A DNA stretch of 34,694 nucleotides from the NCBI GenBank assembly GCA_029265355.1, contig JAJUJL010000035.1, forward strand, positions 1 through 34,694, read 5' to 3'. The position numbers and the translations under genes were made by a program. Shown here one piece after another: positions 1 to 34,694 of this stretch; position 1 is the stretch's first letter, and every line of letters begins with the position of its first letter. The DNA comes from Chloroflexota bacterium (lineage in GTDB: Bacteria > Chloroflexota > Anaerolineae > Anaerolineales > UBA4823). The notes under the pieces were generated by a model. That model had not been told where the DNA came from and did no database searches. It saw only the letters and a list, made by a program, of their open reading frames with translations.

Positions 1-846
1 GGGCAGGCTCTGGTTGTAGACTTCTATGCCATTCTGCAGGCCGATGACAGTTGCCGTGCCCTGCCCCTCGAGCGAGCCGTAGTTCTTGACATCCAGCCGG
101 ATGCGGATGGGTTTGACCTTGTCCAACTGGATACGCGAGTCCACCGTGAAGCTTTTCACGTCGATGTCGAACACTCCCGGGGTGGGGTAAGGCTCGTCGG
201 GTGTGCTTTCAGGTGTCGCGGTGGGCGTAGCTGTCAGCTCGTCGGTGGGTGCGGTGGTAGGTGTCGCGGGCGCTCCGTCGGTGGGGGTAGCAGACGGGGG
301 AGGCGTCTCAGTGGGAGGCAGTGGCGTCTCTGTCGGCGGCAAGGGGGTGGCAGTCGGGGGAGTCTCTTCTGTGGGTAGGGTGGTTGGCGTCTCTGTCGGC
401 GGCGCTAAAGTGGCGGTTGGCGTGTCGGTGAGGGTCGGCAATGGCGTAGCGGTTGCCGTCGGCTGCACCGGTATGTCATTTGCATTGCCAGGAAAACTGA
501 GCGCCATGATTTCCTCGAGGTTGGTGTAGCCATCTCCATCCGAATCCAGGATTTCGATGGCGGCGAAGTTACGCCCGCTGCCCTGGTATGCCTGGCCGTA
601 TGGATTCCTGGCAAATGAGCCGCTCTGATGGCACAAGGTGCAGGAATCCAGTCTGCTATTCTGGATATAGGGGTACTGGTCGTAGGCTGCGCTCAAGTCG
701 CTGCTAAAAGCCTGCACCGACTGGACCACTCCCAGCAGGGCCACAAATACGATTGCGGCCAGAGCGATCAATCCGATCCATCCTCCCTTGAGACGGACGA
801 TCCAGCCAGGGGCCGAGTGGCCATATTTACGATCACGGTTATTCAT
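1..846 (-). CDS. Secreted CxxCH protein with Thr/Pro linker (3' end cut by window)
   Basis: The frame opens at 846 after a clear Shine-Dalgarno (GGAGGT about 8 bases upstream) and runs off the left edge, so the C-terminus is missing. Residues 24-46 form a signal or membrane segment. One CxxCH motif (CTLCH, residues 69-73) could bind a single c-type heme. A DSDGDG-type acidic loop near residues 101-106, followed by TNLEEI, resembles an EF-hand or thrombospondin-3 calcium loop; the pairing of CxxCH and DSDGDG segments recalls a family of secreted cytochrome-like proteins. A Thr/Pro-rich linker (about 128-225) leads into a beta-rich C-terminal domain of which only the beginning is present. I infer an exported, surface-attached redox or structural protein. 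Heme attachment is not proven, since one CxxCH can also be structural. Confidence 0.8.
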   Translation of the reverse strand, partial: MNNRDRKYGHSAPGWIVRLKGGWIGLIALAAIVFVALLGVVQSVQAFSSDLSAAYDQYPYIQNSRLDSCTLCHQSGSFARNPYGQAYQGSGRNFAAIEILDSDGDGYTNLEEIMALSFPGNANDIPVQPTATATPLPTLTDTPTATLAPPTETPTTLPTEETPPTATPLPPTETPLPPTETPPPSATPTDGAPATPTTAPTDELTATPTATPESTPDEPYPTPGVFDIDVKSFTVDSRIQLDKVKPIRIRLDVKNYGSLEGQGTATVIGLQNGIEVYNQSLP

Positions 847-858
847 CTTTTACCTCCA

Positions 859-967
859 TAACACTTCTAGCGTTAATGTGCGGATACATCCGACAAGCGG
901 CGACCCAGGCGATGCGAGCGCCGCCGTTGAAATGTGCCTTTAAGACGGCCTGCGCGCAGAAGTGTTA
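859..967. promoter_or_regulatory. Leader region with 10-bp inverted repeat
   Basis: The gap between the CxxCH protein and the SARP gene (847-1039) contains TAACACTTCT at 859-868 and its exact reverse complement at 958-967. Between them is a short hairpin around 882-893 and a GC-rich stretch. It may be an operator pair or leader structure for the CxxCH gene. No convincing -10/-35 pair and no terminator with a T-tract is visible. Confidence 0.3.
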
Positions 968-1039
968 CAGGTTAAGTGACCCCCAACGCTCACCCATAAG
1001 TACTGGTACTCGATTGTTAAAGCGGATTGATGGGGAAAT

Positions 1040-4000
1040 TCACCTCAGCGTTTGAGCAACGGCTGCATCCAGTGTCAGTTCTTCTCCTCGCCGGATGATT
1101 GCCTGCCGTGCTTCTCCGGGCAGCTTATCGCCAAAGCTTTCCAGCACCGCCCTCGCCAGCGCTTTGGTCTCGTTCCAGCAGGCGGGGTGCTTGCAAAGAA
1201 AAGCTGCCAGCTCCACCGCTGGCCCGTAGTTGCCCTGCGCAGCGAACAGGCTGGCGAATCCGAGCAGAGAGATAAACTTGAGATCCTCACCGGTCCAACG
1301 CAGCGCATTGTCCATCGCCTGGCGCAGGCGCGTCTGGGCTTCTTCGAGACGCCCCAGCCCAACCAGCGCCCTTCCCAGGCCGGTCAGCGCGTAGGCTTGC
1401 CCCCAGATGCGGAAGTCACGCTGGTCGCGGTCGAAATGGGCCAACGCTCGCTCGAAGCGGGCGCGCCCTACTTCCCATTCTCCCTGGCTCAAGGCAAGAT
1501 CACCGAAGCCGCGCTCATAGTACCCCAGCATGATCGCATCCTGAGCCTTCTCGAACAGAGGCAGCGCCTTCTGGTACCAGGCGCGCGCCTGCTCGAAATC
1601 ACCCATCAGGCGATAAACCTCGCCCAGTTCCCAGGTGTGCCAGGCGATATCGTTTTGGTTGCGCGCTTCCAGCGAGGCTTCCAGGCTGCGTTTGCGCGTC
1701 TCAAGCGCATAATCCAGGCTCTTGTAGCGCGAGGCTGCCAGGCTTTCCCACGACAGGCTCACCCCAATCATCCGCCGGTTGCCGACCTTCTCATAGATCT
1801 TACGGCGTTCCTGGTAGGCGTGGAAAGCCTGTTCGGTTTGCCCCAGGTCCAGGTAGATGTTTGCCATCTCGTACCACACCCAACCCGCCCCCAGCAAGTC
1901 CTCCACTTGAAGCAGCAGCTCCAGCGCGGCGCGCTTATACTCGAGGCCCTGCTGGTATTCTCGCTTGCGCCAGGCCACATCTCCCAGCAACTGCAGCGCC
2001 GATCCCTGTTCATGAATCGCGCCAATTTCCCGGGTGATTGCCAGTATCTTGATGGCGTAGCGTTCTCTTAGCTCGAGCTGGGCTTCGCTGGCATAAGACT
2101 GGGAGAGAAAGAAGTATCCGAACGCACGTTCCCACGGGTCGAGCAGGTTCTCGATTTGCGTTAATGAGCCCTGTAGCTGCCTGGCGCCTTCATCGAAGTT
2201 TAGCAAGAGGTGAGCAAAGATCACCAGCAGATACCAGTATCCCATCTCCTGTTCAAGACGTTGCTCTTGCACCTGCTGCCTGAGTTTTTCCAGGCGCTTT
2301 CGAGGCTGGTCTTCATAATTTAGCCAGTTGAGCTCTGCGTAGATAACCGCAATTTCCAGGATGGCATGCTGTAAAATCTGCTGGCGATCCCCGGTCTCTG
2401 GCGCTGCGTTGCGCGCCCGTTTCGCCAGAACGATGAATTCCTCCACCCAGCCGCGGATCAAGCTGAAGTGCAACAGAGTGGGTAGCATCTCTTCGATTAG
2501 CAACTGGAAGCGCCTTTGATCTACCAGCCAATCCCAGGAGGCGCGGATGCCCTCCAGCTCTGCTGCGACAGCGTCCAGCGCCTCGACCTGCCCGTCGCTG
2601 CGCATCGCCCTGGCCTGCCTTCCCAGGAAATTGGCAAAATACTCGGCTAGCCGCTCCATGGCTGCATGCCAATCTGCCTCGTTGGCCTGCAAGCGTTCGT
2701 AGCCATACTGGCGCAGCAACGGGTGGAGCTGGAAGCGTCCCTTACCAGCCTGGCCCAGCCAGGATTTGTTTGCCAACGCCAACAGCGTACGCAGCGAGGC
2801 GCTGCTGACTGCCTGGGCTGCCTCTCGAGAAAATGCGCCTGGAAATACGCACAGGCTCAGGAAAACCTGTTGCTCGGTCTCATCTAACAGCTTCCAGGAA
2901 GACTCGAACACCGCTCGCAAGCTGTGTTGGCGCTCGGGGATATCAGGCGATTCGCTCGCCAGGAAATCCAGGCTATGGCGAATCTCGGCGGCGATCTCCG
3001 CTGGCGAGAGCAGTTCCAGCCAGGCGGCCGCAAGCTCGATGCCCAACGGCAGCCCTTCCACCAACCGGCAGATTTCCGCAGCGTGAACCAGAGAATGACT
3101 GTCCAACTGAAAGGTTGGCTGCACACGCCGAGCGCGCTCCACGAACAAGTTCAACCCGCTGAAGGATTGCAGCTCGGCATCGGGATGCTGCCATGCTGCC
3201 ACGGTCGAAGGCTCTGGGACGCGCATGCCCTTTACCTGGTAGAGTTGCTCGCCTTGCATGTTCAACCGCACACGCGAGGTGACCAGCAGTTTCACGCGCC
3301 TGGCGGTCTGCAGGATATCGGAGACCAGTTGAAGCGCGCCATTGCCTGCCAGGTGCTCGAAGTTGTCCAGGATAAGCAGCAGTTCTTTTTCCCACAGGTA
3401 CTCCAAAAGCTGCTGGCGTGGGCGCTCTTCCTCTTTGTAAAATGAAAAATCCAGCGCGTTAGCCACCGCCGGCACCAGCCCCTCCGCCGATTGCAAGGCG
3501 GCCAGCGGAGCAAACCAGACGCCATCTGGAAAATGTTCGGCAACCTCCGAGGCCGCCTGGATTGACAGTCGCGTCTTGCCCGTGCCACCAGGGCCGGTCA
3601 GCGTCACCAGGCGCTGCGCCGGGTCGAGCAGCAAGGCCTTGATCTGCTCCAGCTCGGATCGCCGCCCGATGAAGGGAGTGGGCAATGCCGGTAGATGCAA
3701 GTTTTGCTCCTCGGTGGGCCGGCTTGTTGTGTGCGAAACTTGTTGGGGTGGGGCGGCTGCAGCGCTGCTCTGGAGCAGTTGCTGGTAAAGCTGGTTTGTC
3801 TCGGGCTGCGGTGCAACACCCAGCTCGTCTTTGAGCATTTGTGTGCAATTTTCGTACTGGCGCAGCAGCGCAGCGCGATCGCCCATGGCGGCATACAGGC
3901 GCATCAAAGCGCGCTGGGCGCTCTCGTTCAGCGCGTCCAGGCTCAGCCAGCGCTGTGCGAAGGGCAGGGCGGTTTCGAAATCGCCGCTATCCAGCAAGGC

Positions 4001-4489
4001 TGCCACCAAACGCTCGCAGGCTCGCCCCAGTTCGCGCCGGAAATACTCGCTCTGCTGGCGCTGCCAGTCCTCGAACGGGGCAGCATCTGCCACGTAAAAC
4101 CCCCTCAGGAAGTCATCCTGGTACAACGTCAGCGCATGAACCAGCGCTTGTCGGTCGCCAGATGGCGAGCGGATAAGGGAGAGGAACTCGTCCGTGTCCA
4201 CCCACAGCTCTGGTCTCCGCTGAAGCGCAATGCTCTCTCGTTCCAGCCGCAACCACTCTTTGCCCAGGGAATGGTTCAGCTCCCACAGCGTTCGGCGCAG
4301 GTAAGCCAGGGCGCTGTTGCGATCGTAATCGGGCCACAGCAACGCAGCGAGCTGCTCGCGGGTGTGCGCCTTGGCAGTCACCGCCAGGTAAGCCAGCAGG
4401 GCGATGGTTTTGCGCCGGTCGGTATCCAGCGGGATGCCGTCCAACCTGACCTCAGGCGTGCCAAGTAAAACGATCTCCACTCGTGCCAT
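1040..4489 (-). CDS. BTAD/SARP-type STAND transcriptional regulator (SARP 1)
   Basis: A 1149-residue AfsR-like regulator. Residues 1-95 look like an OmpR-type winged helix, 97-242 like the bacterial transcriptional activation (BTAD) domain. An NB-ARC/STAND NTPase follows: Walker A GPGGTGKT at 299-306, Walker B ending in LILDNFEHL near 372-380, an LLVTSR sensor at 401-406 and GLPLGIELAA at 479-488. The C-terminal half is helical with TPR-like repeats to about residue 1120. In this family the TPRs sense a ligand or partner, nucleotide exchange switches the protein, and the N-terminus activates promoters at direct repeats. The ATG at 4489 is only six bases below a perfect TATAAT, so the mRNA may be leaderless. 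The divergent neighbour is a ParB-like-fold gene whose promoter carries repeats suited to this DNA-binding type. The inducing signal is unknown. Confidence 0.93.
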   Translation of the reverse strand: MARVEIVLLGTPEVRLDGIPLDTDRRKTIALLAYLAVTAKAHTREQLAALLWPDYDRNSALAYLRRTLWELNHSLGKEWLRLERESIALQRRPELWVDTDEFLSLIRSPSGDRQALVHALTLYQDDFLRGFYVADAAPFEDWQRQQSEYFRRELGRACERLVAALLDSGDFETALPFAQRWLSLDALNESAQRALMRLYAAMGDRAALLRQYENCTQMLKDELGVAPQPETNQLYQQLLQSSAAAAPPQQVSHTTSRPTEEQNLHLPALPTPFIGRRSELEQIKALLLDPAQRLVTLTGPGGTGKTRLSIQAASEVAEHFPDGVWFAPLAALQSAEGLVPAVANALDFSFYKEEERPRQQLLEYLWEKELLLILDNFEHLAGNGALQLVSDILQTARRVKLLVTSRVRLNMQGEQLYQVKGMRVPEPSTVAAWQHPDAELQSFSGLNLFVERARRVQPTFQLDSHSLVHAAEICRLVEGLPLGIELAAAWLELLSPAEIAAEIRHSLDFLASESPDIPERQHSLRAVFESSWKLLDETEQQVFLSLCVFPGAFSREAAQAVSSASLRTLLALANKSWLGQAGKGRFQLHPLLRQYGYERLQANEADWHAAMERLAEYFANFLGRQARAMRSDGQVEALDAVAAELEGIRASWDWLVDQRRFQLLIEEMLPTLLHFSLIRGWVEEFIVLAKRARNAAPETGDRQQILQHAILEIAVIYAELNWLNYEDQPRKRLEKLRQQVQEQRLEQEMGYWYLLVIFAHLLLNFDEGARQLQGSLTQIENLLDPWERAFGYFFLSQSYASEAQLELRERYAIKILAITREIGAIHEQGSALQLLGDVAWRKREYQQGLEYKRAALELLLQVEDLLGAGWVWYEMANIYLDLGQTEQAFHAYQERRKIYEKVGNRRMIGVSLSWESLAASRYKSLDYALETRKRSLEASLEARNQNDIAWHTWELGEVYRLMGDFEQARAWYQKALPLFEKAQDAIMLGYYERGFGDLALSQGEWEVGRARFERALAHFDRDQRDFRIWGQAYALTGLGRALVGLGRLEEAQTRLRQAMDNALRWTGEDLKFISLLGFASLFAAQGNYGPAVELAAFLCKHPACWNETKALARAVLESFGDKLPGEARQAIIRRGEELTLDAAVAQTLR

Positions 4490-4495
4490 GCGTAG

Positions 4496-4501
4496 ATTAT
4501 A
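4496..4501 (-). promoter_or_regulatory. -10 box of SARP 1, leaderless arrangement
   Basis: TATAAT on the minus strand ends six bases before the ATG at 4489, so transcription should start at or next to the start codon. No good -35 hexamer lies 16-18 bp upstream, which fits an activator-dependent or weak promoter. Confidence 0.6.
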
Positions 4502-4563
4502 TTACTTTCCAGGGGGAACGGCGCACTATCAAGGGGTGCAAACCAACCGCCAATTTTTCGCGA

Positions 4564-4638
4564 AACGCAAACCGAAACGCCCCCGCAACGCGCCCCGGAA
4601 CGCCTGGGAAACGCGCCCTTTTTATACTGTAAGCGTAA
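4564..4638 (+). promoter_or_regulatory. SARP-like direct-repeat operator and promoter of the ParB-like gene
   Basis: Five copies of AACGC begin at 4564, 4576, 4587, 4599 and 4610, steps of 12, 11, 12 and 11 bp, about one helical turn. The last copy ends eight bases before a -10-like TATACT (4623-4628). Known SARP promoters use short direct repeats at an 11-bp period just upstream of the -10 and overlapping the -35. Only the plus-strand gene is correctly placed downstream. The bases after the -10 form ACTGTAAGCGTAA (4626-4638), found again before the operon at 20073. Binding by SARP 1 is inferred from position. Confidence 0.6.
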
Positions 4639-4659
4639 CAGACACAAGGAGATGAGACA

Positions 4660-5127
4660 ATGTTGACCAACCTGCAGCTAACCACAATCGAACACTTCGC
4701 AACCAGCGCCAACGACAGTTCCCACGCTCGTCGCCTGGCAGCCAGGTCCTTCGACCGGCGATTCGCTGCAGGGAAACTGGCGCAGTTCTTCTCCAGGCTG
4801 AGCGGTCAGAGCAATCTACTGAAGGTTCTGGCGCACCAGCCCGAAGCCGCCAACCGCCGCACGGGCGCAACCCTGGATATCCCCATCGACCAGATCGTGG
4901 GCAGCGTCAGCCGCAGCCAGGACTTCGATGCGCACTTCAACCCGCTGCAGATCCATGACCGGGAGCGCTGGATCAGCGTGGCGGCTGCCCGCCGCAGCGG
5001 TGTGATCCTGCCAGCAGTCGAGCTGGTGCGCGGGAATGACGGCTACTACGTGCGCGACGGGCACCACCGCATCTCAGTAGCGAAGGCCATGGGGCAGGTC
5101 GTGATCGAAGCCCGGATCGTGAATTAA
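4660..5127 (+). CDS. Small ParB/sulfiredoxin-like-fold protein
   Basis: A 155-residue protein starting after AGGAG (spacing eight bases). The C-terminal half carries the ParB N-terminal or sulfiredoxin-like signature: IPIDQI (74-79), LPAVELV (117-123) and VRDGHHRISVAKAMG (131-145), where DGHHR corresponds to the substrate- or DNA-contacting loop. The N-terminal 70 residues are basic and helical. There is no separate HTH or dimerisation region as in true plasmid ParB, so a partition role is unlikely. Stand-alone proteins of this type are common in Chloroflexota, function unknown to me. It is divergent from SARP 1, has a candidate SARP operator, and ends at a strong shared terminator. Confidence 0.8.
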   Translation: MLTNLQLTTIEHFATSANDSSHARRLAARSFDRRFAAGKLAQFFSRLSGQSNLLKVLAHQPEAANRRTGATLDIPIDQIVGSVSRSQDFDAHFNPLQIHDRERWISVAAARRSGVILPAVELVRGNDGYYVRDGHHRISVAKAMGQVVIEARIVN

Positions 5128-5149
5128 CAACTTTCCCCCATGAGACAGG

Positions 5150-5184
5150 GCGGATGGGTGCGGGTTTGGCCCGCACCCATCCGC
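5150..5184. terminator. Bidirectional hairpin terminator
   Basis: Perfect 15-bp arms (5150-5164 and 5170-5184) enclose a five-base TTTGG loop between two convergent genes. The plus-strand 3' side continues GCATTTATTT, a modest T-rich tract. It probably ends transcripts from both directions. Confidence 0.8.
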
Positions 5185-5192
5185 GCATTTAT

Positions 5193-5417
5193 TTACTTGA
5201 CGTACTTGTTGACTTCGGCGAGGATACCCTCGACTTTTTCCTTGGTGATCCCAAGCTGAGCTGCCTGCGGCATCGCCAGCAGCATGTTGAGCGACATACC
5301 GCGCGCCATGGCGACCAGCGGGTTGGCTGAGACGCCGGGCAGGTGCTGGTCGACCACTGCCTTGGCCTGCGGATTGTCTAACAGTTCACCCAATGTCGTA
5401 TCCAATGTGAATGCCAT
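5193..5417 (-). CDS. Conserved-looking 74-aa helical protein
   Basis: Starts with ATG after AGGAGG (spacing seven bases). The sequence begins MAFTLDTTLGELLDN and continues with QHLPGVS, MARGMSLNML and a C-terminal helix. It resembles small all-helical modules with the pattern LGELL-hydrophobic-HLPG-MARGMSL that also occur as C-terminal appendages of bacterial enzymes, from memory and unchecked. No signal peptide, cysteines or catalytic motif are visible, so it is likely cytosolic. It has its own ribosome-binding site and ends on the shared terminator. Function unknown. Confidence 0.75.
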   Translation of the reverse strand: MAFTLDTTLGELLDNPQAKAVVDQHLPGVSANPLVAMARGMSLNMLLAMPQAAQLGITKEKVEGILAEVNKYVK

Positions 5418-5516
5418 TATTTGCCTCCTGTTGAGTTGTTTTTAGGAACACCTATACCAGTTGGATTGTATCATCCTGGGGGCGGTTTCAGTCAGACGAG
5501 TGAGTGCGGGGCTGCC

Positions 5517-6410
5517 TCACGCCTCGGCTGCGGGTTGCGGCTCTTCTGGCGTGCTTTCCATACGTCCAGCCGTGCCCCGGTACAGCTCCAGGCCCTGGCT
5601 GAAAATCACGATCTGGGCGGTCAGCAACCAGACGAAGAACAGGGTGATCACAACTGCCGCCGTGTTGAGTATCGAATCCAGGTTGTTTTGAATGTTGGTC
5701 AGCATGGCGCTGAGATTTTCCATCGAGGACTGGGACTGGGCGATCATGGCCTGGTATTCTCCCAGGCTCTTCGAGATCAGGGCGACGCTTCCCGACATGG
5801 TGTTCAGGTTGCTCTGGATCAGCGCCAGGTTGTCGTCAGCTTTATCCAGGTTTACGGCCATGTCGCTGAAAGTCGCTGGCAAGCCCTCCAAATCTTTGGC
5901 GAGCGAGCCCAATGAATCAGCCAGGGGCACTTCTGGGTTGTAAGGCTGGGTGGGCTGCTCCACGAAAGAGCCGACCAGCGGCACGGCGCTGAGCACGAAG
6001 CGGAAGGTGTCCAGCGACTTGATGGCGCTGTCCAGCACCGAGGCGGCTTGCTGGGCGGTTTTGAGCGATTCGGTGGCAGAACCGAGGGTAGCAGGCAGCG
6101 TTTTGCCCATGATGGTGTTGACCTGGTCGAACACCGGCTGGGTGTCTTCCACGGACTTAGCGGTGGTGCCGAGCATCTCGGACAGGGCATCCACGCTGTC
6201 CACGGTGGCGCCCAGCGCTTCGCCGGTGATCTTCATCACCTGCTGGCTGGTAGCGATGCTGGTATTGAGCGTGGCGATGGTGGTGTCGGCGTACGCCGCC
6301 AGGGTCGGCTTGATCACCCAGATGCCCACCAGTCCCGCCAGGCTGAGCACCAGGCCCAGTATGCCAGCGAACATGACAAAAATTCCGAGAAGACGGCGAA
6401 TGGCACTCAT
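5517..6410 (-). CDS. Membrane protein with two end TM helices and a long helical middle
   Basis: A 297-residue protein with AGGAGGAG before its ATG. Residues 7-33 are hydrophobic, the middle (about 40-250) is Ser/Thr/Ala/Leu-rich and predicted helical, and residues about 247-272 form a second membrane segment before a short acidic tail. The central region has heptad-like stretches resembling the helical parts of chemoreceptors or Mce-type proteins, but there is no HAMP, signalling hairpin or recognised catalytic motif. A plausible topology places the helical bundle outside the membrane. No function is assigned. It is monocistronic, with TATAAT at 6514-6519 and a structured leader. Confidence 0.8.
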   Translation of the reverse strand: MSAIRRLLGIFVMFAGILGLVLSLAGLVGIWVIKPTLAAYADTTIATLNTSIATSQQVMKITGEALGATVDSVDALSEMLGTTAKSVEDTQPVFDQVNTIMGKTLPATLGSATESLKTAQQAASVLDSAIKSLDTFRFVLSAVPLVGSFVEQPTQPYNPEVPLADSLGSLAKDLEGLPATFSDMAVNLDKADDNLALIQSNLNTMSGSVALISKSLGEYQAMIAQSQSSMENLSAMLTNIQNNLDSILNTAAVVITLFFVWLLTAQIVIFSQGLELYRGTAGRMESTPEEPQPAAEA

Positions 6411-6436
6411 GGCTCCTCCTAATTTGTCAAGATTAC

Positions 6437-6478
6437 GGGAACTGTTAAGCCGGACGGGCTTGCCGTTCCCTTTTTTTT
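6437..6478 (+). terminator. Intrinsic-terminator-shaped hairpin with T8, no plus-strand gene upstream
   Basis: GGGAAC (6437-6442) pairs with GTTCCC (6465-6470) and AAGCC (6447-6451) with GGCTT (6457-6461); eight T residues follow on the plus strand. It is a textbook intrinsic terminator for plus-strand transcription, yet the only gene to its left is on the minus strand. On the minus strand the hairpin lies in the leader of the gene starting at 6410. It may block antisense transcription or act as a leader structure. Confidence 0.6.
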
Positions 6479-6513
6479 ACGTGGATGCCTGTGGCATATC
6501 CCCACTATTTTTA

Positions 6514-6519
6514 ATTATA
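6514..6519 (-). promoter_or_regulatory. -10 box for the coiled-coil membrane protein
   Basis: A perfect TATAAT on the minus strand about 100 bases before the ATG at 6410, with a poor -35 (TGTGTA) 17 bp further upstream. The transcript would have a leader of roughly 95 bases containing the 6437-6470 hairpin. Confidence 0.5.
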
Positions 6520-6589
6520 GTCGCTTAACTGCTTCTTACACACGGATATAAACACACATTAATGGTCTGCGGCGCAGCCGCTAAAATTT

Positions 6590-6628
6590 CCCTCCCCCAA
6601 AATCCGTTTTGTGGATTTTGGGGGAGGG
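6590..6628 (-). terminator. Hairpin terminator of the RHS gene
   Basis: Perfect 16-bp arms (6590-6605 and 6613-6628) around a seven-base loop, 16 bases after the RHS stop. The minus-strand 3' flank is AAATTTTAG. A smaller GC hairpin (6569-6581) follows. Confidence 0.75.
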
Positions 6629-6643
6629 GCAGGGGAGGGGGTT

Positions 6644-9600
6644 CTACCTCGGCTCGTAGGTGTTCGGATCCCCAGCGCGGTAGGCGCGGTCCAGCCGGGC
6701 GCGATCGACCTCCATCGCCTTGCGCGCCTGGCTGATGGTCTCTTTGACCGCCTCCGTTGGGGTAATGGGGACTGGTTGGTCGATGTACTCCATGCCTTTT
6801 TCCACTGCAGTCAGCGAGTCGAGCGGGTCTGGCGATTCAAGCCCTTCCTTGACTTCCAGGCCGTCGTCCAAGAACTTCTCGAGCTTCTTGATCTTGCCCC
6901 ATACCTTGTCCACCGTTTTGGCCACTCTGCCGTGCTTCAAGTAATCGGGGATGCGCTTGAAAGAGTCCAGCACCTTGCGCGCTTTCTGGTCCCAGGTCTC
7001 TTCGGGCTGGCAGGGGGAGGGAGAGGCGCCGTCTTCCAGGCCGGTGGGGTCGATGCGGTTGACCGGGTCGTTGGCGGCGTAGGCGTACAGGTTGGTGTCG
7101 CCAGCAGAGAAGCCCAGCGGATCCTTGGTCATCCAGCGTCCGGCGGCGGGGTCGTAATCGCGCAAGCCGAAGCGCACCAGCCCGGTATCGCGGTCGTAGA
7201 GCCCGCCGGCAAAGCCAAACGGTTGGAAGCCGGGGCTGGTATCCTGGATGACACTGCCCCAGGCGTCGTAATCCATGCGCTGGGCGACCTGCCCGGTGGC
7301 TGTGTTGACCACCAGGCGCACGCTGCCTACCGGGTCGGAGATGATGCGATAGGTCTGCCCGCCCTTGAGCATGTATTCGGGCACGTTGCCGCGCGCCCCG
7401 TACACAAAGCGGCTGACCACGTTGCCCGCCCCATCCAGCTCGGCGGCGATGCGGTAGCTGTCCTGGTACAGGAAGCCTTGCACGGTGACGCTGTTGATCT
7501 TTTTGGCTGCCCGGCGGTTGAAGCCGTCTGGCAGGTAGCTGATGATGCGCCCGTCGGGCAGCGTCACACTTAGCAGGTTGCCTACCTCATCATAGGTGTA
7601 GCTGGTGGTCTGCCCGCCGCTGGTGTTGCTCAATCGCTCGCCAGCGGCTGAGTAGGTGTAGGAGGTCGCCCCCCGGCTGGTCAGGCGGTCCTGGACGTCG
7701 TAGGCGGCGGCTTCGCCGCTGGCGCTGGTGCGGTTGCCGTTGGCGTCGTAGGTGTACGAGCCCACGGTGCTGCCGTTCTTCTGCACCTGGATCAGCCGCC
7801 CCAGTACGTCATAGGTATAGTCGTAGGTGTTGGTCGCCCCGTTGGTGGTTTCGACTTTGCGGGTAATGCGGCCGCGCAGGTCGCGGGTCAAGGTGAAGCT
7901 GTACAGCGGGCTGCTGTTGTAGCTGGCGGTGTAGGCAGTTGCTTCGGCGTAAGCGTTGTAGGTCCAGGCGTCGCTCACCCCGCCCAGGGCGCTGCCGGTG
8001 ACTAACCCGGTGGCGGCGGAGCGTATCAGCGCCAGGGCGCCAGCCTGCACCAGCAGGTCATCGTTGTCGTAAGCGTATGCCAGCGGGTTGGCGCCATTCA
8101 AGCTGATGCTGGAGATCAGCCAGTGCGGGTTGTAGTCGAAGGACAGGGTGCCCGGCGCTGGACCGGTTTGGATCTTCTGCACCACCAGCGGGCCGTTGTA
8201 GCTGTATACCAGCCCTACCCCGGAGGGGTCGCTCAAGCCTGCCAGCCGCCCGGCGGCGTCGAAGGTGTTTGTTACAACGCCGCGCGACAGGTTGACGCTT
8301 GCAACCCGGAAGCCGTTGAACTCGTAACCCAGGTTCAGGCTGCGCGCGTCCGGGCGGGTGTAAGTGGTCAGGTTGCCGCCGTTATCGTACAGGTAGGTGT
8401 AGCTGCCCAGCCCGCCTGGCGGTGTGTAGCTGGTGGGCAGGTTGGAGAGATTATAGATCAGGGTGTGGGCCGGTTTACCTGGTGGCGTCAGGCTGGTCAA
8501 GTTGCCGGTGGCGTCGTAGGCAAAGCTCAGCGTCTGGCCGTCGGGACGGGTGAAGGCGGTCAACAGCCCGCCAGCATTCACGGTCAGGTTTGCCGTGGCG
8601 CCGTCAGGCGCGGTGATGCTGGCCAGCCAGTTGCTGTTGCTGTAAGCCAGCGTCGTCGTGCGCGCCTGCTGGGTGACCTGTGTCAACCGGCCGCGGCTGT
8701 CGTAGCTCAGGCTGGTATTGGCGATCCCGCCGCTGCTGTCGCGCGCCAGGCCAATCACGCGCCCGGCGGCGTTCAACAGGTTGCGGAAGATGCGTCCGGT
8801 GGGCGTCTTCAGCTCAACCGAGCGGTCATTGGCGGTGTAGGTGTAGCTCCAGGTGCGCCCGTTGATGACGCGTTGCTCTTCCAGCTTGCTCAGGCTAAAC
8901 AGGTTGCCGGGCGAGGCCAGCGTGGCCGTGCGCAGCGCCGACATCTGGTAGAGCAGGCCGTTGGTGGTGGAGATCACCACCGAGGTGGGCAGGGGGGCAC
9001 TCATCCCCCAACGCGGATCAGGTCCGTAAGTCACCCGGTAGGTGGTGCCGTCCGGAGAAACCAGCGTCCACACGCTGCCATCCGAGATGGTCAGTGCCTG
9101 GGTAGTGCCATCTGGCGAGGTGACCTTGCGCTGTAGATCGCCGTTGGGCAGGTTGAACAGCTCGTAGGTGGTCACTTGATTTTGGGCGGTGGCGACGGTG
9201 ACCGTGGTGTGCCCGGGAGCTTCCGTGCGGGTGAGCGATTTGCTCTGCCCGTTGGGGGCGCTGTCTGACACCAGGCGCCCATCGGCGTCGTAGCTGTAAG
9301 TGTGCACCCCACCGCGCGGGTCGGTCAGGCTGGTCAGCAAGCCGGTGGGGGTGTAGCCCAGGGCGGTGACCTGGTTGAGCGGGTTGGTGAAGAGTGACAG
9401 GTAGCCGTCTGCGTTGACGCTCAGCGTGGTGCGCTGTCCGCCGGGTGCGACGATGGCGCTGACCGCGCCAATCGGGCTGCGCTCGATGGTGGTGCGGTTA
9501 CCGTCGACATCAATCACGGCTGCCAGCCTGCCCGCAGCATCGTATTCAAAAGTGTACAGCGCCGCGCCGGTGAGGGGGTGCAGGGTGCGCAGGTGGCGCC

Positions 9601-12600
9601 CGGTGGAGGCAAATTCCCACACTTCGCTGCCATCCGGCGCGGGGATCAGGAAGGTGGCGCCAAGAGAGCCGCCCGGGGCGCGCGGCGGTTCGATGCGCTC
9701 CAGGCGCGAGCGGGTGCTGCTGATCAAAAGCACACCGTCCGGTGTCATCACCAGGCTGTTGTTGTACACCTGGTTGCTCAGGCAGGCCTGGCGGGCGGGG
9801 AAGCCGTTGTTGTCCTGGATGACGGTGCATGGCTTGCCGGCGTGGGTAGTAATCAAGCCTTCGGGTGTGACGCGGCGCACGCGGTCGTCATTGAAGTAGC
9901 GCGTGCGTATGTAGAGCATGCCATTCTCATCTACCGCCGCTGCCAGCGGGGTGGAAATGCCGGCGCTGGTCGCCGGGCCGCCGTCGCCGTATTCCTGGGC
10001 GATGCCTGATCCGGCATAGCGGCGCAGCATGCCATCCGGCGTGATGCGCGCCAGCGTGGCGGCGTTGGGGAAGGGCACATACAGGCTGCCATCCGGCCCC
10101 AGCGCCATGCGTCCCGGCGCTGGCAGTGCGCCCCAGTCGCGAGCGTGCACGCCAAGCACATCAGCCTGAGTATCTCCGTTGCCGCCGCCGCCAGCAATGG
10201 TGGTGATGATGCCGCTGGGCGAGATGGCGCGGATGCGGTTGAGGTTGCCGCCGGAGTAGCGATAGAGCGGCGTTTCGCCGATGTACAGCGTGCCGTCTGG
10301 CCCCAGCAGCAGGTCCACCGGCGCATTCAAGCGGGCATCGATCGCCGGGCCGCCATCGCCGTTGGGCTGGTAATTGCTGGTATAGTAAACGCCGGCGATG
10401 GTATGGATGAGGCCATCCGGTGTGATTTTGCGGATCAGGCCGACGTTCATGTTGTCGTAGGTGGTTGCCAGGTACAGGCTGCCGTCGGGAGCGGCTTCCA
10501 GGGCGTTCAGGTACCAGCCCAGCGTGGCGGCGGTGGCCGGGCCGCCGTCGCCGGTTGGGTAGCCCTGGCTGCCGTTGCCCGCCATGACCGTCTTGGTGCC
10601 ATCGCGGTTGAGGCGGTAGATCTTGCGGTCAGAAACATCCAGGAAATAGATCGTGCCATCCGGGGCTACCGCCACATCTCCCAGGTAATTGCTGGTGGTA
10701 GTTCCCGGCAAGACGGCGGTCATGATTGCGCCGACATCGGCGGTGCGCAGCTCGCGCCCATCGCCCAGGTGCACCACGCCCTCGTTGATGTCATAGGCGT
10801 GATGCACATCCAGCGTCCATCCGCCCAGGCCGACGGCAGCCAGCGCATCCCAGTGCCCCATGGGGCGCACAAAGGAGCGCACCACGTTGATGCCGCAGAA
10901 ATCGAAGGCTACCTCGGCTGCCGGGGGATAGTCCAGGTACTCGCAGTACTGGCGTCCATCGTTGACGAAGGTCTGCTCGCCAAATTGGGCGAAGGACTGC
11001 TCGAAATCGCTGCGGGCTGTGTAATAGGTGAAGTCATATACGTAAGTGATCTCGAAGCGCGCCAGTGGGCGCCCGTTAGTCAGCCTGCCGTAGCCATCTT
11101 GCCCATCCCAAACCAGTCGCACGCTGATATCCGGGCCAATGGCGCCGATTGTGCCGGAATACAGGCCTGTAACGCCGAAGGGGTTTCCGGCTGAGCTGCG
11201 CCCCCAGCGTCGATAGATGGTCTGTCCGCCCACCTGGGCGTTTAGCCAGATGGCCTTCAGGCCGGAAGGTGGTGTACCCACGGTGACCGGGATATCGACG
11301 ATATTGCCCACCAGCCAGCCAGGAGTGCGCTGGCTGGCGTAGTGCAGGTTGAAGGGCGTGCCCACCAGGGGGAGCGATTCGCCCAGGGTTTGGGCATCGC
11401 AGTTGATGACCGAGCCAGACTCGTTGCACGGGCTGGGCTGGTCGCCGCCTTCCGGAGGGGTGGGTGGCTCAACGGCATCCGGCCCCGGGCCGAATGGCCA
11501 GTTGAAGTCCCAGGGCGAGAAATGTGGGATGGGCACGCGCCACAGCTCGGTTCCAGCGCTGTACAGCCCGGCGAGCTGCTGCAGCTCGGCGGTGGTGATG
11601 CCCAGGTTGGCGAGCGCCGCGCCGCTGTCCGCCACGCCATCGCCGGTCACGTCCAGGGAGGCTTGCCCACCCGAAATGGACAGGATCTTGATCACAATGC
11701 CGTTCTGCTCAGGCACCCACTTTCCGGTAGCTCGATCGTAGGAACCAGCGGGCACCGGGCTGCCAACTGGCGCACCAATGAAGTTTTCGGTATAGTTGAT
11801 CACCGGCTGGGAGAAAGTCACCGGGCCGGTGGCCTCGTCGATGGTAAAGTCCACGGCATAGGTGTAGCCGGAATTCTCCGGCAGATCGCCTGGCATGGCT
11901 GCCCCGCCAGCGATGCCAGCGGTGTATTCGGTAGCGCGCACCGTCAGGCTGCCCACTGCCTGCAAGCCGTTGTCTTCCGCCAGCAGCGCCTGGAGAGCTG
12001 CCTGCGGGAAGAGCAGCGTGGCGCGGCGTGCGCCGTCTGCGTCGTTGACCGGGCTGCCCTGCGCCACCTGGAAGGCTGCTCCAGAGTTGGGATCGATCAC
12101 CGTCGCCTGGGTGTCCAGGGGGATGAGCGCCACTGGCGCGACTACCTTGTAGGAGCGGCGCGGCAGGTCAAGCGTGCGTTGCACCGGCAGATAGCCAACT
12201 TTGGTGAAAGAAAGCGTCAGCGCCTCCCCGCCGTTGACTGCCAGGTCATACAGGCCATCGGCGCGGCTGAGGGTTTGCCCATATTCCGGGTGTCCTTGAA
12301 CCGTGATGGTCACGCCTGGCAGAGGGGCGCCGTCGCGCGTGATCAGGTTGCCGCGCAGCACCGTCACGCAGCGCGGGGTGATGGCGCCAGAGATCACGCC
12401 AGTTTGCACCGGATTCGGGCCAGTGTATAGAAATGTGGTGGCGCTGAAGATATCGTAGCCCTGGGTGCGATCCACTGCTGGCGCGGATAGGCGCGGATCC
12501 TGCGGCAGGAGCGGCTCGGCCTGCGCCTCGGCTGACGCCTGCCGGTCGACTGCTCGGAAGAGCAGGTTTGCCTGGTCGCCCATCAAAGCGCGCCCAAGCA

Positions 12601-12817
12601 TGGGGATGTAGATGCGTGTGACCGGTTCGCCCAAGCATGATTCAAGCACCGGAAAGCCTGGCGTGGCCTCCGGTAGCACCGGTGACATGACCGAGGGTAC
12701 ACTTTCTGCAGGCGCTGCAGGAGCGTCACTTTGCGCCAGGCCAGGGTAGGCCAGACCAGTTGCTCCCTGCAGGATCCAGGTTGCCAGCAGCAGAATGTGC
12801 AAAATTTTAGCCTTCAT
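6644..12817 (-). CDS. Giant secreted RHS/YD-repeat protein with NHL propeller (teneurin-like layout)
   Basis: A 2057-residue exported protein. Residues 1-29 form a signal peptide; 151-235 look like a carboxypeptidase-regulatory-like beta domain. About 460-690 form a beta-rich N-terminal RHS-type region. About 700-1055 contain NHL repeats with recurrent APDGTIY/GPDGTLY and DGGPA motifs. About 1075-1855 are YD repeats, and the RHS core ends with GRWMTKDPLGF and DPTGL at 1923-1927. The variable C-terminal tip is 130 residues, charged and helical, with no toxin motif I recognise. In this family the YD repeats build a shell that encloses the tip, and NHL plus YD recalls teneurins and TcC-type proteins. 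The ATG at 12817 overlaps the preceding 74-aa gene by 11 bases after GGAGG, implying coupling. An adhesin or contact-dependent effector is possible. Confidence 0.93.
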   Translation of the reverse strand: MKAKILHILLLATWILQGATGLAYPGLAQSDAPAAPAESVPSVMSPVLPEATPGFPVLESCLGEPVTRIYIPMLGRALMGDQANLLFRAVDRQASAEAQAEPLLPQDPRLSAPAVDRTQGYDIFSATTFLYTGPNPVQTGVISGAITPRCVTVLRGNLITRDGAPLPGVTITVQGHPEYGQTLSRADGLYDLAVNGGEALTLSFTKVGYLPVQRTLDLPRRSYKVVAPVALIPLDTQATVIDPNSGAAFQVAQGSPVNDADGARRATLLFPQAALQALLAEDNGLQAVGSLTVRATEYTAGIAGGAAMPGDLPENSGYTYAVDFTIDEATGPVTFSQPVINYTENFIGAPVGSPVPAGSYDRATGKWVPEQNGIVIKILSISGGQASLDVTGDGVADSGAALANLGITTAELQQLAGLYSAGTELWRVPIPHFSPWDFNWPFGPGPDAVEPPTPPEGGDQPSPCNESGSVINCDAQTLGESLPLVGTPFNLHYASQRTPGWLVGNIVDIPVTVGTPPSGLKAIWLNAQVGGQTIYRRWGRSSAGNPFGVTGLYSGTIGAIGPDISVRLVWDGQDGYGRLTNGRPLARFEITYVYDFTYYTARSDFEQSFAQFGEQTFVNDGRQYCEYLDYPPAAEVAFDFCGINVVRSFVRPMGHWDALAAVGLGGWTLDVHHAYDINEGVVHLGDGRELRTADVGAIMTAVLPGTTTSNYLGDVAVAPDGTIYFLDVSDRKIYRLNRDGTKTVMAGNGSQGYPTGDGGPATAATLGWYLNALEAAPDGSLYLATTYDNMNVGLIRKITPDGLIHTIAGVYYTSNYQPNGDGGPAIDARLNAPVDLLLGPDGTLYIGETPLYRYSGGNLNRIRAISPSGIITTIAGGGGNGDTQADVLGVHARDWGALPAPGRMALGPDGSLYVPFPNAATLARITPDGMLRRYAGSGIAQEYGDGGPATSAGISTPLAAAVDENGMLYIRTRYFNDDRVRRVTPEGLITTHAGKPCTVIQDNNGFPARQACLSNQVYNNSLVMTPDGVLLISSTRSRLERIEPPRAPGGSLGATFLIPAPDGSEVWEFASTGRHLRTLHPLTGAALYTFEYDAAGRLAAVIDVDGNRTTIERSPIGAVSAIVAPGGQRTTLSVNADGYLSLFTNPLNQVTALGYTPTGLLTSLTDPRGGVHTYSYDADGRLVSDSAPNGQSKSLTRTEAPGHTTVTVATAQNQVTTYELFNLPNGDLQRKVTSPDGTTQALTISDGSVWTLVSPDGTTYRVTYGPDPRWGMSAPLPTSVVISTTNGLLYQMSALRTATLASPGNLFSLSKLEEQRVINGRTWSYTYTANDRSVELKTPTGRIFRNLLNAAGRVIGLARDSSGGIANTSLSYDSRGRLTQVTQQARTTTLAYSNSNWLASITAPDGATANLTVNAGGLLTAFTRPDGQTLSFAYDATGNLTSLTPPGKPAHTLIYNLSNLPTSYTPPGGLGSYTYLYDNGGNLTTYTRPDARSLNLGYEFNGFRVASVNLSRGVVTNTFDAAGRLAGLSDPSGVGLVYSYNGPLVVQKIQTGPAPGTLSFDYNPHWLISSISLNGANPLAYAYDNDDLLVQAGALALIRSAATGLVTGSALGGVSDAWTYNAYAEATAYTASYNSSPLYSFTLTRDLRGRITRKVETTNGATNTYDYTYDVLGRLIQVQKNGSTVGSYTYDANGNRTSASGEAAAYDVQDRLTSRGATSYTYSAAGERLSNTSGGQTTSYTYDEVGNLLSVTLPDGRIISYLPDGFNRRAAKKINSVTVQGFLYQDSYRIAAELDGAGNVVSRFVYGARGNVPEYMLKGGQTYRIISDPVGSVRLVVNTATGQVAQRMDYDAWGSVIQDTSPGFQPFGFAGGLYDRDTGLVRFGLRDYDPAAGRWMTKDPLGFSAGDTNLYAYAANDPVNRIDPTGLEDGASPSPCQPEETWDQKARKVLDSFKRIPDYLKHGRVAKTVDKVWGKIKKLEKFLDDGLEVKEGLESPDPLDSLTAVEKGMEYIDQPVPITPTEAVKETISQARKAMEVDRARLDRAYRAGDPNTYEPR

Positions 12818-13031
12818 TTATCCTCCTCTGCGAGTCCGCGTTTGCATCGCTCTCTCCACCCAGCTCTGTGTACAAGAAATCGAATAATGCTTGCAGGTCT
12901 TTGAAACTGTGCGCCTGCCCACTGCGTGCTTCTTGCAAGCGAATGCGCCAGCTGCCATCCTTATCCTGCGCCCGCACCAGGCGCAGCAGGTATGAACGGT
13001 AATTCTTTGAACCAGGTGATTGAATGCTCAT
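12807..13031 (-). CDS. 74-aa protein translationally coupled to the RHS gene
   Basis: I start it at the internal ATG at 13031 (MSIQSPGSKNYRSYLL), because an upstream in-frame start would cover the divergent promoters and gives an implausible N-terminus. The core YRSYLLRLVRAQDKDGSWRI, a Glu/Ala/Arg segment, and FKDLQALFDFLYTEL match a pattern I recall from small Chloroflexota and cyanobacterial proteins (DxxGxWRxxLxD then FxxLxxLFxFL). It has no signal peptide, so it is cytosolic. The gene overlaps the RHS start by 11 bases, so the two are co-translated. It might be a regulator, chaperone or immunity partner for the RHS protein; that is conjecture. Confidence 0.7.
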   Translation of the reverse strand: MSIQSPGSKNYRSYLLRLVRAQDKDGSWRIRLQEARSGQAHSFKDLQALFDFLYTELGGESDANADSQRRINEG

Positions 13032-13061
13032 GGTTATGATTTGGGTCAATGGGTTAAGTGC

Positions 13062-13097
13062 ATTGTAGCGACCTAAGGTCAAAAAATCGCCAAAAAA
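13062..13097 (-). promoter_or_regulatory. Promoter and candidate SARP operator of the 74-aa/RHS operon
   Basis: On the minus strand a -10-like TACAAT (13067-13062) is preceded by two identical heptamers TTTTTTG at 13086-13080 and 13097-13091, exactly 11 bp apart, around the expected -35 position. A perfect 11-bp palindrome GACCTAAGGTC (13070-13080) lies between -10 and repeats. Seven-base repeats with four-base spacers are the classical SARP operator layout, and a SARP gene is divergent. Phased A-tracts would also bend DNA, so this could be curvature only. Confidence 0.5.
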
Positions 13098-13121
13098 CAT
13101 ACCTGGCTGCGCCTTACTCGT

Positions 13122-13140
13122 TATAATTCCCACTGAGGAG
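13122..13140 (+). promoter_or_regulatory. -10 box and ribosome-binding site of SARP 2
   Basis: TATAAT at 13122-13127 is followed by GAGGAG at 13135-13140, six bases before the ATG at 13147. The predicted leader is only about a dozen bases. No good -35 is seen 16-18 bp upstream. Confidence 0.6.
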
Positions 13141-13146
13141 CCAGCT

Positions 13147-16100
13147 ATGCGTCACCTGATACTGCGCACATTCGGCGGTTTCCAGGCTCTATTGAATGGC
13201 GCCCCGCTCGAGCGGCTGCGCACCGACAAAGTGCGGGCGCTGTTGGTGTACCTGGCGCTGGAATCGAGTCGACCGCACCGCCGCGAAGCGCTGGCAGCCA
13301 TGCTGTGGCCCGATTCGAGCCAGGCCGCCGCCCACAAAAGCCTGCGCCAGGCGCTGAGCACGCTGCGCGCCGCGCTGGGCGAGGATTATGGCGACTCGAC
13401 ACCTTTCTTGCTGGTCACACGTCAGCAGGTGCAATGGAATCCGGAGGCGCCGCCAGACCTGGACGCAGCGGCTTTCAGCTTGCTTCTGGATCAGACGCAG
13501 CGCCACCCCCACCGCAGCCTGATCGCCTGCCCAGAGTGCACCGCACGGTTGACGCAGGCGGCAGAGCTGTACCGCGGCGACTTGCTGGCAGGTTTTTCGC
13601 TTCCGGGCAGCCTGGTTTTCGATGAGTGGCTGATTTTGGAACGCGAGCGCTTCCGCCTGGAGGCAATCGACACACTGGGTTTGCTGGCCCAGGCTTACAC
13701 CCAACAAGGGGATGAGCAGGCGGCGCTGCTGACTGCCCGTCGCCAACTGGCGCTCGACGCATGGAACGAACAAGCCACGCGCACGCTGATGCGGGTGCTG
13801 GCAGGCCGCGGCCAGCGCGCCGCGGCGCTGGCGGAGTACGAGCGCTGCCGCCGCTTGATGGCGGAAGAGCTGGACCTGGCGCCTTCCCCGGAAACGCAGG
13901 CCCTTGCGGAACGCATTCGCCATGAGGCTGAGCAAAGCTTGCCGGTCGCAGCAGCGGTAGCGGTAAAGGCGCCCACCAACGAGCCAGGCGGCCTGCCCAG
14001 GCTTCCCCGGACGCTATCGCCGCTGGTTGGGCGCCAGGTTGACCTGGATCGACTGCTTTCCATGATCTCACGACCTGAAACGCGCCTGCTTACTTTGCTC
14101 GGGCCGCCGGGGATTGGCAAAACGCGCCTGGCGCTGGCGTTGGTGGAACGCTGGCAGGAAGCCGATGCGCGCCAGCGGGCTGCCTATCTCGATCTCTCGG
14201 CGCTTAGCCAGCCAGATATGCTGCTCGAAACGCTGGTGCAGGCGCTCGGGGCAACCGGCGGCATGCCCGCTTCCGCTTTGGAACGCCTGATGCGTACCTT
14301 TCTGGGACAATCTATTTTGCTCGTACTGGATAACTTCGAGCACTTACTGCCTGCCGCGCCGCAGGTTGGCGATTTGCTCTGCGCCTGCCCGGAACTGCGC
14401 CTGTTGGTGACCAGCCGGGCGCCTTTGGGGTTGGCTGGCGAACAACGCTACCCACTGGCGTCCCTGGCGCTGCCTGATCTCGAAGACCTGCCGCCGCTGG
14501 CGGAGCTTTCGGCAATCCCGGCGGTGGCTCTGTTCGTGGCCTGTGCCCGGGCGGTCGATCCAACTTTCGATCTCACGGAGGCCAACGCCGCAGCAGTGGC
14601 GGAAATCTGCGCTCGGCTGGATGGCCTGCCGCTTGCCATTGAACTGGCCGCTGCTAGCATTCGCTTAATGCCTCCATCCCGTCTGCTGGAGCGCCTGAGC
14701 CGTGCGGTTTTGCCGGGGCAGGCGAGGGACGGCGGATCGGCCTTGCGCCTGTTACACGGTCGAGTCCGGCAGGGCAGCCCACACACTTTACGCCATGCGA
14801 TCCAATGGAGTTACGCCCAACTCGCCTCCAGCCAGCAGATGCTCTTTGCCCGGCTGGCGGTGTTCGCTGGCAGTTTTGACCTGGAGGCAGCCGAAGCAGT
14901 CTGTCATCTGGGCGACTTATCCTCTGATCTGCTCGACGACTTGAGCGCGCTGCTGGATAACAGCCTGCTGCAGCGGATTGACTCGCATCCGGAAGGCTAT
15001 CGCTTTGCAATGCTGGAAACGTTGCGCGAATTTGCGCGAGAACGCCTGGAAGGGCGAGGGGAGATGGCGCTGCTGCGCCAGCGCCATGCCGATTATTACC
15101 TCACTTTTGCGGTGATGGTCGAGCCGCGACTTTCAGGGTTGGAACAATCGTATTGGCTGGAGCGGGTGGCCGCCGAGCAGCGCAACCTGCGCCAGGCGAT
15201 GGAATGGTGCCAGGGGCATGCACCCGGGCAAATGCTAACGCTTTGCCTGGCGCTGTTCCCCTTCTGGCACACGCGCGCTTACCTGAGCGAGGGACGCGCC
15301 TGGTTGGAGGCGGCCTTGGCTGCCAATCCTGATCCCTCGCCAGGGCGCGCCCGCGCCCTGGCGGCGACTGCCTTGCTCGCCCAGCGCCAGGGAGATTACC
15401 AGCCAGCCTATGCGCTGGCCCAGTCTGCAGTGGAGTTAGCTCGCCGGCTCGGCGAAGCCCGCGGCCTGGCGTATGCGCTGAATAACCTGGGCATTGTGAG
15501 CCTGTCTACCGGCGACAACCCAGGGGCGCGAGCGCTGGCCGAAGAAAGCCTGGGGATATGCGAACGGGAAGGCTATCCACTGGGCGTGGCACGGGCGCAG
15601 ATGATCCTGGGGCAGGTGGCATTGAACGAAGAGCGCCTGGAAGACGCTCGCCAGGCCCTCGAGGCCAGCCTGGCTTTCTGGCGTACCAGCGGCGACCAGA
15701 AGAACGCGGTGTTGTGCATGATCAATTTGGGGCGCACCGACCTGGCGCAGGGGGAAATTGCGCAAGCTCAAACACTCTTCGAGCAGGCCGCCGCGGCAGC
15801 GTCGGCGATCAAAGACCGCCAATTCGAAGCCGTTGCCTTGTGGAACCTGGGAGACTCCGCCTTGCGCCTTGGGCAGCTCGTGGTTGCTGGCCAACGCTTC
15901 GAGCGCAGCTTGCGCCTGGCGCGCCGCCTGGGCGACCGCTACTTTGAAGCGCTCAGCTTGAACCGCCTGGGGGCGGTCGCGGGCAGGCAGGGAGATTTCG
16001 CTGCCGCTCGGCGGCTGCTGGACGAGGGCCTGGCGCTCAGCCGGCGCCTGGGAAACGCCTGGTGCGAAGCCGATGCACTCTACCACCTGGGTACACTGGC

Positions 16101-16236
16101 GCTGGCGCAGTCTGAGTTTTCCCAGGCGCGCAGGCTTTTGGAAGACAGCGCTCGCCTGTTCAAGCAGCAGGGGGAACAAGCCATGCTGGGACAGGTGCAG
16201 GAGGCGCTGGCGCGGGTTGGAAAGGGCGACAAATGA
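13147..16236 (+). CDS. BTAD/SARP-type STAND transcriptional regulator (SARP 2)
   Basis: A 1029-residue protein with the same layout as SARP 1 but clearly diverged. Residues 1-100 are a winged-helix-like DNA-binding part (LWPDSSQAAAHKSLRQALSTLR), about 105-262 the BTAD domain. The STAND ATPase has VGRQ near 294-297, Walker A GPPGIGKT (319-326), Walker B ending LVLDNFEHL (392-400), LLVTSR (419-424) and GLPLAIEL (493-500). From about 690 to the end there are TPR repeats with many LGDRYFEALSLNRLG-type helices. It probably activates the divergent 74-aa/RHS operon, whose promoter has two 11-bp-spaced heptamers. The ATG is set by GAGGAG. No terminator is obvious after the stop. Confidence 0.93.
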   Translation: MRHLILRTFGGFQALLNGAPLERLRTDKVRALLVYLALESSRPHRREALAAMLWPDSSQAAAHKSLRQALSTLRAALGEDYGDSTPFLLVTRQQVQWNPEAPPDLDAAAFSLLLDQTQRHPHRSLIACPECTARLTQAAELYRGDLLAGFSLPGSLVFDEWLILERERFRLEAIDTLGLLAQAYTQQGDEQAALLTARRQLALDAWNEQATRTLMRVLAGRGQRAAALAEYERCRRLMAEELDLAPSPETQALAERIRHEAEQSLPVAAAVAVKAPTNEPGGLPRLPRTLSPLVGRQVDLDRLLSMISRPETRLLTLLGPPGIGKTRLALALVERWQEADARQRAAYLDLSALSQPDMLLETLVQALGATGGMPASALERLMRTFLGQSILLVLDNFEHLLPAAPQVGDLLCACPELRLLVTSRAPLGLAGEQRYPLASLALPDLEDLPPLAELSAIPAVALFVACARAVDPTFDLTEANAAAVAEICARLDGLPLAIELAAASIRLMPPSRLLERLSRAVLPGQARDGGSALRLLHGRVRQGSPHTLRHAIQWSYAQLASSQQMLFARLAVFAGSFDLEAAEAVCHLGDLSSDLLDDLSALLDNSLLQRIDSHPEGYRFAMLETLREFARERLEGRGEMALLRQRHADYYLTFAVMVEPRLSGLEQSYWLERVAAEQRNLRQAMEWCQGHAPGQMLTLCLALFPFWHTRAYLSEGRAWLEAALAANPDPSPGRARALAATALLAQRQGDYQPAYALAQSAVELARRLGEARGLAYALNNLGIVSLSTGDNPGARALAEESLGICEREGYPLGVARAQMILGQVALNEERLEDARQALEASLAFWRTSGDQKNAVLCMINLGRTDLAQGEIAQAQTLFEQAAAAASAIKDRQFEAVALWNLGDSALRLGQLVVAGQRFERSLRLARRLGDRYFEALSLNRLGAVAGRQGDFAAARRLLDEGLALSRRLGNAWCEADALYHLGTLALAQSEFSQARRLLEDSARLFKQQGEQAMLGQVQEALARVGKGDK

Positions 16237-16333
16237 CGCAAGGCTGTCACCTCTTCATTTGTTGAAAATCGAGTTGGATGGGGTGTGGTCCGCTTTCCAG
16301 TTGGATCCTACCCATTTGGGTCGACTCTCACGG

Positions 16334-17035
16334 TCATGGCGTCGCCGATGGACGCGGCGTCGCCGACGGGCGCGGCGTCCTGGTGGGCGTGGCGGTCGGC
16401 GCCGGCACGACGATCACCAGGAATAATCCGTCTTTGAAGTTGCTGCGCGCCTCGGTTGCCAGCACCCAGTTGCTGCGGTATTCTCCGGGTTGGGTTGGCG
16501 CTCTCATGCGCAGGGTGATATCGACAATCTGGTTGGGTTGTACTTCGCGACCCAGCGGAACTTCGGTTGGCGCGCCGAAAGCATTTCCAGCGTAGAAACG
16601 CAGCCAGTAACCCGGTGTCCAGGTGGCTTCGCCGGCGTTCTGCACCTGCCAGGTCATGGTGAAAACCTCCCCGGGCAGGAAGCTTGTCCCATCGGGGATG
16701 CTCTGGGAAATCCAGCGGGCAATATTGCTCAGGTTGGCAGTGCCGGTGATGGTTTGGGTTGCGGTCAGAGTTGCCGTTGCTGCTGGCGAGGTGGGGCTGG
16801 TTGTGGGTGTATCCGAAAGCGCCAGGGTTGCTGTGGCGGTGGGCGGCAGCGTTGCCGTGGGCGTGAGCGCCAGGTCGCGCGTCACCTGGGCCAGCACCGT
16901 GGCGGCTGCCTCGGTGCGCACGCTGTCTGGATTGATCGTGGGTGCCGCAGGTGTTGACGATGGACCGCAAGCGGTCAACGCTAACAAACTGAGCAGCACG
17001 ATGGTTGTTATCGCAAAGCCAGGTTTAGAACGCAT
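16334..17035 (-). CDS. Lipoprotein with NBR1-type Ig-like domain
   Basis: A 233-residue protein. I start at 17035 (MRSKPGFAITT) because AGGAGG lies seven bases upstream; a longer in-frame opening has no such site. The lipobox LTAC at residues 20-23 predicts diacylglyceryl modification and membrane anchoring. A Thr/Pro/Ala-rich linker (about 50-95) is followed by an Ig-like domain resembling the central FW domain of NBR1, common in Chloroflexota surface proteins: PGEVFTMTWQVQNAGEATW, PLGREV, then MRAPTQPGEYRSNW. The C-terminus is a PTATPT/PRPSATP tail encoded by short tandem GC repeats. It is divergent from the LuxR regulator. A carbohydrate- or protein-binding surface role is likely. Confidence 0.85.
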   Translation of the reverse strand: MRSKPGFAITTIVLLSLLALTACGPSSTPAAPTINPDSVRTEAAATVLAQVTRDLALTPTATLPPTATATLALSDTPTTSPTSPAATATLTATQTITGTANLSNIARWISQSIPDGTSFLPGEVFTMTWQVQNAGEATWTPGYWLRFYAGNAFGAPTEVPLGREVQPNQIVDITLRMRAPTQPGEYRSNWVLATEARSNFKDGLFLVIVVPAPTATPTRTPRPSATPRPSATP

Positions 17036-17109
17036 AGGAACCTCCTTGGGTTGGGAGCCGCGCCATCCGGCTGTCGTAGCAAGCCTCGGACGCTTCGGCA
17101 TCCACACCT

Positions 17110-17153
17110 CGAGATCATCTGGTTTCAGGAAAGCAGTCAGCAGTATGATCTCG
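17110..17153. promoter_or_regulatory. Inverted repeat in the lipoprotein/LuxR divergent region
   Basis: CGAGATCAT (17110-17118) and its exact complement ATGATCTCG (17145-17153) are 26 bp apart, and a related CGAGATT occurs at 17196-17202, next to the LuxR promoter. A dimeric regulator such as the neighbouring LuxR protein could bind here. No direct evidence. Confidence 0.35.
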
Positions 17154-17200
17154 TGGTCTCGTTTGGTAATTCTACATCAATACGCCCCAAACGATCGAGA

Positions 17201-17228
17201 TTGTTCGAGTTGCCTGTCCAAGTATAAT
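17201..17228 (+). promoter_or_regulatory. Promoter of the LuxR regulator, leaderless
   Basis: TTGTTC (17201-17206), a 16-bp spacer and a perfect TATAAT (17223-17228). The ATG begins seven bases after the -10, so the mRNA should start at or beside the start codon. There is no Shine-Dalgarno, which supports leaderless translation. Confidence 0.7.
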
Positions 17229-17235
17229 ACCAGTT

Positions 17236-19905
17236 ATGCCTTCTTCTCGTCTGTTGGCTTCCAAGTTCTTTCGACCCACCCCGCCTGCCAGGCGAATTGC
17301 GCGCCCTCACTTGCTGCAACGATTGAATGAAGGCCTGGCAAGCGGCAGCCTGCTCACCCTGATCTCCGCTCCGGCAGGCTATGGCAAAAGCACGCTGGCT
17401 GCGGAGTGGGTGGCGCAAGTCGACCGCCCGGTCGCCTGGCTTTCGCTCGAAGAAGCGGATGATGAGGCGCTGTGCTTCTGGACTTATTTTCTTGCCGCCC
17501 TGCAGTCGCTAAAGCCTGGCTTGGGCGCAGAATCGGCCGCCGCCCTTGCCGCGGGGCAGCTTCCGCCGCAGGAGGCGGTGCTGGGTGAGCTGGTAAACGG
17601 CCTATCGGCATTGGAACAACCCTGCCTGTGTGTGCTGGATGATTTTCACCATATCCAGGATCCAGCGGTGCTCAACCTGCTGCAGGGATTATTGGCCCAC
17701 CAGCCGCCACAGTTTCACCTGGCGCTGGTGACGCGTGAAGACCCGCCCCTGCCGCTGGCCCGCCTGCGCGCTCAGAGGCTGCTCACCGATGTCCGCCTGG
17801 CTGAGCTGCGGTTTTCCAGCAGCGAGATCGAGCAATTCCTGCATTCGGTCATGGGATTGGAGCTTTCGGCGCAGCAGCTTGCTCACCTGGAGGAGCGCAC
17901 CGAAGGTTGGATCTCTGGTTTGCAATTGGCGGGCCTGGCGATGCAATCTGCTGCAGCTTCCTCCGGAAGGGATGCGGTCGCGAAGCTGATCGAGTCGCTC
18001 AGCGGTGGCCATCGTTTCTTCCTGGCATACCTGACCGAAGAGGTGCTCAAGCTCCAGCCTGTTGAAGTGCAGGACTTTCTATTGAGGACCTCGATTTTGT
18101 CAAAAATGACCGGTGAGCTGTGCGAGGCAGTCACCGGTATGCCGGCTGGCGCGGCTCGCCTGGAAGCGATGCTGGCTGCCAATTTGTTTATTATTCCGCT
18201 GGATAGCGAGGGAAGCTGGTACCGCTACCATCACTTATTCGCCGAACTGTTGAGCACACAACTCCGCCGGCATCACGCCATGGAATTGCCCGAACTGCAC
18301 CAGCGCGCCAGCCGCTGGTTTGAGATGCAGCAGATGCCCTCCGAGGCGTTGGAGCATGCCCTGGCAGCCGGTGATTACCCGCACGCGGTCAATCTATTGG
18401 AGAAGCACGCCTGGAGCCTGCTCAACCAGGGGTATGTGCGCAAAGTGGAGGCCTGGGTAGGACTTATCCCGCCAGAACTGCTCGCCAGCAGCCCGCGCGC
18501 TTACCTGGATTTCGCCTGGATGCACATGCTGCGGGGTGGTTTCCGCCATGTGCCGCCATACCTGCTCCAGGCGGAAGCTGCCGTGCGATCCCTTACACCT
18601 GATGCGCACGAAACACTCAATTTGCAAGCGGAATGCCTGGCTCTGCAGTCCAACCTGCTTCAAACACAGGGCGATCCTGCTGGCAGTCTGCAGGCTGCCA
18701 AACAGGCTTTGCAGCTTGCCTCGCCAGACAATGTGCGCGTGACCGGCCTGGCCTGGTTGGGATATGGCGCAGCCCAACGCATGCGCGGCAATTTCGACGA
18801 GGCGTTTGCCGCGCTCCGGCAGGCGGTCGCTGCCAGTCAGCGCTCGGGAGATGTGGTCACAGGTATGCTGGCGGTCTCTCATTTGACCCTGATGGCGCTG
18901 CAGTACGGGCGGTTGCGCCTGGCAGCCGAGGTAGCGCTGCAATCCCTGGCGCACCTGGAAGCGGCGGGGGGCCCACTGCCGCCCATCGTGGGGGCGGTTT
19001 ACGGCGCGTTGGGGCAAATTTACTACGAATGGAACCGGCTGGATGAAGCCCGGCAGCACCTGCTGGAGGGCATCCGCCTGGGCGCCTATTCTGGTCACAA
19101 TGCCTCGGTGATCTATTCGAAGACCACCCTGGCGCGCCTGCACCAGGCAAAAGGCGATTTGGAAGCGGCGGTCAGGCTGCTGGAAGAGGCCGCGGCGCTC
19201 TTTGAGCGCGGCGCACCTGGCTGGGTGCGCCCGGGGCTGCTTGCCTGCCAGGTGCGTTTGCGCCTGGCTCAGGGAGACCTGGCAGCAGCCGAGGCCCTGC
19301 TACTGCAAAGCGGCGTGGCTGCGGGGGACGAGATCACCCACCAGACGGATGCCATTCACCTGGCCTGGCTGCGACTGATGTCTGCGCGCAAAGATGCGGC
19401 TGCATTGACCCTGGCGCAGCGCCTGCGCGCCTCGGCGCAGGCCGGCCATCGCGATGGCACGCTGTTGCAGACGCTCGTGTTGGGCGCTCTCATCCAGGCG
19501 GGCAAACCGGAAGCAGCGCGAAGCTGGCTGGAACCTGCCATTGACCTGGCTCGGCAAGAAAGCTACTGGCGCGTTCTGCTAGATGAAGGCGCACCGTTGG
19601 CTGCCTTGCTGCAGCGCCTGGGTGAGACCAGTTTGCTGGCGCTCTTTCCCGGTGTGGTTTCAGCAGAAAGGCGTAATGTTGATGCTCCTGAACAGCGGTT
19701 GCAGCCATTGATCGAGCCGCTCAGCGAGCGCGAGCTGGAAGTGTTGCGCCTGCTGGCTGCCGGGCTGACCTACGACGAGATTGCCGAGAAGCTGGTGGTC
19801 AGCCTCAATACGGTGCGTTTCCATGTCAAGAGCATTTACGGCAAGCTGGGTGTGGATAAGCGCGCTCGAGCGATCCAGGCAGCGCGGGAAGCGGGTTTGC
19901 TCTAG
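17236..19905 (+). CDS. MalT-like STAND ATPase regulator with C-terminal LuxR HTH
   Basis: An 889-residue regulator of the MalT/LAL class. It begins LLASKFFRPTPPARRIARPHLL, typical of the family, with Walker A APAGYGKST at 45-53 and Walker B LCVLDDFHH at 131-139. A long helical TPR-like sensor region spans about 330-800. The C-terminal 66 residues (824-889) are a LuxR helix-turn-helix beginning PLSERELEVLRLLAAGLTYDEIAEKL and ending GVDKRARAIQAAREAGLL. In relatives, ligand plus ATP triggers oligomerisation and promoter activation. It is divergent from the Ig lipoprotein and directly upstream of the flavodoxin operon, so either could be its target. The inducer is unknown. Confidence 0.93.
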   Translation: MPSSRLLASKFFRPTPPARRIARPHLLQRLNEGLASGSLLTLISAPAGYGKSTLAAEWVAQVDRPVAWLSLEEADDEALCFWTYFLAALQSLKPGLGAESAAALAAGQLPPQEAVLGELVNGLSALEQPCLCVLDDFHHIQDPAVLNLLQGLLAHQPPQFHLALVTREDPPLPLARLRAQRLLTDVRLAELRFSSSEIEQFLHSVMGLELSAQQLAHLEERTEGWISGLQLAGLAMQSAAASSGRDAVAKLIESLSGGHRFFLAYLTEEVLKLQPVEVQDFLLRTSILSKMTGELCEAVTGMPAGAARLEAMLAANLFIIPLDSEGSWYRYHHLFAELLSTQLRRHHAMELPELHQRASRWFEMQQMPSEALEHALAAGDYPHAVNLLEKHAWSLLNQGYVRKVEAWVGLIPPELLASSPRAYLDFAWMHMLRGGFRHVPPYLLQAEAAVRSLTPDAHETLNLQAECLALQSNLLQTQGDPAGSLQAAKQALQLASPDNVRVTGLAWLGYGAAQRMRGNFDEAFAALRQAVAASQRSGDVVTGMLAVSHLTLMALQYGRLRLAAEVALQSLAHLEAAGGPLPPIVGAVYGALGQIYYEWNRLDEARQHLLEGIRLGAYSGHNASVIYSKTTLARLHQAKGDLEAAVRLLEEAAALFERGAPGWVRPGLLACQVRLRLAQGDLAAAEALLLQSGVAAGDEITHQTDAIHLAWLRLMSARKDAAALTLAQRLRASAQAGHRDGTLLQTLVLGALIQAGKPEAARSWLEPAIDLARQESYWRVLLDEGAPLAALLQRLGETSLLALFPGVVSAERRNVDAPEQRLQPLIEPLSERELEVLRLLAAGLTYDEIAEKLVVSLNTVRFHVKSIYGKLGVDKRARAIQAAREAGLL

Positions 19906-19996
19906 GCGCGGCCTGAAAGTCCTCTCCATCCTGCCGTCGCTTATGCCGTTTTTGCAATCCTGAATAGACAAAAGAAAACTACATTCTATGCTTGCC

Positions 19997-20055
19997 ACGG
20001 ACTACATCATGATGTAGTCCGTTTTCTTGTCCAAATGTGTACACTGTAAGCGTAA
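19997..20055 (+). promoter_or_regulatory. 26-bp perfect palindrome and promoter before the flavodoxin operon
   Basis: A palindrome with 13-base arms (left arm ACGGACTACATCA, 19997-20009) and no loop is followed by TTTTCTTGT, then a -10-like TACACT (20040-20045) and GTAAGCGTAA. The palindrome covers the expected -35. ACTGTAAGCGTAA at 20043-20055 matches 4626-4638 exactly. The palindrome may be an operator, and with its T-tract may also terminate the LuxR transcript. Confidence 0.55.
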
Positions 20056-20072
20056 TCGGAAAGGAAATCAAA

Positions 20073-20309
20073 ATGAAACCGGCTTTTGCCAATTCTCACC
20101 TGTATATCTACCGGCTGCAGATCAAAGGGCAGTTGGATGATGATTTTCTCCCTTCCTATTGTCCACCGGGCACCAGGCTGCAGCGCCAGGGCGAACTCAC
20201 GATCCTGGCAAACCTGCACACCGACCAGTCCGGCATCCTTGGACTGGTGCGGCGCCTGCACAACCTGGGCTGCACCCTCCTGGAAATGACCGCCCAACCA
20301 GCGGAGTAA
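20073..20309 (+). CDS. 78-aa protein, first gene of the flavodoxin operon
   Basis: The start at 20073 (MKPAFANSHLYIYRLQ) follows GGAAAGGAA; a slightly longer opening would start inside the promoter. The protein has a beta-rich first half (YIYRLQIKGQL), a CPPGT turn and an ending DQSGILGLVRRLHNLGCTLLEM. This resembles a small-protein pattern I recall (VRGxLDxxW...TxLxGxVxDQAALHGLLxRIRDLGLxLLSV), often encoded beside other small membrane or redox genes. There is no signal peptide and no metal motif apart from two isolated cysteines. Fourteen bases separate it from the next start, so it is operonic. Function unknown. Confidence 0.75.
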   Translation: MKPAFANSHLYIYRLQIKGQLDDDFLPSYCPPGTRLQRQGELTILANLHTDQSGILGLVRRLHNLGCTLLEMTAQPAE

Positions 20310-20323
20310 AGAAAGGAAAGACC

Positions 20324-20968
20324 ATGACAGCTAAAGCCATTTCTCGCCGCAACGCCCTGCAGGCTGCTGGAGTCACACTGGCAGCCGCGGTGGTGACTTG
20401 CTCTGGGCTGGGATACGCCGCCACACGCTCGCCAGAAACCGAAACACCAGAACTCATTCTAGGAAAGGAAAACCTGATGAACAAACGTGTTCTTGTCGCC
20501 TACGCCACCCGCGCTGGTTCTACCGTCGAGGTGGCGACTGCCATTGCCGAAAGCCTTGCCGGGCGCGGCTATACGGTGGATGTAAAACCAGTCAAGGAAA
20601 AACCCAATCTGGCCGACTACCAGGCGGTTATCCTGGGCAGCGCCATCCGCATGGGAAGCTGGCTGCCCGAGGCGGTCGACTACGTTAAAGTCAACCAACA
20701 GACTCTGAGCCAACTACCGGTGGCTTTGTTTACCGTGCACATGCTCAATACCGGCGACGATGAAGCCAGCCGCGCCAACCGCTATGCCTACCTGAAAGAG
20801 GTGCGCCCGCTGGTTAAGGCGGTGGACGAGGCCTATTTTACCGGCAAGATGGATTTCTCACGCCTGTCTTTCATGGATCGCTTCATCTCCAGCATGGTCA
20901 AAGCGGTCGAATCGGACCAGCGCGACTGGCAAAAAATCCGCGCCTGGGCAGCCAGAATCTTTGCATAG
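20324..20968 (+). CDS. Flavodoxin-domain protein with twin-arginine signal and second internal start
   Basis: The 214-residue form starts at 20324 after GAAAGGAAAG. Residues 7-9 are SRR, followed by NALQ and a hydrophobic stretch to about 33 ending YAAT: a Tat-type signal. The flavodoxin begins at residue 52 (MNKRVLVAYATRAGST); residues 61-67 form the FMN-phosphate loop, and IRMGSWLPEAVDYV and DFSRLSFMDRF fit the HemG-like flavodoxin family. AGGAAAGGAA sits just before the ATG at 20477, so a 163-residue cytosolic form could also be made. Relatives donate electrons or act as menaquinone-dependent protoporphyrinogen oxidases; an exported form is unusual. Nine bases separate it from the next gene. 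Confidence 0.85.
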   Translation: MTAKAISRRNALQAAGVTLAAAVVTCSGLGYAATRSPETETPELILGKENLMNKRVLVAYATRAGSTVEVATAIAESLAGRGYTVDVKPVKEKPNLADYQAVILGSAIRMGSWLPEAVDYVKVNQQTLSQLPVALFTVHMLNTGDDEASRANRYAYLKEVRPLVKAVDEAYFTGKMDFSRLSFMDRFISSMVKAVESDQRDWQKIRAWAARIFA

Positions 20969-20977
20969 GAGAAAGAA

Positions 20978-21856
20978 ATGAACGCACATCCTGCGCTCAA
21001 ATGGCTCGTGCCGCTGATCTTTTCCCTGGCCCTGGTTGCTGCCCTGGCAGGCATCTGGCCTGGCGAGGGGCAGCCTTATCCGTTGACCAGCTTCCGCGGC
21101 GAGCAGGTGACCATCAATGCTCGCGGGCTCTATTATTGGGATACGGTTAGCTCCGCTGCTCAAATGCAAGCCAATGACCTGGTGACGCTGGTTTTGGGCC
21201 TGCCGCTGCTGGCGGTTTCCTACTGGCTAACATGGAAAGGCTCACTGCGCGGCCGGCTGCTGCTAGCCGGTACGCTGGGCTTTTGCTTGTACACGTATGC
21301 CAGTATGTGTTTTGGTACGGCGTACAACCCGTTTTTCCTGGTCTATGTGAGCCTGTTCAGCTCGAGCCTGTATGCCTTCATCTTGAGTATGATGTCTTTC
21401 GACTTGAGGACTTTGCCAGCGCATTTCTCTGAGAGGCTGCCAAGGCGAGGCATCGCAGCCCTATTGTTCTTTGCGGCTGCCTTTCTATCCTTCGCCTGGC
21501 TGGGGCGCATCCTTCCCACAGTCTTCGGGGATGCTGCGCCAGCGCTGGAAAACACCACCAGCATGTTCATCCAGGCTATGGACCTGGGTCTGATTGTGCC
21601 CCTGTGTGTGTTGTCTGGAATCTTGCTGCTGCGCCGCAATGCCTGGGGTTACCTGCTGTCCTCGGTGGGCTTGATGAAATTCTTGACCCTGGGTACCGCC
21701 GTCGGGCTGATGGGTCTCAACATGGCGCGGCTGGGTGCGCCAGTCAGCATGGTGGAATTGGGCATTTTCCCCAGCCTGGCGCTGATCAATGTTATCATGA
21801 CGATCATCTTGCTCAAGAACATATCTGCACATACCAATCAAGGAATAGCTTCATGA
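20978..21856 (+). CDS. 292-aa polytopic membrane protein A
   Basis: ATG after AGGAGAAAG. About eight hydrophobic segments are visible (near 9-26, 66-86, 91-113, 117-139, 156-180, 196-218, 221-248, 257-281). The loop after the first helix (about 27-65) is polar and carries FRGEQVTINARGLYYWDTV. The same pattern (HGETVEIYGQGLYRND) occurs in the next gene, which has the same length, so the two are tandem paralogues. No transporter, cytochrome or enzyme motif is recognisable; histidines for heme are scarce. The loop should face the outside, where an exported flavodoxin would be. Function unknown, likely a partner of the flavodoxin. Confidence 0.8.
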   Translation: MNAHPALKWLVPLIFSLALVAALAGIWPGEGQPYPLTSFRGEQVTINARGLYYWDTVSSAAQMQANDLVTLVLGLPLLAVSYWLTWKGSLRGRLLLAGTLGFCLYTYASMCFGTAYNPFFLVYVSLFSSSLYAFILSMMSFDLRTLPAHFSERLPRRGIAALLFFAAAFLSFAWLGRILPTVFGDAAPALENTTSMFIQAMDLGLIVPLCVLSGILLLRRNAWGYLLSSVGLMKFLTLGTAVGLMGLNMARLGAPVSMVELGIFPSLALINVIMTIILLKNISAHTNQGIAS

Positions 21857-22731
21857 GATACTCGACAACGCTGCACCTGCTCTCTTTCATTGTTGCCATA
21901 TTGGCCGCCGTCTATGCCGGGGTTGGCTTGTTCTCCCAGGGTGGGGATGGACCGTTTTCTTTCACCAGCGTGCATGGCGAGACGGTGGAGATTTACGGGC
22001 AAGGGTTGTACCGCAACGATGCCTCCTTCAAAGCGCCCATTTTTCGCGGCACCGATGCAGCCACCTTGTTCGTGTGTGTGCCGCTGCTTTTGTTGGCGAT
22101 CGTTCTGGATCGCCGGGCAGGACTGCGCAGCCGCCTGTTCCTGACCAGCATACTGGTTTACTTTTTATACAACTCAGCCTCGCTGGCATTGGGCGCCTCC
22201 TACAACGACCTGCTGCTGATCTACATCGGCTCGGCTTCTGCCAGCTTGTTCGCATTCGTGTTGGGGTTCCGTTCGATCGATTTGCAAGAACTGGAGGCGC
22301 AGACTTCCACCCGTATGCCGCGTCGCTGGATCAGCGGATTTCTGTTCCTGGCCGGGCTGTCACTCGTCATCTGGCTGGTGGATATCCTCACCGCCCTCTC
22401 GCAGGGCACAGTGCCGCCCACGCTCGATCACTACACCACCGAGGTGACCTATATGCTGGACCTGGCAGTCATCCTGCCCTCGGCGATACTTGCTGGGGTG
22501 TTGGCCTGGCGGCGGGAGCCGCTGGGCACGCTGCTGGCCAGCATTCTGATCACGCTGAATATGACGGTCGGGCTGGTGGTCGTCAGCCAGTCGATGATGC
22601 AGGCGCGGGATGGGATCGTTCTCGCCCCGGGAGCGTTTGTCGCATACGTGGCGCCGTTCGTCACGCTCAGCTTGATTGCGGTTGGCCTGTTGGTCAGCAT
22701 CTACCGCAACCTGGGGATCGCGCACGCTTGA
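21853..22731 (+). CDS. 292-aa polytopic membrane protein B, paralogue of A
   Basis: Starts at 21853 in an ATGA overlap with the stop of gene A; a longer opening inside gene A is rejected. It has the same length and helix layout. Shared features include FTSVHGETVEIYGQGLY against LTSFRGEQVTINARGLY, a paired DAATLFVCVPLLLLAI/NDLVTLVLGLPLLAVS second helix, and RGLRSRLFLTSIL-like versus GSLRGRLLLAGTL. Divergence is substantial, so the duplication is old or each half has its own role, possibly as a heterodimer. It ends one base before the convergent GyrI-like gene. Function unknown. Confidence 0.8.
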   Translation: MRYSTTLHLLSFIVAILAAVYAGVGLFSQGGDGPFSFTSVHGETVEIYGQGLYRNDASFKAPIFRGTDAATLFVCVPLLLLAIVLDRRAGLRSRLFLTSILVYFLYNSASLALGASYNDLLLIYIGSASASLFAFVLGFRSIDLQELEAQTSTRMPRRWISGFLFLAGLSLVIWLVDILTALSQGTVPPTLDHYTTEVTYMLDLAVILPSAILAGVLAWRREPLGTLLASILITLNMTVGLVVVSQSMMQARDGIVLAPGAFVAYVAPFVTLSLIAVGLLVSIYRNLGIAHA

Positions 22732-22732
22732 G

Positions 22733-23377
22733 CTAAATTTTTGCCACCGGGTGACGCAGCACGGTTTTGAGCTTCTCTGGAGCCGCTTTGCGCGGGTCGC
22801 CCAGGTAGATTTCGTGATGTTTGCCTCCGTGCCCTACCAGGTCGCGATAGCCATTCGCCACCATGAAAGCCTGCATTTTCGCCAGCGTCTCGAGCTCCGT
22901 AGCATACGGGCCAAGGTGCATGGTTTGCACGCACAGACCTTCTTCGAAACCATCCAGGCGCAGGCGGGCGAATCCGGGCTGGTCGCCCTTTTTCTTGCGC
23001 ATTTGCGCCAGCGCTTCTTCGAAGATGTGAGGTGTGATCAGGTCGGGCACCAGGATCATCAGCGTGTAAACCCAGTTGTCTTTTACCTGGAAGTCGAACA
23101 CGCCATCGCGCACATCCCATAGCCCTTCCAACGCCATCACCGGATAGTCGATCGGATCGCTCTTGCGTTGCTTGAGCATGAATTTGAGCGTGTAGGCCGC
23201 GCCGTACAGAGCCTGCATATTTTCCTCGAAGATGGGTGATATACCCGGTTCCATACCGGTCTCGACCGCGCCGTCGATCATCAGGAAGTTGAAGCGCGGC
23301 ACGATGATTGTTTCGATCTTTTTGGCTGAGGGTGAATAATAGGCTTTCAAATCTTTTTTCAAATCGAGGGTTCGCAA
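22733..23377 (-). CDS. GyrI-like small-molecule-binding domain protein
   Basis: A 214-residue stand-alone GyrI/AraC-effector-domain protein. TTG start at 23377 after GAGGAG, no ATG being available. Motifs include IIVPRFNFLMIDG near residues 24-36, FEENMQALYGAAYTLK, ALEGLWDV, and QTMHLGPYATELETLAKMQAFMVANGY near 150-180, followed by GKHHEIYLGDPRKAAPEKLKTVLRHPV. Such proteins bind hydrophobic compounds and some hydrolyse cyclopropanoid toxins. It heads the minus-strand stress cluster, with a 115-bp repeat 80 bases upstream of its start. Confidence 0.88.
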   Translation of the reverse strand: MRTLDLKKDLKAYYSPSAKKIETIIVPRFNFLMIDGAVETGMEPGISPIFEENMQALYGAAYTLKFMLKQRKSDPIDYPVMALEGLWDVRDGVFDFQVKDNWVYTLMILVPDLITPHIFEEALAQMRKKKGDQPGFARLRLDGFEEGLCVQTMHLGPYATELETLAKMQAFMVANGYRDLVGHGGKHHEIYLGDPRKAAPEKLKTVLRHPVAKI

Positions 23378-23456
23378 TTTTTCACTCCTCTCGATTCATC
23401 GGATAACAAAGAGTCTATTGATCCCATCGTACGGCGTATATAGAGTATAACCGGAA

Positions 23457-23571
23457 TAGGTGTTTCGCCGGAAGTGTTTTTACAAAAATGTGAACGAGCA
23501 CCGGCGAAATCCTGGAGTAAACCGCCGACGCGATGGCGGATTTACTCTAAACGCTTTCGGCGGTTTACTTA
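23457..23571 (-). repeat. 115-bp structured repeat, copy 1
   Basis: Identical to 24887-25001 except at two positions (23510 and 23553), both copies in the same orientation. Left arm GTTTCGCCGG pairs with CCGGCGAAAT (G-U at the end); AGTAAACCGCC can pair with GGCGGATTTACT or GGCGGTTTACT. Ends are TAGGTG and TTACTTA, weakly inverted. It lies 80 bases upstream of the GyrI-like start. The 23378-23706 gap (329 bases) contains only this and the hairpin at 23612-23704. It could be a MITE or REP-like element; no transposase is nearby. Confidence 0.85.
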
Positions 23572-23611
23572 GCCACTGCTGTTTGCCCCCTGTTTGCGTG
23601 GTCAATTAGCG

Positions 23612-23704
23612 TGAGTTCGGGATTACAAGGAACGTGGTTTATTGAGGTAGCTTTGGGCGGCGAAGCCGCCCAAAGCTACCTCCAAACCCCTTTTCCCGAA
23701 CTCA
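23612..23704. repeat. 93-bp nested inverted repeat
   Basis: Outer arms TGAGTTCGGGA (23612-23622) and TCCCGAACTCA (23694-23704) are perfect. Inner arms of 18 bp (23644-23661 and 23665-23682) surround a GAA loop. The element ends two bases before the HhH gene's stop. It could terminate the upstream operon, but there is no T-tract; the nested structure suggests a small non-autonomous element. Confidence 0.75.
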
Positions 23705-23706
23705 AA

Positions 23707-23937
23707 TTATGCGTCTTCTGCGGACTGGGTAAATGAAATGCCACGCTCAACCATCGCCTGGCGCAGTGTCTCCAGCGCCTTGGGACCCATGCCGTGCAGC
23801 GACAGGATTTCACGCTCGCTGAATGCGGCGAGCTGCGCCAGGCGCACGATACCCACGCTGGCAAGCGCCCGCTGAGCTGGTTTCCCCAGCCCAGCGGGTA
23901 AGTCGCTTTGCTCTGAGTGCTGCTGTTTACGCGCCAT
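23707..23937 (-). CDS. Small helix-hairpin-helix DNA-binding protein
   Basis: I start at 23937 (MARKQQHSEQ), since GGAG is about ten bases upstream; a start at 23946 would leave no spacer. The 76-residue protein has a basic N-terminus and one HhH/RNA polymerase alpha-CTD-like fold: LGKPAQRALASVGIVRLAQLAAF followed by ILSLHGMGPKALETLRQAMVERG. Such proteins bind DNA non-specifically. It is downstream of the PhnB-like gene by 33 bases. Function otherwise unknown. Confidence 0.82.
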   Translation of the reverse strand: MARKQQHSEQSDLPAGLGKPAQRALASVGIVRLAQLAAFSEREILSLHGMGPKALETLRQAMVERGISFTQSAEDA

Positions 23938-23970
23938 CCGCTTCATGCTCCAGTTGCGTGGAAGCCAGCT

Positions 23971-24444
23971 TTACGGCTGCTCATAAGCTGTTCGCAGAGC
24001 CTGGATATCGAACTTCTTCATCTTGAGCATGGCTTCCATCACCCTGCTGGCTTTTTCGGCATCCGGATCGGTCATCAGCTCGCCAAGGACGGAGGGGATG
24101 ATCTGCCAGGATACGCCGTAGCGGTCCTTGACCCAGCCGCAGGGCTGTTCTTCGCCGCCCTCGGACAGCTTTGCCCACAGGTGGTCGATCTCTGCCTGCG
24201 TCTCGCAGTTGACGAAAATCGAAAAACCCTGCGCGAAGTCAAAATACTTTCCCCCGTCCATGGCCATGAACTCCTGCCCATCGAGTTGGAAGGCGGCATG
24301 CTGCAGGGCGCCTTTTGGAAAAGGCCCCTGCCCTTCGCTGCGCACGAGGCTGTGGATTTTGGAATTCTTGATCAGCGAGACGTACAGCTTCACGGCTTCT
24401 TCGCCATTTTCTTTGAAGGTCAAAAATGTAGCCACATTGGACAC
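23971..24444 (-). CDS. PhnB-like VOC-family protein (1)
   Basis: 157 residues. GTG start at 24444 with AGGAGT seven bases before it; the ribosome-binding site overlaps the YCII stop, so the two are coupled. Motifs: FKENGEEAVKLYVSLI (about 10-25), LDGQEFMAMDGG, FSIFVNCETQAEIDHLWAKLSEGGEEQPCGWVKDRYGVSWQIIP near 75-117. Family members use the glyoxalase fold with metal or small substrates; many are labelled 3-demethylubiquinone methyltransferase, which is misleading. Substrate unknown. Confidence 0.85.
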   Translation of the reverse strand: MSNVATFLTFKENGEEAVKLYVSLIKNSKIHSLVRSEGQGPFPKGALQHAAFQLDGQEFMAMDGGKYFDFAQGFSIFVNCETQAEIDHLWAKLSEGGEEQPCGWVKDRYGVSWQIIPSVLGELMTDPDAEKASRVMEAMLKMKKFDIQALRTAYEQP

Positions 24445-24448
24445 GGGA

Positions 24449-24883
24449 TTACTCCTGCTGCTTTGCCTCGAGCTGCGCTCGCAGGCGCTCTTCCTGCTCT
24501 CTCAGTTCGGAGGTGAACTCCTCTCCGAAGTCTTCGGTCTCGAACACGGGGCGGATCTCGATTTCCGCGTCGCCGATATTGTGAGGGTGGGGCATGCGCT
24601 TCACCCAGTCGACTGCCTCCTCGATCGACCCGACCTGCCACAGCCAGAAGCCGGCGATCAGCTCCTTCGTTCCGCTGAACGGGCCATTGATCACGGTCTT
24701 CTCGCTGCTGGAGAAACGCACCCGTTTGCCCCGCGAACTGGGGTGCAGCCCCTCGCCCGCCAGCATGATGCCAGCATTGAAAAGGTCTTCGTTGTACTTG
24801 CCCATCTCGGTGAGCAATTGTTCGTCTGGCATAACGCCAGCTTCACTTTCCGGGTTGGCTTTCACGATCACCATAACGCGCAT
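24449..24883 (-). CDS. YCII-domain protein
   Basis: 144 residues from the ATG at 24883 (MRVMVIVKANPESEAG). A longer in-frame opening begins inside the 115-bp repeat and is rejected. Core: VMVIVKANPESEAGVMPDEQLLTEMGKYNEDLFNAGIMLAGEGLHPSSRGKRV is the usual DGCR-type opening of this family; GPFSGTKELIAGFWLWQVGSIEEAVDWVKRMP follows. The last 20 residues are Glu/Gln-rich and helical. No good ribosome-binding site remains because the repeat ends three bases before the ATG, which is odd. YCII proteins are putative small-molecule enzymes; they often travel with PhnB and DinB genes. Confidence 0.85.
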   Translation of the reverse strand: MRVMVIVKANPESEAGVMPDEQLLTEMGKYNEDLFNAGIMLAGEGLHPSSRGKRVRFSSSEKTVINGPFSGTKELIAGFWLWQVGSIEEAVDWVKRMPHPHNIGDAEIEIRPVFETEDFGEEFTSELREQEERLRAQLEAKQQE

Positions 24884-24886
24884 TGC

Positions 24887-25001
24887 TAGGTGTTTCGCCG
24901 GAAGTGTTTTTACAAAAATGTGAACGAGCACCGGCGAAACCCTGGAGTAAACCGCCGACGCGATGGCGGATTTACTCTAAACACTTTCGGCGGTTTACTT
25001 A
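24887..25001 (-). repeat. 115-bp structured repeat, copy 2
   Basis: 113 of 115 bases match copy 1 (23457-23571) in the same orientation. It ends three bases before the YCII start codon and so replaced the gene's ribosome-binding region. The left hairpin has perfect 10-bp arms (24892-24901, 24931-24940), the right has perfect 11-bp arms (24946-24956, 24989-24999) plus an alternative inner stem (24965-24977). Confidence 0.85.
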
Positions 25002-25056
25002 ATCTCCTTATTTCAAAATGAACCGCGCGGCGCGATGGGCGCCAGGTATAAATTCA

Positions 25057-25353
25057 CTACCCGCCCGCCATGGCGCCCACGATGCGCAGGGGTTCTTCTC
25101 CGATGCGCACTGGCTCGGGCAGCAGCGCCTGCGGCGATTCGTGGGTCAGGTCCTCGCCGCAGGCGAAAAAGCGCAAGAATGCCCGCCGCTCTTTGGTGAC
25201 ATGGTCACGAATGGTGCCGCGCAGCATGGGATACTTCGATTCCAGCGCCTCCAGCACCGCCGCAAGGCTTACCGGTTCGTCTACCTGGATTTCGACCTCC
25301 CGGCTGGTGTTTGCCAGGCGCCACAGGTGGGTGGGCAACACCACTCGGATCAT
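25057..25353 (-). CDS. MoaD/ThiS-like protein with C-terminal Gly-Gly
   Basis: A 98-residue beta-grasp protein beginning [23 protein letters not shown], with [21 protein letters not shown] and EDLTHE, ending VGAMAGG, the di-glycine tail needed for adenylation and sulfur carriage in ThiS and MoaD. The start overlaps the stop of the BNR gene as ATGA, so translation is coupled. No ThiF/MoeB activating enzyme is encoded in the window. The pairing of such a protein with a BNR propeller occurs elsewhere, from memory. A sulfur-carrier or ubiquitin-like tag is possible. Confidence 0.85.
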
Positions 25354-26465
25354 GGCAGCGTTTGCACTTCGACCGACAGCACCGCGGGGAGCTCGTGCAC
25401 GATCGTCGTCCAGTGGTCGCCGGCATCCGCCGAGGCGTACACCTGCCCGCCGGTGGTGCCGAAGTACACACCGCACGGATCGAGACTGTCCACCGCCATG
25501 GCGCTGCGCAGGATGTTGACATAGCAGTTTTCCTGCGGCAGCCCCTTAGTCAGCGCTTCCCATTCGTTGCCGCCCGTGCGGCTGCGGTAAACGCGCAGCT
25601 TGCCTTCGGGTGGGAAGTGCTCGGAGTCGCTCTTGATCGGCACGACGTAGATCGTCTCCGGCTCGTGGGCATGCACCGCGATCGGAAAGCCAAAGTCGCT
25701 GGGCAGGTTGCCGCTCACCTCCTGCCATGTGTCTCCGCCGTTGTCGCTGCGCATCACGTCCCAATGCTTCTGCATGAACAGCACATCCGGTCGCGAAGGG
25801 TGCATGGCGATGTTGTGCACGCAGTGACCGACATCCGCGTCTGGATCGGGCAGCTCGTAATCCGAACGCAAACCTTTGGTGATCGCTCGCCAGGTTTCGC
25901 CGCCGTCGTCGGTGCGGAAGGCGCCTGCCGCCGATATTGCCACAGCCATCCGTCCAGAATTCCTGGGATCGATCAAGATGGTGTGCAGGCACATCCCACC
26001 TGCGCCAGGCTGCCATAAATGTCCTTTGACCTCGCGCAGCCCGGCAAGCTCTTGCCAGCTTTCGCCGCCGTCGCTGGAACGGAACAGAGCCGCGTCCTCC
26101 ACGCCGGCGTACAGCGTATCTGGGTCGGTCGGCGAGGGTTCGAGATACCAGACGCGCTTGAACTCCCAGGGATGCTGCGTGCCGTCATACCACTGGTGCG
26201 TGCCGGGGTTGCCTTCATAGATGAATTTATTGCTCACCGGCGACCAGCTTTTGCCGCCGTCATCCGAGCGGTGGATGACCTGCCCGAACCAATCGCTGGA
26301 CTGCGAGGCGTACAAGCGGTCCGGATTTACCGGCGAACCCTTGATGTGGTAAATGTCCCAACCCGGGAAGTGCGGTCCACTCACTTCCCATTGGGAGCGC
26401 TTTGCATCGGATGTCAGGATGAAGGCACCCTTGTGCGTGCCGACCAATACACGAACTCCGCTCAT
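25350..26465 (-). CDS. BNR/WD40-like beta-propeller protein
   Basis: 371 residues, ATG after AAGGAG. BNR/Asp-box repeats are visible: [44 protein letters not shown] and [11 protein letters not shown], enough for a six- to seven-bladed propeller of the sialidase/YCF48 type. It has no signal peptide, so it is cytosolic, and the catalytic sialidase residues were not identified. Because its stop overlaps the start of a Gly-Gly MoaD-like protein, the two probably work together, as in other genomes. Enzyme activity is not claimed. Confidence 0.88.
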
Positions 26466-26518
26466 GTCTACTTTCTCCTTGAGCCTCGCCTCTCGTTTGA
26501 GCGCGAAGCCAATCTGAT

Positions 26519-26947
26519 CTAGGCTGATGGGTTAACTGGTTGATTGATCATCCAATGGATACCGAACTTGTCGGTCCACATCCCAAAGCGCGCCCCCCAG
26601 AAGGTTTGCGTTAATGGCATGGTGATCTGCCCGCCTGCGGAAAGGCCGTGGTACAGCTTGTCCGTCTCGGCATCATCGGTGGTTTGGATAGAAATGTGTA
26701 TGTTGCTGCCGTTTGCCGCCCCACTTATGCCCGGCGGGTTATCGCTGCCCATCAGCACGGTATCGCCTCCAATGGGTAACGTGATGTGCATGATGCGTTG
26801 TGCGTCGGCTGGGGAAAATGTGCTTGTGTCCGGCATTTCGCTGAAGCGATTGAGCTCGGTGAACTCACCTCCGAATACCGACTTGTAAAAGTTGAACGCT
26901 TGCTCGCAGTTGCCGTCAAAGTTCAGGTACGGATTGATGGTTGCCAT
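26519..26947 (-). CDS. PhnB-like VOC-family protein (2)
   Basis: 142 residues with AAAGGAGA before the ATG. Begins [26 protein letters not shown], typical of the PhnB/YonH group; the second half contains [21 protein letters not shown]. The glyoxalase fold usually holds a divalent metal; ligands are not assigned with certainty. It differs clearly from the protein at 23971-24444, so it is not a recent duplicate. It follows the DinB-like gene by 39 bases and precedes the BNR gene by 53 bases. Substrate unknown. Confidence 0.88.
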
Positions 26948-26986
26948 TCTTGTTCTCCTTTGGGTGGGTTAAGTGGGTCTCTTCAT

Positions 26987-27463
26987 TTACTGATGCAAGG
27001 TGCACAGCGCCTGGCGGATCTCTCCCAGGTGATAGGCGGTGTGGGCGATCATGGCGATAGCCCCGCCGATTTCGAACTCGCTAGGCCAGGTGGTGGTATC
27101 CTGGATGAGCTGCTTGATGCGAAGATGACTAAGACGCAAGCCCGCTTTCAGCGCTTCCCATTCGCCGGGTGTAACTGCATGAGTGGTATGCCAGATTTCA
27201 CCCCAATCGACGCGCTCGAACTTGCCGGTACGCACGTTGTGCTCAAGTACATCGAGGTAGAAGGCAACGTGCCTCACCTGGGCTGCCAGGGTGGCGCATC
27301 TGCCGCCGATTGGGATGGAGGCTTGCTCAGCGGAGATCGTGGCCAGGGTCTCGAACATGGAGGCGCCTTTATCGAGGAACAGGCCGCGCACGTTCTCAAA
27401 AGCTTCATCCAGTAATAAGTGCAGCGCCCTGGTGAAGTGTTCAACTTGAATTTGCTCTGCCAT
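26987..27463 (-). CDS. DinB-superfamily protein
   Basis: 158 residues, ATG after AAGGAG. Four-helix DinB/YfiT-like protein with a probable metal triad: one histidine in VRHVAFYLDVLEH near residues 65-77 and the HTAYHLGEIRQAL motif near 141-153. Relatives include bacillithiol and mycothiol transferases, and many have unknown targets. It is the first gene of the minus-strand run, with a good promoter at 27523-27551. Confidence 0.88.
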   Translation of the reverse strand: MAEQIQVEHFTRALHLLLDEAFENVRGLFLDKGASMFETLATISAEQASIPIGGRCATLAAQVRHVAFYLDVLEHNVRTGKFERVDWGEIWHTTHAVTPGEWEALKAGLRLSHLRIKQLIQDTTTWPSEFEIGGAIAMIAHTAYHLGEIRQALCTLHQ

Positions 27464-27522
27464 GACTCTCCTTACATAGCGCCGTTGTTTCCATCAGGCG
27501 GCGGTGGTGGAAAACAGATTAT

Positions 27523-27551
27523 ATTCTAACAAACAAGACCTGATTTGTCAA
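27523..27551 (-). promoter_or_regulatory. Sigma-70-type promoter of the DinB-led cluster
   Basis: Consensus TTGACA (27551-27546), a 17-bp spacer and TAGAAT (27528-27523), about 60 bases before the ATG at 27463. It is the best vegetative promoter in the window. Confidence 0.75.
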
Positions 27552-27893
27552 ACATTTGTTCTATTAAAGAATCAAAGCAAGTCGTGAGTTATATCTCACG
27601 GCCTGTACTGTGCTGGTCCCAGGGTCAGCGGTGGATCGGAGGAAGATAGAGATGCTGCACCCCTGCCTTTCTGCCAGCAGCGCCCACAAGGAGGCGTGCT
27701 GCGGTGTGGCGCTGGCGGTGATGGCAGCGGCGTTTACGTCCTATGCTTTTGATGATAGAGCAATCCTGTTTTTGGTAAAGCCAGTAGCAAGGATTATCAT
27801 TAAATGATAAAGAGCAAACTCATGGCGTGAAAATATGGTATAAACCTCTCCATTGCCACCCCTGCCATAGGTCACTGCCACGATTTGCCAAGG
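27552..27893 (+). other. Intergenic region with hairpin and Fur/PerR-like palindrome
   Basis: The 430-base gap 27464-27893 holds the DinB promoter, a small hairpin (CGTGAG 27583-27588, CTCACG 27595-27600), a possible 51-codon gene, an AT-rich palindrome TTATCATTAAATGATAA (27794-27810) and a TATAAA (27839-27844) before the channel gene. The palindrome resembles iron or peroxide regulator boxes in composition but not in exact order. Confidence 0.35.
27652..27807 (+). CDS. Possible 51-aa protein
   Basis: The ATG at 27652 follows GGAGGAAG at nine-base spacing, the main support. The predicted protein has a mid-length hydrophobic stretch and an IIIK ending, without a recognisable family. The stop lies inside the 27794-27810 palindrome. 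It could equally be a chance opening or leader peptide for the channel gene. Confidence 0.22.
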   Translation: MLHPCLSASSAHKEACCGVALAVMAAAFTSYAFDDRAILFLVKPVARIIIK

Positions 27894-28571
27894 ATGATGA
27901 ACCCCCAGAGCAACCTTGCCCTTGAACATGCCGTGAGAGGCAAAGTGATTTACCTGCTGGCGCTGGTCGCCCTGGTGCAGTTCGCTTATCCGATCACTGC
28001 CTACGGCACCGCAGCGCTGGTCATTTACGAAATTCTGTACGCCTCGATGATCGTGGTGGGCGTGATCGTCGGGCGCGATTCAAAGGTGCACATGCTTTTC
28101 TTGGCGGGTAGCGGCCTGGTTTACTTTGCCGCCAGCCTGGTCTATGCAGTCAACCCGGTCGCAACCTGGGCAGTGCTGATCACTTACCTGGCGCTGATTC
28201 CCTACCTGCTGATGCTGGTGTCGATCTTGGGGCGTTTTCTGATCGTCGTCAAAACCATCACCCGCGATGTGCTGTATGCCGCTGTGGCGCTCTATCTGCT
28301 GATCGGGGCAGCCTTTGTTCCAGTGTATGGCTTGTTGGATTTGCTGCAGCCGGGTTCATTCCGGGACGCCAGTTTCCCCGATGCGCCTGTGATGTGGCAG
28401 CAGTTGATCTATTACAGTTACACCAGCCTGACCTCGACCGGCTATGGGGAAATCCTGCCGGTCTCATGGTGGGCGCGCTCGCTGGCAAACCTGGAAATGA
28501 TCGCCGGCGTGCTGTTCATCACCGTTGTCATGTCGCGGCTGGTGGCATTATACAGCTCTGAAAAAGAGTAA
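27894..28571 (+). CDS. Voltage-gated-type potassium channel
   Basis: 225 residues from 27894 (ATG-ATG; 27897 and a TTG at 27885 are alternatives, none with a strong ribosome-binding site). Four or five hydrophobic segments precede a pore loop with selectivity filter TSTGYG at 180-185 and a final helix to about residue 221. The layout is six-TM-like with one pore per subunit, so a tetramer is expected. No cytosolic RCK/TrkA-N regulatory domain follows, so gating is by voltage or unknown. The arginine-rich S4 pattern is weak (RFLIVVKTITR). It conducts K+ across the inner membrane. Confidence 0.85.
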   Translation: MMNPQSNLALEHAVRGKVIYLLALVALVQFAYPITAYGTAALVIYEILYASMIVVGVIVGRDSKVHMLFLAGSGLVYFAASLVYAVNPVATWAVLITYLALIPYLLMLVSILGRFLIVVKTITRDVLYAAVALYLLIGAAFVPVYGLLDLLQPGSFRDASFPDAPVMWQQLIYYSYTSLTSTGYGEILPVSWWARSLANLEMIAGVLFITVVMSRLVALYSSEKE

Positions 28572-28606
28572 AGCAAAGTTGTCGTGTATCTTCCCCGGAG
28601 GACAAA

Positions 28607-29206
28607 ATGATCATCGCAGTCATTGGTGCAGGGAACATTGGTGGGACATTGGGTAAGAAGTGGGCGCAGAGCGGGCACACGCTGCGCTTCGGCGTGCGCA
28701 ATCCGAACGACGCAAAATACGCTGGCTTGAGATATGTTGGTGAGGTGACAGCGATTGGCGAAGCTTTAGACGGGACAGACATTGTGCTGCTTTCCCTGCC
28801 CGGCGGTGCGGTGGCGGAATTCGCCGCCCAGTACGGTGACCGCCTTGCAGGAAAAATCGTCATCGATGCGGCCAACAACGTGCGCAGCCTCGAAATGCAC
28901 AATCTGGCAGTGCTCAAGGATAAAGCACCTGAGGCGCACCTGGTGCGGGCTTTCAGCAACCTGGGATGGGAAAATTTCGAAAATCCCCGCCTGGGCGGTG
29001 TGCAAATCGACCTGTTCTACTGCTGCGAGGCTTTTGCTCGCCCGGCTGCCGAGCAGTTGATCGGCGAAATTGGGCTGCGCCCAGTGTACACCGGCGGCCT
29101 GGAAGCGGCAACCACCGTGGATGCGATCACGCGCTTGTGGTTTGCGCTGGCCATGGGGCAAGGCTATGGTCGGCGCATTGCGTTCAAGCTGCTCGAAGAG
29201 GATTGA
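28607..29206 (+). CDS. NADP-dependent F420 reductase-like protein
   Basis: 199 residues, ATG after GGAGGA. Rossmann nucleotide-binding start IAVIGAGNIGGTLGKKWAQSGH, then VRNPNDAK (where NADP 2'-phosphate contacts occur) and LSLPGGAVAEF. The later IDAANNVRSLE, RAFSNLGWENFENP and AATTVDAITRLWFALAMGQG are typical of the F420-dependent NADP reductase family, which also includes proteins without F420 dependence. No other F420 biosynthesis gene is present, so the cofactor is uncertain. It follows the channel gene by 35 bases. Confidence 0.85.
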   Translation: MIIAVIGAGNIGGTLGKKWAQSGHTLRFGVRNPNDAKYAGLRYVGEVTAIGEALDGTDIVLLSLPGGAVAEFAAQYGDRLAGKIVIDAANNVRSLEMHNLAVLKDKAPEAHLVRAFSNLGWENFENPRLGGVQIDLFYCCEAFARPAAEQLIGEIGLRPVYTGGLEAATTVDAITRLWFALAMGQGYGRRIAFKLLEED

Positions 29207-29252
29207 GCGCAGCGCAGGGGTGGTGGCTACGTCAAACGGTTTCTCTCTGGCG

Positions 29253-29471
29253 ATGCTGCGCTCGGGCTGGGTGAATGCTGCGGGTCAGCTAGCTGGCTTC
29301 CTGGCTTACGACCTGGTGCTGATCGTGCCCTTCCTCACCCGCCTGCCCGCCGTCGCTCCCCACTTCCGCCTCGGCCTGATCATCTACACTACGGTGGTTG
29401 CTTTCAGCGGAGCGCTGGCAATTTATTACCTGTTCATCAACAGATCCACGCGGCTCTATTCAGGGTCGTAG
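29253..29471 (+). CDS. Small two-helix membrane protein
   Basis: 72 residues from the ATG at 29253; tandem GTG codons at 29220/29223 preceded by GCAGGGG are alternatives. Two hydrophobic segments (AAGQLAGFLAYDLVLIVPFL and GLIIYTTVVAFSGALAIYYLFI) are separated by a short polar loop, and the end is NRSTRLYSGS. The composition fits a real membrane protein rather than a chance frame. Family not recognised. It directly follows the F420-reductase-like gene. Confidence 0.5.
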   Translation: MLRSGWVNAAGQLAGFLAYDLVLIVPFLTRLPAVAPHFRLGLIIYTTVVAFSGALAIYYLFINRSTRLYSGS

Positions 29472-29493
29472 TCTTGCACGCCTTACCTGATGG

Positions 29494-29576
29494 CTCATGC
29501 TGAGCCAAGCGAAGAAACAGTCTCGACTGGTAGGGAAACCCTCCGCTTGGCCCAGGGTGACAGGCTTGTGCATGAG
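29494..29576. repeat. Degenerate palindromic repeat at a convergent junction
   Basis: Outer arms CTCATGC (29494-29500) and GCATGAG (29570-29576) are perfect; CCAAGCG (29505-29511) pairs with CGCTTGG (29544-29550), with TCTCGACTGGTAGGGAAACCC in the loop side. The CTGAGCGAAGCGAAG...TCTCGACTGGTAG pattern is a palindromic repeat I recall in many genomes; this copy is degenerate. It sits between convergent genes and may end both transcripts. Confidence 0.55.
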
Positions 29577-29604
29577 TTCTTTCTAAGGCAGACCTGCAGC
29601 CAAC

Positions 29605-30594
29605 TCACATCAGCACGTGCATGTGTTCGTGAATCACGCTGAAAACGGCGCTGAGAGGGATATTTTTAACACAGGCCTGTTCGCACATCCCGCAGCCAGC
29701 GCAGGCTGCCAACCATTGGGCGATCTTGTGCCGGTCATAGCGTCCGTCTGCCTCGCGCTCGAGCGGGGCGGCGGAGCAGATCGGACAGGCTTCCAGGCAC
29801 GCCCGGCATTCCCCGCAATTTTCCAGGAGTTCGGCAATCGCCTCGACGCTGGCAGGGATTGAATCGACCAGCTCTCGGAAGAAGCGATCGCGGCTGTGCT
29901 GGTTGCGCAAGGAGACCCGCTCCAGGACGCGCTGGCGCATCTTCAGCAGCTCGTCTTCCGCTTCTACGCGGCGGCTGTCTGAAAAGTGCAGTTCGCTCGC
30001 CAGTTCTTGATGGGGGATGTTGACCAGCATCACCTGGCGGACTGGTAAGCCAAGCACCCAAATATTGACGTCTGCGCCGGCCGCCCCGGAGGAGCGGCAT
30101 AGCTGGCACGCTGGGCGGTAGCGATCGACGGAGATACCGCCTTGCCTGGCGAATCTGAGGGTTTCTTTGGCCAGCTCATCTGGGGAACCGCGCCGTCGGG
30201 TGCGCCATTCGAGATCACTGGCTGGAAATGTCCCCAGGCAATCCACACAGATCGTCACCAGCCGTTGGCGTGGGAATGGTTCGAGTCTTTCCAATTGCCT
30301 CAAGGCGCGCATCTCGCAGGGCCGCAGGACCGCGCCATAGCGCCCCACCGGTTTCTCCCGCAGGATGCCAGGCACGAAGGCGGCCGTGTTGGCGCGCATG
30401 GCGGGCCGGAATGGATTGAACTTCTTAAGCTGTTCGGGTTGTTCTAAGATAAATTCCGTTGCCTGGGGGTTGTCCATCGTATCCGATGAGACCAACACCC
30501 CACTCAGCCCGGCCTCGCTCCACACCGTCTCAACCAGCCGGGCCAGCGCGCCAAGCGGGTCCCCATGCGTATTAATTGCCCAGGTTGTTTCCAT
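29605..30594 (-). CDS. FrhB/FdhB-like iron-sulfur protein
   Basis: 329 residues from 30594 (METTWAIN), with GAGGG seven bases upstream; an ATG at 30600 and a GTG at 30645 are alternatives. The first part matches the coenzyme F420 hydrogenase/formate dehydrogenase beta-subunit family: RPCEMRALRQLERL near 90-105 and TICVDCLG near 116-124. Two [4Fe-4S] motifs follow: CGECRACLEACP (about 263-274) and CAGCGMCEQACVKN (about 299-312). It likely passes electrons from a soluble donor to the upstream HdrD-like protein. The flavin site was not confirmed. Last gene of the respiratory operon. Confidence 0.85.
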   Translation of the reverse strand: METTWAINTHGDPLGALARLVETVWSEAGLSGVLVSSDTMDNPQATEFILEQPEQLKKFNPFRPAMRANTAAFVPGILREKPVGRYGAVLRPCEMRALRQLERLEPFPRQRLVTICVDCLGTFPASDLEWRTRRRGSPDELAKETLRFARQGGISVDRYRPACQLCRSSGAAGADVNIWVLGLPVRQVMLVNIPHQELASELHFSDSRRVEAEDELLKMRQRVLERVSLRNQHSRDRFFRELVDSIPASVEAIAELLENCGECRACLEACPICSAAPLEREADGRYDRHKIAQWLAACAGCGMCEQACVKNIPLSAVFSVIHEHMHVLM

Positions 30595-30655
30595 TTGCAT
30601 ACCCTCGATTCTTTCAGGACTCACGCAGATGGCGAGAAAGCGCACACCTGAACTC

Positions 30656-32560
30656 TCAATTCAACCGTTTTTCCAAGATCTCAGCAATATCAACAACTTC
30701 CAATTTTTCACCCAATCCCTTTGACCGCACCGCATCGTCGAACATCAGTAAGCAATAGGGACAGGCAGTTGCGATCGTGCTGGCGTTAGTCTCCAGCGCC
30801 TGTTCCAGGCGGCGGTGATTGATGCGCGTGTTGGGATTGGTCTCCATCCACATCTGCCCACCTCCGCCGCCGCAGCAGAAGCTGCCTTCGCCGTGTTTTT
30901 GCATCTCGACCAAATGGACGTCGGCATTTTCGAGCACCTGGCGTGGCTGGCGATAAACCTGGTTATAGCGACCCAGATAGCACGAGTCGTGGTAAACAAC
31001 CGGTTGAGCGCCGTTTGGCGAAACAACTGGCAAGGCGGCAGCATGCTCCGCCAGGTATTCTGTGTAATGCTGGATAGCCAGATTTGCCCCAAACTGCCGG
31101 TATTCGTTCTTCAGCGTGTTGTAGCAGTGTGGGCATTGAGTGACGATGCGCTTGTAGGAAACTTTCGAAAGCGTCTCGATATTCTGCCGGGCGAATTCCT
31201 GGAAGAGCGCTTCGTGTCCCAGGCGACGGGCGCATTCGCCACAGCACATCTCGTCCAACCCCAATACAGCCACATCGGCGCCGATTGTTCTCAGGAGATG
31301 CACAAAGGCGCGGGCCGATTTTTTATTGCGCTCATCGAAAGTTGCGGCGCAGCCCATGAAAAACAATACATCGGTCGATTCTCCGGGGGCCAGCTCGCGC
31401 AGTTGCAGCTCCTCGATCCAGGCCAATCGCTCATCAGCAGGAATGCCCCAAGGGTTTCCCTGGCGCTCCATGTTGCGCAGCATGTCGGCGACGCTCTTGG
31501 GCAGCCTGCCGGTGGTCAACACCCGGTAGCGGCGCATGTCGACGATCTCGTCGATGGCATTCACAAAAGCTGGGCAGCTTGCCTGGCAGGCGCCGCAGGT
31601 GGTGCACGACCAGATCGCTTCCTCGGGAACGTGCTCATCGAGCAGGTGTTCGGCTTTGCCGTTGGGCTTCCCCAGGGAATCCAGCATGGCCTGGCGCAGC
31701 GACTGCACCAGGAGTCGCGGGGTGAAGGGCATGCCGCTGGCGGCTGCTGGACAGGCCTCTTCACAGCGCCCGCAGCGCACGCAGGCGTCAAACGACAGCA
31801 GCTGGCGCGGGGTGAATTCAGAGACCTTGCCCACGCCAAGCAGCTCGGCCTCGTCGATATTTTCGATTGGCTGCAGTTCGCCCGCTTTGCGCCGCTCGCG
31901 CAAGAGCACGTTCAGCGGCGTGAAAACCAGGTGGCGCAACTTGGTGAATGGGATGCTGCCCACCAGTGTCAGCGCCAGGGCGGCATGCCCCCAGAAGAAC
32001 CAGTCGTGAGCGGCGGTAGCCCATTCTGGCGTCACTCCCAATGCCTGCAACCCTGCGGCCAGGCTCGAGCCAACCGGCGACCAGGCGCTCCAGGGAGGAG
32101 TTGTGGCAACCAGGCGCAGGCTCTCCAGCGTGAAGCCTGCCAGCGGGATCAACGCCAACAGGGCCAACGCAGCCAGGTCGTCCCAGCGCGTTTCCAGCGT
32201 TTTGGGACGTTGCACCAGCCGGCGGAAGAGCGCCAGCGACACCCCCAGGAGAATAGCTACTCCAGCCATGTCCATCGCCAATTCGAAGGCCAGGTACAGC
32301 CCGCCGCGCGGGAAAGGCAGCTCGACGAACGGGATAAAAAGTTGCATCTGCATCAGGTTGATCGCTGTACCCAGCACCTGCAGGGTCACTCCCCAGAAGA
32401 TCAAGGCGTGCATCAGCCCTGGATAGAGCTTTTTATAGGTGCGCAGTTGCAGGACGGCGTTGGCGAGAAAATCCGACAGGTAACTAAAAAACTTGCGCCA
32501 CCGCGCTGGGTCTTTCAATGCCTGGGTGAAGCTGTTGAGCGGTATCGATCTGGCGGTCAC
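30656..32560 (-). CDS. HdrD-like iron-sulfur oxidoreductase with nitrate-reductase-gamma-like membrane domain
   Basis: 634 residues. GTG start at 32560 overlapping the Rieske stop (GTGA) with GGAGG eight bases upstream; a longer opening to 32740 lies inside the Rieske gene. Residues about 45-205 form five membrane helices with candidate heme histidines (H51, H185, H192). Two [4Fe-4S] motifs at 260-271 (CVRCGRCEEACP) and 319-330 (CTTCGACQASCP), then two CCG domains: one with MCCGECARRLG and CPHCYNT, one with SCYLGRYN, FCCGGGGGQMW and CPYCLLM. The fusion resembles Dsr/Qmo/EMO-type menaquinone oxidoreductases. It should link cytosolic electrons to the quinone pool. Confidence 0.9.
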   Translation of the reverse strand: MTARSIPLNSFTQALKDPARWRKFFSYLSDFLANAVLQLRTYKKLYPGLMHALIFWGVTLQVLGTAINLMQMQLFIPFVELPFPRGGLYLAFELAMDMAGVAILLGVSLALFRRLVQRPKTLETRWDDLAALALLALIPLAGFTLESLRLVATTPPWSAWSPVGSSLAAGLQALGVTPEWATAAHDWFFWGHAALALTLVGSIPFTKLRHLVFTPLNVLLRERRKAGELQPIENIDEAELLGVGKVSEFTPRQLLSFDACVRCGRCEEACPAAASGMPFTPRLLVQSLRQAMLDSLGKPNGKAEHLLDEHVPEEAIWSCTTCGACQASCPAFVNAIDEIVDMRRYRVLTTGRLPKSVADMLRNMERQGNPWGIPADERLAWIEELQLRELAPGESTDVLFFMGCAATFDERNKKSARAFVHLLRTIGADVAVLGLDEMCCGECARRLGHEALFQEFARQNIETLSKVSYKRIVTQCPHCYNTLKNEYRQFGANLAIQHYTEYLAEHAAALPVVSPNGAQPVVYHDSCYLGRYNQVYRQPRQVLENADVHLVEMQKHGEGSFCCGGGGGQMWMETNPNTRINHRRLEQALETNASTIATACPYCLLMFDDAVRSKGLGEKLEVVDIAEILEKRLN

Positions 32561-32991
32561 AGCGTACCTCCGACGTAGATTTGCCCACCCACCACCTCCA
32601 CCGCTAAGCCGGTCAGCGGCTCCGGAGGTGGACCTGAGATGACCGCGCCATCTGCCGGGTTGAAGTACCCTTCGTGGCAGGGGCAAACGATCTGCCCAAG
32701 CGCTGGATCCCATTTCACGATGCAGGCGAAATGCGTGCACACCGCCGAGTAAGCCCGCAACCCATCTGGTGTATGGATGATCAATGCCGGGTAGCGCCCA
32801 AAACGCACCGTCTTGCTCTGCCCTACCGGCAGATCGTCTTTCGCACCGACCAGCACTGGTTCGGAGGGAATCTCCTCCAGCCTGGCCGGGAAGAAATAAG
32901 CCAGGACGGGGCCGAGGATGGCGACTGCCCCAACGGCGGACAGGAGGCGTTTGACAAGCGCTAGAAATTGTTGGCGGGTGATGTTTGTCAT
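32557..32991 (-). CDS. Rieske [2Fe-2S] protein
   Basis: 144 residues from the ATG at 32991; two bases separate it from the subunit IV stop. Residues 10-34 are an N-terminal membrane anchor, then a Rieske fold. Cluster ligands: C85, H87 (CTHFAC) and C103, H106 (CPCHEGYF); C90 and C105 can form the disulfide. PPPEPLTGLAVEVVGGQIYVGG completes the domain. It carries electrons from quinol at the outer side of the membrane in the bc complex. Confidence 0.95.
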   Translation of the reverse strand: MTNITRQQFLALVKRLLSAVGAVAILGPVLAYFFPARLEEIPSEPVLVGAKDDLPVGQSKTVRFGRYPALIIHTPDGLRAYSAVCTHFACIVKWDPALGQIVCPCHEGYFNPADGAVISGPPPEPLTGLAVEVVGGQIYVGGTL

Positions 32992-32993
32992 GG

Positions 32994-33398
32994 CTAGGAG
33001 ACCTCTCCCCAAATGGTCAATGCGATCAAAGCGATCATCCCAACAGCGACCACGATGAAGCGAATGCGTTGGACTTTTTTGGAGGTTTCGGGCTTGCGAT
33101 CGATGAAAGGCCATAGAAGCACCAGCAGTACCAATATCACCGGCAGCACCGCCCCCGCTGTTTTTGGAATGTACTTGAGAAGCTGGTACAGCGCCAGGAA
33201 ATACCATTCTGGCTTGACATGGGTGGGCGTGTTCATCGGGTCTGCAGGTTCGCCCAGGCCCAGCGGAAAGATCAGGCCCAGGATGCCGATCAGCAACACA
33301 ATGGCCGTGATGCCGATCACTACCCTGACCTCCGAGCGCACATGGTCTGGATAAAAGGGAATGCTGTCGAATTTCTCTTTGGATTTGTTCACATTCAT
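32994..33398 (-). CDS. Cytochrome b subunit IV (PetD-like)
   Basis: 134 residues, three membrane helices (about 25-47, 80-102, 112-131). The quinol-site PEWY motif is at 63-66 in NTPTHVKPEWYFLALYQLL. It supplies the C-terminal half of cytochrome b in split b6/IV complexes. It follows the cytochrome b6 gene by 76 bases and precedes Rieske by two. ATG start after the cytochrome gene; the gap holds no recognised gene. Confidence 0.95.
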   Translation of the reverse strand: MNVNKSKEKFDSIPFYPDHVRSEVRVVIGITAIVLLIGILGLIFPLGLGEPADPMNTPTHVKPEWYFLALYQLLKYIPKTAGAVLPVILVLLVLLWPFIDRKPETSKKVQRIRFIVVAVGMIALIALTIWGEVS

Positions 33399-33474
33399 CT
33401 CGGATGCTCCCGTCCGGTTTACGGATCAAATGCTATAGCTAATGAAGCCTGGGCGGCGCGGATGAGCGCCTGGC

Positions 33475-34491
33475 TCACAATGGCTGGGCAATTCCGGTCC
33501 GACGGATCATAAGAAAATGCATCCCCATCATCGCCAGGGTGGTGATGGGCAGGATAATGATATGCAGGGCGTAGAAACGGCTCAGGGTCTGGGCGGTCAC
33601 ATCCCAGCCCACGCGCAGGAAGATCAGCGCCGGGTTGCCAATGACCGGGATGCTGCCGGCGATCTCCGTGCCGACGGTGGTTGCCCAAAAAGCCCGCTGA
33701 TCCCAAGGCAGCAGGTAACCGGTGAAGCCAAAAGCCAGGGTAACCACCAGCAGAACCACACCGCTCACCCAATGCAGCTCGCGCGGCGCTTTGAAGGCGC
33801 CCATGATGAATACCCTCAGCATGTGGGCGGTGCACATGACGATCATGCCGTTGGCTGCCCAGCTATGGATCGCCCGCACACCCGCGCCGAAACGCACAGA
33901 AGTTTCGATGTATCGGATGCTGGCATAAGCCGCCTCGGGCGTGGGCTGGTAATAGAATGCCAGCATGATGCCGGTGGTGGCCTGGACGACGAATAAAAAG
34001 GCGGTTATTCCCCCCAGGCAATACCACCAGCGCAGGGCGTAGTTGGGCACAGGTTTGCTCAAGATTTTTGACAGAGGCTCAGACACCTGGTAGCGCTCGT
34101 CGATCCATCCAGCAATACGGGTTGAGAAAGGCACCCATGGGGAACGGGTGCGCCAGATGCTGGCGCTGCGGTACACGCCGAATGCGAAGATCATGCCAAA
34201 CGTGCCGAACAGCAACCAGCGCGCCAGCGGCGTCCAGATGCCTTTGTTCTCGCCTGAGATGTGGCAGTGCAGGCAGGGATCTTGCTTGGGCGCTGGCGGA
34301 GGCGGTACCGCCCCTGTTTCGGATGAGTTGATCGCAGCGCGGGCTGCCTGCCAGTTGGGCGAATCCAAGGGCTCAGGCTGCGCCATGGGAGAGGCGGTTG
34401 CCTGCACATGTTCGTAAGCCACAGCGGCGGCGATGGTGATCAAGATCAAGCCGAGCAAGAGCAGGGTGCGTTTTGGGGAAATGATGGGCAT
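33475..34491 (-). CDS. Cytochrome b6-type subunit with fused N-terminal CxxCH segment
   Basis: 338 residues from 34491 (MPIISPKRT), with GGAGG seven bases upstream. Residues 8-25 are a hydrophobic anchor; 73-77 are CLHCH, a possible c-heme site; 88-110 another helix. The rest is cytochrome b6: heme-b histidines H209/H223 and H310/H325 (spacings 14 and 15, as in b6 rather than bc1), GYLLPWDQRAFWATTV near 258-273. A CxxCH fused before a b6 domain is unusual and may replace a separate cytochrome c or receive electrons from it. First gene of the operon; its promoter would be in the poor-quality right edge. Confidence 0.92.
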   Translation of the reverse strand: MPIISPKRTLLLLGLILITIAAAVAYEHVQATASPMAQPEPLDSPNWQAARAAINSSETGAVPPPPAPKQDPCLHCHISGENKGIWTPLARWLLFGTFGMIFAFGVYRSASIWRTRSPWVPFSTRIAGWIDERYQVSEPLSKILSKPVPNYALRWWYCLGGITAFLFVVQATTGIMLAFYYQPTPEAAYASIRYIETSVRFGAGVRAIHSWAANGMIVMCTAHMLRVFIMGAFKAPRELHWVSGVVLLVVTLAFGFTGYLLPWDQRAFWATTVGTEIAGSIPVIGNPALIFLRVGWDVTAQTLSRFYALHIIILPITTLAMMGMHFLMIRRTGIAQPL

Positions 34492-34530
34492 TGACTCGCC
34501 TCCAATGTGATCAGGAGAAAAGGGCTGCAC

Positions 34531-34694
34531 AAGAGTAATTACGCAGTTAGCTGCAGGGTATGCTCCCTGGCCTCTGGTACCGCGTAACTTATCGTATCTA
34601 TCCGAAAATTATTGGGGTGTGGGTGTGTTGGGGGGGGGTTGGGCGCCACAAACCCACCAAACACGAAAATTAGGTTGTGTGTTTTTTAAAAAAA
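34531..34694. other. Right edge, low-complexity and probably unreliable
   Basis: About 34610-34694 consists of G/T runs, including GGGGGGGGG and a final TTTTTTAAAAAAA, unlike the rest of the window. It may be a sequencing or assembly artefact at a contig end. Nothing is annotated there; the operon promoter may be hidden in 34531-34610. Confidence 0.5.

Follow-up and report, generated by a model that had tools for sequence, protein, structure and literature searches.

The SARP 1 / ParB-like locus

The window, which is the whole 34,694-nucleotide stretch of DNA that was analysed, contains a gene for a large SARP-type regulator (SARP 1) and a divergent gene for a small ParB-like protein. As the original prediction had it, an array of direct repeats lies between the SARP 1 start (ATG at 4489, reverse strand) and the start of the ParB-like gene (4660, forward strand). 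The features of the locus are as follows:

1040..4489, reverse strand: SARP 1, 1149 aa, with a winged-helix DNA-binding domain, BTAD, NB-ARC/NACHT and TPR in an AfsR-like layout
4262..4312, reverse strand: recognition helix of SARP 1, residues 60–76, ALAYLRRTLWELNHSLG; R66 and E70 align with T88 and R92 of AfsR
4496..4501, reverse strand: TATAAT, SARP 1 promoter, ending 6 nt before the ATG at 4489
4562..4568, forward strand: box B5 (distal), GAAACGC, 12 bp before B4
4574..4580, forward strand: box B4, GAAACGC, 12 bp after B5; offset 34 peak in relatives
4585..4591, forward strand: box B3, GCAACGC, 11 bp after B4; offset 23 peak in relatives
4597..4603, forward strand: box B2, GGAACGC, 12 bp after B3 and over the −35 place; offset 11 peak in relatives
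4608..4614, forward strand: box B1, GAAACGC, 11 bp after B2 and 8 bp before the −10
4623..4628, forward strand: TATACT, predicted −10 element of the ParB-like gene; relatives have TANNNT at an equal distance
4646..4651, forward strand: AAGGAG, predicted ribosome-binding site of the ParB-like gene, upstream of its ATG at 4660
4660..5127, forward strand: ParB/Srx-fold protein, 155 aa, DGHHR motif; putative target gene of the array

All five predicted AACGC starts (4564, 4576, 4587, 4599 and 4610) were confirmed with spacings of 12, 11, 12 and 11 bp, as was the position of TATACT 8 bp past the last AACGC, which ends at 4614. The eight nucleotides between them (4615–4622) are GCCCTTTT. The longest phased AACGC chain in the 170 bp from 4490 to 4659 has five members, against a maximum of two in 20,000 dinucleotide-preserving shuffles (0 in 9,039, 1 in 10,865 and 2 in 96). 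AACGC occurs 50 times on the forward strand of the window, and three copies at 11/12-bp spacing are found at one other place in the 5.05 Mb genome, on contig C58; a reversed control pattern is also found once. A search of both strands of 4400–4700 gave no consensus −35/−10 promoter pair, and the intergenic DNA had no plasmid matches. A palindromic reading of the boxes was discarded: the arrangement CGAAAC...GTTTCG, seen by eye in L009 and L010, is absent from the window.

In SARP operators, repeats are 11 or 22 bp apart and the 3′ repeat lies 8 bp from the −10, according to the accessible text of a study of AfsR (PMC10936776). The array consists of heptameric direct repeats, its 3′ repeat is 8 bp from the −10, and B2 covers the −35 place, overlapping or replacing that element. 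Two of its repeat distances are 11 bp (B1–B2 and B3–B4) and two are 12 bp (B2–B3 and B4–B5), an 11, 12 order that recurs in relatives. The original prediction gave a period of 11–12 bp; the two values alternate along the array.

SARPs are known as antibiotic activators of Streptomyces. Searches with SARP 1 matched BTAD (1.9e-19), NB-ARC, NACHT and TPR domains; an OmpR-type winged helix followed by a BTAD is the arrangement of SARP regulators, and the NOD and TPR parts are those of the large SARP C-terminus. A profile made from 13 DNA-binding domains gave EmbR (5.7e-6) and AfsR (3.7e-5) as its first matches. When the profile was made from 13 SARP N-termini, AfsR structures were matched at 1.5e-15 to 4.6e-14, ranked under designed TPR proteins that match the TPR part of the profile. 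The SARP 1 DNA-binding domain used alone matched no SARP structure. Since SARP 1 reaches 95.9 of 1430 bits, far under the NCBIfam AfsR cut-off, it is not an AfsR equivalog. The correspondence of residues 66 and 70 to AfsR T88 and R92 was counted by hand along the HMMER alignment. As TATAAT stands only 6 nt before the ATG, the SARP 1 mRNA is probably leaderless. The same spacing is repeated in L043, L044, L045, L009 and L172, with close variants in L012 and L199. The region upstream of SARP 2 (L186) has no clear array by eye.

The ParB-like protein has no Pfam family at a threshold of 0.001. Its AlphaFold model (pLDDT = 91.3, 29-row alignment) presents a sulfiredoxin/ParB core and a long N-terminal helix, and the best PDB matches from Foldseek were sulfiredoxin, ParB, Noc, SerK and SbnI, two of them at E ≤ 0.001, with TM values of about 0.4 by query length. 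The protein therefore has the ParB/sulfiredoxin core, and the parS-binding HTH that a chromosome-partitioning ParB would have was not seen in the 155-aa model. From the model, a nucleotide-binding ParB/Srx module would be the likeliest activity. Paralogues of the protein (L011/L074, L017, L039 and L040) are encoded close to LuxR/MalT- or NarL-type regulators and show no clear array; this was judged by eye, with L074, L039 and L097 (the named copy of L040) also included in the scan described below. Given these neighbors, the small protein family appears to travel with several regulator types.

Conservation of the array in relatives

A search with the ParB-like protein gave a match at E ≤ 0.001 in 53 of 61 genomes. 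From GTDB genomes, the best 80 of 213 named ParB-like loci were kept, and these, together with the window, L009, L012 and L039, made up a set of 84 upstream regions of 330 bp each where present. The regions were scanned for three GRRACGS heptamers at 11/12 bp followed by a gap of 2–15 to TANNNT, with 150 shuffles per region. The GRRACGS consensus was written after the loci had been viewed and is fitted to the set; the order-wide and box-blind scans presented below are less biased. A divergent SARP lies upstream within about 650 bp at 25 of the 80 named loci, or at 28 loci when the window, L009 and L012 are included. In L051 and L079, a short ORF is seen by eye between the SARP and the ParB-like gene.

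A significant array (p ≤ 0.02) was found in 28 of the 84 regions, and in 24 of those 28 the best gap to TANNNT was 8 bp. The 24 comprise 19 loci beside a divergent SARP and 5 without one. The top score of the window was obtained against an overlapping TACTGT at a gap of 10, yet its array is 8 bp from TATACT. Similarly, L063 has its best gap (13) to a second hexamer and is also 8 bp from TAAACT, and the best array of L009 is elsewhere, with one box 8 bp before TAAACT. The array of L094, with a gap of 7, is probably a chance match. The actinobacterial and Levilinea loci had no significant array.

Loss of the repeats from relatives that keep both genes would have counted against the original prediction; most have not lost them, since a significant array at the 8-bp gap is kept at 19 of the 28 SARP-adjacent loci. 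Eight of the 28 (L009, L044, L046, L051, L075, L079, L083 and L095) miss p 0.02 at this gap, although the best gap is still 8 in L044, L046, L083 and L095, and the SARP-proximal stretch of L051 and L079 extends beyond the scanned 330 bp. The 56 scanned loci without an adjacent SARP contributed seven significant arrays, namely five with a best gap of 8 plus L063 and L094. The geometry of the array is conserved and is found at ParB-like genes both with and without a SARP neighbor.

The fold of the ParB-like protein and the position of its gene next to the boxes raise the question of whether the protein itself binds them, as ParB binds parS. There is very little to recommend this reading: parS is an inverted repeat and the boxes are direct repeats, the model offers just the Srx-like core and the long helix, 56 of the 84 scanned ParB-like loci are without a significant array, and the letters of the boxes track the SARP helix. 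It is the least probable of the explanations considered here.

Register and spacing

Register was measured as the mean box similarity (of 7) in regions anchored at B1 by hand, with L060, a near copy of L059, left out. In 14 loci with GAAACG boxes, similarity was 6.36 at offset 0, 4.93 at 11, 5.43 at 23 and 4.36 at 34. The value at offset 46, where the fifth box would lie, was 3.50 and no higher than those at 40 (3.36) and 56 (3.69); the fifth box is thus not general, and by eye it is present in the window, L043 and L061. Eight GAGACG loci peak at offsets 0, 11, 23 and 35, and nine GTAACG loci at 0, 11 and 23.

Across 400 genomes of the order, with all four 11/12 combinations allowed, 29 places were identified, two of which are near copies in one genome. 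The spacing was 12,11 in 20 of them, 11,11 in six, 12,12 in two and 11,12 in one, and nine of the 29 are directly upstream of a divergent SARP. As the reversed control gave 34 matches (hand count) against these 29, the scan is informative only through its spacing bias and its SARP context.

A further test was blind to the box letters and centred on 29 other SARPs from 29 genomes of the class, scoring the self-similarity of three heptamers. The gap and spacing combinations (9,11,12) and (8,11,12) ranked top with 7.72 and 7.59, compared to a mean of 5.59 (sd 0.53) over all 324 combinations; six of the 29 regions had no usable chain and were scored −1, and the best combination differs from locus to locus. 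A large GAAACG regulon was considered and rejected, as the two-box pattern is rarer than its reversed control in the 61 relatives.

Box letters and the recognition helix

The box letters differ among loci and include GAAACG, GAGACG, GGGACG, GTAACG and others. The SARP N-termini of the 28 SARP-adjacent ParB loci were aligned and 27 were assigned to box classes by eye (L096 masked; L076, with mixed boxes, counted as GAGACG). Of the 250 columns, just three (23, 66 and 70) give a perfect separation of the 13 GAAACG loci and the 8 GAGACG loci. GAAACG boxes (n = 13) accompany R66/E70, GAGACG boxes (n = 8) accompany N or Q at 66 with T or A at 70, and GGGACG/GGGGCG boxes (n = 3) accompany R66/R70. 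Two of the separating columns, 66 and 70, align with AfsR T88 and R92, which are the base-specific contacts of AfsR in the accessible text of PMC10936776. There are exceptions: loci with R66 have either A or G as the third box letter, L046 pairs Q66 with GTAACG, and L196 combines GGGACG with R66/A70.

A wider set was drawn from 64 SARP regions, of which 39 were kept at a self-similarity of at least 13, a criterion blind to the protein, and 25 were dropped. Box positions 5 and 6 hardly vary in these 39 pairs, being C and G. The strongest predictors of position 2 are columns 69 (shuffle z of 11.9) and 63 (8.4); column 69 corresponds to S91 of AfsR, which contacts a phosphate. Position 3 is predicted best by two columns from outside the helix (32 and 105), with column 70 third and column 66 eighth. 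In a partial Mantel analysis that controlled for the remainder of the domain, columns 63, 66 and 70, which were picked after the GAAACG/GAGACG separation, gave a correlation of 0.361, whereas 500 random sets of three columns from outside the helix reached at most 0.294; the best single columns were 67, 63 and 24.

The box letters follow the helix taken as a whole, and the alignments show no code of one residue to one base. This covariation points to the SARP as the reader of the boxes. Kinship among the SARPs also has to be considered. A tree made without the helix columns required 13 label changes (minimum possible 5, shuffled mean 25.9); it is poorly resolved, with 7 of its 42 inner branches starred, and has too few columns to count independent helix/box switches. 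By this comparison, relatedness among the SARPs is reflected in the helix and box classes too, and a single origin of each class is compatible with the tree.

Arrays without a neighboring SARP and other SARPs

Direct repeats are also used by OmpR-type regulators, and ten places in the genome of the window match the SARP DNA-binding profile. A different SARP or an OmpR/PhoB-type response regulator might therefore read the array, the adjacency of SARP 1 being due to chance or shared descent. The arrays at ParB-like genes without an adjacent SARP (L052, L054, L063, L064, L066 and L078) fit this reading, and kinship may explain part of the covariation. It is nonetheless considered unlikely, given that the box classes track the recognition helix of the adjacent SARP, that the motif YLRRTLWE is found in SARP 1 only among the ten places, and that the SARP on contig C60 has the helix ALRRTLSS and its own GTAACG boxes.

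The orphan arrays provide a further comparison, made in trans for the genomes of five of the seven (L066 and L094 left out). These genomes have 3 to 27 SARP-like places each, and 12 SARPs were compared in all. Genomes G016, G543, G544 and G545, with GAAACG/GCAACG boxes, each encode an unlinked SARP bearing YLRR(T/A)(L/I)WE, and G546, with GGGACG boxes, encodes an unlinked SARP with NLRRELSR. An unlinked SARP with a matching helix was thus found in five of the five genomes, which amount to about three independent lineages since the arrays of G543–G545 are near-identical, and this again disfavors another regulator. YLRRxLWE was absent from the 29 best-scoring SARPs taken one each from 29 genomes of the class.

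The location of the array between both genes would also allow an effect on the SARP promoter at 4496–4501, so that the array could serve mainly for autoregulation with the ParB-like gene as a bystander. Several observations make this very improbable. The fixed 8-bp distance is to the −10 directed toward the ParB-like gene, the arrays of the unlinked cases are found at that gene, and the 300 bp upstream of the matching SARPs L219–L222 contain no phased array by eye, with a lone AAACGG in L219.

Among the 12 SARPs compared, three with an ALRRTLS helix (L225, L226 and L228) have GTAACG boxes 8 bp from a −10-like hexamer, as seen by eye. A second SARP of the genome of the window (C60:6797–6838, L179/L182) likewise has the ALRRTLSS helix and its own divergent GTAACG array. 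A three-box GTTAACGC/GTAACGC array, 8 bp before a −10, is located upstream of a gene for a LivG-like ABC transporter ATPase at C58:11678–11719 (L178) and in genome G080 (L157); this gene is a likely target of a GTAACG-type SARP. The arrays on C35, C58 and C60 were considered as SARP 1 targets since they share the 12-11-8 arrangement, but their GTAACG/GTTAACG boxes better fit the C60 helix, and they were rejected. A third SARP (L183, C42) has two TTCACGA boxes 11 bp apart and 8 bp before TATCGT, seen by eye upstream of a divergent gene for a secreted-protein-like product.

Proposed mechanism

From the conserved geometry and the helix-box covariation, we infer with a probability of roughly 0.85 that the boxes are a SARP 1 binding site standing in for a −35 element, and that SARP 1 bound there activates the ParB/Srx-fold gene. 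The proposal of a SARP-type operator through which SARP 1 activates its divergent neighbor is in this way supported by comparison, with the −10 pointing at the ParB-like gene. SARP protomers would sit side by side on the boxes along one face of the DNA. The proximal pair B1–B2, 11 bp apart and 8 bp from TATACT, would substitute for the −35 element, and sigma region 4 would dock on the SARP dimer at B1–B2 as it does with AfsR at afsS. Counting upward from the −10, the spacings are 11, 12, 11 and 12 bp; B3–B4 may thus represent a second 11-bp site, 12 bp off the first, with B5 as a further half. B3–B4 and B5 would probably add cooperative binding of several protomers. The NB-ARC/TPR part may control SARP 1 activity as in AfsR, making activation of the gene at 4660 dependent on a signal.

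A more specific model is possible, if doubtful. Residues 63, 66, 69 and 70 could jointly set box positions 1–3, the ACG core being nearly fixed, and the operators could be tandems of 23-bp dimer units (11 + 12 bp) which, like a ruler, position a STAND-type oligomer with four or five protomers instead of a single dimer. If such a recognition code were true, it would make regulons predictable for a large number of regulators from a phylum whose members are mostly uncultured.

Comparison with known systems

A SARP profile at 1e-15 matches 103 of 150 genomes of the class. SARPs may thus be viewed as a widespread regulator family of the Chloroflexota, and sequence is enough to find their operators and sort them into classes. 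Natural differences among loci tie recognition-helix residues to base preference and offer a direct test of SARP site choice. In agreement with the original prediction, a literature search that left subscription journals mostly outside found no previously defined SARP operator from the Chloroflexota, and the same search returned nothing relevant on a SARP recognition code.

The closest known system is AfsR at afsS of Streptomyces coelicolor (PMC10936776), where, in the accessible text, two AfsR protomers occupy two 11-bp repeats centred at −29.5 and provide sigma region 4 with an alternative docking place. In both systems the −35 position is covered by direct repeats, the 3′-most of which lies 8 bp from the −10, and the regulator is a large SARP with NOD and TPR domains. 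The geometry of B1–B2 equals that of the two AfsR repeats, and residues T88 and R92 of AfsR correspond to the two helix positions by which GAAACG and GAGACG loci are told apart. The systems differ in that AfsR has two 11-bp repeats of another sequence where the window has five at alternating 11/12 bp, and in that the target is afsS rather than a ParB/Srx-fold protein.

In S. natalensis, as described in the available part of PMC5930380, PimR binds cooperatively to three heptamers with 4-nt spacers (11 bp). Its operator is also in the target promoter and near the SARP gene in several clusters; in contrast to the array, the main operator is off the −35, a secondary pair has a 10-bp period, and the target is a PAS-LuxR activator of an antibiotic cluster. 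The heptameric direct repeats of DnrI and ActII-ORF4 overlap the −35 in two or three copies, according to the accessible sections of a review (PMC10972967), which place them in actinomycete antibiotic clusters with spacers of 4–15 nt as a class; no link between helix residues and box letters was found in those sections. Compared to that review, the claimed likeness to Streptomyces SARP operators stands for the heptameric direct repeats and their place, and departs in the number of boxes, which is five instead of two or three. The ParB-like protein finds its counterpart in orphan proteins of the ParB/Srx fold (PMC12704722), which likewise have a ParB fold without belonging to a parAB operon; neither Chloroflex nor SARP occurs as a word in the main text of that source. 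The small protein gains a candidate control circuit, if not a function.

Compared to Streptomyces, the alternation of 11 and 12 bp, the presence of up to five boxes, the non-antibiotic target and a specificity that is partly readable from sequence are new. The layout is a variant of the known kind of SARP operator; both its phylum and its type of target are new.
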